From contig JAJRVW010000170.1 of the NCBI GenBank assembly GCA_024277115.1, positions 1 to 60,708 on the forward strand: a stretch of DNA of 60,708 nucleotides, in the 5' to 3' direction. The position numbers were made by a program, and so were the translations under genes. This DNA is from Calditrichota bacterium. GTDB lineage: Bacteria > Calditrichota > Calditrichia > Calditrichales > J004. The notes below the pieces were generated by a model. The model worked only from the letters and a program-made list of their open reading frames with translations, was not told where the DNA came from and ran no database searches. This document shows, in pieces, positions 1 through 60,708 of this stretch; the stretch's first letter is position 1; every line of letters begins with the position of its first letter.

Positions 1-247
1 CCAAATGTAACAGCATGGACGAAGGCATATAGCGGTTATTGCAAAAAATAACCGCCGTATTGTTTTCCGCCAATAACTGCATAACCGACTGGGTAAAAGT
101 AATTTGCGGGTGCTCAAAAACGATAAAACCAATATCCTCGACCGGGACAGTTTGTTTGGTATCGTTTTCCTTATTGTGCACTACCAGTTGCGCGTTACGG
201 CTGCTTAGGTGGTACGGGTTTGAAAACATTAGGGTTCTTTTAAGCAT
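1..247 (-). CDS. cas1: CRISPR-associated endonuclease Cas1, N-terminal part (type II)
   Basis: This is the first 82 codons of Cas1, running off the left edge of the window. Cas1 is the integrase that, with Cas2, inserts new spacers into CRISPR arrays. The translation begins MLKRTLMFSNPYHLSSRNAQ and continues with VPVEDIGFIVFEHPQITFT and then a block ending NRYMPSSMLLHL. These match the N-terminal beta-domain of type II Cas1, including the P-x-EDIGF and NxxxMP blocks. The catalytic residues lie in the C-terminal part, outside the window. The ATG is at 247-245, only 3 bases after the cas9 stop, so cas9 and cas1 form one operon. Family assignment is by recognised motifs; completeness cannot be judged. 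Confidence 0.9.
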   Translation of the reverse strand, partial: MLKRTLMFSNPYHLSSRNAQLVVHNKENDTKQTVPVEDIGFIVFEHPQITFTQSVMQLLAENNTAVIFCNNRYMPSSMLLHL

Positions 248-250
248 AGG

Positions 251-3200
251 TTATCTTTTCAAAATATTACCAGTAACGGAAATATTAAAATCGTAATTCT
301 CAACAAGAAAGTTAAAATTTCCTTTTGTTAATCTTAGCCAAGGAAGAGGATTTATAAAGTTTATTTCAGAGTTTTTTAGTTTATTATCCTTCATATACTT
401 TACAATTGTCAACTCGTCTTTGTTCTTACTACTTTGTTGTAATGCGGTCTGATGATATCGGAACTGAATTCTACCATCGCCTTCAAATCCAATTATATTA
501 TATAGCCTTTTTACTTTTTCTGACTTACGCAATCCCCAAAAATCATCAACGCTTTTTTCATAGAACAAAACCAGGGTACCCTTTTTTAAAACATACTTTA
601 ATTTTTTGCCGTTTTTTTCTATCGGTATTAGTAAATTTTCATCTTGTGACTGCCTACTCTTAAGACGGTAGTACCTCCCAGCTTGAAGCATATTTACAAG
701 TTCGAACTCACGAATTGTTTTCCCGTTTTTGTTTCCGCCCTCATAAATCGCCATACAGTAGTTTTCATCATTGACTACATTAAACTTTTGTTTATACTTC
801 TGCTTTGATAAATCACGATGCTTTTTAAAATTTGGCAACGGATTTTTTACAGCAGGTGTATAAACACGTACTTTCTTTAATGGAATCCCTTTTTCCTTAT
901 TTTGCCAAATGAAAACATCTTTTTCAACTTTAAGGCCACCTGAAATTTTCTTGATCATTTTATCCTCTATCGCCTTTTGGATAATTTTTCGTATCTCAGG
1001 GTCTACAATTTTTTCTACATCCGAAACCTTAAGTGTATTCAATTCCTTTCTTACAACATATTTGGGTATAATCTCCCCTTCACTGTTTCTCTCAATTTGA
1101 CCATTTATGTCCTGGGCAATAGCGCCATAAAATGTATCCTGATGTAGCGAGCCGCGAACCGTATCGCCTTGCTGATAAATAACCTCTCCCTTACTATTTC
1201 GTTGTACCACACCACGTTTTCGTAATTTTTTCTTTGATTGAATTTTCACTTTGTCCGGTGTGTTGTGAACAACAAAAATTTCATCTGAGATACTTTTAAC
1301 ATCTTGGGTAAATGTTGTCCAAGGTTTTGTTTTAAGTAAAATTTCCTTTGCAGATTGATATTTCTTTTTATTGGCATTATGAAATTTACTTTCTTCTTCC
1401 GATGCCCATGCATGTGCTAAAGCGTCATATTTTTGTTTATCCATCGCTGCAATTACAATCGCATCTATACAATGATGAACATGATTGGAACGGTCTTTTG
1501 GTTTATAAAATTTATTATCATAATCATCTTTATAACTTTCTTGTAAGCCCCACGCCTTGCGATATTCTGAAGTCATTTCTCCTTTTACAGAATAGACCTT
1601 GGCAAAATATGATCCTAAATATGCGCGTGCATATTTCGAAATAATACCAATATCCACTTTTTGACTATTTTTAAATCCAGGTTTTATTTCTCTGGTCGTA
1701 AGACGATCATATTTCCCTTTTATATAATCTCTCTTAAATGAAAGTAGATGCCTCTGTTGTATCTTTCTATCCTTTTGCTCTTTCGTGGTGGCAGCTTTTA
1801 CAGAACGGGTTATGCGTGAAATCTCCCTGTCTAAATCTTCATATTCTTTTTTCCAATGGTCTGCGCGTAATAGAATTTCATCGTAATTACTTAATTGGGA
1901 TGGAAGCTGGTTTTTCTTTACCATCCTGTTAAAATCAATATCACAAAGTGTTTTATTCATTTGAGAGTTGTCTTCTGATTGGCTTCTAGGCAAAGTATGT
2001 TCAATCTCATATTTAGCCCCAGTGCCGATAAAATCTGAAATACTAATATTCTCAACGCCTGTATAAAGACATTTATGTTTTTGCTCTTTCCAAAACTTAT
2101 ATTTTAATATATCATCTTCAGTTGGTTCAACTTCCTGTCCTGTTTCAGCAAAATAGTATTCTTTAATTCTTTCAACAGAATCCACTCGTTCTTCCTCTAA
2201 AACTTTTTGCCACCGTTTAATAGCAATCCGCTTATTTGAGTCGTTTAGTTCCCGGGCCAATTCAATATTGACTTTTGTAAACCGATCAACTTTCCCCTCG
2301 GTTATTAATGTATTTACGAGTTTCCTAAGTTGAAATAAACTACGCATAGCCATTGGATTGCGAACCGAGGGTGTTGCCGGGCTTCCCAACCCATCAACCT
2401 CAACCCCATTTTTATCTTTTATTTTTTGCGGTTTAAACATTGCTATATCAGATGGGTGATATAATTTTTTCATTCTACTTTCGTCCGAGCAGAAAACCTC
2501 ACCTGTTTCATTTTTACCTAATAAAAGGTCAGTAACTTTTTCATCAATACGTTTTATTACAACAAATTCGCCTTCACCGTTTTTTCTTCTGTAGTTCTGG
2601 AGAAAGAGTTGAAAAGTACCCTCAAAAACATTTTTTCCCTTTTCAATTTCTTTCCATCTTTGGGTTCCAAAAAACTCTTTCAATGCCAAATTTAGTTTAA
2701 CTTTGTAGCGTTCCTCGGCAAGTGGGGTATGTCTTTCATTTTTGTCCCTAAAAGTTTTTATTAATCCATTTATTACCTGGGCTATATTGTTTTCGAACGT
2801 ATGTTGGTCAATTTGGGTTTTTATTTTGTCCAGTAAATCGTCACGTCGCTCGGGCTTGTCCCAAATCTCCTTATCAACAATTTGTTCAAGGTTCGCTACA
2901 AAAACCGCATGCGAGTAGATCAATCCATTTTCTAAAAAGGGCAGGATTTTTTTAATTGCCTTAAGGCTAAGGGCAGCATAATCTTTTTTAAGAATGATTT
3001 TACTAAACCGGTTTGCATTTATCTCATCAAGGTTAAGTTTTTCTAAGGCAAATTCTTTCAGTTTTTCAACTGTATCAAATGTGAATAAAACGTGCCATAA
3101 ATCATTAAAATCAATTTTATGATTCTTTGTTTGACCTTTTTTATCTAATGTTTCGTAGGTATATTTTGAAGTTTTCCAATTTTCGCCAAATATGTATTTT

Positions 3201-4500
3201 AAATTTGCCGAGGTTGGGCAACCACTTACAGTTGTATTTATTTTATAATTAAAGATATTGTCTTTGCCCAATACATTTACAAGTTCTTTAAAATCAAAAT
3301 ACGGTTTGCTTTTCTATAAAACTTTGGGACAATCTTTTGTTTTTCATCGCTTGTCAATGGGCGTAGTTTTTCATCTTCCGGAGCTTTCATTTTAATATTA
3401 TTAATAAAACTCCACATTCTGAATTCTTCAAATAAGGGATGAGAAACTGGGCAACGTGGTTTATTTTTTTCAAATGAGCATTTGCCAACCAAACCTTTTT
3501 GAGATTTTAAAGGCCTTTGGTAAAAAATTGCTTTATACAAATCCAAGACTAAACCAGAGTATTTTTTGTCTTCCGCTTTTTCATCAGGATTAATCGAAGG
3601 TAGCCCTTGTGTTTTGCAAATAGTTTCAAACTCGTGTAAGTAATGCTCTTTTCTTGCTGTATAGTGTTTACGTATTTTATTCTTTGGATATAAACTATTG
3701 AAATATTGTCCCATAGTTTCAGAATAGCTCTTTTGCATTTTTTCTGTAAGGTCACTAATCCCACTTTTTACATCACCAAGATTTTCTTTTCTATATAGTC
3801 TCTCTTTTAGTTTGTTTTTTAGCTCTGCAATTTCCATATCAGAGTTCTTAATAATGCCATAAAAAGATCGGCTAATTTTAAATAATGGTTTTTCAACTTC
3901 ATTAGTTTTATCAAATGTATTAAAATAAGAGTCCAATTCTTTTTGTAATTCCAAAAGGTTACAACTCTCCTCAATAATTTGCTCAATTTCAGGAGCCTGA
4001 TCCTCGACAATACTATTATCTGTTGTATCTAAACGGTTGCTTAAAAAACCTCTTCGCTGCGCCATGTGATAGAATGCCCTTCCCAGGTCCTTCTCATCAA
4101 TCTTTTTAATCGAAGCTTTTGCCCTAAATAAATACGGGTTTTTATTTTTTTCTTCATCCGTTTTAAGCCACTCTAAAAATCCTGGATTTGTCGGATATTT
4201 TTTGAAATTCGATTTTCTCCAATCTTCTACTTCTTTTAAGGAAAGAGGACACATTTTGTTTTGAACTAATACACGCAAAGTTTCGTACTTCCTCAATTTA
4301 CGTCTAAATTTTAACTTCCTGGCGCTTCTATAAGATGTTCTTTCTGCTGACCGCGAAGATTCATTGCCGTTCTCATTTTTAACTCCTTCCGTAAAAATGA
4401 GCACACCTTTATCCAATAATTTTGCTTTATTATCTTCTTTTTCAAGAATTGCCCACCCAATAGAGTTTGTGCCCAAATCCAAGCCCAAAGTTTTACCCAT
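251..4500 (-). pseudogene. cas9: Type II-C Cas9 endonuclease, broken by one missing base
   Basis: Cas9 is the RNA-guided double-strand DNA nuclease. It is read in two frames, 4500-3277 (407 codons) and 3271-251. Adding one base in the A-run at 3310-3313 (plus-strand TTTT) joins FYRK to SKPYFDFKELVNVLGKDN and gives a continuous 1416-residue protein, typical of long II-C Cas9s. All catalytic elements are visible in joined numbering. RuvC-I is GLDLGTNSIGWA with D8. The arginine-rich bridge helix is RSARKLKFRRKLRKYETLR. RuvC-II is NIELARELND with E747. The HNH domain is YEIEHTLPRS with H835, and N858 in FNR. RuvC-III is HHCIDA with H1010 and D1013. The residue before the HNH histidine is Glu rather than the usual Asp. 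A GGGAGG ribosome-binding site precedes the ATG at 4500. cas1 follows after 3 bases. Only this lesion separates it from an intact gene, so sequencing error is possible. Confidence 0.93.
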
Positions 4501-4549
4501 CTTTTCCTCCCTTATTAAGTTTCTTCTTGTATTCTTAAAATCAGTATTG

Positions 4550-4645
4550 TAGATTTACACCATAAGACAATTGCATCTTGTCACAATAAGGCTATATGCC
4601 GTAGACATCAGTCTTTAGCCCCGCTTCGGTGGGGCTTTCTTTTTT
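4550..4645 (+). ncRNA. tracrRNA-like RNA for the adjacent Cas9
   Basis: The region upstream of cas9, transcribed away from it, looks like a II-C tracrRNA. Around 4581-4600 the sequence reads TCACAATAAGGCTATATGCC. It resembles the ACAAUAAGG core that ends the anti-repeat and opens the nexus in Neisseria-type tracrRNAs. GGC and GCC at 4591-4601 form the nexus stem, AGAC/GTCT at 4603-4614 form a second small stem, and a strong terminator follows. The anti-repeat should lie at about 4555-4587, which predicts a CRISPR repeat beginning (A/G)TTGTGACAAGATGC. The 5' end is not determined. A TTG and TAGATTTA pair 20 bases apart near 4528-4558 resembles a Bacteroidota-type promoter, but this is weak. 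The assignment rests on position, motif and structure; the repeat itself is outside the window. Confidence 0.7.
4617..4645 (+). terminator. Rho-independent terminator of the tracrRNA
   Basis: AGCCCC (4617-4622) pairs with GGGGCT (4631-4636), extended by two further pairs and closed by a TTCG tetraloop. A T-rich run follows to 4645. It ends the tracrRNA-like transcript on the plus strand. Confidence 0.85.
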
Positions 4646-4729
4646 GCTGTAACTTTTATTCCAATTATAAAAAGGACTGGGATGTCACCGGGCTTTTACT
4701 TTTATTGAGAATCCATTTACCCTTCTTAC

Positions 4730-4867
4730 TCAAAACTCCCCTACTTCCCTAAGATGTTCCTCAACTGTCTGTGGCACACCATCACTCTGCCGCCACTGTG
4801 CGACATAGTTGTTTTCATTTTGATGTTTGACCAAATCTCGTTCGGAAATAGTTTTACCTTTTTTCAT
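4730..4867 (-). pseudogene. Possible relic of a Cas3 HD-domain N-terminus (45 codons)
   Basis: This is a short reading frame of 45 residues from ATG at 4867 to TGA at 4730. Its second half reads YVAQWRQSDGVPQTVEEHLR. That resembles the start of Cas3 HD nucleases, where Y-x-A-H, R-x-x-DG, Q-x-V and EHL are typical. Here the first metal-binding His is Gln, and the frame stops just after the EHL helix. Downstream codons do not continue the domain. There is no convincing ribosome-binding site. It lies on the same strand as cas9, upstream of the tracrRNA. It may be a decayed end of a type I effector gene, or an unrelated small gene that resembles one. Confidence 0.35.
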
Positions 4868-5143
4868 AAGCGCTAACCTGAAGTGTGGTCATAAAAGAAG
4901 TATAAATAATATAACGAAAGAAATCTCAACTGCAAACAAAATCAGTATCCGGTCTAAACTTTCATACTTATCTAAAACCATGCTAAACAGTTAAGCCAAA
5001 GCCGCGTATTATAATTTTACACACGTCTTTACTTTTACGCCCCAACTTTTTAAATTCCCTCTGTTTCAAACCTAACTCAATGTCCCCATAATAAATCAAC
5101 TGCCCAAACCCGGGCAAAACACATATCTTTCTTGGAGGTTGTA

Positions 5144-5962
5144 ATGGATAAACTTACCCAATATGCGGATCAGGGGATTGATCTACTTATATTTTATATA
5201 CCCAAAATTGTTACGGCTATTCTGGTGCTCATTATCGGGTTATGGATAGTTTCGATGATTGTAAAAGGATTTAACAAAGCTTCAGAAAAGTCCAGTATGG
5301 ACCCTTCCTTACAGAAATTTTTAGGCAGCCTGTTTAGCATGGCCTTAAAGGTTATGCTGCTGATCAGCGTCATCTCGATGTTGGGAATTGAAACCACCTC
5401 TTTTGTGGCCGTTCTTGGCGCCGCAGGCCTGGCAGTCGGCTTTGCCCTTCAAGGCAGCCTGGGCAATTTTGCCGGCGGTGTGCTTATCCTGATTTTTAAA
5501 CCTTTTAAAGTGGGCGATTTTATTGAAGGCGCCGGCCACATGGGCACCGTCAGCTCAATCGAAGTGCTGGCAACTACATTAAAAACACCCGATAATAAGA
5601 CCATTATTATCCCGAATGGTGCGCTTTCCGGCAGTTCTATCACCAATTTTTCCACCGAGGCTAAGCGGCGTGTTGATTTTGTTTTTGGCATCGGCTATGG
5701 CGATGATATGAAAAAAGCCAAAAAAATTATCGAAGATGTGGTTAATGCGGACAGCCGTGTGTTAAAAGACCCGGCACCCTTTATTGCCATCGGTAATTTA
5801 GGTGACAGCGCCGTGGACATCACAACCCGCGTTTGGGTTAATGCCGCCGATTACTGGGGTGTTTATTTTGATACGACCGAAGCTGTGAAGGCTGCCTTTG
5901 ACGCACAACAAATCTCTATTCCATTCCCACAAATGGACATACATAATTATAAAGAAAATTAA
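5144..5962 (+). CDS. mscS: Small-conductance mechanosensitive channel, MscS family
   Basis: This is a 272-residue inner-membrane channel that opens under membrane tension to release solutes during hypo-osmotic shock. Three N-terminal hydrophobic segments are visible at about residues 15-35, 55-80 and 85-115. The third carries the pore-helix pattern GLAVGFALQGSLGNFAGG. The Sm-like beta domain follows, with PFKVGDFIEG and the VEVLATTLKTPDN and PNG region, then the C-terminal alpha/beta domain. Length and composition match short MscS proteins such as the E. coli one. The ATG at 5144 is chosen over a TTG at 5132 because GGAGG at 5134-5138 sits at proper distance. It appears monocistronic. The 276 bases upstream are AT-rich, with no other gene seen. 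A 7-bp inverted repeat follows the gene at 5973-5991. Confidence 0.92.
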   Translation: MDKLTQYADQGIDLLIFYIPKIVTAILVLIIGLWIVSMIVKGFNKASEKSSMDPSLQKFLGSLFSMALKVMLLISVISMLGIETTSFVAVLGAAGLAVGFALQGSLGNFAGGVLILIFKPFKVGDFIEGAGHMGTVSSIEVLATTLKTPDNKTIIIPNGALSGSSITNFSTEAKRRVDFVFGIGYGDDMKKAKKIIEDVVNADSRVLKDPAPFIAIGNLGDSAVDITTRVWVNAADYWGVYFDTTEAVKAAFDAQQISIPFPQMDIHNYKEN

Positions 5963-6059
5963 GTAATATTTAAATGACAATCGATGTCATTCTGGCAAAG
6001 TGCTGAAGAGGCCCATACGACATCTGTTCTATAAACCTGATATTTTTATGGAGGCAATA

Positions 6060-6905
6060 GTGAACAAAGTAACACTTTTATTTTTATTAATTACGTTAAC
6101 CCTTAATTTTTCATTTGCGCAAGATGAAGAAAAAAAGCCGGAATATGGCTGGAAAAAACAAATTATTGGTGACGTTAATTTTACCCAGAACCAATTTGAC
6201 AACTGGAGCGCCGGTGGTGAAAACAGTGTAAGCTGGCAATTTATTTTAACCACAAAATTCGAGAATGACCAGAAAGATTATAACTGGACTAATAATGGCA
6301 AATTCCAATTTGGTAAAACAAAAGTAGGCGACCTCGATGCCAGGAAATCGGCAGACGAAATCAATTTGGAATCCACGTATACTTATAAACTGGGTGTCCT
6401 GGTAAACCCATACGCATCTGTTAAGGCCCTCACACAATTTGTAGACGGTTTTAATTATCCGGCAGCTGCAAAGAAAGTAAAAATATCACAGGCATTCGAT
6501 CCGCTTTATCTCACAGAAAGTATCGGTGTTGGCATCCAGCCATATAAAAATATAAAAATACGAATTGGTGTTGCGGCAAAACAAACATTAAGTGATACGG
6601 CCTATGGCTTTGCCAATGAAGGTGACAAAGTCCAGGATTTTAAAAATGAAATCGGCGCGGAATCTGTAACGGAAGCAAGTATTACCGTGAGTGAGAAAAT
6701 TGTTTATGACAGCAAACTAAACCTGTTTTCGAACCTTAAAGGGCTTAAAGAAATCGATGTTACCTGGGATAACACATTTTCAGCAATGGTGTCAGATTTG
6801 ATCAAAGTAAGCCTTAATTTTCAACTTTTCTATGATTCTGATATTTCGATAAAACGCCAGTGGAAACAAACCCTTGCCCTCGGATTATCATACACCCTGC
6901 TCTAA
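6060..6905 (+). CDS. DUF3078 family exported protein
   Basis: This 281-residue protein has a signal peptide (NKVTLLFLLITLTLNFSFAQ) followed by a mature region with alternating polar and hydrophobic residues. It includes NFTQNQFDNWSAGGENSVSW, typical of DUF3078 proteins. They are predicted outer-membrane or periplasmic beta-rich proteins of unknown function, common in Bacteroidota and related phyla. The C-terminus is beta-strand-like and ends in SYTLL. The GTG at 6060 is preferred because GGAGG at 6050-6054 precedes it by five bases and it places the signal peptide at the very N-terminus. An in-frame ATG at 6048 is the alternative. A strong terminator follows. Function is unknown. Confidence 0.75.
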   Translation: MNKVTLLFLLITLTLNFSFAQDEEKKPEYGWKKQIIGDVNFTQNQFDNWSAGGENSVSWQFILTTKFENDQKDYNWTNNGKFQFGKTKVGDLDARKSADEINLESTYTYKLGVLVNPYASVKALTQFVDGFNYPAAAKKVKISQAFDPLYLTESIGVGIQPYKNIKIRIGVAAKQTLSDTAYGFANEGDKVQDFKNEIGAESVTEASITVSEKIVYDSKLNLFSNLKGLKEIDVTWDNTFSAMVSDLIKVSLNFQLFYDSDISIKRQWKQTLALGLSYTLL

Positions 6906-6915
6906 CAAAAATATG

Positions 6916-6946
6916 GGGAGCCCCTTTTTCAGGCTCCCTCTTTTTT
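6916..6946 (+). terminator. Rho-independent terminator after the DUF3078 gene
   Basis: GGGAGCC (6916-6922) pairs with GGCTCCC (6932-6938) around a 9-base loop, followed by a T-run to 6946. Confidence 0.85.
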
Positions 6947-7007
6947 CTCCATTTTCATCCCCGCCCAACGTATCAAAATTAAAAAAATAAACACTTTTTT
7001 ATTTTAT

Positions 7008-7019
7008 GTGTTGCAACAC
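7008..7019. promoter_or_regulatory. Palindromic operator upstream of marR
   Basis: GTGTTGCAACAC is a perfect 12-bp palindrome lying 51 bases upstream of the marR start. It shares the half-site GTGTT/AACAC with the palindrome after marR at 7549-7564. This fits an autoregulatory MarR operator. Binding is inferred. Confidence 0.6.
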
Positions 7020-7070
7020 GCTTCTAATTACCCTATATTAAAATCAACAAAACAAACAAAGTGTTCCAAA

Positions 7071-7532
7071 ATGTCACTTGTAAGCCAAAGGTTAAAGCAG
7101 TCAAAATTTGAGAATATTTCGCACGAGGCGATTTTGAGCCTGCTTATTGCAACAAATTTATTAAAAGATGTGCACAATAAAATCTGTGAAGAACGAGGAA
7201 TCTCCTATCAACATTTTAATATTTTGCGCATCCTAAAAGGCGTCCATCCTAATGGGCATCCGCGCTGCGAGATTTCTGCACGGATGGTAGACCGCTCTCC
7301 CGATATTACACGTTTAATCAACAAACTTGTAAAAGATGGTTTGGTAAAACGCACAAAATCACCCGAGGACAGGCGGCAGTCCGTTGCTATCATCACCCAA
7401 AAAGGTATGGATTTGCTTTCTGGGCTAAATGCCAAATTACAGGAGTTTGCCGTCAAGTTCGAAGAAAGTGTCGGCGAGGAAGACTTAAAAAAACTGATCG
7501 CTATCTGTGACCGAATTTTAATGATAAAATAA
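7071..7532 (+). CDS. MarR family transcriptional regulator
   Basis: This 153-residue winged-helix regulator has the MarR-type DNA-binding core: ISYQHFNILRILKG, a recognition region MVDRSPDITRLINKLVKDGL, and the wing VKRTKSPEDRRQSVAIIT with the conserved D-R-R. Such proteins dimerise and usually repress adjacent genes until a ligand or oxidant releases them. The ATG at 7071 is chosen because an upstream GTG (7008) would lie inside the palindromic operator. No strong ribosome-binding site is seen. The gene is flanked by two related palindromes and followed by a SnoaL-like gene and yceI, an arrangement that suggests control of these two genes. The ligand is unknown. Confidence 0.88.
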   Translation: MSLVSQRLKQSKFENISHEAILSLLIATNLLKDVHNKICEERGISYQHFNILRILKGVHPNGHPRCEISARMVDRSPDITRLINKLVKDGLVKRTKSPEDRRQSVAIITQKGMDLLSGLNAKLQEFAVKFEESVGEEDLKKLIAICDRILMIK

Positions 7533-7548
7533 AATTTTTTAGCTATTT

Positions 7549-7564
7549 ATGTGTTATAACACAT
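7549..7564. promoter_or_regulatory. Palindromic operator upstream of the SnoaL-like gene
   Basis: ATGTGTTATAACACAT is a perfect 16-bp palindrome lying 28 bases before the next start codon. It shares the outer GTGTT and AACAC with the palindrome at 7008-7019. It is the likely second binding site of the MarR protein. Confidence 0.65.
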
Positions 7565-7592
7565 TTTTTAATAAAACAAAAAGGAGTAAAGT

Positions 7593-7943
7593 ATGGATAT
7601 CCGTACAGCAATTAACGACCTTAACAATAAGGTTTTACAGGGCAAAGCACTCGACGCATTTGAGGAATATTATGCGGAAAACGTAACAATGCGGGAAAAT
7701 AATGATCCCCCAACTGTTGGGAAAGATGCCAATAGAAAACGATAGAAGGAATTTATTGCATCTATAAAAGAGTTTCATGGAGCCAAAGTAAAAAATGTTG
7801 CCATCGGTGAAAACGTCTCCATCGTCGAATGGTTTTGGGATTATACCCACACCGATTGGGGACGTGTAAAAAGCCATCAGGTGGCAATCCAAACCTGGCA
7901 AGATGGAAAAATTGTACATGAAAAATTTTATTATTCCAACTAA
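7593..7943 (+). pseudogene. SnoaL-like (NTF2-fold) protein with an in-frame amber stop
   Basis: An AGGAG ribosome-binding site (7582-7586) precedes the ATG at 7593. Codons 1-50 and 52-116 form one continuous SnoaL-like protein, interrupted only by TAG at 7743-7745 (codon 51). The sequence runs from MDIRTAINDLNNKVLQGKAL, through YYAENVTMREN, to VKSHQVAIQTWQDGKIVHEK and FYYSN. The small NTF2-like fold often binds hydrophobic ligands or acts as a cyclase or isomerase; no specific function can be given. The flanking residues read NRKR-stop-KEF, where an E or K codon would be expected, so one base change explains it. The MarR-type palindrome directly upstream and yceI downstream suggest a shared regulon. 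Confidence 0.75.
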
Positions 7944-7950
7944 CCCGGAC

Positions 7951-7964
7951 TTGTTCGGGAACAA
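7951..7964. promoter_or_regulatory. Inverted repeat between the SnoaL-like gene and yceI
   Basis: TTGTTC and GAACAA flank two G residues. The left arm also falls in a CCCGGAC/GTTCGGG hairpin at 7944-7959, just after the preceding stop. It could be an operator or a weak transcript-end hairpin. No T-run follows, so a terminator is unlikely. Confidence 0.25.
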
Positions 7965-8004
7965 AAACGATTAAAACGAACCAAACAACCAAAGGAGAAA
8001 GACA

Positions 8005-8586
8005 ATGCAAAAATTATTAACAGCTTTATTTTTATTCGCCATTTCAGCATCGCAATTATTTGCTGGCAATTATACGATTGACAAAAACCATAGCGAGGTA
8101 AGTTTTTCGGTTACCCACATGGTAATATCCGAAGTGGAAGGCAACTTTTCGGATTACACAGTTGACTTAAATTTTGATCAAAACGATCTCTCGAATTTTA
8201 GTGTTGAGACAATCATCAAAATAGCCAGTATAAATACGGAGAACGAAAAGCGCGACAATCACTTAAAAAGCCCTGATTTTTTTGACGCGGCCAAATATCC
8301 CGATATGATATTTAAAAGCAATAAATTGGAAAAAACAGACAAAGGCTATATCGCCCATGGTACGCTTAGCATGCATGGCATCAGCAAAGAAGTATCCTTA
8401 CCTTTTAAAGTTACAGGCCCAATAAAAGACCCTTGGGGCAACACACGTATCGGCATAAAAGCCGTCCTGGAAGTTAACCGCCAGGATTTTAAAGTTAAAT
8501 GGAGCCAGACAATGGATGGCGGCGGACTTGTTGTAAGTGATGAAGTAGAAATAAACATCAATGCCGAGTTTATTCTTAACAAATAA
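8005..8586 (+). CDS. yceI: YceI family periplasmic protein
   Basis: This 193-residue protein has a signal peptide (MQKLLTALFLFAISASQLFA) and a YceI lipocalin-like domain, which binds long isoprenoid-type lipids in the periplasm. Family hallmarks are visible: YTIDKNHSEVSFSVTHM at the start, then HLKSPDFFDAAKYPDMIFKS and HGTLSMHGISKEVSLPF, and the C-terminal DEVEININAEF. AGGAG at 7990-7994 gives a good ribosome-binding site. It follows the MarR and SnoaL-like genes and ends at a terminator. MarR and YceI pairs are common in other bacteria, which supports a stress-linked role here. The lipid ligand cannot be predicted. Confidence 0.93.
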   Translation: MQKLLTALFLFAISASQLFAGNYTIDKNHSEVSFSVTHMVISEVEGNFSDYTVDLNFDQNDLSNFSVETIIKIASINTENEKRDNHLKSPDFFDAAKYPDMIFKSNKLEKTDKGYIAHGTLSMHGISKEVSLPFKVTGPIKDPWGNTRIGIKAVLEVNRQDFKVKWSQTMDGGGLVVSDEVEININAEFILNK

Positions 8587-8593
8587 ATTTAAC

Positions 8594-8629
8594 GGGCAGG
8601 CTTTTCTCGACAGGTCTGCCTTTTTTTTT
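8594..8629 (+). terminator. Rho-independent terminator after yceI
   Basis: GGCAGGC (8595-8601) pairs with GTCTGCC (8614-8620) with one G-T pair. A run of nine T follows. Confidence 0.85.
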
Positions 8630-8775
8630 AGCATTTACGCTCATTATTTTACGCTCCCTCACGCTGGATGTGACTTTTTACCGTTTGATATTAGAACTTA
8701 TCCTTATATTCCCCAGATATTTAAAAACCAACAACTTCTATCACTAATATAAAATATTACTCAAAAGGGGGGTAA

Positions 8776-11700
8776 GTGGACACAAATAAAAAGCTACTAC
8801 TTTCAATTTTTTCCATCCTGTTAATTTTTTCGGCTTCATTTTTTCTTCAACAACCTGACACTCAAATAATTTCAAAAGAAAAATTTAAAAAACGTTTTAA
8901 TAAAGAGCAGCGGATAAATGAGGCCATTGAACTAGAGCGCCTTAAAACACAAGACCCCAGTTTAGGTTATATCCCGCAAGACAGAATTATTAAGGCCAGG
9001 GAACTTACCCGCCGGCTGAACAAACAAATAAAACTAAAAAAATCAGGCATATCCAACGCACAATGGACCGAACGCGGCCCCTATAAAATTGGCGGCAGGA
9101 CCCGGGCATTGATGTGGGACCCCAACACGGCAAACAAAGTCTGGGCCGGAGGTGTAACCGGTGGTTTATGGTATAATAATAACATCACCAACGCCCTATC
9201 CGGGTGGACAAGCGTGGATGACTTTTGGGATGATATTACCATTGGCGCCATAGCTTATGATCCAAACAATACACAAATATTCTATGTCGGTACCGGTGAA
9301 GCCTGGTATTCCGGTTCCGGGCGGGGCGAGGGTATCTGGAAGACCACAGATGGGGGAACAACCTGGAACCTGCTTGGCTCAACAACGGCATTCCATTTTA
9401 TAAATGATATTGTGGTTCGTAACGAAGGCGGGCAATCGGTTTTATATGTTGCTTCCGAGGCATACAGCTATAAAGGCGCCTGGGCTTCTTTAAATGATTT
9501 TGGCCTGCAACGCTCCACCGATGGCGGTCTGACTTTTACACAAGTTTTGCCCGATCATCACAAACTCGATTCACAAGGTGCAACACATCCTTTTTCGCCT
9601 GCCGATATTGAACTGGGCGCCGATAACCGAATTTGGGTTGGCTCCCGTTCCAATCCATGGGGCAATGGCGGTGGTTCCATTATGTGGTCCGATGACGGCA
9701 CGACCTGGACAATTGATTCGACCTCTTATGGTACAATAGCCGGGGTAGGCCGCGTAGAACTGGCCTGCGCACCCAGTAATGCCAATGTAATTTACGGGCT
9801 TATCGAAGCCAACAATGCCGTGGAACGTGTAATTTACTCCAATAATAAAGGTACAACCTGGACAGACCAGGCCGAACCAAACGACATCGATTTTGGCATC
9901 TCTGCCGATGATTTTTCCCGTGGGCAGGCATGGTACGACCTGATCATCCAAGTCGACCCGAACGATCCCAATACAGCAATCTGCGGTGGTATAGATTTAT
10001 TTAAAACAACCAATGCAGCCAGTAGCTGGACACAAATATCCCATTGGTTTGGCCTATTATATCCAGAGGTACACTCCGATCAACACCAGATTTTATTTAA
10101 ACCCGGTTCTTCATCCGAAGTAATTTTCGGGAACGACGGTGGCGTGTATTACAGCAGCAATGGCGGCACTGCTTTTACAACAATGAACAATAATTATAAT
10201 GTGACCCAGTTCTACGCCTGTGCCATCCACCCAACATCCGGCACCAATCACTTTCTTGCCGGGGCGCAAGATAATGGCACCCAGCTTTTTCAATCGGCTG
10301 GGATGAACACTACAACGGAAGCATCCGGGGGCGATGGCGCTTTTACCCATATTGACCAGGATGAACCGACTTACCAATATACCGCGTATGTATACAATAA
10401 TTTTTACCGTTCAAGCGATGGCGGCTCAAATTTTAGTAGCGTAGACCATGCAGACGATGGCTATTTTATCAACCCTTCGGATTATGACGATACCAACAAC
10501 CACATGTACTCTTCTGATTTGGTTGACACCTACTTGCGTTGGAGCAATGCCCAAACCAGTTCCACGTTTACCGAAGTAAGCCTTACAGACCTTGGTGGCG
10601 ACCGTGTTTCGGCTGTGACCGTTTCGCCACACACAGCAAACCGGGTATTTTTTGGATCAAATAATGGTAAAATAATCCGTGTGGACAATGCCCACGCCAC
10701 ACCATCATCAACCGTAATTAATACGGGCGCAGGGATGGCTACAGCCTGGATAAATTGTATTGAAATTGATCCCACAGACGAAAACCATATTCTGGCAATT
10801 TTTTCAAACTATGGTGTTGAGAGTGTTTGGGAAACGACCAATGGCGGCACCAGCTGGACATCATGCGAAGGCAATTTGCCGGATATGCCCATTCGCTGGG
10901 CGCTAATTGATCCCAACGAAACCGGCCAGGTTTTACTGGCCACAGAGCTTGGCGTTTGGTCAACCGACCGCCTCAATGGCGCCAACACCCGTTGGGAACC
11001 TGCCAATGGAGGCCAAGCTAATGTACGGACCGACATGCTAAAAACCCGTGCGTCAGATAACCTGGTACTCGCTGCAACACATGGGCGCGGCTTATGGTCC
11101 AGCGATATTTTTGCATCGGTTACGGCCGGCTTTTCTGTAGACAAAACAATCACGTACGCAAATGGCACTGTTCAATTTACCGATGGCTCAATCAAAGCAA
11201 CAAGCTGGTCGTGGGATTTTGGCGATGGCAACAATTCCACCAGTCAAAACCCGGCGCATGTTTACGATACGCCCGGCACTTACTCGGTAACCCTCACAAT
11301 AAATGGCGGTGCCGCATCTAAAACTGAGGCAAGCCTGATCCACATCATGCCGAGTTTGGGCACACCTTTTACAACAGCCCTCGGCGGTGATTTTGAAAGC
11401 AATGCCGATTATTTTGACAGTGAGGCCACAAGCGGTTTTATAGATGTTTGGCAACGCGGTAACCCCACAAATGCCTTGACAACTTTAAACTCCGGCACAA
11501 ATGGCTGGAAAACAATCTTGGATGCCGATGCAACGCTCGGCACGTATACCAGCGTACTCTACACCCCAAGTTTTAACTTTTCTACAGCAGGCACCTATTC
11601 GCTCGCGTTCAGGAAAAGTATGGAAGCCTCGGGTTCCAATGCCCCGTTTGGTGTTTTTGTAGAATACTCAGTCGATAATGGAGGAAGCTGGACACGGCTT

Positions 11701-12522
11701 GGCGCAAACGGTGATGGCCTGGGAACAAACTGGTACGACCAAAGCGTCCATACCGTTGCAACAGGCGGACATGCCTGGTCGGGTAATTACAGCAACGAGG
11801 CCACATCTTACGATTGTTCGTCCCTGGCCGGAAATACAACCGTGGCATTCCGCTTTGTTTTTATGATAGAAAAAGGTTATACAAGTGGCTATGACCAGGA
11901 CGGGTTTATGATTGATGATTTTGAAATCCAGGGCGAAATAAATGATACAAGTTTACCAGTTGAACTTTCGGCTTTCAGCATTACACAAATCAATACTGGC
12001 AATGGCTTTGAGCTGCTATGGACAACGGAATCCGAAATTGAGAACGCTTTTTGGTTTGTTGAAAAGAAATTCGGTGCATCCGATTTTGAACGCATTGCAC
12101 AAATTAACGGGCAAGGTACAAAATCAAGTTCCACAGAATATTCTTATGTGGATTATGATGTAGATTATAATATGGAATACACCTATCGTCTCGCGGATGT
12201 ATCGTATGACGGCAAGATCGAATACCAGGATGAAATATCTGTATCGCTTACGGTGCCCAATAAGTTTGAGCTGGGGCAAAATTATCCAAACCCATTTAAT
12301 CCGGTCACCTACATCACTTATAGTTTGGTTGACGAAAGTCCGGTAGAGCTCAGCATTTTCGATATAAGCGGCAGAAAAATAAAAACACTGGTAAAAGAAA
12401 ACCAGGCTGCGGGTAATTATAAAATCTTATTTGATGGGGCGAACCTTGCAAGTGGTATTTATATTTATCAATTGCGGGCTGGCAGAGAAATTGCAAACCA
12501 TAAAATGACACTGCTGAAATAG
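8776..12522 (+). CDS. Secreted BNR/sortilin-type beta-propeller protein with PKD and T9SS-type sorting domains
   Basis: This is a 1248-residue exported protein. An N-terminal signal segment (KKLLLSIFSILLIFSASFFL) is followed by a long VPS10/BNR-repeat propeller at about residues 60-780. Repeated Asp-box-like motifs are visible there, such as STDGGLTFTQV, SNNKGTTWTD and TTNGGTSWTS. A PKD domain covers about 785-855 (WSWDFGDGNNSTSQNPAHVY). A jelly-roll or MAM-like module lies at about 860-1055. The C-terminal sorting domain covers about 1165-1248, with ELGQNYPNPFNPVTYITYSL and GIYIYQLRAG. The sorting domain predicts type IX secretion and cell-surface attachment. The start is GTG at 8776 after a G-rich ribosome-binding site. 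The propeller could be a glycosidase-like or binding module; no catalytic residues can be assigned. It stands alone between terminators. Confidence 0.88.
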   Translation: MDTNKKLLLSIFSILLIFSASFFLQQPDTQIISKEKFKKRFNKEQRINEAIELERLKTQDPSLGYIPQDRIIKARELTRRLNKQIKLKKSGISNAQWTERGPYKIGGRTRALMWDPNTANKVWAGGVTGGLWYNNNITNALSGWTSVDDFWDDITIGAIAYDPNNTQIFYVGTGEAWYSGSGRGEGIWKTTDGGTTWNLLGSTTAFHFINDIVVRNEGGQSVLYVASEAYSYKGAWASLNDFGLQRSTDGGLTFTQVLPDHHKLDSQGATHPFSPADIELGADNRIWVGSRSNPWGNGGGSIMWSDDGTTWTIDSTSYGTIAGVGRVELACAPSNANVIYGLIEANNAVERVIYSNNKGTTWTDQAEPNDIDFGISADDFSRGQAWYDLIIQVDPNDPNTAICGGIDLFKTTNAASSWTQISHWFGLLYPEVHSDQHQILFKPGSSSEVIFGNDGGVYYSSNGGTAFTTMNNNYNVTQFYACAIHPTSGTNHFLAGAQDNGTQLFQSAGMNTTTEASGGDGAFTHIDQDEPTYQYTAYVYNNFYRSSDGGSNFSSVDHADDGYFINPSDYDDTNNHMYSSDLVDTYLRWSNAQTSSTFTEVSLTDLGGDRVSAVTVSPHTANRVFFGSNNGKIIRVDNAHATPSSTVINTGAGMATAWINCIEIDPTDENHILAIFSNYGVESVWETTNGGTSWTSCEGNLPDMPIRWALIDPNETGQVLLATELGVWSTDRLNGANTRWEPANGGQANVRTDMLKTRASDNLVLAATHGRGLWSSDIFASVTAGFSVDKTITYANGTVQFTDGSIKATSWSWDFGDGNNSTSQNPAHVYDTPGTYSVTLTINGGAASKTEASLIHIMPSLGTPFTTALGGDFESNADYFDSEATSGFIDVWQRGNPTNALTTLNSGTNGWKTILDADATLGTYTSVLYTPSFNFSTAGTYSLAFRKSMEASGSNAPFGVFVEYSVDNGGSWTRLGANGDGLGTNWYDQSVHTVATGGHAWSGNYSNEATSYDCSSLAGNTTVAFRFVFMIEKGYTSGYDQDGFMIDDFEIQGEINDTSLPVELSAFSITQINTGNGFELLWTTESEIENAFWFVEKKFGASDFERIAQINGQGTKSSSTEYSYVDYDVDYNMEYTYRLADVSYDGKIEYQDEISVSLTVPNKFELGQNYPNPFNPVTYITYSLVDESPVELSIFDISGRKIKTLVKENQAAGNYKILFDGANLASGIYIYQLRAGREIANHKMTLLK

Positions 12523-12536
12523 TGCCGGTCTCCAAT

Positions 12537-12571
12537 CTTCGAGGTTACTGCATTGCAACCTCGAAGGTTAT
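12537..12571. terminator. Hairpin between convergent genes, probable terminator
   Basis: CTTCGAGGTT (12537-12546) pairs perfectly with AACCTCGAAG (12557-12566) around a 10-base loop. GTTATATTTTT follows on the plus strand. It lies just after the beta-propeller gene and before the convergent lipoprotein gene. It could also be a dispersed REP-like hairpin. Confidence 0.55.
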
Positions 12572-12608
12572 ATTTTTCAAGCTCTAAGAAACAATCACCC
12601 AAACTTGC

Positions 12609-13457
12609 TTAATTATCAGCAAAATCTACTTCAAGTTTCCCACTTTTTCTGCGGTATGGGATGGAGAGGAAATCCTTTGTAAAACGAATTGTCCCGGCAT
12701 TAAAATAATCCAATAATTTTTCCGGGATTTCGTATTGATAAACTGAAATAAACGGGATCACCTTATAATTATCCGGCAAAATGGGTTTTCCATGAATACG
12801 CCAATCAACATACATGTTCCATACACGAGGCGTATCAATCACAACAGAAACGAGGTTTGAAGCTTTGTTAATAAGATGGACCGTGTCATTGCTGGTTAAA
12901 TAAATACTTGATAATTCTTTGGTTTTACTGAGGTGAGTAAAAACGATAACAGAATCCACCCTGTTTCTGATAAAAACTTCCACTTTCACCATTCCCGTAA
13001 AATTATTTTTAATTTTTAACGGATTAACATCTGTCCGAATATCTAAAAGTTTTTGCAATATCAGGCGATCGCGAATAACACCTTCATCTGTCAAGGCCGC
13101 TTCGCCAAAAACAAATTCGCCCCTGTTGATAAAAACGGTCGACTGTTGAAGCTTGTAATTTGCCACGTAATAATAAATCTTAAACAAGCCTGTAATCCCT
13201 GTTCCGGACTGTGTATACGCCTGCGGGATCGTGATTTTAAAATCTCCATTCCTATCCGTTTTTGTAAAAATCTCAAATTCCTCAAGATAAACCACAATAC
13301 CGGCATTATTTTTTTCACCTTGTAAAACAACGTTCCCTTTTATGTTTTGCTTGTCATAAGACTTGATTTTATCTTCAAAAAAGGGATTTGTCGTACAGGC
13401 AAAAAAAGCTATGCACAATGCCAGAAATCCTATTTTATGATTATATCTTTTAGACAT
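12609..13457 (-). CDS. Predicted lipoprotein, paralogue B of the TonB-receptor operon
   Basis: This 282-residue protein has a signal peptide ending in a lipobox (FFAC, Cys at about residue 21), followed by TTNPFF. A domain reminiscent of a carboxypeptidase-regulatory-like fold follows (residues 40-80, GNVVLQGEKNNAGIVVYLEE, then TKTDRNGDFKITIP). It shares with its upstream neighbour the blocks GLFKIYYYVANYKL, a G-x-FVF pair, and LTDEGVIRDRLIL. The two are tandem paralogues. The gap to the upstream gene is 2 bases, so they are co-transcribed with the TonB receptor. A surface or periplasmic partner of the receptor is likely by context. No function is established. Confidence 0.7.
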   Translation of the reverse strand: MSKRYNHKIGFLALCIAFFACTTNPFFEDKIKSYDKQNIKGNVVLQGEKNNAGIVVYLEEFEIFTKTDRNGDFKITIPQAYTQSGTGITGLFKIYYYVANYKLQQSTVFINRGEFVFGEAALTDEGVIRDRLILQKLLDIRTDVNPLKIKNNFTGMVKVEVFIRNRVDSVIVFTHLSKTKELSSIYLTSNDTVHLINKASNLVSVVIDTPRVWNMYVDWRIHGKPILPDNYKVIPFISVYQYEIPEKLLDYFNAGTIRFTKDFLSIPYRRKSGKLEVDFADN

Positions 13458-13459
13458 TT

Positions 13460-14341
13460 TTATCTCTTTAACATAACAAGTTTTGTTGATTCATACTTTA
13501 GCGGGACTTTTAAAAATTCGAGAGTAAATGTATTTGCAAATTCACTGATGCTCTTAATGAGTTCGGCAGGAAGCCCTGTTTGCTTAATCAAAATATACGG
13601 GAGAACGGTATAGGTGCCCGCCTTTAACAGCCTTGCGGGTAATTCAATTTGCGATACAATCGTTTGTCCCAGATAGATTCCGCTTTCATACAAAGGATAG
13701 CCATCAAAAAAAATAAATGATTCTGAAATAGGGCCGTCTTCCCTCTTTAGAAAGAAACTTTTTACCCCACTGCCCTCGCTCACATAAGAAGTAAAAAAAA
13801 CAGGCGATGTAGAGCTTACCGGTTCAAGTGTAATTGTAATCCGCACTTTTTGCTCGGGATACGGCGTTTCATAAATGGGAACATCCGGTAAAATTGTGCC
13901 CGATATTTTTACCAATGGCGCTAAAACAATATCCTCGCGCAACTTGCCTTCTTTTGTCAAATCATTTTCATCAAATACGAATGACCCGTTTTTAATAAGC
14001 ACATCCGATGTTTCAAATTTATAATTTGCAACAAAATAATAGATTTTAAAGAGGCCATTCCAGGCCTGCGCACCACCGGGAAGAGAAGAAGGGTTATCCA
14101 GAGTTAAAGTAAAGTCACCTTGTTCATTGGTCCTGGTATTAACCTCAAGTCCTTCAATCCACACAAATATATTGGAATGATCGGCCTCATTCAAAAGTGT
14201 AATTGTCCCCTTCATTTGAAGCTTAAGTTGCACCCGATCGTCTTTTGCAAAAAAGGGATTTTCGGTACAGCCCAAAACCAGGGATAACCAAGCCCACATA
14301 AAAACACACTTAAAATATGTAGTAAATTTTATATTCATCAA
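13460..14341 (-). CDS. Predicted lipoprotein, paralogue A of the TonB-receptor operon
   Basis: This 293-residue protein has a hydrophobic signal segment ending in LVLGC, and the mature protein starts CTENPFF. Its next neighbour starts CTTNPFF. It has a beta-sandwich-like domain with NTRTNEQGDFTLTLDNPSSL and the shared block NGLFKIYYFVANYKF, followed by a G-x-FVF pair and LTKEGKLREDIVL. The start ATG overlaps the stop of the TonB-receptor gene by four bases (ATGA), which indicates translational coupling. It is not a recognisable SusD protein: length and motifs differ. It probably helps capture the ligand of the receptor; this is inference from the operon. Confidence 0.7.
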   Translation of the reverse strand: MMNIKFTTYFKCVFMWAWLSLVLGCTENPFFAKDDRVQLKLQMKGTITLLNEADHSNIFVWIEGLEVNTRTNEQGDFTLTLDNPSSLPGGAQAWNGLFKIYYFVANYKFETSDVLIKNGSFVFDENDLTKEGKLREDIVLAPLVKISGTILPDVPIYETPYPEQKVRITITLEPVSSTSPVFFTSYVSEGSGVKSFFLKREDGPISESFIFFDGYPLYESGIYLGQTIVSQIELPARLLKAGTYTVLPYILIKQTGLPAELIKSISEFANTFTLEFLKVPLKYESTKLVMLKR

Positions 14342-16569
14342 TACTCAACCCCCATCCCGACATAAACCCGGCGGTCGCGGATGGCAATTCCTTCCAGTAT
14401 GGTATTATCATTTGACAAGTTTCTTCCACTAAAGGTGACATTAACTTTCACATAATCAAGATCAAATTTTTTGCTGAGGTGCAGGTCAAAATTACTGTAT
14501 CCGTCGAGGGGGATCGCCCCATATCTTCCATCAGCGAAGCGTACCCAGCCGACCTGCTCGCCCTCTTTAAACCAATTAAACTTAAAAGAGTAACCATGAT
14601 AATCGAACATTGCCTTGGTAATAAATTTCACTTCACTTTTAAAGGGGAAAGCAGCTTTATCCGAAATAAAATATCTTGATGCCCCAAGTTCGATTGTAAT
14701 TTTATCCCCCCACAGAAATGCCCTGGCCGTAGCCTCAATACCATCCAGGCTGGCGTTGGGCACATTGTCAAAAGAAGGGGCAACCGACACCACAGAATAG
14801 GATGACCTGAACTTATTTTCATACAGGTTTGTGAAATAATTTAAATTAAATTGCCAGCCATCGATTGTTTTGATATGTGGTGTTTCCTGGATTATCTCTA
14901 CACCGATCTCTGTACTTTTATTTTTTTCCGGATTTAAACTTGCCACAATTTCCGGATTTTCCGGGTCAAATTGCCGCGGCGTACTAAGTTGGTGGAACAT
15001 GGTGGGAAATTTAACATTATTACCAGCGCTTAAAAAAAGGCTGTACGATAAATCTTTGGAGCCGCCCTTAAGCTGGGTAGAAAATTTTATTACACCCGCC
15101 TGCCAGGTATTTTCATCAAAAATGCCAGGTAAAAATTCCTGTTCAAGATTTGAGTCCCAACGGATAATATCTTTCTGCTGATTTAAGATATGATCGAACC
15201 GGTAACTGAAACTAATGTCCGCTGTTTTTAAAACCTCTGAACCTGTGGGTGTGTTCATTTTCAGAATCCCCACACCACCTTGTTTTTTACGGGTAAACAC
15301 GGCCGATTTAATATTGGTACGCAAATCACTGTCAATATTAAAATTGAGTGTGCCGTCTTCATACTGATAAGCCATCAAAAATGAGAATTTTTCAAACAGG
15401 AAACTTTTTTCAAAATTGAGATAAATATTATCATTAAAAAAACTACGCTCAAAATTTGTAAAATTAAATAAATACACTTGCCGGTTATTAAGCGTTTGAT
15501 ACGAAGCAACCAGTTTTAAATTATCAACAGGGCCAATATTACCATTATAACGCACAGACCCAAGTTGATTGAGGTCCTCGATTTCGGAAGAAATTTGACT
15601 GTTAAAATGATCCAGCTCCGACCGCATATACATCATACTGATACTTTTTTTTGACAAACCGGATTCATCTTCTGCGAGGTCATAAACCAGGTTTGCAGAA
15701 TTATGGATTGTAGAATTTTCCAAATAGCCGTTTTCATCATCATAAGGCCGTTTACTGCCCGCCCGCTTTTGGTTGTAGGAAAAATATATCTTATCAAATA
15801 ATTTGTGGTTTAGCTGCAGGTTCCAATCACCTGAATTATACGAGCCAAATTTTTGAATAAAGCGGGCGGTATAATTTTGCTTAAATTTTGGGATGATATT
15901 TATGATGCCGGAAAATGCATCCCCGCCAAACAAAGCCGTGTTACTCCCTTTTATTATTTCAACCTGTTCAACATCCTCAATATTGATGAGGGAAAGGTCA
16001 AAAACATTATCATAATTACTGTTCATTTTTACACCGTTGTAAAAAACGACCACATCCTCGGCATTGCCGCCACGCATGGAAATAGTTTTTTTCCCGGATA
16101 AATCTTCTTCGATTGTAATTGTCTGGTCTACACGCAGCAGATCGCCAACATCAATATAGCCTTTTCCTTCAAACTCGCGTGCGGATATAATGGTGAGCGA
16201 TTGGGGCAAATCTTTGGCCAGCTCGGACCGGGCTTTTTTTGCCTCGACAATGATCTTATTTATTTGCAACAAATTGGGATCGAGGTGAAAATCTGAAATG
16301 GTAAGCGCTTTTTTTAGGGGAATTTGCAGGGTGTCGTAAGCAACATGATCAAAAACGACGATGTGGTTAAGGTCGATATTTTCAAGTTTTAATTCAAAGC
16401 GGCCATGTTGATCGGTGGTAGTGCCAAAGGGAAGGTCTTTAATATAAATGTTTACATCACTGATTTCTTCGTTGGTGTTAATATGGCGCACTTTGCCTTT
16501 AACAACAAAATCAGTTGCCCACAACTGTGCAACAAACAGGAAAGAAATGAAAAACGTAAAAACCTTCAT
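14338..16569 (-). CDS. TonB-dependent outer-membrane receptor
   Basis: This 743-residue outer-membrane transporter has a signal peptide (MKVFTFFISFLFVAQLWA) and an N-terminal carboxypeptidase-regulatory-like domain at about 22-100 (TTTDQHGRFELKLENI). The plug domain lies at about 110-230, with LPQSLTIISAREFEGKGYID, ISMRGGNAEDVVVFYNGV and IEIIKG-like VEQVEIIKGSNTALFGGDA. A beta-barrel fills the rest, ending in the aromatic RVYVGMGVEY. Such receptors import large or scarce ligands using the TonB-ExbBD motor. It is first in an operon with two lipoproteins. The ligand is unknown; cobalamin- or siderophore-type receptors have a similar length. Upstream, ATCGGAT (16611-16617) and ATCCGAT (16642-16648) form an inverted repeat with a 24-base spacer that could be a regulator site. 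Confidence 0.88.
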   Translation of the reverse strand: MKVFTFFISFLFVAQLWATDFVVKGKVRHINTNEEISDVNIYIKDLPFGTTTDQHGRFELKLENIDLNHIVVFDHVAYDTLQIPLKKALTISDFHLDPNLLQINKIIVEAKKARSELAKDLPQSLTIISAREFEGKGYIDVGDLLRVDQTITIEEDLSGKKTISMRGGNAEDVVVFYNGVKMNSNYDNVFDLSLINIEDVEQVEIIKGSNTALFGGDAFSGIINIIPKFKQNYTARFIQKFGSYNSGDWNLQLNHKLFDKIYFSYNQKRAGSKRPYDDENGYLENSTIHNSANLVYDLAEDESGLSKKSISMMYMRSELDHFNSQISSEIEDLNQLGSVRYNGNIGPVDNLKLVASYQTLNNRQVYLFNFTNFERSFFNDNIYLNFEKSFLFEKFSFLMAYQYEDGTLNFNIDSDLRTNIKSAVFTRKKQGGVGILKMNTPTGSEVLKTADISFSYRFDHILNQQKDIIRWDSNLEQEFLPGIFDENTWQAGVIKFSTQLKGGSKDLSYSLFLSAGNNVKFPTMFHQLSTPRQFDPENPEIVASLNPEKNKSTEIGVEIIQETPHIKTIDGWQFNLNYFTNLYENKFRSSYSVVSVAPSFDNVPNASLDGIEATARAFLWGDKITIELGASRYFISDKAAFPFKSEVKFITKAMFDYHGYSFKFNWFKEGEQVGWVRFADGRYGAIPLDGYSNFDLHLSKKFDLDYVKVNVTFSGRNLSNDNTILEGIAIRDRRVYVGMGVEY

Positions 16570-16771
16570 GTTGTGATCCGGGTTTTAGTATTCAGGGTTG
16601 CAAAGACTTAATCGGATATAAAATAAAAACTCTTAGTTCTGATCCGATGTCAAATCGATAACAAATTTTTAATTATTTCTGCAGGAAGACTGATGACTAT
16701 AATAGGATTTTTATCTGCCTGATGCAATGGAGAATGAGTAAGTGGTATAAAATCCATTTTATTAAGGGACT

Positions 16772-17010
16772 AATTAGTGTCTGTCCATAAAGTCGTGGTT
16801 TGCTGTCGTTCTGAATCGCTTTTTGATGCCTGCCCCCCCGCCAGGTTGAGGCGGGGGGTGGGAGAATCCCCTTGTAAAAAGTGGGGCCCTTCTCTTCACC
16901 CCGAAAAACAGGGGTTTCACTCAGGTTGTAAATCCCGAGGATCGGGGATGACATCTAAAAAGTCTGAGCACCTTTTTCTATTCTGTTTACTTTAGAGACA
17001 GACACTACTT
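16772..17010. mobile_element. MITE-like element with 21-bp terminal inverted repeats
   Basis: The ends AATTAGTGTCTGTCCATAAAG (16772-16792) and CTTTAGAGACAGACACTACTT (16990-17010) are inverted copies with three mismatches. TA borders the GTGTCTGTC core on both sides, as expected for TA-targeting IS630/mariner-type elements. The interior is 197 bases and non-coding, with a C-run and G-run hairpin (about 16828-16856). The right end overlaps the last two bases of the cmk stop codon. No transposase is encoded, so mobilisation would be in trans. It accounts for most of the gap between the TonB-receptor gene and cmk. Confidence 0.65.
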
Positions 17011-17686
17011 AAATTTGGGCCACTTCTTTAGCCCATTTAAAGATTATCTCAACCTGCTCATCAATGGAAAGGGAAGAGTTGTCCAATTCCCGGGCATCGG
17101 CTGCTTTTTTTAGCGGGCCATCTTTACGGGTGGAGTCAATATGGTCACGGCGTTCAATATCTTTTTTTATTTCTTCGAGGGAAAGGCCTTGTCCACTTTG
17201 ATCTTTTAATCTACGCAGGGCGCGTGCTTCGATGGACGCATTCATAAAGATTTTTAAATCGGCAGTGGGCAAAACAACGGTGCCAATGTCCCGGCCATCC
17301 ATTACGATCCCGCCGTTTTCGGCCAGGCGTTGCTGCTGCCGTACCATAAGCTTACGGATGGCTGCATTGGTCGCGATCTCACTCACGGCCTTATCAATTT
17401 GGGGCGAACGGATTTGTGAACTTACATCAATGCCATCTAAAAAGGTTTGCTGCGTGCCATTTATAATTTTTAATTCGATTAAACTTTTTGCGGCAATTTT
17501 TTCGGATTCTTCTTTGTGGGACGGATCGGCGCCGCTTTGCAGGACGGCCAGGGTAATTGCACGGTACATAGCGCCCGTATCGATATAAACATAGCCAAGT
17601 TTTTTGGCAAGCAACCGGGCCGTGGTACTTTTACCGGAGGCCGCCGGGCCATCGATGGCGATGGTTAGTTTTTTGGGAAAGGTCAT
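17009..17686 (-). CDS. cmk: Cytidylate kinase
   Basis: This 225-residue enzyme phosphorylates CMP and dCMP with ATP. The P-loop is AIDGPAASGKSTTARLLAKK near residue 10. It is followed by GYVYIDTGAMYRAIT, and by MDGRDIGTVVLP, the family signature for CMP binding. The lid region is RRDHIDSTRKDGPLK. Length matches bacterial Cmk. The start lies 4 bases after rluB, the common order in many phyla. Its stop codon overlaps the end of a MITE-like element, so that insertion just spares the reading frame. Confidence 0.95.
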   Translation of the reverse strand: MTFPKKLTIAIDGPAASGKSTTARLLAKKLGYVYIDTGAMYRAITLAVLQSGADPSHKEESEKIAAKSLIELKIINGTQQTFLDGIDVSSQIRSPQIDKAVSEIATNAAIRKLMVRQQQRLAENGGIVMDGRDIGTVVLPTADLKIFMNASIEARALRRLKDQSGQGLSLEEIKKDIERRDHIDSTRKDGPLKKAADARELDNSSLSIDEQVEIIFKWAKEVAQI

Positions 17687-17690
17687 ATTT

Positions 17691-18398
17691 TTAAAGTTTC
17701 TTTAGCCCTTCAACCTCTTCGTGGGTTAAATAGCGCCATTGGCCACGTTTTAGCCCTGAATAAGAAAGCCCTGCAAAGGAAACGCGATCAAGGTTTTCAA
17801 CGTCATAGCCCAATTCTTCAAACATCATGCGGATTTGCCTTTTGCGGCCTTCGCGTAGTTCGATCTCCATAAAACTGCAATTGTCCACAACGCGCAGCTC
17901 CCTAATTTTGCAAGGCAGTGTTTTTTTGCCTTCCAGTTCGATGCCGTTTTTAAAACGGTGCAGATCGATGGGTTTTATCCGCCGGTCAAGTAAAACATGA
18001 TAAACTTTTGGCGCTTTAAAACGGGGATGGATTAATCGGTTGGTCAAATCACCATCGTCAGTTAAAAGTAAAACCCCGGTCGTGTTATAATCCAACCGCC
18101 CCACAGGGAAGATACGCTGTGATGTCTCGATCAGCTCCACAACAGTTTTGCGTTTATGTTGGTCTTCCACACTTGTAATAGTTTCTACAGGCTTATTAAG
18201 TAAAATATAGGTGAACTCCAAAACTCGGTTAAGCGATTTGCCGTTTACTTCCACATGGTCGCGCTCTTCATCGATCATCAAACCGAGCTTATCGATCACC
18301 TCGCCATTAACTTTTACTTTTCCGGCAGAAATTAATTCATCACATTTACGGCGCGCTGCCACACCCGCCTGGGCCATAAAACGGTTAATACGCATCAT
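17691..18398 (-). CDS. rluB: Ribosomal large-subunit pseudouridine synthase, RluB/RsuA family
   Basis: This 235-residue RNA-modifying enzyme has an N-terminal S4 RNA-binding domain (MRINRFMAQAGVAARRKCDE, residues 1-48). The RsuA-type catalytic domain contains VGRLDYNTTGVLLLTDDG, whose Asp is the catalytic residue, and EGRKRQIRMMFEELGY. It should isomerise a uridine in 23S rRNA helix 89; RsuA or RluE activity cannot be excluded from sequence alone. Its start overlaps the scpB stop by four bases. The scpA-scpB-rluB-cmk order is widely conserved. Confidence 0.92.
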   Translation of the reverse strand: MMRINRFMAQAGVAARRKCDELISAGKVKVNGEVIDKLGLMIDEERDHVEVNGKSLNRVLEFTYILLNKPVETITSVEDQHKRKTVVELIETSQRIFPVGRLDYNTTGVLLLTDDGDLTNRLIHPRFKAPKVYHVLLDRRIKPIDLHRFKNGIELEGKKTLPCKIRELRVVDNCSFMEIELREGRKRQIRMMFEELGYDVENLDRVSFAGLSYSGLKRGQWRYLTHEEVEGLKKL

Positions 18399-19237
18399 TC
18401 TAAAGGTTCTCCATCTTCAGGCTTGCTGTCTTCATCGTTTTCTTCTTCATTCTTATTTGCTTCCTCATTTTCCTGCTGTTCCAAGCTTTCGTCGCTGTCC
18501 ATTTCTATAATCGCGTCATCGATATTTTCAGGTTCGGTACTGGGTTCTTCTGTCTCATTCACATTGGCCTCATTTTCCACACGGGCAATTTCATCCAAAA
18601 GCTCGTTGGATTGCCCTTCACTGCTTTCCATGGAATTCATCCCCAAAGCCTCGGGGTGAAGTTGATCCAACGCCACCTGGTCCAGGCTTTCTAAAAATTT
18701 GGAATCGCCTTTTAACAACTCGTCCATTTCTTTTAGTTTTGGCAGATCGGTTATACTTTTTAAGCCAAAATATTCCAGAAAGTAATTTGTTGTCCCATAA
18801 AGCAAAGGATTGCCCGGCGCTTTTTCCCGCCCGCGGATGGTAATCAAATTGCGCTCGATTAATGTACGTACAACACCATCGCTGTTCACGCCACGGATTT
18901 TTTCCACTTCTACTTTTGTGATGGGCTGTTTGTAGGCAATAATCGAAAGTGTTTCCAGCCCTTTACGGGTAAGCTTTGCGCGTGACCTTGCACGGAAAAG
19001 CTGACTGATCCAGGTGGCAAATTCTTCGCGGGTAACAATTTGGAAGCCGCCGGCCAATTCAACAATCTTTAAAGGTGAGTTTTGCTTTTGGTATTTCTCA
19101 TCAATCTCGGCGATTATTTTTTTAATCTCTTTTACATTTTCAATTTCCGGGATGATCTCACGCAGTTTTTTTGCCGGAACAGGTGAATCAGAAGCAAAAA
19201 GCAATGCTTCAATTATTTGGATATTATCAATTACCAT
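18395..19237 (-). CDS. scpB: Segregation and condensation protein B, with acidic tail
   Basis: This is the ScpB subunit of the SMC-ScpAB condensin, which compacts and segregates the chromosome. Two winged-helix domains occupy about residues 1-190, with IEALLFASDSPVPAKKLREI, LTRKGLETLSIIAYKQPITK and NPLLYGTTNYFLEYFGL. Typical ScpB is about 190-200 residues. This one has an added tail of about 75 residues, almost entirely acidic and polar, which is probably disordered. The tail starts near ESSEGQSNELLDEIARVENE. The gene is separated from scpA by a PNPOx-like gene, and overlaps rluB by four bases. Confidence 0.93.
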   Translation of the reverse strand: MVIDNIQIIEALLFASDSPVPAKKLREIIPEIENVKEIKKIIAEIDEKYQKQNSPLKIVELAGGFQIVTREEFATWISQLFRARSRAKLTRKGLETLSIIAYKQPITKVEVEKIRGVNSDGVVRTLIERNLITIRGREKAPGNPLLYGTTNYFLEYFGLKSITDLPKLKEMDELLKGDSKFLESLDQVALDQLHPEALGMNSMESSEGQSNELLDEIARVENEANVNETEEPSTEPENIDDAIIEMDSDESLEQQENEEANKNEEENDEDSKPEDGEPLE

Positions 19238-19266
19238 TTTGAACCTTGTCTGAATCTCTTTTTATT

Positions 19267-19821
19267 TTATAACTTTTTTGGGGCCGCCAAAACATGTGTT
19301 GGTTTGCCATCCAGGCTGAATTGGTTTTTTGTTTCCCAATATTTTTTAATCCCTTGCGGCCCTTTTTTATCGCCCCATTTATCTAAAATATCACGCTCCG
19401 CGACATAATCAAATAAGGGGACGCCTGTGCCACATGAACTTTGCAACAAGTCAACATTTAGCTCGAAAATTTGCCGGCTGCCCGCGTTGGGCTCAAAGTG
19501 GGCATATAATTTTTCCCATTCACGATCGTATTGATGGAAAACGCTGGCCTTTCCAAAGAGCCTTAATATCATCGGTTTGCCCTCGAAGGCGCAAAACATG
19601 ATGGTCATCCTCGGCGATTCCTGAACATGGGCAGATGTTTCATTACCGCTTCCGGTTACATTAAGCCAGATTATTTTACTTTCATCCAAAACATGGAAAG
19701 AGTCCATCCCTTTTGGCGATAAATTTATCCTGCCATCGGGAGCAGCGGTGGCGACAAAAAATATTTTTTGCGCTTCAATAAATTTTTTGTGGTTCTCAGA
19801 AATCGTTGGAAACCGGGCCAT
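19267..19821 (-). CDS. Pyridoxamine 5'-phosphate oxidase-like flavoprotein
   Basis: This 184-residue split-barrel protein of the PNPOx-like superfamily binds FMN or a related cofactor. It starts with FPTISENHKKFIEAQKIFFV and has APDGRINLSPKGMDSFHVLD, followed by a strand with IWLNVTGSGNETSAHV and the motif MTIMFCAFEGKP. These fit the FMN-binding barrel. The true PdxH signature residues for pyridoxamine phosphate are not evident, so a general flavin-dependent reductase or oxidase is more likely. It sits inside the condensin operon, 10 bases before scpA's stop and 29 bases before scpB's start. No link to chromosome segregation is known. Confidence 0.8.
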   Translation of the reverse strand: MARFPTISENHKKFIEAQKIFFVATAAPDGRINLSPKGMDSFHVLDESKIIWLNVTGSGNETSAHVQESPRMTIMFCAFEGKPMILRLFGKASVFHQYDREWEKLYAHFEPNAGSRQIFELNVDLLQSSCGTGVPLFDYVAERDILDKWGDKKGPQGIKKYWETKNQFSLDGKPTHVLAAPKKL

Positions 19822-19831
19822 CTGTTCACCT

Positions 19832-20572
19832 TTATATAACGGGGGTTTCTGGAATTACCTTTGGTTTTATTCGGATTTCATCATACACATGCGATTGGCT
19901 TACCTCAACTCTCCCGCTCTTTATCAAGTCCAGTAAAGCTACAAAAGTCACAATAATGACTATTTTCTCTTTTATCTCTTTCATCAAATCCTGGAACAAA
20001 ATCATCGGGTTGGATTGCAAACGCAACATGATCAGGTCAGCCTGTTCTTCGATTGTCACCTTGATCATCTGTACTTCATGCTGGTGCACTTTGGGCATGT
20101 TGTCCAACACAGTGCGGAAGGCCATTACAAGATCAAACAAAGTGGCATCGTCCAAATACTCTTCATTGGAAATATCTTCGGTTTTAGGAATAAAATTAAA
20201 ATATTCCCGTCCAAATAGACGGCTGCGTTTTTCCTCCAGCTCTTCCAGCTCTATGGAGGCCTCTTTAAACTTTTTATATTCGATCAGGCGCTCCACCAGC
20301 TCCATGCGCGGGTCGTCCATTTCGTCTTCATCTTCACCTTCGGGGCGTGGCAATAGATACCGTGCTTTTATGCTCATCAAAATGGCGCACATCTCAATAA
20401 AATCACCGGCAACATCCAAATCCAAAATTTGCATTACCTCCAGATAATCCAAAAATTGTTTGGTGATTTTAAAAATGGGGATGTCGTAAATATCCACTTC
20501 GTTTTTACGGATCAAAAACAGAAGCAGGTCAAACGGCCCTTCAAAGATGTCTAATTTTACACGATAAATCAT
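19832..20572 (-). CDS. scpA: Segregation and condensation protein A
   Basis: This is ScpA, the kleisin of the SMC condensin, which bridges the SMC head domains and binds ScpB; 246 residues. The N-terminal signature YRVKLDIFEGPFDLLLFLIR is clear. ISNEEYLDDATLFDLVMAFR lies centrally, and the C-terminal winged helix has FVALLDLIKSGRVEVSQSHV. The ATG at 20572 is preferred over an upstream in-frame start at 20656, since the extra 28 residues resemble no ScpA. The gene begins the run scpA, PNPOx-like, scpB, rluB, cmk. trpS lies 173 bases upstream on the same strand. Confidence 0.94.
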   Translation of the reverse strand: MIYRVKLDIFEGPFDLLLFLIRKNEVDIYDIPIFKITKQFLDYLEVMQILDLDVAGDFIEMCAILMSIKARYLLPRPEGEDEDEMDDPRMELVERLIEYKKFKEASIELEELEEKRSRLFGREYFNFIPKTEDISNEEYLDDATLFDLVMAFRTVLDNMPKVHQHEVQMIKVTIEEQADLIMLRLQSNPMILFQDLMKEIKEKIVIIVTFVALLDLIKSGRVEVSQSHVYDEIRIKPKVIPETPVI

Positions 20573-20745
20573 AGGATTAACTATTGTAAGATTGATGATT
20601 TTAAGATTGAAAAACTTTAAAACGCAAAAGACATGGGACTCTTCACTCTCTAACACTTCACTAGGAAAAACAAGATTATTTAATTAAAATGAATTCAATA
20701 TTTTTCTAAAGGTAAGATTATTCCGCTTCTTAATCTTCCACTCTT

Positions 20746-21768
20746 TCATTCTGACAATCTTTCAATTTTTTTAAACCCGATCGCGTCACGCAATTGTTTA
20801 ATATAGGGCACGCTTACCGCGCGGGCTTTTTCTGCCCCCTGCATTAAAACTTTTTCAACATAAGCCGGGTCGTCCATTAAGCGGTTATACTCTTCACGAA
20901 AATCTTTTAACTGCCCGTTCACAAGTTCAAATAACTCCTGCTTGGCCACGCCCCAGGCAATGCCCTCTTCAAACTTTTTGCGCATTTCCTGTGTTTCATC
21001 TTCCGAGGCAAAGGCCTGATAAACCTGAAAAACGGTGGAGGTATCGGCATCTTTCGGCTGGCCTGGTTCCAGGGAATTTGTCACGATTTTCATAATATGT
21101 TTGCGCAGCTTTTTCTCCGGCAGGAATAAAGGAATCGTATTATTATAACTCTTGCTCATTTTACGGCCATCCAATCCAGTAAGCACCGAGGCTTTTTTAT
21201 CAGTCACCGATTCCGGTAAAATAAGCAGTTCGCAATAATGGTGGTTAAATTTTTGGGCAATGTCACGCGCCATTTCAATATGCTGGATTTGATCTTTGCC
21301 AACTGGGACTTTATTGGCCTTAAACATCAAAATATCGGCGGCCATCAAAATCGGGTAGCAAAACAAACCCATAGTTACGCCTTCTTCCAAGTCCTTTTTG
21401 CCTCTTTCTTCATTGGCCTGGATCATCGCTTTATACGCGTGCGAGCGGTTCATCAACCCTTTGGATGACATGCAGGTCAGCATCCAGGTCAGCTCCATAA
21501 TTTCGGGGATGTCCGACTGGCGGTAAAAAACCACTTTGTCAGGATCAAGCCCGCAGGCCAGCCATGTTGCGGCAATCTCGAAAGTGGACTGTTGTAAAAG
21601 TTTGGGGTTTTGGTTTTTAATTAAGGCATGATAATCGGCCAAAAAATAATATGAGAGTACGTATTCATTGTGGCTGGCTTCGATAGCCGGACGGATAGCG
21701 CCCACATAATTGCCAAGATGTGGCGTGCCTGTTGTGGTGATACCTGTCAGTACAACTTCCCTGGACAT
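20746..21768 (-). CDS. trpS: Tryptophanyl-tRNA synthetase
   Basis: This is a 340-residue class I aminoacyl-tRNA synthetase that charges tRNA-Trp. The HIGH-type motif is TPHLGNYVGA near residue 10, and the KMSKS-type motif is DGRKMSKSYNN near 195. It ends with the helical anticodon-binding domain. Length matches bacterial TrpRS. The ATG at 21768 is chosen because AAAGGA lies just upstream. The leader contains a short TTCCGG/CCGGAA hairpin, but no T-box signature. The upstream gene (CYTH) is divergent. Confidence 0.95.
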   Translation of the reverse strand: MSREVVLTGITTTGTPHLGNYVGAIRPAIEASHNEYVLSYYFLADYHALIKNQNPKLLQQSTFEIAATWLACGLDPDKVVFYRQSDIPEIMELTWMLTCMSSKGLMNRSHAYKAMIQANEERGKKDLEEGVTMGLFCYPILMAADILMFKANKVPVGKDQIQHIEMARDIAQKFNHHYCELLILPESVTDKKASVLTGLDGRKMSKSYNNTIPLFLPEKKLRKHIMKIVTNSLEPGQPKDADTSTVFQVYQAFASEDETQEMRKKFEEGIAWGVAKQELFELVNGQLKDFREEYNRLMDDPAYVEKVLMQGAEKARAVSVPYIKQLRDAIGFKKIERLSE

Positions 21769-21977
21769 GAATTTCCTTTCTTTACACTGCAAAACCTTCC
21801 GGGCCTATATTCCGGAAAGTCATTAAAAATATTTAAAATTGTGAAGCGGGAATGTACAAAATTGAGCAAAGCGGGACAATTATAAATAAGAGTGTAAAAA
21901 TAAAATTTAATATTTTGGCCGATTGTTTTTTATTTTAACTTTTTCTTCATCACACTAAATAAATAAGGCTAAAAAAT

Positions 21978-22445
21978 ATGCTACAGGAAATTGAAAGAAA
22001 ATTTTTAGTAAAGGGCGACTATAAACCTTTTGTAAATAAATCGATACGCATAATACAAGGTTATTTATCGTCGCACCCGGAGCGCTCCGTGCGCATCCGC
22101 CTAAAAGGCGAAAAAGCCTTTTTAACTGTAAAAGGGGCAAGCAACGAAAGCGGGACCAGTCGCTTTGAGTGGGAAATTGAGATAAAAAAAGAGGATGCAG
22201 AAAAATTACTGAATATGTGCGAACCGGGCAAAATCGATAAAACCCGGCACCTGGTTAAAGCCGGAAAGCATGTTTTTGAAGTGGATGAGTTTTATGGCGA
22301 TAATGATGGATTAACAATTGCAGAAATTGAACTTTCTTCCGAAGATGAACATTTTGAAAAACCCGATTGGCTTGGCGAAGAAGTTACCGGAGACGAAAAA
22401 TATTATAATGCCATGTTAAGCCGAAACTCTTTTAAAAATTGGTAA
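21978..22445 (+). CDS. CYTH domain protein, probable inorganic triphosphatase
   Basis: This 155-residue triphosphate tunnel metalloenzyme has the N-terminal EIERKFLV (ExExK) motif, the cation-binding arginines and lysines in SVRIRLKGEKAFLTVKG, and FEVDEFYGDNDGLTIAEIEL. It is close to the small bacterial CYTH proteins that hydrolyse tripolyphosphate, such as the one from Nitrosomonas. The K and E residues of the tunnel are present. It is the first gene of a likely operon with a PhoU-like protein and a PiT phosphate transporter. An adenylate-cyclase activity is less likely at this length. The substrate is inferred from the family and from the phosphate genes next to it. Confidence 0.88.
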   Translation: MLQEIERKFLVKGDYKPFVNKSIRIIQGYLSSHPERSVRIRLKGEKAFLTVKGASNESGTSRFEWEIEIKKEDAEKLLNMCEPGKIDKTRHLVKAGKHVFEVDEFYGDNDGLTIAEIELSSEDEHFEKPDWLGEEVTGDEKYYNAMLSRNSFKNW

Positions 22446-22480
22446 CCGGGAAACCGCCCTGAAAATAATCTGGAGAAAAA

Positions 22481-23125
22481 ATGGCTATTCTTTTTAAAGC
22501 AAGTAAACAACTTGAATATGAAATTGATGAATTTTTAGATGCCATCAGCGAAGGAGTGATTGTTTTTAAACAAGGTGTAAAATACTATCTTGCCGATAAA
22601 AAAGAGCCCTTCTTAGAACAGATCAAAACAATTGATGAATTGGAGTTTAAGGCTGATAACCTGCGCCACAAAATAGAAAACGAACTCTATACCCACTCAC
22701 TTATCCCGGAACACCGCGGCGATGTTTTGGGGCTGCTTGAAACCCTGGACGATGTGATTGACAAAGCCAAAGAAACCCTTTCCCAATTTGATGTAGAAAC
22801 GCCGGACATACCTACGAGCTTAAGTGAAATGTACTACGAACTGGCTGAGACGATTGTTGAATCCTGCGAAAGTATGACCAAAGCCTCCCGTGCTTTTTTT
22901 AAAGACGTAAAGGCTGTGAAGGACCATCTGCACAAAGTCTATTTTTACGAAAAAGAGGCCGACAAACTGGCGGATAAGCTTAAACGAAAAATATTTGGCC
23001 TCGATATCCACTTAAGCCATAAAATGCACCTGCGTTATTTTGCGACACACATCGATGGTATTGCCGACCGTGCAGAAGATGTAGCCCAGCGCCTTGGTAT
23101 TTATACTATAAAACGTAGCTTGTAG
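22481..23125 (+). CDS. DUF47 / PhoU-like phosphate-transport accessory protein
   Basis: This 214-residue, all-helical cytoplasmic protein of the DUF47 (TIGR00153) family is related to PhoU. Typical segments are LEFKADNLRHKIENELYTHS, LIPEHRGDVLGLLETLDDVI and FYEKEADKLADKLKRKIFGL, with the repeated E-x-x-x-D metal-binding pattern. These proteins usually neighbour PiT transporters and are thought to regulate them. The gap to the PiT gene is 11 bases. It follows the CYTH gene by 35 bases. Confidence 0.92.
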   Translation: MAILFKASKQLEYEIDEFLDAISEGVIVFKQGVKYYLADKKEPFLEQIKTIDELEFKADNLRHKIENELYTHSLIPEHRGDVLGLLETLDDVIDKAKETLSQFDVETPDIPTSLSEMYYELAETIVESCESMTKASRAFFKDVKAVKDHLHKVYFYEKEADKLADKLKRKIFGLDIHLSHKMHLRYFATHIDGIADRAEDVAQRLGIYTIKRSL

Positions 23126-23136
23126 GAGCGCGCCTT

Positions 23137-24612
23137 ATGTTAATGGTTTTTCTCTCCAGCGGGCTGTTCCTTGGTTGGTCGCTTGGTGCAAATGATGCCG
23201 CAAATGTGTTTGGTACGGCTGTTGGCAGTAAAATGATCCGTTTTAAAACGGCAGCAATAATTGCCTCTGTATTTATCGTGCTGGGCGCGGTAATTGGTGG
23301 AAGCGGCGCGGCACATACCTTGGGTAAACTAGGTGCAGTCAACGCCATCGCCGGGTCTTTTATGGTGGCCTTTGCAGCCGGATTTACCGTATTTTGGATG
23401 ACCAAACTGCAACTGCCGGTCTCAACCTCGCAGGCCATTGTTGGCGCCATTATTGGCTGGAATTTGTTCTCCAACTCCTTGACAGATTATAATTCCCTTA
23501 CAAAAATTTTACTGACCTGGGTGCTCTGCCCGGTTTTATCCGCAGCTATCGCGGCATCTATTTTCAGCATCTTCCGTGCCTATATAAACCGCATACAAAT
23601 CCATATGCTACGGATGGACACACATACGCGTACAGGCCTGCTTCTTGTCGGGGCTTTTGGTGCTTACAGCCTGGGTGCCAACAATATCGCCAACGTGATG
23701 GGTGTTTTTGTGCCGGTCGCACCGTTCGATGGCATTAATTTTGGCTGGTTTTCCCTCTCCAGTGCACAAATCCTATTTTTTATCGGCAGCCTGGCCATCG
23801 CGGTAGGGGTTATCACATATTCCAAAAAAGTGATGGATACAGTAGGCAGCAGCTTAATGCGTATTTCCCCAATTGCAGCTTTTGTGGTTGTCTTGGCCGA
23901 AGCCATTGTCCTTTTCTTATTTTCATCAGAAGGATTGGAACACTGGCTTATAAGCAATGGATTGCCCTCCATCCCGTTGGTGCCTGTATCCAGCTCTCAG
24001 GCAGTGGTTGGCGCGGTTATTGGGATTGGCCTGGTGAAAGGCGGCAGGGGCATCAATTACAGCGTACTGGGCGAGATTGCAACGGGCTGGGTAACAACGC
24101 CCATAATTGCAGGTATTATAAGTTTTGTTGCTTTGTTTTTTTTACAAAACGTGTTTAACCAGCAAGTCCACCTAAATATGGTTTATAAAATAAATGATCC
24201 GGTCATTCGTTATTTGGATGATCATGCTGTACCTATACAAGATTTGGAAAAATTTAGAAATAAAAAGTTTGACAACCCCGTGGCGTTTCAATCAGCGCTT
24301 ATAAATAATACAAGCCTGGATGATGACCAGGTTGAACTAATCATCAACACAGCCAATATTCAACATTTTAAAATTGATAAATATATCCTGGATTCTAAAA
24401 TAGACAAGGATTGGCTGGGCAAAAAACGTTTTGCGGCATTAGTACAGATAGCGGGTAAAGAGTATAAATACAAATTTCAGATGGTGCAGGATTTAGAAAA
24501 AATTTCTACCGAGTGGCGGCTTAAAGAAAAAACAATCGCAAATAAACTGTACAATAAAAATATAAAACAAAAATTAGATTATGTGGCCAATAAGTTTAAA
24601 ACCGATCAGTAA
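23137..24612 (+). CDS. pit: PiT family inorganic phosphate transporter
   Basis: This 491-residue membrane protein imports phosphate with H+ or Na+. The duplicated signature is clear: GANDAANVFGTAVGSK near residue 17 and GANNIANVMGVFVP near 182. PVSTSQAIVGAIIGW and PVSSSQAVVGAVIGIG mark the two matching repeats. About ten hydrophobic segments end near residue 345. A hydrophilic C-terminal extension of about 145 residues follows (from QQVHLNMVYKINDPVIRYLD), longer than in E. coli PitA and of unknown role. Start ATG at 23137 after GGAG. Its operon with DUF47 and CYTH suggests control of phosphate uptake. Confidence 0.94.
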   Translation: MLMVFLSSGLFLGWSLGANDAANVFGTAVGSKMIRFKTAAIIASVFIVLGAVIGGSGAAHTLGKLGAVNAIAGSFMVAFAAGFTVFWMTKLQLPVSTSQAIVGAIIGWNLFSNSLTDYNSLTKILLTWVLCPVLSAAIAASIFSIFRAYINRIQIHMLRMDTHTRTGLLLVGAFGAYSLGANNIANVMGVFVPVAPFDGINFGWFSLSSAQILFFIGSLAIAVGVITYSKKVMDTVGSSLMRISPIAAFVVVLAEAIVLFLFSSEGLEHWLISNGLPSIPLVPVSSSQAVVGAVIGIGLVKGGRGINYSVLGEIATGWVTTPIIAGIISFVALFFLQNVFNQQVHLNMVYKINDPVIRYLDDHAVPIQDLEKFRNKKFDNPVAFQSALINNTSLDDDQVELIINTANIQHFKIDKYILDSKIDKDWLGKKRFAALVQIAGKEYKYKFQMVQDLEKISTEWRLKEKTIANKLYNKNIKQKLDYVANKFKTDQ

Positions 24613-24635
24613 ATCAATCCAAAGCACAATCCATT

Positions 24636-25139
24636 TCAACTCATAAACAAATAGTCGTTCCAGGTCTTATGCGCCTTGCCCGCCAAATGTTGCAAATAAA
24701 AAAGATGGGATGGTTTCTTTGGTTTTCTTAACAGTTTCATCCCGGCCTGTTCCGGTGAGCGGTCCCCTTTTTTACTATTGCAGCGGATACAGGCACACAC
24801 CAGGTTTTCCCAAGTGTCCTTGCCGCCCAGGCTTTTCGGGATGAGGTGGTCAATGGTCATAGCCTGGTGGTTTTTGCCACAATACTGGCAATGGTTTTTA
24901 TCACGTTTAAAAATATTTTTACGGCTTAAGGCCACCTTCTGGAAGGGTTTACGCACATAACGGTTCAGGCGAATTACACTTGGATAAGGGATTTTTATTT
25001 TTATGGAATGGATGTCATTTTTATAACGCTCAACCATTTGTGCTTTTTCCAATAGAATAAGGATTACAGCTTTTTTAGCCGAGCAGATAGAAATAGGAAT
25101 ATAGTTTTGGTTTAAAACAAGTACACTTTTTGTAAGCAT
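24636..25139 (-). CDS. HNH endonuclease family protein
   Basis: This 167-residue protein carries an HNH nuclease domain at about residues 80-140. The core CQYCGKNHQAMTIDHLIPKS has two Cys and the catalytic His. It is followed by LGGKDTWENLVCACIRCNSK, with the Asn and a second Cys pair that bind zinc. The N-terminus LVLNQNYIPISICSAKKAVI is typical of a widespread stand-alone family with no defined role. The ATG at 25139 is chosen because of the strong GGGAGAGGTG upstream. It is convergent with the phosphate operon, with only 23 bases between stops, and shows no terminator there. Confidence 0.88.
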   Translation of the reverse strand: MLTKSVLVLNQNYIPISICSAKKAVILILLEKAQMVERYKNDIHSIKIKIPYPSVIRLNRYVRKPFQKVALSRKNIFKRDKNHCQYCGKNHQAMTIDHLIPKSLGGKDTWENLVCACIRCNSKKGDRSPEQAGMKLLRKPKKPSHLFYLQHLAGKAHKTWNDYLFMS

Positions 25140-25277
25140 CTTAAACACCTCTCCCGGTCCCCCGGAAATCACAAACGACAAAACCCAAATTACAAATTGC
25201 TCATTAAAAAGGACGACCTACAAACACATCAAATCGATAATCAAGCCTTACATTTTAAATATAATTCACATCCTAAA

Positions 25278-25320
25278 CGCGCTCATAAACTCTGTTTGTG
25301 AACACACTTGCCCGGAAGCT
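25278..25320. repeat. REP-like palindrome, copy A
   Basis: It is 39 of 43 bases identical to the copy at 25459-25501. A long inverted repeat, here imperfect, is followed by ACACACTTGCCCGGAAGCT. Confidence 0.75.
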
Positions 25321-25458
25321 TTAATCCCGTAGATGTGGCAGTAAAAAATCAACAAACAAACCAAAACAAAGTTTCGATTCTGGAACAATCCTAAATCTTA
25401 ATAAAGTGGAATGACGGTCCGGTTAATTCCCGGTTTTAACCCCGAAATGGCATTTGAA

Positions 25459-25501
25459 CGCGTTCACAAACTCTGTTTGTGAACGCACTTGCCGGGAAGC
25501 T
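25459..25501. repeat. REP-like palindrome, copy B
   Basis: GCGTTCACAAAC and GTTTGTGAACGC form a perfect 12-bp stem around TCT (25460-25486). The conserved tail CACTTGCCGGGAAGCT follows. The palindrome plus ACTTGCC layout recurs at 28194-28227 with a different stem. Confidence 0.8.
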
Positions 25502-25545
25502 ATGCTTCTATTAATAAGGCCAAAATAACACCAAACAATCCAAAG

Positions 25546-26325
25546 CTAAAAGAAAGTCTTCACCACAACAAAATCATCTATTAATGATTTATCAAAATCC
25601 TTGCCATCAGGGTGCAAACTATTAACCCGAATCATGCCCCGGGCATGGATAATTTGATCATTTTCCAGTTTAACCCCGACATGGGTAATTCTATTTCCCT
25701 CTTCGGCAAAGAACAGCAGGTCGCCCGGCTGGCCATCCAGGGGATTTTCTGAAACAAATTTGGCATCCTCGAACTGCATGGGCGAATCGCGCCGGATTGA
25801 GATACCCACCAGTTTATGTACAAGCTGGGCAAAGCCGGAACAATCCAATCCTTTTGCCGATTTGCCGCCCCAATAATACGGCACACCTAAAAAACGCCGG
25901 GTTAATTTCACAAGATTTTCGCGCTGCCCTCCCGTAAGTTCTGAAAACGCACCACGTAAAAACCAACCGCTTTTCCCATCGGGCAAAGTTGTGCCGCCCC
26001 AGTCACCATCAATTTTACTTACAGGTAAATAACTTCCAGCGCCCGCTTCTCTAATCACTTGTGCGGATAAATTTGGGGATTTATAAATCTGCACCAAATT
26101 TTCAGAAACCATTTTGGGCTCATCTGGCACATCGGAAACCGCGCAAACCTGATGATTGCTTATCCAACCCGGATAACTGTCCTCGCATACTATCCGGCTA
26201 AATTGTTTTCCTTTTTCAAGCAATTCAATTTTTTCCCACAAAACCGCCTGCGAAACGATCGCGCTGCGGTAACTTGCCTCTTTATAAAGATTGGCGCTGT
26301 CCACATTTACATAAACAAAATCCAT
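25546..26325 (-). CDS. NlpC/P60 family peptidoglycan endopeptidase with SH3-like domains
   Basis: This 259-residue C40 peptidase cuts D-gamma-Glu-DAP bonds in cell-wall peptides. Two bacterial SH3-like domains occupy about residues 1-130 (VYVNVDSANLYKEASYRSAI at the start). The papain-like catalytic domain follows, with Cys in GLDCSGFAQLVH, His in ITHVGVKL and a third polar residue (His) in QIIHARG. The architecture resembles the YkfC/DvLysin-type recycling hydrolases. The ATG at 26325 is preferred over an upstream start because GAGGTGG precedes it. It has no signal peptide, so it may act in the cytoplasm on recycled peptides, like the LD-carboxypeptidase nearby at 28362. Confidence 0.88.
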   Translation of the reverse strand: MDFVYVNVDSANLYKEASYRSAIVSQAVLWEKIELLEKGKQFSRIVCEDSYPGWISNHQVCAVSDVPDEPKMVSENLVQIYKSPNLSAQVIREAGAGSYLPVSKIDGDWGGTTLPDGKSGWFLRGAFSELTGGQRENLVKLTRRFLGVPYYWGGKSAKGLDCSGFAQLVHKLVGISIRRDSPMQFEDAKFVSENPLDGQPGDLLFFAEEGNRITHVGVKLENDQIIHARGMIRVNSLHPDGKDFDKSLIDDFVVVKTFF

Positions 26326-26517
26326 TTCCACCTCATTAAAATTGTAGCCCGAATATAAAAAGAATTTATCCAAAATGTAAATTGGAAAACCATATTTAAG
26401 ACAATATGTATTTAACTTCAAAAATGCATTTATTTATCTTTAGTTTTTTTACGGATTTGTGTAACTTAAAGGACAATACTCACAACAGCCCACTTCAAAA
26501 TTTCAGGAGTTAAGAAA

Positions 26518-28122
26518 ATGTTCAAAATCATGGTTTCCGACTCGCTCCCAACAGATATTTTAGAAAAATATAACCAAACCGAAGGCATCGAAGTTGTCAA
26601 TAAAATTGGTATTTCGATGGACGATTTAAAAAATGAAATTGCAGATTATGACGCGCTGGTCATCCGTAGCCGAACAAAAGTTAAGGCCGATATTTTAACT
26701 GCCGCCACAAATTTAAAAGTGATTGGCCGCGCCGGCGCCGGTGTGGATAATGTGGACACGGAAGAAGCTACAAAACGCGGCATAATTGTAATGAACACAC
26801 CCGGCGGCAACACCATGGCCGCAACTGAACACACCATCGCCATGATGCTGGCAGGCCTGCGCAACATCGCCCCGGCAAACGCCTCGATGCTGCAAGGCAA
26901 GTGGGACCGCAAAACGTACATCGGTAACGAAATTTATCAAAAGACAATCGGGATTGTTGGCCTGGGTAAAATTGGCCAGGAGGTCGCCAAACGCCTCGCT
27001 TCTTTTGATGCGAAAATCCTGGGTTATGACCCGATTATCACCAGTGAAACAGCCGCCCGGCTTGGAGTAAAACTGGTTGACCTGAACGAGTTGCTGGAAC
27101 AATCGGATATCGTCACAATCCATGCGCCCAAAATGCCCGAAACCATCGACATGATCAATGCCGAAAACCTTAAACTTTGTAAAGACGGCGTGATGTTTGT
27201 GAACTGTGCCCGTGGCGGGATTATAAACGAACCGGCAATAATGGAAGCTTTAGATAATGGCAAGGTCGGCTTGGCCTGTATCGATGTTTTTAGCAGCGAA
27301 CCACCCGCAGATTTTAAACTGGCCCAGCATCCCAAAGTGCTGGCAACCCCGCATTTGGGTGCATCAACGGAAGAGGCCCAAACAAAAGTAGCCGATCAAA
27401 TCCTGGAACAAATTATAGAATATGCGCAGAAAAATGTGGCGCGTAATGCCGTAAATTTTGTTTCCGTGGATGAAGAAATCCAAGAGTTTATTGCCCCGTT
27501 CTTTAAATTGGCCGAAAAAATGGGGACCGTTTTTAACCAGATTAAGCCAGGCCGTTTAAAAGAAATTTCTGTTCGTTATTATGGCAATGTGCTCGATGTC
27601 CCTGTTGAGCCGATTACCTCCTACCTGCTTGTAGGCGCGTTAAAATCAGACAATGATGTGGCCAATATCAACCCTGTCAATGCCATGACGATTGCCCGTG
27701 AAGGTGGCGTTAGTTTGGAGATTGCCAAAAAAGACACTCCGCTTACCGTACACCGCAATGCCATTGCCTGCGATTTTATCACGGAGAATGGGACGATCCA
27801 TTTGGCGGGGAGTTTTGTGGGGCTTAATATTTTCCATTTAATCGAATATGGCGATTTTAAATTATCCGCAGAACTTTCGGACCAGCTTTTAATTATTGAA
27901 AATAATAATGTCCCCGGGATTATTGGCAAAGTAGGTACCTTGCTTGGCGAGGTAAATGTAAATATCAGCCAGATGAGCTCCGGGCGGGACGGTGACGAAA
28001 AAATGGCGCTCAATGTTTTTAATGTGCGTGGAAATATTAGCAGCGACACACTTAACAACCTTGAAAAAATCAACGGGATAAATAAAGTCCTTTTAGCAAA
28101 AATAGACGGAATACAAGGTTAG
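26518..28122 (+). CDS. serA: D-3-phosphoglycerate dehydrogenase
   Basis: This 534-residue enzyme starts serine synthesis by oxidising 3-phosphoglycerate with NAD. The substrate domain begins the protein. The Rossmann motif VGLGKIGQEVAKRLASF is near 148, and the catalytic R-E-H set lies in NCARGGIINE, and further on in HLGAST. An intermediate ASB domain and a C-terminal ACT domain (about 455-534, LLIIENNNVPGIIGKVGTLL) make it the long, Mycobacterium- and Bacillus-like form, which is feedback-inhibited by serine. CAGGAG lies before the ATG. It is followed by a repeat-rich spacer, then the LD-carboxypeptidase gene. Confidence 0.96.
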   Translation: MFKIMVSDSLPTDILEKYNQTEGIEVVNKIGISMDDLKNEIADYDALVIRSRTKVKADILTAATNLKVIGRAGAGVDNVDTEEATKRGIIVMNTPGGNTMAATEHTIAMMLAGLRNIAPANASMLQGKWDRKTYIGNEIYQKTIGIVGLGKIGQEVAKRLASFDAKILGYDPIITSETAARLGVKLVDLNELLEQSDIVTIHAPKMPETIDMINAENLKLCKDGVMFVNCARGGIINEPAIMEALDNGKVGLACIDVFSSEPPADFKLAQHPKVLATPHLGASTEEAQTKVADQILEQIIEYAQKNVARNAVNFVSVDEEIQEFIAPFFKLAEKMGTVFNQIKPGRLKEISVRYYGNVLDVPVEPITSYLLVGALKSDNDVANINPVNAMTIAREGGVSLEIAKKDTPLTVHRNAIACDFITENGTIHLAGSFVGLNIFHLIEYGDFKLSAELSDQLLIIENNNVPGIIGKVGTLLGEVNVNISQMSSGRDGDEKMALNVFNVRGNISSDTLNNLEKINGINKVLLAKIDGIQG

Positions 28123-28130
28123 ACGATCGT

Positions 28131-28184
28131 GGATTGCTAAGACTGGATTCCTCGTAAATACAACACAGAATGACAGGTGATAAA
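28131..28184. repeat. 54-base direct repeat, copy 1
   Basis: It matches the segment at 28279-28332 at 43 of 54 positions, ending AGAATGACAGGTGA in both. A 26-bp palindrome lies between the copies. Confidence 0.7.
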
Positions 28185-28193
28185 CCAATGTCT

Positions 28194-28219
28194 CGTTCCC
28201 AATCTCGAGATTGGGAACG
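28194..28219. repeat. 26-bp perfect palindrome (REP-like)
   Basis: CGTTCCCAATCTC and GAGATTGGGAACG form a perfect palindrome, followed by GACTTGCC. The tail matches the REP-like copies at 25278 and 25459, although the stem sequence differs. Confidence 0.75.
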
Positions 28220-28278
28220 GACTTGCCACAAAACTGTGTTTCGCAAAACACAACCAGAATTTCAAGCTAAAAAATTGC

Positions 28279-28332
28279 GGATTATTAAGATGGGACTCTT
28301 CGCAAATGCAACTGAGAATGACAGGTGACAAA
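28279..28332. repeat. 54-base direct repeat, copy 2
   Basis: It is the partner of 28131-28184. A further partial copy (AACGCAGAATGACAAAGGTG) follows at about 28336-28355 and includes the ribosome-binding site of the next gene. Confidence 0.7.
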
Positions 28333-28361
28333 AGAAACGCAGAATGACAAAGGTGAAATAT

Positions 28362-29279
28362 ATGCTAAAAAAACTATCCAAAAATTCAACAATCGCAGTT
28401 ATTGCACCCGCTTTTCCACCCAACCCGGAAAAAGTTGAACTTGGCATCACCTATCTTGAAAGCCGCGGCTATAAAGTAAAACGAGGGAAATTGCTGCAGG
28501 GAAATTATGGCTATCTTTCATCGACAGATGAACAACGTGCAAGCGAACTAAACGACTCTTTTTCCGATCCACAAATCGATGCAATTATCTGCGCCCGCGG
28601 CGGTTGGGGCGGTTTGCGTATTTTGGATATGCTCGATTATAAAACCATAGCGCAAAACCCCAAGGCCCTTGTGGGCTATTCCGACATCACTACCTTACAA
28701 TTGGCTATTTGGGCAAAATGTAAAATACCCTCCATTTCCGGGCCGATGGTGGCGGTAGAAATGGCCAGTGGAATCTTGGATTTTACCGAAGAACATTTTT
28801 GGAAACAGATACATAATCCCCATACTTTTTATGAAATTGACCTCGCCAAACTTGACATCAAAATCTGGAACCCGGGGACTTGTGAAGGCACTTTACTTGG
28901 CGGCTGTCTTTACATGGTTTCGCATCAACTAGGCACGCCCTACTCTCCGGATTATAATGGCTCGATTCTATTCATTGAAGATGTGGGTGAGGAGCCTTAC
29001 AAAATTGACCGCTACCTGGCACATCTAAAACAAGCAGAAATTTTTAAAAACATCAACGGCCTGATTATCGGACAATTTTTAGATTGTACAGATGATGGAG
29101 AAAAATCCTTCACCGTCGAAGAAATCCTGCACCAATATTTTGATGCTGTAACTTTCCCGGTCCTTTATAATTTTCCCTATGGACATGGCATGAAAAAAAT
29201 TTCCATGCCGGTTGGGAAAGAGACAAATCTTGATACTTCAAAAGGGCTTTTAAGTTTTAAAAATCCATTTATGGGCTAA
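28362..29279 (+). CDS. ldcA: LD-carboxypeptidase, S66 family
   Basis: This 305-residue serine peptidase of family S66 removes the terminal D-Ala from cytoplasmic murein tetrapeptides during recycling. It begins STIAVIAPAFPPNPEKVELG. The nucleophile Ser lies in LVGYSDITTLQLAI, followed by SISGPMVAVE. The ICARGGWGGLRILDMLDY segment and the C-terminal PVLYNFPYGHG with His match the family. The related MccF-type immunity peptidases are an alternative. The ATG at 28362 has AAAGGTG upstream; an in-frame start 18 bases earlier is weaker. Confidence 0.9.
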   Translation: MLKKLSKNSTIAVIAPAFPPNPEKVELGITYLESRGYKVKRGKLLQGNYGYLSSTDEQRASELNDSFSDPQIDAIICARGGWGGLRILDMLDYKTIAQNPKALVGYSDITTLQLAIWAKCKIPSISGPMVAVEMASGILDFTEEHFWKQIHNPHTFYEIDLAKLDIKIWNPGTCEGTLLGGCLYMVSHQLGTPYSPDYNGSILFIEDVGEEPYKIDRYLAHLKQAEIFKNINGLIIGQFLDCTDDGEKSFTVEEILHQYFDAVTFPVLYNFPYGHGMKKISMPVGKETNLDTSKGLLSFKNPFMG

Positions 29280-29391
29280 ATCGTATTTAATTTTTACCCC
29301 CATTAAATTTTTATTTGGCAAGACCGTAATCTTGATTGATTGTTTTGCCCAAATTCGCTATATTTCGCGCTTTCCAAACAAGACAAATTAA

Positions 29392-30006
29392 ATGAAAAAA
29401 GTTGCTGTTTTTGCATCCGGTCGGGGCTCAAATTTTGAACAATTTTGTATCGCCCAAAAAGAAGGCTGTTTATCCGGGGAAATCAGCTTATTGGTTGCAA
29501 ACAAAGCCGGCATTGGCGCCATTGAAACGGCACAAAAATTTAATGTGGCCCATGAAATTATTGACCACAAAGATTTTTCAAATCCCGATAGCTATAACCT
29601 TGCACTTTTAACTTGCCTTGAAAAACACAAAATTAGTTTTATTGCACTGGCCGGATGGCTGAGGTTAATTCACCAGTCCATCATAGAAAAATACCGGAAT
29701 AAAATAATAAATATTCATCCTGCGCTTCTCCCTTTTTTTGGTGGAAAAGGGATGTATGGCCAGCACGTACATAAAGCTGTGTGGGAAAGTGGCATGCTCG
29801 TCAGCGGCGCTACCGTGCACCTGGTTGATGCAGAATTTGACCGCGGGCCGATCATCCTCCAGGAAGGCATACAGCTGAGCCACTCAGATTCACCCGAGGC
29901 CATTGCCTCAAAAGTTTTAAAGATTGAACACACGATTTTTCCAAAAGCATTAAATTTATTGCTCAAAGAAAAAATCACAGTTAAAAATAACCGGGTCATT
30001 TTTTAA
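29392..30006 (+). CDS. purN: Phosphoribosylglycinamide formyltransferase
   Basis: This 204-residue enzyme of purine synthesis transfers a formyl group from 10-formyl-tetrahydrofolate to GAR. It begins KKVAVFASGRGSNFEQFC (phosphate-binding loop). The folate and catalytic region is IINIHPALLPFFGGKGMYGQ, with the catalytic His, and HLVDAEFDRGPIILQ carries the catalytic Asp. The catalytic Asn lies nearby in the IINIHP block. It forms an operon with purH, 14 bases downstream. Confidence 0.95.
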   Translation: MKKVAVFASGRGSNFEQFCIAQKEGCLSGEISLLVANKAGIGAIETAQKFNVAHEIIDHKDFSNPDSYNLALLTCLEKHKISFIALAGWLRLIHQSIIEKYRNKIINIHPALLPFFGGKGMYGQHVHKAVWESGMLVSGATVHLVDAEFDRGPIILQEGIQLSHSDSPEAIASKVLKIEHTIFPKALNLLLKEKITVKNNRVIF

Positions 30007-30020
30007 TAAGGCAAAAAGTC

Positions 30021-31556
30021 ATGGCAACTAAACGCGCAATCCTAAGCGTGTACGACAAAACAAATATTGATACACTTGCCCAGTTTCTTGTAAAAAACAA
30101 TTTTGAGATTATTTCTTCGGGCGGCACGTTTAAGCTGCTTCAGGAAAAAAATATCCCTGTCAAAAAAGTAAGCGAAATAACCGGTTTCCCGGAAATACTT
30201 GATGGCCGTGTTAAAACACTTCACCCCAAAATACACGCAGGGATTTTAGCACGCAGGGACGATGAACATCTCGCGCAATTGGCTGATCTTAACCTGGCGC
30301 AAATTGATTTGGTGGTCGTAAACCTCTACCCTTTTCAGGACACCATTGCAGAAGAAGGCGTAACATTCAATGAGGCCATCGAACAAATTGATATTGGCGG
30401 CCCGACTTTGATCCGCGCCGCCGCAAAAAACCATCAATTTGTAACCGTATTAACCAGCCCGGCGCAATACGCTGTTTTCGTGAAGGAATATGAATCGACC
30501 AGCGGTGCACTTACCGATGATTTCCGGAAGAATTGTGCCAAAAAAGTTTTCCAAACCATGGCTGCATACGATGCTTCGATCGCGGCATATCTATCCGATG
30601 AAGAAGCAATCTCCGAACAGAAAATTATAAGCGGGCACCTGATGGAAGAATTGCGTTATGGGGAAAACCCGCATCAAAAAGCCGGATTATACCAAAGCGG
30701 TAAAAAATTGCCATTGGGCTGGATGAAACAGCTTCATGGAAAAGCTTTAAGCTTTAATAATTTGTTGGATTTGCAGGCGGCCTTAAATATTAACAGCGAG
30801 TTTAAGCAACCTTCGTGTACAATCATAAAACACAACAACCCTTGTGGCATTGGCGTTGGCCCGGATTTGATTATCGCCCATAAACGCGCACGGTCTACAG
30901 ATGAACAATCGGCCTTTGGCGGCATTATAGCCCTTAACCAGGAAGTTGGTTTACAACTTGCGGAAGATATGGCGCCCTTTTTTACCGAATGCATTATCGC
31001 GCCCGGTTTTAGTGCAGAAGCATTGGAAAAACTGTCTAAAAAGAAAAACCTTAGGGTCCTGACATTTGATCCAAAAAAGTTCCAAAAACCATTATTGGAC
31101 ATAAAACAGCTAAGTGGTGGATTTTTAACACAAACGGCCGATACAATCAACGTTAATGTACGTGAAGCAAAAGTGGTGACTAAGCGGGCCCCAAACGAAT
31201 AAGAATGGCAGGCACTGGATTTTGTTTGGAAAGCAATCCGCCATGTTAAATCCAACGCCATAGTTTTTGCAAACCACAAGCAAACATTGGGTATCGGCGC
31301 TGGGCAAATGTCCCGGGTGGATTCTACCGAAGTAGCCATTGCAAAAGCAAAAAAAGCAGGGCTTTTATTGGATGGCTCGGTTGTCGGCTCGGATGCGTTT
31401 TTTCCTTTTAAGGATAGCATCGAAGCATTGGCCGGTGCAGGCGCCAAAGCAATTATCCAGCCCGGTGGCTCCATCCGTGATGAAGAGGTAATCGAAGCAG
31501 CGAATAAAGCCGGGATCGCCATGGTTTTTACAGGCATCCGGCATTTTAAACATTAA
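30021..31556 (+). pseudogene. purH: Bifunctional AICAR formyltransferase/IMP cyclohydrolase with an in-frame ochre stop
   Basis: PurH makes the last two steps of IMP synthesis. The N-terminal MGS-like cyclohydrolase domain starts KRAILSVYDKTNIDTLAQFL and has ISSGGTFKLL and VKTLHPKIHAG. The formyltransferase domain carries the KHNNPCGIG motif and DEQSAFGGIIALN. Translation stops at TAA 31200-31202 (codon 394), after VTKRAPNE. The same frame continues without a gap: [20 protein letters not shown], then [13 protein letters not shown] and the C-terminal [14 protein letters not shown]. The total of 511 residues equals a normal PurH. Family members have Glu or Gln here, so one base change (GAA or CAA to TAA) explains it. 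Loss of PurH would block purine synthesis, hence sequencing error is a strong alternative. Confidence 0.95.
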
Positions 31557-31586
31557 TATTGAATCAGATTGAGTTGGGAGACTTGA

Positions 31587-32621
31587 ATGGGATTATCATT
31601 TTTAAATTTTTTATCATCAGATATTGGCATCGATTTAGGAACGGCAAACACACTGCTTTATGTAAAAAATAAAGGGATTATTGTAAACGAACCGTCCATT
31701 ATTGCCCTGGAAGAAAATACCGATAAAGTGGTGGCCGTGGGCAACGAAGCGCGGCAAATGCTTGGCCGGACACACAACGACATCATGACCATCCGTCCAT
31801 TAAAAGATGGGGTGATTGCCGATTTTGAGGCAACGGAAATTATGATCCGTGAATTCATAAAAAAGGCCAATATCAACCGTATGATGATCGGCCGTATTGT
31901 AATTTGCGTCCCTTCGGGGATTACCGAAGTTGAAAAACGCGCCGTGCGTGACTCTGCCGAAAGGGCCGGTGCACGTGAAGCCGACCTGATTTCGGAAGCA
32001 ATGGCCGCGGCAATTGGCGTTGGCCTGGAAATCAGCGAACCCATCGGTAACATGATTTGTGATATTGGCGGCGGCACCTCCGAAATCGCGGTAATTTCTT
32101 TAAGTGGGATCGTCCATCACAACTCAATCCGCGTTGGTGGTGATGAAATGAACCAGGCCATTATCCAGCATTTTAAACGGACGCACAATTTACTCATCGG
32201 TGAAAAAACCGCCGAAGATATTAAATGCACCATCGGCTCTGCTTATAAACTGGAAGAAGAACTGGACAAAGAAGTAAAAGGGCGCGACCTGGTTGACGGT
32301 ATCCCCAAAACAATTTTAGTCAATTCCAAGGAAATCCGTAAAGCGCTGGAAGACCCGATCATGATGATTGTTGAAGCCATTCGCCTTTCCCTGGAACGCA
32401 CACCACCGGAACTTGCATCGGATATTTTAGACCGCGGTATCATTTTAACAGGCGGTGGCGCACTGCTGCGTAATTTGGATGTACGGTTACGCGAAGAGAC
32501 CCAAATGGCCATCATGGTCGCGGAGGATCCCTTAAGCTGTGTGGCACGGGGCTGTGGCATGGTTTTAGACGACCCGGAAAAATTTCATAAAGTACTGGTA
32601 AAAAATCGCAGGACTTTTTAA
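31587..32621 (+). CDS. mreB: Rod shape-determining protein MreB
   Basis: This 344-residue bacterial actin homologue guides lateral wall synthesis along the membrane. It begins LSSDIGIDLGTANTLLYVKN (phosphate 1 motif). It has MICDIGGGTSEIAVISLSG (phosphate 2) and the adenosine motif GIILTGGGALLRNLD. The N-terminus LSFLNFLSS may be a membrane-anchoring helix. GGGAG lies before the ATG. It begins the mreB-mreC-mreD-mrdA-rodA block, 30 bases after purH. Confidence 0.97.
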   Translation: MGLSFLNFLSSDIGIDLGTANTLLYVKNKGIIVNEPSIIALEENTDKVVAVGNEARQMLGRTHNDIMTIRPLKDGVIADFEATEIMIREFIKKANINRMMIGRIVICVPSGITEVEKRAVRDSAERAGAREADLISEAMAAAIGVGLEISEPIGNMICDIGGGTSEIAVISLSGIVHHNSIRVGGDEMNQAIIQHFKRTHNLLIGEKTAEDIKCTIGSAYKLEEELDKEVKGRDLVDGIPKTILVNSKEIRKALEDPIMMIVEAIRLSLERTPPELASDILDRGIILTGGGALLRNLDVRLREETQMAIMVAEDPLSCVARGCGMVLDDPEKFHKVLVKNRRTF

Positions 32622-32765
32622 TAGTTAACCGGACTTTACGATTGGCAAATTAAGTTAAAACTTTCTTTTAGAAATATAAGCGGATCGTGGCCCGGGGAGC
32701 AATTTTATAATTTTACTTTTCTTTTGAGCTAAAACTCCATTCATATTTAAGGCTTGGTATATAGC

Positions 32766-33572
32766 GTGACACCCATTATAAATTTCTTTTCGCAATTTCA
32801 TCAATCACTTTTGCTGACCTTGTACATGGCCTTGTCGTTAGTTTTTATTGTTTCCAGTGATAATGAAATTGTTGAAGGTATGCGCTCCTCCAGCCTGAAT
32901 ATGTTTGGCCTGGTCTTTGAGCAGGTTGATGATGCCGGCTCTTATTTTAAGCTGAGTAAAAAAAACAGCGCGCTTCGTCGAGAAAATACACGACTTGCAT
33001 TTGAGAATTACCAGCTCCAGGACGCCCTGCTGGAAAATATCCGGTTAAGAAAACTTCTTCAATTTAAATATGAAGTAAAATACGATTTAATCCCGGCCAA
33101 GGTAATCGGCTATAGCCCACAGGATATAGTGACCGGCCTTCTTCTCTCCCGCGAAGATATTGGACAGGTTGTAAAAAACTCGGCTGTGATGACGGCTAAC
33201 GGCCTTGTAGGTAAAATCGTAAAAGTGACCACCAGCTATGCAATCTGCCAAATTTTATTGGATCCGAATATACGGATCAGTGCAAAAGTACAACGCAATC
33301 GCCAGCTTGGGATGATAAAATGGGATGGTGCAAATGGCCTGTTATTAGACCATATCCCCAACACCATACCAATTTTAAGGGGCGATGTAATTTTTACGTC
33401 CGGGCTTAGCCAAATCTATCCAGCCAATGCAAAAATAGGGGGTGTAAATAAAGTCGAACTGGATGAGCAATCCTTGTTCCAAAAAATCTATGTTACTCCT
33501 GCCGTAAACTTTAACAGGCTTGAGGAAGTATTCATCTATAACCAGTTGGAAACGCATGAACCAGGAAATTAA
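32766..33572 (+). CDS. mreC: Rod shape-determining protein MreC
   Basis: This protein of about 268 residues is a bitopic membrane protein that links MreB to the wall synthases from the periplasm. An N-terminal membrane segment (SLLLTLYMALSLVFIVSSDN) is followed by a coiled-coil (SKKNSALRRENTRLAFENYQ) and beta-domains with NSAVMTANGLVGKIVKVT and VIFTSGLSQIYPANAKIGGV. The start is uncertain: GTG at 32766 is chosen, but TTG at 32754 is possible and no strong ribosome-binding site decides. It overlaps mreD by 17 bases. Confidence 0.93.
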   Translation: MTPIINFFSQFHQSLLLTLYMALSLVFIVSSDNEIVEGMRSSSLNMFGLVFEQVDDAGSYFKLSKKNSALRRENTRLAFENYQLQDALLENIRLRKLLQFKYEVKYDLIPAKVIGYSPQDIVTGLLLSREDIGQVVKNSAVMTANGLVGKIVKVTTSYAICQILLDPNIRISAKVQRNRQLGMIKWDGANGLLLDHIPNTIPILRGDVIFTSGLSQIYPANAKIGGVNKVELDEQSLFQKIYVTPAVNFNRLEEVFIYNQLETHEPGN

Positions 33573-34050
33573 ATATTTTCTATTTATTACCATTACTTTT
33601 GGGATTGGTTCGGTACTAGTCCAGGGCCTTATTGTTCCTTATATTGCTATCGCCGGGATTTGGAAACCCGACTTGGTAATAATAATTGTTTTATTGATTG
33701 GTAAACGGTTCGGCTCGGTTGCAGGAAGCACCGCCGGTTTTGTCCTCGGAATATTACAAGACTCGTTAACCGCAATGCCGATAGGAATTACGGCCCTGCC
33801 AAAAGTTATGGCCGGTTATGCTTCGGGTAAAATGACCACTTTAAAATTTGAGGGCTCCGTAAATTTGTTATGGTTTATACTTTTTATTTTCTTCCACGAA
33901 CTCATCTTCTATTTTATCCTGCAATTTAAAACAGACACCAGCTTCACCTATCTGATTTACAGCCGTATTTTCCCAAATACAATTTATACCACTATCATGA
34001 TGGGCATAACTTACTTTTCCACACAAAAATATTTCACCGAAGTACAATGA
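33556..34050 (+). CDS. mreD: Rod shape-determining protein MreD
   Basis: This 164-residue membrane protein has about five hydrophobic helices, including FLFITITFGIGSVLVQGLIV, DLVIIIVLLIGKRFGSVAGS and LLWFILFIFFHELIFYFILQ. It matches MreD, which interacts with MreC and PBP2. The central TAGFVLGILQDSLTAMPIG is conserved in the family. The ATG at 33556 overlaps the mreC 3' end, and its stop overlaps mrdA by four bases. Confidence 0.9.
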   Translation: MNQEIKYFLFITITFGIGSVLVQGLIVPYIAIAGIWKPDLVIIIVLLIGKRFGSVAGSTAGFVLGILQDSLTAMPIGITALPKVMAGYASGKMTTLKFEGSVNLLWFILFIFFHELIFYFILQFKTDTSFTYLIYSRIFPNTIYTTIMMGITYFSTQKYFTEVQ

Positions 34051-35921
34051 GAGAGATCAGCAAACAAGGTTCTGAACAGCGTAGGATAATTTTTACAGGC
34101 GTGATGTTTCTTTTTTTCGGCATCCTCATTTATGGATTTTTCGGACTTCAGGTAGCCAATACAGAGTTTTACACACAAAAATCACTTGCAAACAGTGTCC
34201 GAAAAGTAACCACTTTACCGGTACGTGGATTGATAAAGGACTCAAAAGACCGGATACTTGTCGATAATAACGCGTCCTTTTATGTAGCCGTTATCCCAAA
34301 AGTAATATCTGATTCGACAACAAAAAAACTGGCGACGCTCCTGAACCTTAGCCTTGAGGGAGTTCAACGAACGTTAAAAAAACAATATGGCTTTCGTCCC
34401 ATAAAAATTGCCCACGATGTAAAGTACCCGGCCATCATTTTCCTTGAAGAAAACAGATTACAATTTCCTGGCGTATTAACCTCTCTGGAGCCAAAACGAT
34501 TTTATAGGGAAAATATATATTCACCACATATTTTTGGATCGCTTGGCGAAGTTTCTCCCACAGAAGCAAAAAAAAATTCTATTTATGAACAAGGTGATAT
34601 CGTCGGGAAAACAGCACTGGAAAAAAAATACGATTTAGATTTGCGTGGTTCAAAAGGTGTGGATTATAATCGGGTCGATGCATCGGGCAGAGAATTGGGA
34701 ATATTAAATATTGACCGAAATGTAAAGCCCCAACATGGTAACGACCTCCACCTCTATTTAGATTACTCCATGCAACAGTTTGCAGAATCGCTAATGGTTG
34801 GCCATCGTGGTTCGCTAGTTGCGCTGGATACGCGAAATGGCGGTGTTTTGGCATTAGTCAGTAAACCCGATTATGACCCACGTGCCTTGGCGGGAAGAAT
34901 AGATCCCGATGTGTGGAACAAGCTGCTCTCTGACGATAGCCACCCGCTTTATAGCCGCAGTATACAAAGTGTTTATCCACCGGGCTCAACCTATAAAATT
35001 GTAGCGGCAATTGCAGCGCTTGAAGAGAATATTGTAACGCCCGAGTGGGAGGTTTTTTGCCCCGGCTATTTTAAACTAGGCCGGAGAACAATAAAATGCT
35101 GGAATGCAGCCGGTCACGGTACCGTTGATATGTATGGGGCTATTAAAGGATCGTGCAACGTTTATTTTTATCAGCTCGGGTTAAAAATAGGTATCGATAT
35201 CTGGTCAAAATATAGCCAACTTTTTGCTTTTGGCAGACCAACGGGTATTGACCTCCCTAACGAAAGCAAAGGCCTTGTCCCCACAAAGGCTTATTTTAAT
35301 AAAAGGTTCGGGGAAAATGGCTGGACAAGAGGCAACCTGGCCAACCTGGCGATTGGTCAGGGAGAACTGCTTGTAACCCCTTTGCAACTTGCCCAATTTG
35401 CCATGATAATCGCAAACAAAGGTGTTTATTATAAACCACATTTATTAAATTATATGACCAATTATAGCAGTAATTCCAAAACTTATTTCCCGACAAATGC
35501 CCAATATGTTACAGGGCTATCAGATGCCAATTATGATGTTGTCCGTGAAGCCATGCGTCAGGTTGTTGCTGGCGGCACAGGCTGGGGCGGCAAAGTGCCT
35601 GGCATAGAGATGGCTGGTAAAACAGGATCTGCGCAAAACCCTCATGGCGATTCTCATGCCTGGTTTATGACTTTTGCACCCTTTAGTCTGCCCGAAGTTG
35701 CAATGGCTGTGATTGTAGAAAATGGTGGTGGTGGTGGTGCAGTTGCCGCGCCAATTGCCCGTAAATTTTTAGAAAAATATTTTTTCAACCGGCTTATCCC
35801 GCGCTATGTACCCAAAAAAGAAGAGCCGATGGCCGATACATTAATTACCCCCATTGATATTTTAAATATATCACCCATAGAAATTTTTGATACTCCGCCA
35901 TCAGAAATTGATGAGAATTAA
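34047..35921 (+). CDS. mrdA: Penicillin-binding protein 2 (elongation transpeptidase)
   Basis: This 624-residue class B PBP crosslinks side-wall peptidoglycan with RodA. One N-terminal membrane segment (IIFTGVMFLFFGILIYGFFG) is followed by the dimerisation domain (TLPVRGLIKDSKDRILVDNN). The transpeptidase has SxxK in PPGSTYKIVAAIAA, SxN in GSCNVYFYQ, and KTG in MAGKTGSAQNPHG. The length and motif order fit PBP2 rather than FtsI. Overlaps mreD (ATGA) and is tight against rodA. Confidence 0.96.
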   Translation: MREISKQGSEQRRIIFTGVMFLFFGILIYGFFGLQVANTEFYTQKSLANSVRKVTTLPVRGLIKDSKDRILVDNNASFYVAVIPKVISDSTTKKLATLLNLSLEGVQRTLKKQYGFRPIKIAHDVKYPAIIFLEENRLQFPGVLTSLEPKRFYRENIYSPHIFGSLGEVSPTEAKKNSIYEQGDIVGKTALEKKYDLDLRGSKGVDYNRVDASGRELGILNIDRNVKPQHGNDLHLYLDYSMQQFAESLMVGHRGSLVALDTRNGGVLALVSKPDYDPRALAGRIDPDVWNKLLSDDSHPLYSRSIQSVYPPGSTYKIVAAIAALEENIVTPEWEVFCPGYFKLGRRTIKCWNAAGHGTVDMYGAIKGSCNVYFYQLGLKIGIDIWSKYSQLFAFGRPTGIDLPNESKGLVPTKAYFNKRFGENGWTRGNLANLAIGQGELLVTPLQLAQFAMIIANKGVYYKPHLLNYMTNYSSNSKTYFPTNAQYVTGLSDANYDVVREAMRQVVAGGTGWGGKVPGIEMAGKTGSAQNPHGDSHAWFMTFAPFSLPEVAMAVIVENGGGGGAVAAPIARKFLEKYFFNRLIPRYVPKKEEPMADTLITPIDILNISPIEIFDTPPSEIDEN

Positions 35922-35922
35922 T

Positions 35923-37128
35923 ATGCAAAATAAAATTGATATCGCTTTGACATTTCTAGTAACACTTCTACTTACGATTGGCTTGATTGCTGTTTATAGT
36001 GCAACAAGTTTTACTGGTGCACAAAGCAGTTATTTTCAGAAACAACTCATATTTGCAATTATTGGATTTACTTTGATGATCGTTGCAGCCTTTGTGCCTT
36101 TCAGGCTGATCCAAAGGGCCGCTTATCCTTTTTACGGAATATCGATCATCCTTTTGGTGCTTGTTTATTTTATTGGGGTAAAAGGATTTGGTGCAGAGCG
36201 CTGGTTGGCGATTGGGTCTCTAAAAATACAACCATCGGAAATAGCAAAATTAGCAACAATTATGGCCGTGGCAAAATATTTATCCATGCGTGATGTTAAA
36301 ATCAACAAACTAAAAGATTTTCTTATAGTTTTTGCGATCATAATTCTCCCCTTTATCCTTATTGTCCGCCAACCGGACCTTGGCACCTCTCTTGTTTTCG
36401 CAGCAATTTTAGTCCCCTTATTATTTTGGGCAGGGTTAAGGTGGTTTCCACTTTTTCTGATTATCACCCCCATATTTACAGTGCTTACCTCATTTAATAT
36501 AATTGCCCTGGTAATCTGGATGGTTATAATCCTGGCAATTTTATATTTTACAAAACAAAAAATAATAATAATGATTGCTGTTTTGCTCTTCCATCTTGGC
36601 GTCGGGCTTACCACACCCATGTTATGGGACCAGCTTAAGCCCTATCAAAAAAACCGCATCGTAACATTTATGAGTCCGGAGAAAGACCCGCGTGGCGCCG
36701 GGTATCAAATAATCCAAAGCCAGGTCGCCATTGGATCGGGTGGAATTTGGGGCAAAGGTTTTTTAAATGGGACACAAACGCATTTAAAATTTTTACCCGC
36801 ACAGCACACAGATTTTATTTTTTCGGTGATCGCTGAAGAATGGGGTTTTATAGGGGTAATTTTTGTTTTATCAATTTTTTTATTATTGCTCCTCTATCTC
36901 TTAAAACTTTCTTCATCGGTCCGGTCAACATTTTCTAGTATTACACTGATTGGTATTACAAGTGTTTTATTTTTTCATATCTTTGTAAATATTGGGATGA
37001 CGGTTGGCGTGGCACCGGTTACGGGGTTGCCATTACCATTTATCAGTTATGGCGGTTCTTTTTTACTGTCAATTATGCTTATGCTTGGCATCGTTCAAAA
37101 TATATCGTCCAATAAATTTTTAATCTGA
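35923..37128 (+). CDS. rodA: Rod shape-determining peptidoglycan polymerase RodA
   Basis: This 401-residue SEDS-family glycosyltransferase polymerises lipid II for the side wall. It has about ten membrane helices. Family signatures are LAIGSLKIQPSEIAKLATIM and VRQPDLGTSLVFAAI, followed by QSQVAIGSGGIWGKGFLNGT and HTDFIFSVIAEEWGFIGVIF, and PLPFISYGGSFLLS at the end. The start at 35923 is taken because GAG lies about eight bases upstream; ATG at 35911 is the alternative. It ends the elongation block. Confidence 0.96.
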   Translation: MQNKIDIALTFLVTLLLTIGLIAVYSATSFTGAQSSYFQKQLIFAIIGFTLMIVAAFVPFRLIQRAAYPFYGISIILLVLVYFIGVKGFGAERWLAIGSLKIQPSEIAKLATIMAVAKYLSMRDVKINKLKDFLIVFAIIILPFILIVRQPDLGTSLVFAAILVPLLFWAGLRWFPLFLIITPIFTVLTSFNIIALVIWMVIILAILYFTKQKIIIMIAVLLFHLGVGLTTPMLWDQLKPYQKNRIVTFMSPEKDPRGAGYQIIQSQVAIGSGGIWGKGFLNGTQTHLKFLPAQHTDFIFSVIAEEWGFIGVIFVLSIFLLLLLYLLKLSSSVRSTFSSITLIGITSVLFFHIFVNIGMTVGVAPVTGLPLPFISYGGSFLLSIMLMLGIVQNISSNKFLI

Positions 37129-37237
37129 TGAGGTCAGAAAAACAAGTTTTACATATTAGGCCTTTATGGGGAAATAATATTTAACTTTTCTATATTTTTT
37201 GATCCAAGTCCATTAAAAAAATAATATGAATAATAAA

Positions 37238-37266
37238 TTGATTTCATTGTAGTTAGGCCATAAATT
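37238..37266 (+). promoter_or_regulatory. Candidate promoter for the CpoB-like lipoprotein gene
   Basis: TTGATT (37238-37243) and TAAATT (37261-37266) are separated by 17 bases, 40 bases before the start codon. This is consistent with a housekeeping-sigma promoter. Confidence 0.4.
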
Positions 37267-37305
37267 TTTAAATTAATAAAAATTCAGAGCAAATGGAGGG
37301 GTTCC

Positions 37306-38139
37306 ATGAATATTCGTATGTTTAAGTCTATAGTAATTATTCTTTTTTCAATAATTTTATTCGCCGGGTGTGCCGGATCTCGTGAAGAAGGGGATGATTA
37401 TCTTTCTGAAGACGAAAAACAACAAAAAGAGCTTGATGATATTGAAGCATTATTGGGCATTTCTTCCGATGAATCTGATCAACAAAGTTCAGGGCAGGAA
37501 GCCGTTACTAGAACCGATGACTCCCAACAGAATGAAAGGCTTGATTTACTGGGTACCGATGAAATGATCGACAACTCCCAACCTGCGGCCATGAGCAGCG
37601 AGGAAGCTAAAAGGCTCGAAAAAAAGATCGCACGTTTAGAAGATCAAGTCCGTACAAAAGACAGGGCAATAGCCGACCTTAGCGCACAACTTACAGTACA
37701 GGAAGCCGAACTTAACAAACGCCCAAAATTTAGCCAGGGAACGAGCAACATTGTGAGTGATATTTCTATGGAAGAATATCAGTCGCGCTATGATGATGCC
37801 CGCGCTGAATTTGAAGCACGCAACTATCAGGCAGCCATCCAATTATTCGAATCTTTATTGGCAGCGAGCAGCTCGCACAGTTTATCGGACAATGCACAGT
37901 TTTGGATTGGAGAAAGTCATTATGCTTTAAGACAATATGATGCAGCGATAATAGACTTTGAAAAAGTTTTTACATTTACTAAGTCGAATAAAGCTGATGC
38001 TTCACAATTTAAGCTTGGGCTTTGTTACATCCGTAAGGGGGATACTAATAAGGCGCGGGAAGAGCTTGACAGATTAATTCGCAATTACCCCAATAGTGCC
38101 TACGCGGCAAAAGCAGAAACACTCTTGTCACAAATTTAG
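37306..38139 (+). CDS. TPR lipoprotein, CpoB/YbgF-like
   Basis: This 277-residue lipoprotein has a lipobox LFAGC (Cys near residue 22), a low-complexity acidic region, a coiled-coil segment at about 100-150 (EAKRLEKKIARLEDQVRTKD), and C-terminal tetratricopeptide repeats. The repeats are YDDARAEFEARNYQAAIQLF, ALRQYDAAIIDFEKVF and CYIRKGDTNKAREELDRLIR. The order coiled-coil then TPR is that of CpoB/YbgF, which coordinates wall synthesis with outer-membrane constriction through Tol-Pal. No Tol genes are adjacent. GGAGGGG precedes the ATG. It follows rodA and ends four bases into the convergent regulator. Confidence 0.85.
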   Translation: MNIRMFKSIVIILFSIILFAGCAGSREEGDDYLSEDEKQQKELDDIEALLGISSDESDQQSSGQEAVTRTDDSQQNERLDLLGTDEMIDNSQPAAMSSEEAKRLEKKIARLEDQVRTKDRAIADLSAQLTVQEAELNKRPKFSQGTSNIVSDISMEEYQSRYDDARAEFEARNYQAAIQLFESLLAASSSHSLSDNAQFWIGESHYALRQYDAAIIDFEKVFTFTKSNKADASQFKLGLCYIRKGDTNKAREELDRLIRNYPNSAYAAKAETLLSQI

Positions 38140-38357
38140 TGATTTAACACCATTTCAATTCTTTCCGGAGAGAAAGATTGTTCATATAAATCTACGATTC
38201 TAATGAGACGGCGTATTCCATAAGGTGTTAGTTTTGGAAGGCGTCCGTCTTGGATTGTGGAAACCAACCCCATATTTATAAATTTATCTACCAAGGCCTC
38301 ACTAACTTTTAAAGAATTTGCAGCGTCCGAAATGCTCACTAAATGAGAATTCTGCAT
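38136..38357 (-). CDS. Small MerR-like helix-turn-helix protein
   Basis: This 73-residue protein consists only of a MerR-type winged-helix region: LVSISDAANSLKVSEALVDK (HTH), the wing turn STIQDGRLPKLTPYG, and the helix IRRLIRIVDLYEQSFSPERI. It lacks an effector-binding domain, so it may act as a small DNA-binding or partner protein. GGGAGGT before the ATG is a strong ribosome-binding site, which supports a real gene. A dyad lies upstream at 38449-38473. It is between the elongation and division blocks, so it may regulate either, but this is only position. Confidence 0.75.
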   Translation of the reverse strand: MQNSHLVSISDAANSLKVSEALVDKFINMGLVSTIQDGRLPKLTPYGIRRLIRIVDLYEQSFSPERIEMVLNH

Positions 38358-38448
38358 ACTACCTCCCTGTAAGTAATATTGTAGTCTATTTCTGGGTTAT
38401 AGTAAAAACATATCGGTAGGCGAGCTAAAAGATTTAGAACTTTTCCCG

Positions 38449-38473
38449 TTTTGGTAAAAAATATTTACCAAAA
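38449..38473. promoter_or_regulatory. 10-bp inverted repeat, candidate operator of the MerR-like gene
   Basis: TTTTGGTAAA and TTTACCAAAA are a perfect dyad with a 5-base spacer, 92 bases upstream of the MerR-like start. MerR-family regulators typically bind such dyads. It could also be a hairpin in the leader. Confidence 0.5.
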
Positions 38474-38504
38474 TTGCAAGACTTTAAAGTATCACTTTAA
38501 AAAA

Positions 38505-38532
38505 GGAAGGTGCACGGGAGAGAGCACCTTCC
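38505..38532 (-). terminator. Rho-independent terminator of the dcw cluster after ftsZ
   Basis: On the minus strand GGAAGGTGC pairs with GCACCTTCC (perfect 9 bp, 10-base loop), followed by a T-run. It lies just after the ftsZ stop at 38548 and before the MerR-like gene. Confidence 0.85.
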
Positions 38533-38547
38533 CAAAGCAGATCTTAA

Positions 38548-39750
38548 TTAATCGATCTGTTTTCTAAGAAATGTTGGAATGTCCAAATTATCAATTTTAT
38601 CGGGGACCTCCATCGTCTCATTTAGTTCAAATATTTGCGCGTGCCCACGTCTCGCTACTGGGTCAAGCTTTACATTTTCTCTTTTATAGGTAGGCTTATC
38701 AAGCTCCCGGAAATCATTTGGTGTAAAGTCATCTGCTGTTTGTAGCGGGATGCGTTCTTTTTTGGGTTTCTGCAATTGGTCTGCAAGCTGAGCATCCTTA
38801 TTAAAACCTGTTGCAATCACCGTAACCCTTATGTCATCTTTCATATCATCGTCAATAACCATACCCCAAATTACATTGGCGCCATCTCCCGATACTTGCT
38901 GAATATGTGTGGCCGCTTCGCCAACCTCAAACATAGAAAGCGAAGAACCACCGGTAATATTAATTAAAACACCGCGCGCACCGCTAATTTCGGCGCCATC
39001 TAAAAGTGGACTGGTGGTTGCCTGTTCGGCCGCGGCCACTGCACGGTTTTCACCGCTTGCAATTCCACTGCCCATAAGCGCATCACCCATTCCGGACATG
39101 ATTGTTTTAATATCTGCAAAATCCAGGTTCACATAACCGTGGATATTTATTAAATCCGAGATGCTGCGTGTGGCCTCAAGTAAAATAGAATCCACTGTTT
39201 TAAAAGCATCAATAACAGATGTGTTTTTATCAATAATCGAAAATATCCGATCGTTGGGGATTACCAACATTGTATCAACACGTTCCCTAAGATTGTTGTG
39301 TCCGCGTTCCGCATTTCGGAGACGGACAGGCCCTTCGAAGGCAAAAGGCATGGTTGTAATCCCAACTGTTAACGCGCCCAAATCTTTAGCAATCTCAGCG
39401 ACAATTGGCGCAGCACCGGTTCCCGTTCCGCCACCCATCCCACAGGTCACAAAAACCATATCTGCACCGGTAAGCGCATTGATGACAAGCTCTTTATCTT
39501 CTTCAATAGCCTCCAGACCAAAATCCGGATTAGCTCCGGCACCCAATCCTTTTGTAAGGGATTTTCCAATTTGAATCTTATTCAATGCTTTGTTTTTATC
39601 AAGGTCCTGTGCATCCGTATTTACCACAATAAATTCCACACCGGATAGCCCGGCCTCTATCATACCATTAATAGCGTTGCCACCAGCGCCACCAACACCA
39701 ACTACCTTTATCTTTGCAGTCTGTTCTGCAAGTGAGTCAAATTGTATCAT
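38548..39750 (-). CDS. ftsZ: Cell division protein FtsZ
   Basis: This 400-residue tubulin homologue forms the Z-ring at mid-cell. It has the GTP-binding signature GGGTGTGAAP near 110, and VVGVGGAGGNAINGMI near 16. The synergy loop region is NLDFADIKTIMSGMGDALMG. The flexible linker ends in a conserved tail DIPTFLRKQID, the FtsA-binding peptide. It is the last gene of the dcw run, with ftsA 29 bases upstream, and a terminator follows. Start ATG at 39750. Confidence 0.98.
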   Translation of the reverse strand: MIQFDSLAEQTAKIKVVGVGGAGGNAINGMIEAGLSGVEFIVVNTDAQDLDKNKALNKIQIGKSLTKGLGAGANPDFGLEAIEEDKELVINALTGADMVFVTCGMGGGTGTGAAPIVAEIAKDLGALTVGITTMPFAFEGPVRLRNAERGHNNLRERVDTMLVIPNDRIFSIIDKNTSVIDAFKTVDSILLEATRSISDLINIHGYVNLDFADIKTIMSGMGDALMGSGIASGENRAVAAAEQATTSPLLDGAEISGARGVLINITGGSSLSMFEVGEAATHIQQVSGDGANVIWGMVIDDDMKDDIRVTVIATGFNKDAQLADQLQKPKKERIPLQTADDFTPNDFRELDKPTYKRENVKLDPVARRGHAQIFELNETMEVPDKIDNLDIPTFLRKQID

Positions 39751-39779
39751 TATAATTCTCCCGATTTTGTGATACGTTG

Positions 39780-41015
39780 TTATTTAAATAAATTTTCTAT
39801 AAATGAGCGCAGGCGATCTAAAATCCAGTTAAACCCCAATTTGTCGCCCTCATCAATTTCGTTTTCAAATTTTAAAGCAAACTGTATAAGCCCTACACCC
39901 GTCGCATACATTGGGCTGTCAACACTTTCCACCAAGCCACCGCTTACAATGGGTTTACCGATTTTTACAGGAATCCCGGTCACGCGTTCGGCCAACTCGA
40001 CGATACCTTCCAATAATGCCGCGCCTCCGGTGATTACAATCCCGGCACCCAAAAATTCTACTATTTTAGATTTTTCCATCTCTTTCACGGCCAGCTGTAA
40101 CATTTCTTCCATACGCGGCTGGATAATCCCGGATAATAATACACGCGATACTTCACGGTCTTTTCTCCCGCCAACTCCGGCCACTTTTATTAACTCATCT
40201 GTATCAATTAGAGATTGCATCGCCACACCATATTTCTTTTTGATGATTTCGGCCTGTTCTGCCGATGTACGCAAACCTTGTGAAATATCATTTGTAAGAT
40301 GTTGGCCACCGAGCCCTATAACCGAGGTATAACGGACACTACCATCAAATATCATGGCGATATCTGTTGTACCGCCACCAATATCAATAATGGCCACACC
40401 GAGTTCACGTTCATCAGCGCCCAATACGGCAAGACTGGATGCATACGGTTCCAATACGATATCCGCCACTTCATAGCCCGCCTCATGGATACAATTTACT
40501 ATGTTTTGAGCCGAAGCCGCGGCACCGGTCACAATATGCACTTCTGCCTCCAGGCGCGTTCCTGCCATACCCACAGGATTCTTAATACCATCCTGTTCGT
40601 CCACAACATATTCCTGAGGGAGTACATGTAAAATTTCCCGGTCCATCGGCAAGGCAATCGCTTTTGCCGCATCAATCACTCGTTCGACATCTTCTTCGGT
40701 GATAATTTTATCCTTGCTGCTAACTGCGATAACACCCTTGCTGTTTATGGAGCGGATATGGTCGCCAGCAATGCCCGCATACACGTGTGTAATTTTATGG
40801 CCGGCCATTAGTTCAGCATCAACAATCGCCTTTTTGATGGAAACAATCGTCTTGCGGATATTGATAACCACGCCCCGTCTTAAACCATCCGAAACCGCTT
40901 GGCCCACGCCGATAATATCAAGCTGGCCATATTCATCCCGACGGCCAACCACTGCCGCAATTTTTGTCGTCCCGATATCCAGGCCAACGATGATGTCATT
41001 ATTTTTCATATTCAT
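39780..41015 (-). CDS. ftsA: Cell division protein FtsA
   Basis: This 411-residue actin-like protein anchors FtsZ to the membrane and recruits later division proteins. ATPase motifs are DIIVGLDIGTTKIAAVVGRR and AIIDIGGGTTDIAMI, with GIVITGGAALLEGIVELAER. The 1C domain is in HKITHVYAGIAGDHIRSINS. The C-terminal amphipathic helix (LDRLRSFIENLFK) is the membrane-targeting sequence. The ATG at 41015 or the one 6 bases later is possible. It is 12 bases after ftsQ. Confidence 0.97.
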   Translation of the reverse strand: MNMKNNDIIVGLDIGTTKIAAVVGRRDEYGQLDIIGVGQAVSDGLRRGVVINIRKTIVSIKKAIVDAELMAGHKITHVYAGIAGDHIRSINSKGVIAVSSKDKIITEEDVERVIDAAKAIALPMDREILHVLPQEYVVDEQDGIKNPVGMAGTRLEAEVHIVTGAAASAQNIVNCIHEAGYEVADIVLEPYASSLAVLGADERELGVAIIDIGGGTTDIAMIFDGSVRYTSVIGLGGQHLTNDISQGLRTSAEQAEIIKKKYGVAMQSLIDTDELIKVAGVGGRKDREVSRVLLSGIIQPRMEEMLQLAVKEMEKSKIVEFLGAGIVITGGAALLEGIVELAERVTGIPVKIGKPIVSGGLVESVDSPMYATGVGLIQFALKFENEIDEGDKLGFNWILDRLRSFIENLFK

Positions 41016-41027
41016 ACCTAGTAAAAT

Positions 41028-41816
41028 CTATACCTTGTTTTCCTTTATGACGATCTGGCCCTTAAAGCGCACATCCACATAATTTAGTTTGTCAATTTTT
41101 TCATAATCCAGATAATCTTTTAAATAGCGCGCCGCAATAAATAATTGCTCCTGGTAATTTTCCTTATCAATGCGTATTACCGCTTTACAACCAGCCAGGC
41201 CAACCGCAACATAGTCATCATTACTAAAATCCAAATCCGAAATCATCTCACGCAAAGGCATCTCCACCAGGGAGGCATAACGGGCAATTTCTACGGCCTT
41301 TTTAGCTAATGGCGAGATCGTTTCTGCGCCTTGTATGCCTAATTTTTCTTTGATTCCGCGTATCACCGGTAAATCCCACCGAATATTTTTTTGGGGCACT
41401 GGCAAGATATAATTTTCCCGGTCAATCATATTTAATCCGCGACCATAAATAAATGCCACGGGCTTGCGTTCCGTAATTTTTATCCGCAATGTGGATGGCA
41501 AACTATAGGCCGCGCTTACCGATCTGATATAAGGAGATGACTTTAAAGTTTTGCCAACTTCCGAAGCGCTTATCTCCAATAATTTTTTACCATTTTTTAA
41601 GCCGAGCATTTTCAAAACTTCTTGTTCAGATAAAATCTTGTTACCCGTTAAATGAATATCGGCAAGTTCAAAACGGGATAATTTATCCTGTAAATGTGCA
41701 TTAAGGGTTTTATAGCCAAATGCCAAGGCCGACATGATAAGAACAATCACCAGATAAAGAATCAGCGCCTTCGCAGGTTTTTTCTTCTTTTTCTTCTTAT
41801 ATTTAATTTTTGTCAT
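41028..41816 (-). CDS. ftsQ: Cell division protein FtsQ
   Basis: This 262-residue bitopic protein has a very basic N-terminus (KIKYKKKKKKKPAK), one membrane segment (LILYLVIVLIMSALAFGY) and a POTRA domain. The POTRA domain starts FELADIHLTGNKILSEQEVL, and the FtsQ domain includes LRIKITERKPVAFIYGRGLN. It organises the FtsB-FtsL complex at the septum. It overlaps murC by 14 bases. Its place between murC and ftsA, with no murB or ddl between, is notable for the dcw cluster. Confidence 0.92.
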   Translation of the reverse strand: MTKIKYKKKKKKKPAKALILYLVIVLIMSALAFGYKTLNAHLQDKLSRFELADIHLTGNKILSEQEVLKMLGLKNGKKLLEISASEVGKTLKSSPYIRSVSAAYSLPSTLRIKITERKPVAFIYGRGLNMIDRENYILPVPQKNIRWDLPVIRGIKEKLGIQGAETISPLAKKAVEIARYASLVEMPLREMISDLDFSNDDYVAVGLAGCKAVIRIDKENYQEQLFIAARYLKDYLDYEKIDKLNYVDVRFKGQIVIKENKV

Positions 41817-43179
41817 TTCCGGCCTTCCTTTTTAATGCTTCTTCCCCATATTTCCAGATATCGCCTGCTCCCATAGTTAAAACAAGATCGCCTGGTTTTA
41901 ACGATGCAGCTATCTGACCGGTTAATTTTGCATTATCCGCGACATATTCAACATCACCGGAAATTTCAGAAGCAATCATCGCAGATGTAATACCTGCCAT
42001 GGGTTTCTCACGTGCCGGATAAATTTCGGCAAGGATTGTTTTATCTGCCAGGCTCAAAGCCGCGGCAAATTCTTTATAAAAATCGCGTGTCCGGCTAAAT
42101 AAATGTGGCTGAAAAACCACGACCAACCGGTTTGCCCACCCGGCTTTGGCTGCTTTAATGGTTGCCTCAACTTCGCTTGGGTGATGCGCGTAATCATCAT
42201 AAAACAGTATCCCATCGATCTCGCCTTTAAACTCGAAACGGCGCTGAACCCCTTTAAAATCGGCCAGCGAATTAGCTATTTTCTCCAAAGAAATATCCAG
42301 CTCCAGGCCAATGGTGATTGCCGCCAGGGCATTGCTGATATTATGATTGCCAGGCAATTGCAAACTAATTGATGTCTTTTTATGGCCATGTAAATACAAA
42401 TCAAAAAAAGTTTTACCCTTTTCAAACCGAGTGTTTTGTGCCCGTACATCGGCCAAATCAGACAATCCATACGTGATAGTGTTTGTATTGATTTTATTTT
42501 TTAATGCCACAACATTTGCATGGTCCGCACATAAAATGGACAGGCCATCAAAAGAAGTTTGGTTGCTAAATTGTAAAAATGTTTTTTTCAAATCATCCAA
42601 CCCGCTATAAATATCCAGATGGTCTTCTTCCAAACTTGTAATCACCGAAATTAACGGGTGAAGCGCCAAAAAAGAACGGTCATATTCATCGGCTTCTGCC
42701 ACAAAGTATTGCCCATTGCCCAAGCGTGCATTGGTTTGCAAGTTTTGCATTTTACCGCCAACCACAACTGTTGGATCCAGCCCGGCATCAATCAAAAGTT
42801 GCCCGGTCATGGAGGTCGTAGTCGTTTTGCCATGCGTACCGGCAATGGCGATGCCCTCTTTTTTTTGCATCAACTGCCCCAACATTTCTGCCCGCCGGAT
42901 AGTCGGGATATTTTTATCCGCTGCCAGCATCATCTCCGGGTTTTCTCTGGGTACGGCCGAGCTAAAAACAACCAAATCCACATTTTTAATATTCTCTTTG
43001 GCATGCCCCTTAAACACCTCGATGCCGCGCGATTTTAGGTATGCCGTGGTTGCGGTTTCTTCCCGATCGGAGCCGCTTACCCGGTGGCCCATATTAACCA
43101 GGATATCCGCAAGGCCGCTCATCCCCGCGCCGCCAATACCTATAAAGTGAATTTTCTTTTTGTTTTTTTGTAAGCTCAT
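41803..43179 (-). CDS. murC: UDP-N-acetylmuramate-L-alanine ligase
   Basis: This 458-residue Mur ligase adds L-Ala to UDP-MurNAc with ATP. It has the Rossmann-like start HFIGIGGAGMSGLADILVNM, the P-loop GIAIAGTHGKTTTTSMTGQL and the motif YDDYAHHPSEVEATIKAAK. The UDP-binding, ATP and C-terminal domains are in the usual order and length. It starts 3 bases after murG and overlaps ftsQ. No murB or ddl follows, although they are often here. Confidence 0.96.
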   Translation of the reverse strand: MSLQKNKKKIHFIGIGGAGMSGLADILVNMGHRVSGSDREETATTAYLKSRGIEVFKGHAKENIKNVDLVVFSSAVPRENPEMMLAADKNIPTIRRAEMLGQLMQKKEGIAIAGTHGKTTTTSMTGQLLIDAGLDPTVVVGGKMQNLQTNARLGNGQYFVAEADEYDRSFLALHPLISVITSLEEDHLDIYSGLDDLKKTFLQFSNQTSFDGLSILCADHANVVALKNKINTNTITYGLSDLADVRAQNTRFEKGKTFFDLYLHGHKKTSISLQLPGNHNISNALAAITIGLELDISLEKIANSLADFKGVQRRFEFKGEIDGILFYDDYAHHPSEVEATIKAAKAGWANRLVVVFQPHLFSRTRDFYKEFAAALSLADKTILAEIYPAREKPMAGITSAMIASEISGDVEYVADNAKLTGQIAASLKPGDLVLTMGAGDIWKYGEEALKRKAGNDKN

Positions 43180-43182
43180 TTT

Positions 43183-44295
43183 TTAATTTTCTGTTTGTAG
43201 CAGTTTCTTAATTTCATTTACGATTTGTGCGCTGGCGCCCGGTTGTGCTTCCTTAGCAAGGTTGGTTTTCATCTGTTGTAATTGATCCGGATTATCCAAC
43301 CAAAAAGTAATCTGAGAATTTATTTGCTCCGCCAAATTTTCATTGTCTTCCACAAGTATGGCCGCATCTTTCTCCATCATGGCTTTGGCATTTTTAAACT
43401 GATGGTTGCCCGCCGCACTTTTTAAGGGCACTAACATTGCCGGTAATTTTGCAAGGGCCAATTCCGAAATACTCATCGCGCCGGCCCTGCAAACAGCACA
43501 TTCCGAAATGGCATAAGCTGCCCACATATCATTTATAAAAGGTTTTATAATTACATTTTCAGGATTAAAGCTATCCAGCCATTTTGAATACATTTTATAC
43601 TGAAGCTGCCCTGTTTGCCATAAAAGTTGCACACCTTGCAGTAAACCAAATTTTTCCAACCCGATTTTAACCGCCCGGTTTATGGAGGCCGCGCCCTGAC
43701 TTCCCCCAAAAACCAGAATAGTTTTAAGGTTTTCGCTGAGGCCAAGTTCTTTTAAAAATTCTGTCTTGTCCTTAATCTTTTCCGGCACAATTACAGGATT
43801 GCCACAAACAATCGTTTTACTCTCTTTAGCCAGAAACTTTTTAGCCTCTTCATAAGCAATAAAAATTGCCCGCGCATCCTTGGCCAACAGCCGTGTCGTG
43901 ACCCCGGGAAAACTGTTCTGCTCCTGAATAAATACAGGGAGATTTAATTTAACGGCCATTTTTAAAACCGGTCCCATCACATAACCGCCGGTACCAATCA
44001 CCAAATCCGGCTTAAATTGTTTTAGGACTTTCCGGCTTTTTAGCAAGCTCACCAGTAGACGAAACGGAAATAGAAAATTTTGGATGCTAAAACGCCTTTG
44101 GAAACCACGAATATTTAAAAGAACAAGTTTATAGCCACGCTCCGGGACTTTTATCGCTTCAATCCCTTTTTTTGTACCAAAAAACAAAAACTCACACGCG
44201 CCTTCTTTTTCAAATTGTGCGGCAAGGTTAAATGCCGGATACAAATGCCCGGCCGTACCACCGCCCGCAAAAACAATCCGAAGGCTTTTTTGCAT
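43183..44295 (-). CDS. murG: UDP-GlcNAc:lipid I transferase MurG
   Basis: This 370-residue GT-B enzyme adds GlcNAc to lipid I, making lipid II on the cytoplasmic face. N-terminal IVFAGGGTAGHLYPAFNLA is the glycine-rich signature. VIGTGGYVMGPVLKMA, VFGGSQGAASINRAVKIGLE and CRAGAMSISELALAKLPAML complete the family pattern. Its start overlaps the ftsW stop (TAATG). Confidence 0.96.
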   Translation of the reverse strand: MQKSLRIVFAGGGTAGHLYPAFNLAAQFEKEGACEFLFFGTKKGIEAIKVPERGYKLVLLNIRGFQRRFSIQNFLFPFRLLVSLLKSRKVLKQFKPDLVIGTGGYVMGPVLKMAVKLNLPVFIQEQNSFPGVTTRLLAKDARAIFIAYEEAKKFLAKESKTIVCGNPVIVPEKIKDKTEFLKELGLSENLKTILVFGGSQGAASINRAVKIGLEKFGLLQGVQLLWQTGQLQYKMYSKWLDSFNPENVIIKPFINDMWAAYAISECAVCRAGAMSISELALAKLPAMLVPLKSAAGNHQFKNAKAMMEKDAAILVEDNENLAEQINSQITFWLDNPDQLQQMKTNLAKEAQPGASAQIVNEIKKLLQTEN

Positions 44296-45466
44296 TAATC
44301 TACCTCGATAATTGCTGAGCCCAAACGGCCATGCGGACCTGAACTATTACCGGTCATCTCGAAACTACCATGCCTTACATGGCGCGAGATGTTTAATAAA
44401 ATCCCCATGCTGATCCCCAGAAAAATCATGTGCGAACCACCGTAACTTATAAAAGGCATCGGCAGCCCGGTTGCCGGGAATAAATTGCTGACCACGGCCA
44501 CATTTGTAAAAGCATACAAAACAATATTCAGGGTAATCCCCAAAGCTAAAAACTGTCCAAATCCATCCGGCGCGTTTTGGCAATACGCAGGCCACGCACA
44601 AGGATCACGACAAATAAAATCAAAATTAGGGATGTACCAATAAAACCAAACTCTTCGCCAATAATCGAGAAAATAAAATCTGTGTGCGAATCGGGCAGAA
44701 AGAAAAGTTTTTGTTTACTCTCACCCATGCCATTGCCGAAAATCCCGCCACGGCCAATACCAATAATGGATTGTTTTACCTGGTGTGCCGCCAGCATTGG
44801 ATCGCTTAAACTGTGCAGCCAATCGGTGATACGGCGCATTTGGTAATTGCTGCCATTGATTAGCATGAACAAAACCGGTGGCACAAACGCAAAAGAGGTA
44901 TAAAGCAGATAGCTTTGCCTTACCCTGCTTACAAAGAGCATGATGGCAGCAATCCCGGCAATCATAACCGTAGTGCTTAAATCCGGCTGGATAAAAATCA
45001 AAAACAAAACCATGCCTAAAATGGAGTAAATGGGCAGTAAAAATTCTTTAAATTCCATCCGCGCCACATCTTTATGCGAAAGTTTGAAAGCAAGAAAAAT
45101 GATCACGCCGATTTTTGCAATCTCCGATGGCTGAAAACTCATTGCCCCGACACTAAACCACCGTGTGGCACCGTTGATTGTCCGCCCAAAAAAGAGAACA
45201 CCCATTAAAACGAGAATTGTAAAACCGATGAGTATAAACGGAATTTTATTTTCCATCAGTTTTTTATAATCTTTTCCCGAAATCCAAACCATCAGTGTCA
45301 GGCTAATCACACTCCACACAATCTGTTTTACAAAAATGTAAATCAACGAGCCGTACGTTGCCTTTGCATACATAGAGCTGGCGCTAAAAACCATCAACTG
45401 TCCAAGCATGATCAGCACAACCACAGTCCCGGCCAAAACGACATCTACTTTGTTAACGTTTTTCAT
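44295..45466 (-). pseudogene. ftsW: Septal peptidoglycan polymerase FtsW, broken by one missing base
   Basis: FtsW is the SEDS glycosyltransferase of the divisome. The first frame (45466-44546) covers most of the protein, with MSFQPSEIAKIGVIIFLAFK, IFIQPDLSTTVMIAGI, QSIIGIGRGGIFGNGMGESK and HTDFIFSIIGEEFGFIGTSL. It stops after AKTRRMDLDSF. Restoring one base in the C-run at plus-strand 44569-44570 gives KTRPDGFGQFLALGITLNIV and joins GLPMPFISYGGSHMIFLGIS in the second frame. The repaired protein is 390 residues, a normal FtsW. It overlaps murD by four bases and murG by one. Because FtsW is essential in most bacteria, sequencing error is the leading explanation. Confidence 0.95.
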
Positions 45467-46821
45467 ACTTTTTTCACTCTTTTTGATTTGAGCTTTCTGA
45501 GCACGATTTCTTTAAACTGGCGGCCACGGTCTTCGTAATCTGTAAACATATCAAAACTTGCACATGCCGGCGAAAGTAAAACAACATCACCCTCTTCAGC
45601 AATTTGATCAGCACGCCGTAATGCGTTTTTCATAGAAGCCTCTTTATTAGAAGGCCGCACACCCTGCCAGGTATAAGCCATCTTATCTGCCGCGCTGCCA
45701 ATTAAAATCAGCTCCTTCACATTTTCACGGATCAAGTCATTCAACCGGCTAAAATCGCTGCCCTTATCTTTCCCACCGGCAATTAACACGATGGGGCGAT
45801 TAAAACTTTGTAAAGCATAATATAGTGATTCGACCGTCGTAGCTTTAGAATCATTCACATACAAAACGCCATTTACCTCGGCCACTTTTTCCAGGCGATG
45901 CTCGATGCCGGCAAAGTTTTTTAAAACAGTCCGGATTTGGTCAAAACTGATTCCCGCCTGGTGCGAAGCCAATGCAGCGGCCATCACGTTCATATAGTTG
46001 TGTACGCCTTGCAGGATTATTTCATCCGCGTCCATCAGCTCTTTGCCAAAAAGAAAAATTTTGTTATCCCGGCAGGCGGCGCCATCGGGATTTTCCCGGC
46101 CAACAGTAAAACTCATTTTTTTTGATTTTATCGCCGTGGCCCACTCCACAATCTTTGCATCGTCCCCGTTATAAATCAGCAGATCGTTTTCGGACACATT
46201 TTTTGTAATACGCCATTTCGCTTCCAAATAAGCTTCGTACGAGGGATAGCGGTCCAAATGATTTGGCGCAAAGTTTAACACAACAGCGATTTCAGGTTTA
46301 AATTGATCGATTGTCTCAAGTTGAAAACTTGAGAGCTCCACAACGGCCCAGCGTTTTTCACGGGAGTCCTCAACAAAGGCCGATAGGGGCTGGCCAATAT
46401 TTCCCGCGATAATAGATTTATCATCTTCTTGCCGTAACATTTCACCAATTAGCGAGGTTGTCGTTGTTTTTCCGTTGGAACCGGTAACACCAATTAGCGG
46501 CGATTTATTTATCCAACCCGCTGCTTCTACCTCAGCATAAACAGGGATATTTTTTTTATAAAATGATTGTACTATCTGTGATGCCACCGGAATTCCGGGA
46601 CTGAGTACAACATAATCTGCCTCAAAAATACGTTGACTATGTATGCCAAGTTCATATTCGATTGTGTTTTTATCCAACAGTTCCATATCGGTCTTGGACT
46701 TAATTGCCGGCGCGCTGTCACTAACAAAAACAGATGCACCGTTTTTTGCCAACATTATGGCCGCTGCAATGCCACTGCGCGCTGCGCCAAGAACTGTTAT
46801 TTTTTTTCCGGATATATTCAT
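45463..46821 (-). CDS. murD: UDP-MurNAc-L-alanine:D-glutamate ligase
   Basis: This 452-residue Mur ligase adds D-Glu. It has the dinucleotide-like start ITVLGAARSGIAAAIMLAKN, the P-loop IGVTGSNGKTTTTSLIGEML, FAPNHLDRYPSYEAYLEAKW and VNDSKATTVESLYYAL. Its ATG at 46821 follows, after only GAAA, a 13-copy hexanucleotide tract that on this strand reads (AGAGTA)n. Purine-rich AGAG units may serve as the ribosome-binding site. It overlaps ftsW by four bases. Confidence 0.96.
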   Translation of the reverse strand: MNISGKKITVLGAARSGIAAAIMLAKNGASVFVSDSAPAIKSKTDMELLDKNTIEYELGIHSQRIFEADYVVLSPGIPVASQIVQSFYKKNIPVYAEVEAAGWINKSPLIGVTGSNGKTTTTSLIGEMLRQEDDKSIIAGNIGQPLSAFVEDSREKRWAVVELSSFQLETIDQFKPEIAVVLNFAPNHLDRYPSYEAYLEAKWRITKNVSENDLLIYNGDDAKIVEWATAIKSKKMSFTVGRENPDGAACRDNKIFLFGKELMDADEIILQGVHNYMNVMAAALASHQAGISFDQIRTVLKNFAGIEHRLEKVAEVNGVLYVNDSKATTVESLYYALQSFNRPIVLIAGGKDKGSDFSRLNDLIRENVKELILIGSAADKMAYTWQGVRPSNKEASMKNALRRADQIAEEGDVVLLSPACASFDMFTDYEDRGRQFKEIVLRKLKSKRVKKV

Positions 46822-46825
46822 TTTC

Positions 46826-46903
46826 TACTCTTACTCTTACTCTTACTCTTACTCTTACTCTTACTCTTACTCTTACTCTTACTCTTACTCTTACTCTTAC
46901 TCT
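46826..46903. repeat. Hexanucleotide microsatellite, (TACTCT) x 13
   Basis: This is a perfect tandem run of 13 units over 78 bases between mraY and murD. On the coding strand it is (AGAGTA)13, four bases before the murD ATG. The frame of murD has stops inside it, so it is not coding. Such tracts change length by slippage. Confidence 0.97.
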
Positions 46904-46922
46904 GCATTGACACAGTCAATGC
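46904..46922. repeat. Hairpin GCATTGACACAGTCAATGC, copy 1
   Basis: An 8-bp perfect stem with ACA loop, directly adjoining the TACTCT tract. Related copies lie at 48086-48104 and 48176-48194. Confidence 0.8.
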
Positions 46923-46938
46923 GCTCCAAAAGGCAATA

Positions 46939-48042
46939 TTATTGTGTTTTAAAAGTGGCCACACTTAACAGGGCCAGTAAAATGCCAATAATCCAAAAAC
47001 GGATTACAACCTTTGTTTCATGCCAGCCCTTTAACTCAAAATGATGGTGGATGGGCGCCATGCGGAATATGCGCTTGCCCTTGCCATATTTCTTTTTGGT
47101 GTATTTAAAATAACTGGTTTGCACAATCACCGATAATGCTTCAATTATAAAAATCCCGCCAATAGTCAATAACAGAAATTCCTTTTTTAATAAAACCGCA
47201 ACCGAACCCAAAGCCGCACCAAGCGCCAAAGAACCCGTATCGCCCATAAAAACTTGTGCCGGATATGCGTTATACCACAAAAATCCTATCGTCGCCCCAA
47301 AAACAGCCATAGAAAAAATCACCAATTCCTGCGAACCGGGTAGATAAATAATATTTAAATAGTTGCTGAAATTGACATTACTGGTTACATAAGCAATGCC
47401 GGCCAGGGCAATAAAGGCAATGGCCGAAAGACCTGTTGCCAGTCCATCCAAACCATCCGATAAGTTTACCGCATTGGATGCGCCGGTGATTACAAAAATA
47501 ATAATCGGTATATAAAAATAACCAAAGTCCAATTCCCAATTTTTAAAGAATGGAATACTTGTGTTAGAATGCAGTCCATCAAATAAAGGATGAAAAGCAA
47601 TTACAAGCCCGATCATCAGGCCAAGTGTAATTTGTCCGATCAATTTATAGCGTCCAATCAAACCCTTTTTCATTTTCTTAATGGCTTTAAGATAATCATC
47701 TACAAAACCAACTACGCCCATTATCAATGTTGCCGCAAAAGCCAACACTAAATAAATATTTGAGAGGTCCGCCCATAATATGGTGCCGGAAGATATGGAC
47801 AATAAAATAATCAAGCCGCCCATTGTTGGGGTGCCTTTTTTTACCTGGTGCGATTGCGGCCCCTCTATACGGATTTCTTCGCCAATTTGTTTACGTTGCA
47901 ATGCAGCGATTATTTTTGGCCCTACCCACAAAGCAATAACCAAGGCCGTAACTGCCGCCAGTGCTGCCCGCACCGTTATATAACGGAATACATTAAAGCC
48001 TATAAAAATATCCCTGAATTGATATAAAAAGTCTGCCAGCAT
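46939..48042 (-). CDS. mraY: Phospho-N-acetylmuramoyl-pentapeptide transferase
   Basis: This 367-residue membrane enzyme makes lipid I from UDP-MurNAc-pentapeptide and undecaprenyl phosphate. It has about ten helices. Signatures are SHQVKKGTPTMGGLIILLSI, VGFVDDYLKAIKKMKKGLIG (metal-binding Asp pair), NAVNLSDGLDGLATGLSAI and RIFRMAPIHHHFELKGWHET. Length and motifs fit. It is separated from murF by a 200-base structured spacer and from murD by a 117-base spacer with the microsatellite, unlike the overlapping genes around it. Confidence 0.97.
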   Translation of the reverse strand: MLADFLYQFRDIFIGFNVFRYITVRAALAAVTALVIALWVGPKIIAALQRKQIGEEIRIEGPQSHQVKKGTPTMGGLIILLSISSGTILWADLSNIYLVLAFAATLIMGVVGFVDDYLKAIKKMKKGLIGRYKLIGQITLGLMIGLVIAFHPLFDGLHSNTSIPFFKNWELDFGYFYIPIIIFVITGASNAVNLSDGLDGLATGLSAIAFIALAGIAYVTSNVNFSNYLNIIYLPGSQELVIFSMAVFGATIGFLWYNAYPAQVFMGDTGSLALGAALGSVAVLLKKEFLLLTIGGIFIIEALSVIVQTSYFKYTKKKYGKGKRIFRMAPIHHHFELKGWHETKVVIRFWIIGILLALLSVATFKTQ

Positions 48043-48085
48043 ATTTATTTTTTCTTTTTCATAATCATAATCGTGATCTTACTCT

Positions 48086-48104
48086 GCATTGACACAGTCC
48101 ATGC
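48086..48104. repeat. Hairpin GCATTGACACAGTCCATGC, copy 2
   Basis: Same layout as copy 1 with one mismatch in the stem. TTACTCT precedes it, as in copy 1. Confidence 0.75.
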
Positions 48105-48175
48105 ACTCCAAAATTTCAATGTCGATGCATGCCAAGATATTTTGGAGTAAACCACTGTGTTGGTTTGATTTCCAA

Positions 48176-48194
48176 GCATCGACACAGTCGATGC
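48176..48194. repeat. Hairpin GCATCGACACAGTCGATGC, copy 3
   Basis: Perfect 8-bp stem. Relative to copy 1 a T-A pair is replaced by C-G on both arms, a compensatory change. Confidence 0.8.
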
Positions 48195-48242
48195 GCAAAA
48201 CTTCAATGTGCTTACTCTAAAATAACTTTACCGTATACACAA

Positions 48243-49616
48243 TCACGGCAAATACGCCATCACCTTTTCCATTTGCATACTTCGTGAGCCCTTTAAAAGC
48301 AGGATATCGCCATTATGAACTGTTTCAGCCAGTTTTGCCGCCAGGTCATTTAAACTTTTACATTTTTTGATTTTATCAATCTGCCCGGCGCTAAAAGATT
48401 TACGCGCAGAGTTTATTTTATCCCCAAGTGAAAAAATTAAATCGGCGCCACTATCCATGGCATACTTCAATAAATCTTTATGCATCTCCGCGCTCTTTTC
48501 CCCAAGTTCGTTCATATCGCCCAGGGCAAGGATTACTTTGCCGGTGTGTTTAATTTTGAGCACCGTGTCGATCGCCAATTTCATTGACGCCGGGTTGGCA
48601 TTATAGGCATCGTTTACAATGGTGATTTCTTTCCATTTAATTATTTGCATCCGTTTTTCAAAGCCGATATAGTTTTCCAGGGCAGCGCTTATCTCTTTTG
48701 GGCCAAAACCCATATCCAAGGCAACCGTTACGGCAGCGAGTGCATTTCGGACATTGTGGATGCCCGGCACTTTTAGCTGAATATTAAAGGAATCATTTAC
48801 ACGTAATTGGCCACAACCATTTTCATCAATCGGGCCATAAGCGCCTTTTACATCCGCATCTTTTTTAAAGGAATAAGTGATGTATTTTAAGGTATCACGA
48901 TCGTAACCGGCAATTATCGGATCATCCAGGTTTTTGTAAACTGTTGATCCATCAGATAAATTATCAAACAATTTAAACTTTTCTTTGGCAACACCTTCGC
49001 GCGAACCCAATAATTCCAGATGTGTATCGCCAATTAAAGTTATTAAAGCGTGGCTTGGTTCTACCATTTGGGATAAAACTTCGATTTCGCCAAACTGATT
49101 TGTGCCCAATTCCAAAACCGCCGCTTCGTGTATTTCTGTTAGCATTAACATGGTCAGCGGGCAACCGATTTGGTTGTTGTGGTTCCCCTTTGTTTTATGC
49201 ACATTTTTACGGGTCTGTAAAATGGCAGCGATCATTTCTTTTGTGGTCGTTTTTCCATTGGAACCGGTTAAGGCAATCACGGGGATATCATATTTTAAGC
49301 GCTGGATATGTGCCAGTTGCTGCAATGACAACAAAGTGTCGGGCACAACAATTAAGGGCAATTCCAGGTCAGCAAAATTTGAAAAATATTTCTCGGAAAT
49401 AATCGAACAGAGCGCGCCTTTGGATTGCGCTTCGCTCACAAAATCATGGCCATCGTACCGTTCGCCCTTAATGGCCCAGTAAACCTGGTCGGGCTCCAGC
49501 ATACGCGAATCGATGGAAATACCTTTTATATGCCTTGATTTAAATTTCTCATCAGGGATATTTACAAAACGCACATCACGCATCTTAAGAAAGTCATTTA
49601 ACGATATATCAAGCAT
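48243..49616 (-). CDS. murF: UDP-MurNAc-tripeptide:D-Ala-D-Ala ligase
   Basis: This 457-residue Mur ligase adds D-Ala-D-Ala to the tripeptide. The P-loop VIALTGSNGKTTTKEMIAAI, MLTEIHEAAVLELGTNQFGE, NDAYNANPASMKLAIDTVLK and ILALGDMNELGEKSAEMHKD are typical. It starts inside the last codons of murE (8-base overlap). The downstream gene mraY follows after a structured spacer. Confidence 0.96.
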   Translation of the reverse strand: MLDISLNDFLKMRDVRFVNIPDEKFKSRHIKGISIDSRMLEPDQVYWAIKGERYDGHDFVSEAQSKGALCSIISEKYFSNFADLELPLIVVPDTLLSLQQLAHIQRLKYDIPVIALTGSNGKTTTKEMIAAILQTRKNVHKTKGNHNNQIGCPLTMLMLTEIHEAAVLELGTNQFGEIEVLSQMVEPSHALITLIGDTHLELLGSREGVAKEKFKLFDNLSDGSTVYKNLDDPIIAGYDRDTLKYITYSFKKDADVKGAYGPIDENGCGQLRVNDSFNIQLKVPGIHNVRNALAAVTVALDMGFGPKEISAALENYIGFEKRMQIIKWKEITIVNDAYNANPASMKLAIDTVLKIKHTGKVILALGDMNELGEKSAEMHKDLLKYAMDSGADLIFSLGDKINSARKSFSAGQIDKIKKCKSLNDLAAKLAETVHNGDILLLKGSRSMQMEKVMAYLP

Positions 49617-51060
49617 TGTCCGTTTCCCTGATTATTGCAGCTTCATCAAAATTATGTTTTACTTTGCCGATGATTTGGTAACTCTCATGGCCTTTGCCGG
49701 CAATGAGGAGCACATCGCCCTGCTTACTCTTTTTTATAGCCTGTTTAATTGCATGCCCGCGATTTGCGATAATTTCTGTTTTATCTTTTTTTTCTATCCC
49801 GGCCATAATATCTTCAATTATTTTTTGAGAATTTTCCGTACGCGGGTTATCATCCGTCACGATGACATGATCAGCCAATTTTTGGGCCACTTTGCCCATT
49901 AACGGCCTTTTACCTTTATCCCGATCGCCACCACAACCAAAGACAACAATCAATTTATTATCTGTTATTTTTCGGATTGTCGTCAGCGCTTTTTCCAGGG
50001 CATCCGGCGTATGGGCATAATCAATTACTGCCAGGGCGCCGTTTTTAAGCGGGTACGATTCCAATCGTCCCGGTACTGTTTGTTGCTGCTCAAGACCCTG
50101 CTTAATTTTTTCTGTAGATATGTTCATCGCCAACCCGGCAGCAACAGCGGTCAACAGGTTATAAACATTAAAATCGCCTACCAAAGCCGAATTGATCTGC
50201 ATTTTCTTTTCCGGTAATTGGAGGTTTAGCTCTGTTCCTTTACGGCTAATTTTCCAATCGATGGCATAAATATCGGCCTTACCGCTTGTACCGGTTGTTA
50301 TTCTGTGCGGGCCAAAAATTTTCGCCCCATACGGGTCATCAATATTTGTTATGACAACACCACCCTCAGCCAATTGAGAAAACAGCTTATTTTTATCCAG
50401 AAAATAAGTATCCATGTCTCTATGAAAATCCATATGGTCACGACTTAAATTGGTAAAGATGGCTATTTTAAATTTTAAACCCGCTACACGATTTAATGCC
50501 AATGCATGCGAAGACACTTCCAATACGCAAGCCTTGTTACCGGCTTGTTGCATCCCGGCCAGCATTTTATATAGGTCAATTGCTTCCGGTGTTGTATTCC
50601 ACGCATCAATCTTTTTTGTGCCGATAATGTATTCTATTGTTCCGGCCAATCCGCAAGAAACCCCGCCGGCCTCCAACACAGAGCGGATCAAATAGCTGCA
50701 TGTTGTTTTGCCGTTTGTACCGGTAATTCCAATCAGATCAATTTTATCTAAATATTTGGCATAAAAATTATAAGCCAAAAGTCCCATCATTTTACGGGAA
50801 TCTTTAACGACAACCTGGGGCAGTTCGAGCTGCGAATCTATTTGCTGAACAACCGCGGCAACTGCCCCGCTTTTTGCCACTTGGTCCAAATAGTTGTGCC
50901 CGTCGGACTCGAACCCTTTTACCGCAATAAAAAGATCACCTTTTTCGATCTTGCGCGAATCGTACTGAATATTATTTATCTGGATAGAATTAAATTTTGG
51001 GTCTAAAAACACACCCGTGTTATTAAATAAACTTTTAAGCCCTACTTTTTTCTTTTCCAA
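49609..51060 (-). CDS. murE: UDP-MurNAc-L-Ala-D-Glu:meso-diaminopimelate ligase
   Basis: This 483-residue Mur ligase adds the third peptide residue. The P-loop is IGITGTNGKTTCSYLIRSVL, with NLSRDHMDFHRDMDTYFLDK and VIDYAHTPDALEKALTTI. The specificity motif DNPR in VTDDNPRTENSQKI predicts meso-diaminopimelate, as in Gram-negative walls. The gene is 11 bases after ftsI and overlaps murF by 8. Confidence 0.96.
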   Translation of the reverse strand: MEKKKVGLKSLFNNTGVFLDPKFNSIQINNIQYDSRKIEKGDLFIAVKGFESDGHNYLDQVAKSGAVAAVVQQIDSQLELPQVVVKDSRKMMGLLAYNFYAKYLDKIDLIGITGTNGKTTCSYLIRSVLEAGGVSCGLAGTIEYIIGTKKIDAWNTTPEAIDLYKMLAGMQQAGNKACVLEVSSHALALNRVAGLKFKIAIFTNLSRDHMDFHRDMDTYFLDKNKLFSQLAEGGVVITNIDDPYGAKIFGPHRITTGTSGKADIYAIDWKISRKGTELNLQLPEKKMQINSALVGDFNVYNLLTAVAAGLAMNISTEKIKQGLEQQQTVPGRLESYPLKNGALAVIDYAHTPDALEKALTTIRKITDNKLIVVFGCGGDRDKGKRPLMGKVAQKLADHVIVTDDNPRTENSQKIIEDIMAGIEKKDKTEIIANRGHAIKQAIKKSKQGDVLLIAGKGHESYQIIGKVKHNFDEAAIIRETDNA

Positions 51061-51071
51061 AATAAATTGTC

Positions 51072-53144
51072 CTAGCGCAGGCTTAACAAGACCTGCTTGC
51101 GTGATTTAAGTACAGCACCAGGTTTTAGCGATTGTTTATAAATTTTTCCCCGGCCTTCTAATTTGATGGTCAATTTGGAAAAATCAATTTTACTCAATGC
51201 CTGGCGCAGGGTCAGGCCTTTCAGACTTGGCATTTTGTCGCTGGTTATTTTTTTATCGGCCAGGCCAAGGTGAACCACATTTCCTTTTCTTTCTATATTT
51301 TTTATAAAGTTCCCTGTCCCGGTCAGCTCAATATCAAAATCTTTTTCCTCGAGATAATCAATCACTTCTTCGGAGCTAAAACCTTCCATCAGCGGGATTG
51401 AGTTCACCTTTTCGGCATAAAGGAAAGACGGCCTGCTGTCATTATTATACTTTGCAGGCGGTGTGTAATTAAAATGGGCAATCTGGCTGATAATTCTGGA
51501 AAAAATTGGTGCGGCAACCTGGCCACCATAAAACTGTTTTTGCGGTTCATCAACAAAAACCGCACAGATATATTTTGGGTTTTCATACGGTGCAAAGCCA
51601 ATAAATGAAGCCACATATTTACCACGTTTATAGCGGTTCAGTTTACGGTCAAATTTTTGCGCTGTCCCTGTTTTTCCACCAACAATTACGTTTTTCACTT
51701 TTGCATTTTTTCCCGTCCCGTTCTCTACCACATTTTTCATAAACCCTTTTAAAATAACTGATACCTCGGGCGACAAAATCTGGCGTACTTTTTTCGGCCC
51801 TCTAAAAGATAGCCAATCACCGTTTATGGGGTTTTCCAAGCCGCTTACCAAAAAAGGTTTATAGAGGTAACCACCATTCACTAACGCAGAAAAAGCCGAC
51901 GTAATCTGCAAGGCCGTTACACCAATTTCCTGGCCGATGGCAATTTCTGATTTTGATAACCCGGACCATTTGTCAGGGTTTGTCAATGTTCCACCCGATT
52001 CACCAAGCAAATCAATCCCGGTTTTTGATCCAAAACCAAAATTCTTTAAATAACGGAAAAAAGTATTTGAAGGAAGTGGTTCAACGAGTTTTACAATGCC
52101 AATATTTGACGATTTCTCGATTACTTTCTGGAAACTTAGCCAACCATGTTTTTTAGTATCTTTTATAAAATGATTATAAAGTTTAAACCGGCCATTCTCA
52201 CAAAAGACAATATCATCCGCTTTATGCAGCCGCTCTTGCAAAAGAGTGCCGGCAGTAAACATTTTCATTGTGGAACCCGGCTCAAATACATCTGTCACTG
52301 CCCGGTTTTTTTTAACCCATTCTTTATATTTTTTATGATTATTGGGATTGACGCTCGGATAATTTGCCATTGCTAAAACAGCCCCAGTATTAGGGTCCAG
52401 CACAATTGCAATCCCCGATTTTCCCTTCATTTTGTCTACGCCGTTCTTCAGGGCTTTTTCCACAATTGTCTGAATATCCTTATCCAGAGTCAAATGGATA
52501 TTTGCGCCGGCAATAGGCTCCACCAGCGGATAATCCGGACTTAAAGATTTATTCCGCGTTGCATCCGATTGCAAAATGGCCTTACCATCTTTGCCCGTTA
52601 ACTGCTCTTCAAATTGCAGCTCAATGCCACTTAGTCCGTGGTCATCCGGATCCGTAAAACCCAATAATTGACCGGCATAAACACCATAGGGATAATGCCT
52701 TCCAAAATTCTCCCGACGTATTAATCCCGGGTCTTTAAATTCTAATAAATTTTTAACCAGCGTTGGCCTTGCTTTGCGTTCCAAATAAGAAAACCGTGAA
52801 GACCGGTTCATTTTTCGCAAATAAAAACTCTCAGATTTCGGAAACAACTTCGCCAAAGTTTTAGCAATATAATTTTTATTTTTCACCGTTTGCGGGTCGG
52901 CGGCAATATCATAATAGATTATATTGGTGGCCAGCTTATTGCCAGAGCGATCAAAAATTGTCCCGCGTTGCGCCTCCAGTGGATATTCGCTCTCGTACTG
53001 TTTTTTTGCATACGAAGACAAACGATCGGACTCAACAACCTGAAAACGAAATAAGTTTGCTTCCAGAATTAGCCAAAAAGCAAAAAAAACGGCGATAAGA
53101 AAATAAAACCGTCCACTATGAAGAGGTGAAAAGTTTGCCGGCAT
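51072..53144 (-). CDS. ftsI: Division transpeptidase (class B PBP) with PASTA domain(s)
   Basis: This 690-residue class B penicillin-binding protein crosslinks septal peptidoglycan. One membrane segment (FYFLIAVFFAFWLILEANLF) precedes the PBP dimer domain with LEAQRGTIFDRSGNKLATNI. The transpeptidase has SxxK in EPGSTMKMFTAG, SxN in EKSSNIGIVKLV and KTG in VGGKTGTAQKFDR. The C-terminus carries one clear PASTA domain (MPSLKGLTLRQALSKIDF) and probably a second before it, which are usual in PBP2x-type proteins but not in proteobacterial FtsI. The ATG at 53144 is used; an upstream TTG at 53177 would overlap ftsL by 32 bases. Confidence 0.95.
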   Translation of the reverse strand: MPANFSPLHSGRFYFLIAVFFAFWLILEANLFRFQVVESDRLSSYAKKQYESEYPLEAQRGTIFDRSGNKLATNIIYYDIAADPQTVKNKNYIAKTLAKLFPKSESFYLRKMNRSSRFSYLERKARPTLVKNLLEFKDPGLIRRENFGRHYPYGVYAGQLLGFTDPDDHGLSGIELQFEEQLTGKDGKAILQSDATRNKSLSPDYPLVEPIAGANIHLTLDKDIQTIVEKALKNGVDKMKGKSGIAIVLDPNTGAVLAMANYPSVNPNNHKKYKEWVKKNRAVTDVFEPGSTMKMFTAGTLLQERLHKADDIVFCENGRFKLYNHFIKDTKKHGWLSFQKVIEKSSNIGIVKLVEPLPSNTFFRYLKNFGFGSKTGIDLLGESGGTLTNPDKWSGLSKSEIAIGQEIGVTALQITSAFSALVNGGYLYKPFLVSGLENPINGDWLSFRGPKKVRQILSPEVSVILKGFMKNVVENGTGKNAKVKNVIVGGKTGTAQKFDRKLNRYKRGKYVASFIGFAPYENPKYICAVFVDEPQKQFYGGQVAAPIFSRIISQIAHFNYTPPAKYNNDSRPSFLYAEKVNSIPLMEGFSSEEVIDYLEEKDFDIELTGTGNFIKNIERKGNVVHLGLADKKITSDKMPSLKGLTLRQALSKIDFSKLTIKLEGRGKIYKQSLKPGAVLKSRKQVLLSLR

Positions 53145-53145
53145 T

Positions 53146-53523
53146 TTACTGTATTCCTGCTGTTTTAATTTTTTCAATCTTTAAATCTTCTTGCGCAAAT
53201 TGTTCTTTTAGTTCTATAAGGTCATCTCTATCACCAATTTTTATGGCAAATTGATTTTCATTACTGAACTCGAGGCCAAAATCTTTTATGGCCTTCCGGG
53301 AAATTCGATCAATATTACTAAGGCGTTCAACCTCTGCCTGCAGGTTCTCTGTTTCACTTAACAATTGTTTTTTCTTTACTTGCAGGGCATGCATATCCTG
53401 CATAATCAGGTCAATCTGAAAAGATTGATATAAATAGCTGGAAACAATTACAACCACAATAATCAGAAAAAGGACATTACCTGTTGTTTTCCATACTTTC
53501 TTTTCGCTTTTTTTATTCTGCAT
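53146..53523 (-). CDS. ftsL: FtsL-like cell division protein
   Basis: This 125-residue bitopic protein has one membrane segment (NVLFLIIVVVIVSSYLYQSF) and then a coiled coil (LQVKKKQLLSETENLQAEVE), ending near DRISRKAIKDFGLEF. Position between rsmH and ftsI and the topology fit FtsL, which pairs with FtsB and FtsQ. Sequence similarity in this family is low, so context carries most weight. GAAGGAG precedes the ATG. Confidence 0.82.
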   Translation of the reverse strand: MQNKKSEKKVWKTTGNVLFLIIVVVIVSSYLYQSFQIDLIMQDMHALQVKKKQLLSETENLQAEVERLSNIDRISRKAIKDFGLEFSNENQFAIKIGDRDDLIELKEQFAQEDLKIEKIKTAGIQ

Positions 53524-53548
53524 GTTTTACTCCTTCAAAAAATTAAAA

Positions 53549-54478
53549 TTAAACCCGGATCGCAGCCCGAATTTTTGCACTGCGTGCACGGGGGTTCGTT
53601 TTTATCTCTTCCTGAGATGGTTGAATAAAATGTGGTTTAATCCTTTTTAATTCTTGCTTCTTTTCACACACACATACCGGGAACTCCGGAGGACACGTAC
53701 AGGGATTCTCCGCATCACGCATAAAGTTTTTAACAATCCTGTCTTCTAAAGAGTGATACGTGATGACAACCAACCGGCCTTCCTTCCCTAAATATTTTAT
53801 AGATTCTCCTAGCGATTCTTTTAAAATTTCCAGTTCGTTGTTTACTTCTATCCTGAGCGCCTGAAAAATCCGCGCATAACTTTTGGTTGCAAACCGGGGG
53901 TTTACACAGCGGTCGATCAGAGCAAGCACCTCCTCACTGCGTTCAATTTTTTTTTCTTCACGCGCCTTCACAACCCGATAGGCAATTTTTCCCGAAAAAC
54001 GTTCTTCGCCATATTCCTTAAAAATTTTTCTTAATTCATCTTTACTGTAATTGTTTAAAATCCATTCGGCCGTTAATTCCTGTCTGCTGTCCATGCGCAT
54101 GTCAAGCGAAAGGCCTTTGCGAAAACTAAACCCGCGGCCATCATTATCAATTTGCCAGGATGAAACACCCAAATCGAGCAAGATACCATCAAGCTTGGCC
54201 ACTCTCATTTCCGAAAGAACAGCGCCAATCTGTTCAAAAGTTGTTTGGAAGGCATAAAAATTATTATAATCTTTAAGCCGCTTCCGCGCTTCTTTTATAG
54301 CTTCTGCATCCCGGTCGATCCCGAGATACCGCGCCTGGTTGTTAATTTTAGAAAGAATAAGTTTGGCATGGCCGCCTCCGCCTAAAGTACCATCAAAATA
54401 GACACCGTCTTTTTTGTACACCAGGGTTTCTAATACTTCTTGTACCATCACCGGCACATGATATAAGCTTTCCATCAT
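53549..54478 (-). CDS. rsmH: 16S rRNA (cytosine-N4)-methyltransferase RsmH
   Basis: This 309-residue SAM-dependent enzyme methylates C1402 of 16S rRNA. It begins LYHVPVMVQEVLETLVYKKD and has the SAM-binding motif GVYFDGTLGGGGHAKLILSK. DGILLDLGVSSWQIDNDGRG and LVVITYHSLEDRIVKNFMRD are family signatures. Cys residues in NPCTCPPEFPVCVC near the end are seen in many homologues. It is 6 bases after mraZ. Confidence 0.96.
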   Translation of the reverse strand: MMESLYHVPVMVQEVLETLVYKKDGVYFDGTLGGGGHAKLILSKINNQARYLGIDRDAEAIKEARKRLKDYNNFYAFQTTFEQIGAVLSEMRVAKLDGILLDLGVSSWQIDNDGRGFSFRKGLSLDMRMDSRQELTAEWILNNYSKDELRKIFKEYGEERFSGKIAYRVVKAREEKKIERSEEVLALIDRCVNPRFATKSYARIFQALRIEVNNELEILKESLGESIKYLGKEGRLVVITYHSLEDRIVKNFMRDAENPCTCPPEFPVCVCEKKQELKRIKPHFIQPSQEEIKTNPRARSAKIRAAIRV

Positions 54479-54484
54479 TGTGGC

Positions 54485-54952
54485 CTAGCGCAGGCTATTA
54501 TCAGGAAAATCAATCTCTTCGAGCAGATCGTCCAAACCAAGGCCCGAGGCCTCGGTATATGCGCTGTAATTTTCAGGATTCCATACTTCCAATTTATTTA
54601 CCATCCCTAAAAATAAGAGGTCTGATTTTATCTGTGCTAAATTTAGAATCCTTTGGGGCAACATTATCCTCCCCTGAGAATCCATTGTAACTGTATGGGC
54701 GCTACCTACAAAACGCCGGATAAATTGTTGCGCCGGCTTGTTGTTTATTTTAAACTGTTTGAAACCGTTTGTGAGGACCTTCCATTCATCTTGTGGATAA
54801 AGGATTAAGGTATTCTTTTCGAAACCAGGCGCAAAGACGAGTGTATTGTTTGCGTCAGGAGAAATCATCTTCCTGATTCCAGAGGGGACATTTAAGCGGT
54901 TCTTAGTATCTAGGGTACACGAGAATTCTCCCGTGAAATTATAATCTGCCAT
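54485..54952 (-). CDS. mraZ: Transcriptional regulator MraZ
   Basis: This 155-residue protein has two SpoVT/AbrB-like folds with the D-x-x-x-R signature repeated: GEFSCTLDTKNRLNVPSGIR and TVTMDSQGRIMLPQRILNLA. It binds DNA upstream of its own cluster and represses it. It is the first gene of the dcw run. Upstream is one AAAGTGG box (minus strand, 54977-54971), reminiscent of MraZ sites. Tandem repeats of it are not clear. Confidence 0.95.
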   Translation of the reverse strand: MADYNFTGEFSCTLDTKNRLNVPSGIRKMISPDANNTLVFAPGFEKNTLILYPQDEWKVLTNGFKQFKINNKPAQQFIRRFVGSAHTVTMDSQGRIMLPQRILNLAQIKSDLLFLGMVNKLEVWNPENYSAYTEASGLGLDDLLEEIDFPDNSLR

Positions 54953-55320
54953 ATTTTTTGGGATTTTACTCCACTTTGCTCTTTTTTCAGGAATTCTGTT
55001 CCAAGAATAACTTTTTCTTCGGCAGAAATCAATAGCTGGATGAACTTATTTCGGCTAAATGTGAGAATATTTTTTTTATTTTATAATGAGTCACCCTTAT
55101 TGGTGTACAGCTATGACACCAAACCTAAAAACCTTTCTACTTTCTAATAAACAAAGCCCCTCAATTGCAATTCCCTTCACCCTAAATTCAAAAAGAAACC
55201 AATTTCCTTATTTTCTTTTGACGTTTAATGCCGTATATTTAGGCATAATATTGTTTTCAATATTTCTAACAAAAATAAGTAAGTTAAAACCAACCATTTG
55301 TTTTGTGAAAGGAACGCAAA
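54953..55320. other. Divergent spacer between mraZ and the glutamate dehydrogenase gene
   Basis: This 368-base gap has no supported gene. It should hold the promoters of the dcw cluster and of gdh. TTGGTGT (55100-55106) and ACACCAA (55116-55122) form an inverted repeat with a 9-base spacer, a possible regulator site. TTGACG lies near 55218, but no convincing -10 partner is found at normal spacing. Confidence 0.55.
55004..55032 (-). promoter_or_regulatory. Candidate promoter of the dcw cluster
   Basis: On the minus strand TTGATT (55032-55027) and TATTCT (55009-55004) are separated by 17 bases, about 50 bases before the mraZ start. Confidence 0.4.
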
Positions 55321-56607
55321 ATGGCAGACAAATCTTTTAATGCTTTTGAGATGGCTCAGACTCAATTTGACAAGGTGGCTGATTTAATTGGACTGGATTA
55401 AGGAACCAGAGAACTCTTACGTGATCCCATACGCGAATATCATTTTAGCATTCCTGTAAAAATGAATAATGGTAAAACAAAAGTATTCAAAGGCTTTCGT
55501 GTTCAGCATAATAATGCCCTTGGCCCATCCAAAGGCGGCATTCGTTTTCACCCGCAAGAAACCATTGATACAGTCCGCGCTCTTTCTATGTGGATGACCT
55601 GGAAAACTGCTGTTGTAGATTTACCCCTTGGAGGTGGTAAAGGCGGTGTAATTTGTGATCCGCACAATTTAACACCAAACGAGCAAGAGCAGATTTGTCG
55701 TGGCTGGGTTCGGCAAATTGCTAAAAATGTTGGCCCTCTTTCCGATGTACCCGCACCCGATGTAATGACCAACGGCCAGCACATGTTATGGATGCTTGAC
55801 GAATATGAAACTATTCTTGGCGCTAAATTCCCGGGGTTTATAACAGGCAAACCTGTAGGCATGGGCGGCTCTCTTGGCCGTACTGAAGCTACAGGCTATG
55901 GCGTGATTTATACCGTACGGGAAGCGATGAACAAGCTGGGCATCGACATAAAAAACACCTCTGCTGCGGTACAAGGTTTTGGCAACGTGGCGCAATATGC
56001 CATCCAGCTTTATGAAGAGTTGGGCGGAAAAGTTGTGTGCGTTTCTTGCTGGGACCAAAGCGATCAAAAATCATACACTTTTAAAAAAACCGATGGTATT
56101 GATTATAAAACCCTTATTTCCATCACAGACCGATTTGGTGGCATCGATAAGGACAAAGCCAAAAAAGAAGGATATGAGATTTTAGACGGTAACGCCTGGA
56201 TTGAGCAGGAAGTGGATATCCTGATCCCAGCCGCCATTGAAAACCAGATAACCAAGGAGACCGTCACAAAAATTAAAAGTAGTGTAAAACTAATCGCCGA
56301 AGGGGCAAATGGACCTACTACGCCAGATGCCGATGCCATTTTGGAAGAAAAAGGTATATTTGTTATCCCCGATTTTTTAGCAAACGCAGGCGGCGTTACA
56401 TGCAGCTATTTTGAGCAGGTTCAGAGTAACATGAACTTTTTCTGGACTCGTGAAGAAGTGCTGGATAGACTTGATCAAAAAATGACCGTTGCTTTTAGCG
56501 CTGTTTATGATCTCGCCAAAAAGAAAAAACTGTTTATGCGGACCGCAGCTTATGTGATTTCTATTAGCCGCGTTGCCCAGGCTTGTAAAGACCGTGGTTG
56601 GGTTTAA
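55321..56607 (+). pseudogene. gdh: Glu/Leu/Phe/Val dehydrogenase family enzyme (NAD-type) with an in-frame ochre stop
   Basis: This enzyme interconverts glutamate and 2-oxoglutarate. AAAGGAA lies before ATG 55321. The frame reads MADKSFNAFEMAQTQ, then LIGLD, then TAA (55399-55401, codon 27), then GTRELLRDPIREYHFSIPVK, and continues to 56607. The total of 428 codons is normal. Key features follow: FKGFRVQHNNALGPSKGGIR, the catalytic-lysine region PLGGGKGGVICDP, DVPAPDVMTNGQHM, and the Rossmann motif VQGFGNVAQYAIQL. Family members commonly have Glu at the stop position, so GAA to TAA would explain it. An internal start at 55462 would remove part of the substrate-binding domain. Sequencing error is a strong alternative. 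Located 367 bases from the fusion protein gene. Confidence 0.92.
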
Positions 56608-56974
56608 GCTGGCTTTAATACACTACTAAAATTGTTCCAAGTAAGGATGCCATCGCTTAAAGCGATGGCATCCTTTATGAATAAGTGCACAATCCAATAT
56701 GGCAAAGAACCAATCCATATTTTAACGATGTCTAAAGTAAAATTTATCCCGCCATATAGCGGAACAAAAAAACAAGCGTCAAATAACAAATAAAACCAAA
56801 GCCCATAATTTAAACATTTCCGCAAGGGGTGAAATATTGTTTGATTTAAGTTCTTGTTTCTTTGGGATTTATTTGATTTTTATTATTTGTGCGTTGGAAT
56901 TTCAGATTTTAGTTATAATGAAATAATTTTCATCGACCTCTCTTTTACATATAATTTTTGGGACACAACTATTT
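56608..56974. other. Spacer with terminator and candidate -10 element
   Basis: This 367-base gap holds a hairpin terminator and an AT-rich region with TATAAT at 56914-56919, 55 bases before the next start. The match at -35 is weak (GTTGGA, 15 bases away). No gene is supported here; one short hydrophobic frame on the minus strand was rejected. Confidence 0.5.
56645..56679 (+). terminator. Long hairpin after gdh, probable terminator
   Basis: GGATGCCATCGC and GCGATGGCATCC form a perfect 12-bp stem around TTAAA (56645-56673), followed by TTTATGA. The T-run is short, so a REP-like role is also possible. Confidence 0.55.
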
Positions 56975-59900
56975 ATGACCCAGCCGAAAAAATCTTTTGA
57001 TAACCTTGTTGTTAGCCTCGAAGAACGCGTACGAGAATTAAACTGTGTCTACGAGATTGAAGAAATTCTCGCTAATTCAGAATTAAGCACACATGAAGCC
57101 TTTGAACAAATCGTAAATATATTACCCAGCGGGTGGCAATACCCGGAAGTGTGCCGTGTCCAAATTAGATATGGCAGTAAGGAATATGTCTCGGACGAGT
57201 TTAGGGAATCACCCTGGATGTTACATGCAGACATTGAACTTAACGGGCGTACCAACGGCTATATCCGCATTTTTTATACGGAAGAAAAACCCAAACTTAA
57301 TGACAGCCCATTTCTTGATGATGAAGTAAGCCTGATCAAAACCATTGCCGCACGTTTAAGCCATTATGTGATGTACCAAAGATTGAAGATGGTTTTTAAT
57401 AAATGGGAGACCACAAAACAAGACTTTAGCGAAAAGAGAGAAGGCGAATGGAAGGTTGTTTTAGAGCTTCTTAAACGGACCGACCCCGATCTGTTTATGC
57501 GTATATCCCGTAAAATGCTAAACCATTTGGTGTGGCAAGGGATTGCCGAAGCGGAGAACCTGCTCCAGGAGTTTAGCTCCATCCAACAATACCAGCAAAG
57601 TGAAGTATTGGGCGAGGTAAACACCCCCCTGCAAAAACGCAGCTTTGGCCACTCGGAAATGATTAGCGCCGAAGTTTTTAAACTAGCTAAAAAATACTTA
57701 AGCAAAACTGAAATCCTAACCAATATCCAAAAGTGGATGCAGCAGGATAAAACAGCCTTTCTTGTACGTGCCGCCGCCAATAATGACAGCTCACTGACAG
57801 ATATCGCCGATGCCATCCGTAAATATTACCAGATCGCGCCCGATGGCCTGCAACTGATGCCCTCGGCACGGACAGGTGTGCGTGCCGCCCTGCTCCGCCG
57901 CTTCTTCTCGGAGCAACTCGAATTTATCAATATTGCCAAAAACTATGTCATGGTCACTGATTTTAACGATCTGATCGACCGGACAATCTTTCCGGCAGGC
58001 AGCCACGGTAAATTGGGCGGCAAAAGCGCCGGGATCTTCTTGGCCGAACGAATCCTGCGTAAAAACATACACGACCGCGAGCTCTTAAAAAATATAAAAG
58101 TCCCCAAAACCTGGCATGTCTCATCCGATACGATGATCCTGTTTATGCACTATAATAACCTGGAAGAAATATTAGAGCAGAAATATAAAAGCCTGAACGA
58201 AGTGCGCAAAGAATACCCGCACGTTGTCCAATTATTTAAAAATTCCCATTTCCCGCCAGAGATTAAAAAAGGCCTCTCGGTTGCTTTGGACGATTTTGGG
58301 GAAAGCCCAATTATTATCCGTAGTTCCAGCTTGTTGGAAGACCGGCTCGGCTCGGCTTTTTCAGGAAAATATAAAAGCCTCTTTTTAACAAACCAGGGTT
58401 CCAAGCGCGACAGGCTGGAAGCCCTGATGGACGCCATCGCAGAGATTTATGCCTCTACCATTGGGCCAGACCCGATTGAATACAGGGCAGAACGTGGCCT
58501 GATTGATTTCCATGAAGAGATGGGCATTATGATCCAGGAAGTTGTAGGCCAAAAGGTTGGGCGTTATTTCTTACCCGCATTTGCAGGTGTAGGCTTTAGT
58601 AATAACGAGTTCCGTTGGTCGCCCCGCATTAAACGCGAAGATGGCCTGCTGCGGCTGGTACCCGGGCTTGGCACACGAGCCGTAGACCGTCTTAGTGACG
58701 ATTACCCTGTTTTAATTGCCCCGGGGCAACCCGGTTTACGCGCTAATATAAGTATTAACGATGTCGTACGCTATTCCCCACAAAAAGCCGATGTCCTCAA
58801 TCTGGAAACCCATAAATTTGAAACCATCGATTTAAAAGAACTTTTTAAAGAATTTGGCGATGATTATCCCCACCTTAACCGGATTGTTTCCATCTTTGAA
58901 CACCAGAACCTGCGCCGTCCACTGGGTATAAATACCGATTATACCAAAGAAGATTTAATCGTTACTTTTGATGGCCTAACTAACGATTCCGGTTTTCTGT
59001 CACTTATGCAACGTATTTTAAAAGAGCTGCAAGGCACACTGGCCACACCTGTTGATATAGAATTTGCTTCCACCGGAAACGATTTATACTTGTTACAATG
59101 CCGCCCGCAAAGTTATAGTAAATACGACGCCCCGACACAGATCCCGCTGGATATCCCCAAAGAGAACCTGCTCTTCTCGGCCAATCGTTATATCTCTAAC
59201 GGGCTTGTGCCCGACATTACGCACATCGTTTATGTGGATCCGGAGAAATATAACCAGCTAGAGAACTGGGAAGATATGAAAAATATTGGAAAGGCCGTTA
59301 GTAAGCTGAATGTTATTTTACCAAAGCGGCAGTTTATTTTGATGGGGCCGGGAAGATGGGGCAGCCGTGGTGATATTAAATTAGGCGTAAGCGTCACCTA
59401 TTCCGATATAAACAATACAGCGGTTTTGATCGAAATTGCACGTAAAAAGGGGAACTACGTACCCGACCTTTCATTTGGGACACATTTTTTTCAGGATTTG
59501 GTCGAAGCGTCGATCCGCTATCTGCCATTATATCCGGATGTGGAAAATGCCGAATTTAATGAATCTTTTTTGCTGGACAGCCCCAATTACTTTGCTAAAT
59601 TACTACCCGATCTAAAAAGGTACAGCGATGTAATCCATGTAATTAATGTGCCAACAGTAAAAGAAGGAAGAATCCTAAAAATATTGATGAATGCCGATCT
59701 GGAAAAAGCCGTTGCTATTTTTGCGCCGCCGGGCAATATGGCCGAACCGGAAATTAGCGCCGTAAAAATAACCGATGATGAAAATATCCATGCAAAATGG
59801 CGTACACTTATGGCAGAGAAATTGGCGGCACAGTTAGATGCAGACCATTTTGGCGTAAACCACCTTTATCTTGTTGGCAGCGTAAAATCTAAAACGGCGC

Positions 59901-60127
59901 AACCCGCAAGTGATATTGACCTTTTTGTTGATTTTGACGGCACCTCGAAGCAAAAGGCCATGCTTGATAATTGGCTGCAAGGCTGGAGCTTGTGCCTGGA
60001 TGAAATGAACTATCAGCAGACGGGTTACAAAGCCGGCGGCATTTTACATATTAAGTACCTGGACAAAAAAGATATAAACGCGTTTAAAAGCAAGGGTGAG
60101 TTTAAAGAGTTGCCCTTACACAACTAG
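56975..60127 (+). CDS. Large PPDK-N (ATP-grasp) protein with C-terminal nucleotidyltransferase domain
   Basis: This 1050-residue soluble protein is a fusion. Residues about 1-135 resemble a GAF-like sensory domain, followed by a helical linker. Residues about 340-715 match the N-terminal nucleotide-binding domain of pyruvate phosphate dikinase and PEP synthase: GKLGGKSAGIFLAERIL, SPIIIRSSSLLEDRLGSAFS, and LYLLQCRPQS at its end. The swivelling phosphohistidine domain (GGxTSHA) and the PEP/pyruvate barrel are absent, so it is not a complete dikinase. Residues about 960-990 read YLVGSVKSKTAQPASDIDLF, the GS-x10-DxD motif of minimal nucleotidyltransferases. The gene sits between two glutamate dehydrogenase genes, hinting at control of nitrogen metabolism. 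Function is unknown. Confidence 0.85.
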   Translation: MTQPKKSFDNLVVSLEERVRELNCVYEIEEILANSELSTHEAFEQIVNILPSGWQYPEVCRVQIRYGSKEYVSDEFRESPWMLHADIELNGRTNGYIRIFYTEEKPKLNDSPFLDDEVSLIKTIAARLSHYVMYQRLKMVFNKWETTKQDFSEKREGEWKVVLELLKRTDPDLFMRISRKMLNHLVWQGIAEAENLLQEFSSIQQYQQSEVLGEVNTPLQKRSFGHSEMISAEVFKLAKKYLSKTEILTNIQKWMQQDKTAFLVRAAANNDSSLTDIADAIRKYYQIAPDGLQLMPSARTGVRAALLRRFFSEQLEFINIAKNYVMVTDFNDLIDRTIFPAGSHGKLGGKSAGIFLAERILRKNIHDRELLKNIKVPKTWHVSSDTMILFMHYNNLEEILEQKYKSLNEVRKEYPHVVQLFKNSHFPPEIKKGLSVALDDFGESPIIIRSSSLLEDRLGSAFSGKYKSLFLTNQGSKRDRLEALMDAIAEIYASTIGPDPIEYRAERGLIDFHEEMGIMIQEVVGQKVGRYFLPAFAGVGFSNNEFRWSPRIKREDGLLRLVPGLGTRAVDRLSDDYPVLIAPGQPGLRANISINDVVRYSPQKADVLNLETHKFETIDLKELFKEFGDDYPHLNRIVSIFEHQNLRRPLGINTDYTKEDLIVTFDGLTNDSGFLSLMQRILKELQGTLATPVDIEFASTGNDLYLLQCRPQSYSKYDAPTQIPLDIPKENLLFSANRYISNGLVPDITHIVYVDPEKYNQLENWEDMKNIGKAVSKLNVILPKRQFILMGPGRWGSRGDIKLGVSVTYSDINNTAVLIEIARKKGNYVPDLSFGTHFFQDLVEASIRYLPLYPDVENAEFNESFLLDSPNYFAKLLPDLKRYSDVIHVINVPTVKEGRILKILMNADLEKAVAIFAPPGNMAEPEISAVKITDDENIHAKWRTLMAEKLAAQLDADHFGVNHLYLVGSVKSKTAQPASDIDLFVDFDGTSKQKAMLDNWLQGWSLCLDEMNYQQTGYKAGGILHIKYLDKKDINAFKSKGEFKELPLHN

Positions 60128-60172
60128 ATGAAACCACCTGCCCCACTTTTTAAGCGGTCAGGTAAAAAATAA

Positions 60173-60708
<536 letters not shown>

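Follow-up and report, generated by a model that had tools for sequence, protein, structure and literature searches.

The segment at 4563–4645 (+), which lies upstream of and divergent from a cas9 gene of a Calditrichota bacterium, is almost certainly the tracrRNA of a cas9-cas1-(cas2-array) locus, probably of type II-C, as judged from its sequence and its relatives. It belongs, as an unremarkable representative, to a family that occurs in flavobacteria too, and on comparison of the sequences its anti-repeat (15–22 nt), its ACAATAAGG core, its GGC/GCC nexus, its second stem and its terminator are all conserved in sequence, structure and position. The window, that is, the whole stretch of 60,708 nucleotides that was analysed, amounts to the entire contig C116, one of 255 in the assembly, and ends inside cas1, which immediately follows cas9. 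The locus in a genome of the same taxonomic order, that of Calditrichaeota bacterium isolate Zgenome_0002 (RQOG01000061.1, hereafter G020), comprises cas9, cas1, cas2 and an array of 14 repeats of 36 nt, GTTGTGGCTTGATGCAAAATATCGATAACTAACAAT, with no fourth gene. Type II-C operons consist of the three genes cas9, cas1 and cas2 and lack csn2 and cas4. The features of the window locus are collected in Table 1.

Table 1. Features of the tracrRNA-cas9-cas1 locus in the window.
Feature	Position	Strand	Remarks
Predicted tracrRNA transcript	4563–4645	+	5' end predicted, ±5 nt; match of model R1 at 4573–4645
Anti-repeat core GCATCTTGTCACAAT	4573–4587	+	Identical in G020
Nexus hairpin GGC-TATAT-GCC	4590–4600	+	Invariant across all sequences
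Second stem AGAC-ATCA-GTCT	4603–4614	+	Fold, covariation
Third stem and intrinsic terminator, AGCCCCGC-TTCG-GTGGGGCT plus T run	4617–4645	+	
Candidate promoter TTG-N20-TAGATTTA	4527–4557	+	Putative, read directly
cas9 5' part, 407-aa ORF, RuvC-I Asp present	3277–4500	-	TIGR01865, 196.6 bits
A run with one-base cas9 frameshift	3310–3313	-	Homology to relatives resumes in the other frame
cas9 3' part, 1006-aa ORF	251–3271	-	TIGR01865, 243.7 bits
cas1, N-terminal 82 codons, running off the contig end	1–247	-	Type II Cas1 profile TIGR03639, 58.8 bits over the fragment

An earlier note on this DNA had placed a tracrRNA gene divergent from cas9 and had described a nexus stem, a second small stem and a terminator, all of which are borne out. 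The element was said to lie within 117 bases of cas9, and is actually found about 63–145 nt upstream of the cas9 start, an ATG at 4500 (-). The sequence GCATCTTGTCACAATAAGG occupies 4573–4591 (+), with the ACAATAAGG core at 4584–4592 (+), and the pairing of the anti-repeat may extend 5' to about 4565. Two of the four pairs of the second stem are altered on both sides among the relatives (A-U/G-C; U-A/C-G/A-U), the terminator stem comprises 8 bp, and the segment folds more stably than its shuffles (z = -2.27). The candidate promoter resembles the Bacteroidota TTG / TAnnTTTG form and has equal spacing in G020; a sigma-70 promoter scan gave no site on the tracrRNA strand. Since the promoter-like TAGATTTA covers 4550–4557, a transcript start near 4563 is more likely than the start at 4550 that had been proposed, and the 5' extension of the predicted transcript is drawn from this element together with the possible anti-repeat.

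Statistical evidence for the identity of the segment comes primarily from a covariance model (R1) built on 20 Flavobacteriaceae tracrRNAs, from which both the window and G020 were excluded. Searched against the 60.7 kb window, R1 gave a single match, at 4573–4645 (+), with 88.8 bits and an E value of 2.2e-18, and it scored 86.6 bits in G020. Weak matches were obtained in Prevotella nigrescens (24.3 bits) and Persicobacter (22.5 bits), both at the corresponding place before cas9. In the 20 Flavobacteriaceae tracrRNAs the proposed structure leaves 97.7% of cells paired, compared with 38–46% when it is slid along the alignment, and 18 two-sided changes are present; the covariation score of 0.215 (0.121 in shuffles) was reached by none of 500 shuffles, in a control that relatedness inflates. 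The Rfam tracrRNA family RF02348 is the top family at the window locus (24.3 bits, far below its gathering score of 70) and in G020 (24.4 bits) under full-model alignment, and no Rfam family matches anywhere in the window at the gathering threshold. When genome_contigs was scanned with the core pattern ACAATAAGGCN{4,7}GCCGTNGACA, seven contigs were found, and in six of them (five Flavobacteriaceae and Calditrichaeota Zgenome_0002) the core sits a short distance upstream of cas9, in divergent orientation. The seventh, in L017 (Erysipelotrichaceae), was set aside as a chance match, cas9 being absent nearby. Further Flavobacteriaceae loci have a like arrangement of tracrRNA and cas9, and the viral contigs hold no tracrRNA core.

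The cas9 gene spans 251–4500 (-) as two ORFs in different frames. All RuvC and HNH catalytic residues are present, those of RuvC-II, HNH and RuvC-III in the 3' part, but the frame breaks at a single point, which the earlier note did not mention. The break could reflect a genuine mutation or a fault in the assembly. Single splits of cas9 also occur, at other sites, in G020 and in L020. No array was detected in the window, as the earlier note had stated. In the whole assembly, a search that tolerated as many as 3 mismatches to the predicted repeat returned only the tracrRNA itself, and a family-tolerant repeat pattern found no array, a near-match on C67 being a lone site without flanking repeats; cas2 and the remainder of cas1 were not found elsewhere in the assembly either. 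A peptide-pattern search of genome_contigs and viral_contigs gave no close relative of the window Cas9. Elsewhere in the window, a tandem array of the hexamer TACTCT lies at 46826–46909.

As read in the current assembly the system is unable to work, because the frame of cas9 is shifted by one base and there is no array, and for the same reasons its function in the Calditrichota strain itself is uncertain. It is conceivable, and in our estimation rather unlikely, that the tracrRNA is a functionless relic of a locus that decayed through the cas9 frameshift and loss of the array. The split at 3310–3313 and the lack, in the assembly, of an array, of cas2 and of the remaining part of cas1 would fit such decay, as would the finding that each other pair of neighbouring genes tested in the window consists of two distinct, intact genes, which gives no hint of frameshift errors in general. 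However, all stems of the tracrRNA are intact, and both long cas9 ORFs and every Cas9 catalytic residue have been kept, bar one base. The absence of the array is uninformative because the contig stops inside cas1, which accounts for the missing array. Moreover, cas9 of G020 is also frameshifted yet stands beside a 14-repeat array, and single frameshifts in such MAGs are therefore weak evidence of decay.

Although the window has no array, its repeat can be predicted from the relatives of the locus. The repeats of 14 loci that have both tracrRNA and array start with GTTGT and form with the cognate anti-repeat about 8 bp, then U-U mismatches and then a longer helix; a U-U 2x2 loop lies at repeat positions 9–10 in all 14, and in 13 of them a G.U wobble occupies position 7. 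Pairing between the anti-repeat and the repeat of its own array is seen in G020, which has a repeat starting GTTGTGGCTTGATGC and, base for base, the 15-nt anti-repeat core of the window. From the G020 repeat, this pairing and the U-U loop of the relatives, the window repeat should start GTTGTGGCTTGATGC, as in G020, with AATTG probably next. For the window anti-repeat and the G020 repeat the calculated pairing energy is -20.8 to -21.5 kcal/mol, as strong as for the anti-repeat of G020 itself, whereas Flavobacteriaceae repeats give only -4.9 to -10.7 kcal/mol; cognate duplexes average -26.4 kcal/mol, as against -7.3 and -10.9 when anti-repeats and repeats are crossed between Calditrichota and Flavobacteriaceae.

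The earlier note had instead deduced a repeat beginning (A/G)TTGTGACAAGATGC, which assumes perfect complementarity, unlike the relatives, and is therefore not supported; three of its positions, 7, 9 and 10, are probably in error. We regard it as very improbable that the repeat of this locus is such an exact complement. It would indeed pair perfectly with 4555–4587, at -53.7 kcal/mol, but none of the 14 relatives has a perfect-complement repeat, the U-U at positions 9–10 being present in all of them, G020 included, and a search of the assembly for the perfect repeat matched only the tracrRNA itself. In Fp2Cas9 of Flavobacterium psychrophilum a UUU bulge of the crRNA is essential for activity (PMC12609912), a requirement that fits the U-U loop in the repeat duplexes and speaks against the exact complement. 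It is risky in general to read a repeat off an anti-repeat by simple reverse complementation; for members of this family the conserved U-U internal loop has to be put in. That the segment is a mere terminator, an unrelated small RNA or a cas9 leader, with ACAATAAGG arising by chance, is hardly credible: terminator-like hairpins are common and several other Rfam small RNAs score similarly below threshold, but against this stand the E value of 2.2e-18 with the tracrRNA model R1, from which the window had been left out, the compensatory changes among relatives, the same cas9-adjacent place in every relative examined and the pairing with array repeats.

With the segment read as a tracrRNA, its action may be outlined by analogy with established type II biology. 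Its transcription would run away from cas9, out of the intergenic promoter region common to both genes, and the repeat GTTGTGGCTTGATGC(AATTG...) would be transcribed in the cas9 direction. The anti-repeat would pair with the 5' part of the repeat in the pre-crRNA (8 bp, a U-U 2x2 loop and at least 7 bp), RNase III would presumably trim the duplex, and binding to Cas9 would fall to the nexus and the 3' stems.

The genes of the locus do not appear to share one history. Compared with L010 and L122, the window Cas1 fragment (1–247) and the tracrRNA are discordant with Cas9 (251–4500). The N-terminus of the window Cas1 is identical to that of G020 at 66 of 82 residues and to those of Flavobacteriaceae at 43 at most (column identities, Cas1 fragment). 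The Cas9 of G020 shares 60–63% of its residues with two Flavobacteriaceae proteins, against only 35% with the window Cas9; in a maximum-likelihood Cas9 tree it falls within the short Flavobacteriaceae clade (98/97), and the window Cas9 groups with that of G365, a Flavobacteriaceae genome (100/100). As Cas1 and the tracrRNA match G020 but Cas9 does not, a replacement of cas9 is suggested. An exchange between a conserved tracrRNA and cas1 is the simplest reading, bearing in mind that Cas1 is a fragment and that Cas9 evolves fast. On these sequence relationships we somewhat favor a natural hybrid, in which the Calditrichota tracrRNA and cas1 were kept and cas9 was exchanged for that of a distant lineage; if so, one tracrRNA and repeat type would serve Cas9s that are only about 35% identical. 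G365 and two Cas9 types that are 1.5 kb longer share the window-type tracrRNA and repeat, and thus one guide scaffold accompanies several distant Cas9s. A near-constant tracrRNA beside Cas9s that differ in two thirds of their residues bears on the exchangeability of dual RNAs and Cas9.

Among the related loci, a group with naturally nuclease-dead Cas9 was observed: L043 (13903–17277; G040), L046 (G211), L047 (G388), L020 (G043), L048 (G088), L058 (G231) and L059 (G065), with L021 (G044) partial. Their hosts are related marine Flavobacteriaceae, and several of the genomes measure 1.4–1.7 Mb. Other residues stand in place of the RuvC-I Asp and the HNH His in each of the seven full proteins, RuvC-III residues are also replaced, and the dead Cas9s form a single clade (100/100, maximum-likelihood tree). 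The loci keep long ORFs (split once in L020) and a window-type tracrRNA; type II cas1 is found in none of the six dead-Cas9 genomes tested, versus all 12 tested Flavobacteriaceae genomes with an active Cas9. By analogy, the dead Cas9 looks like a domesticated RNA-guided DNA binder, along the lines of TldR or of scaRNA regulation in Francisella. Full-text literature searches found no description of a nuclease-dead Flavobacteriaceae Cas9, and such a protein with a window-type tracrRNA is more surprising than the window tracrRNA itself. Right after the dead cas9 in L043 (about 13800–13875), L020 (about 3755–3830), L046 and L047 there are two copies of ATTGTGATTTGA, 50–53 nt apart. The first is preceded by GTTTTGTTTAGTTAAAATTT, identical in the four genomes (AGTTAAAATTT also occurs in L048), and the second by AARTATAGT, which also precedes a single repeat-like unit in L058 and L059. 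These conserved sequences could be fixed guides or promoter elements; when the guide-like sequence conserved at the dead-Cas9 loci was searched for targets, matches did not exceed the control and no conserved genomic target emerged. In G245, a second, altered tracrRNA copy comes after the first within about 85 nt (L123, about 5959 and about 6042), split by an inserted segment: CACAATAAGGCC ... ATATGCCGTA ... TTTAGTCCTGC.

Type II-C tracrRNAs of Neisseria meningitidis and Pasteurella multocida share the ACAATAAGG core. The description of the window element as Neisseria-like in the earlier note holds for this core only; otherwise the closest family is that of the Flavobacteriaceae type II-C loci, and the Pasteurella locus gave no match to R1 at E ≤ 1. 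The orientation and location of tracrRNA vary within II-C (PMC3936727). A full-text search combining tracrRNA and Calditrichaeota found no paper, and the present analysis offers a well-supported tracrRNA and a corrected repeat prediction for a Cas9 of a little-studied phylum. With the Flavobacteriaceae family the window shares the nexus, the second stem, the terminator, the duplex with its U-U loop and a tracrRNA divergent from cas9, whereas anti-repeat and repeat diverge beyond GAT. An example from this family is the repeat of Flavobacterium columnare, GTTGTGGTTTGATTAAAGATTAGAAAACACGATATT (PMC5395568). In the Flavobacteriaceae loci examined, cas1 is encoded on the opposite strand, past the array, whereas in the window it directly follows cas9. 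G020 resembles the window in its tracrRNA (63 of 67 columns), its anti-repeat core, the divergent position of the tracrRNA and the Cas1 N-terminus (80%), but differs in possessing an array and a Cas9 of another lineage, about 35% identical to that of the window.
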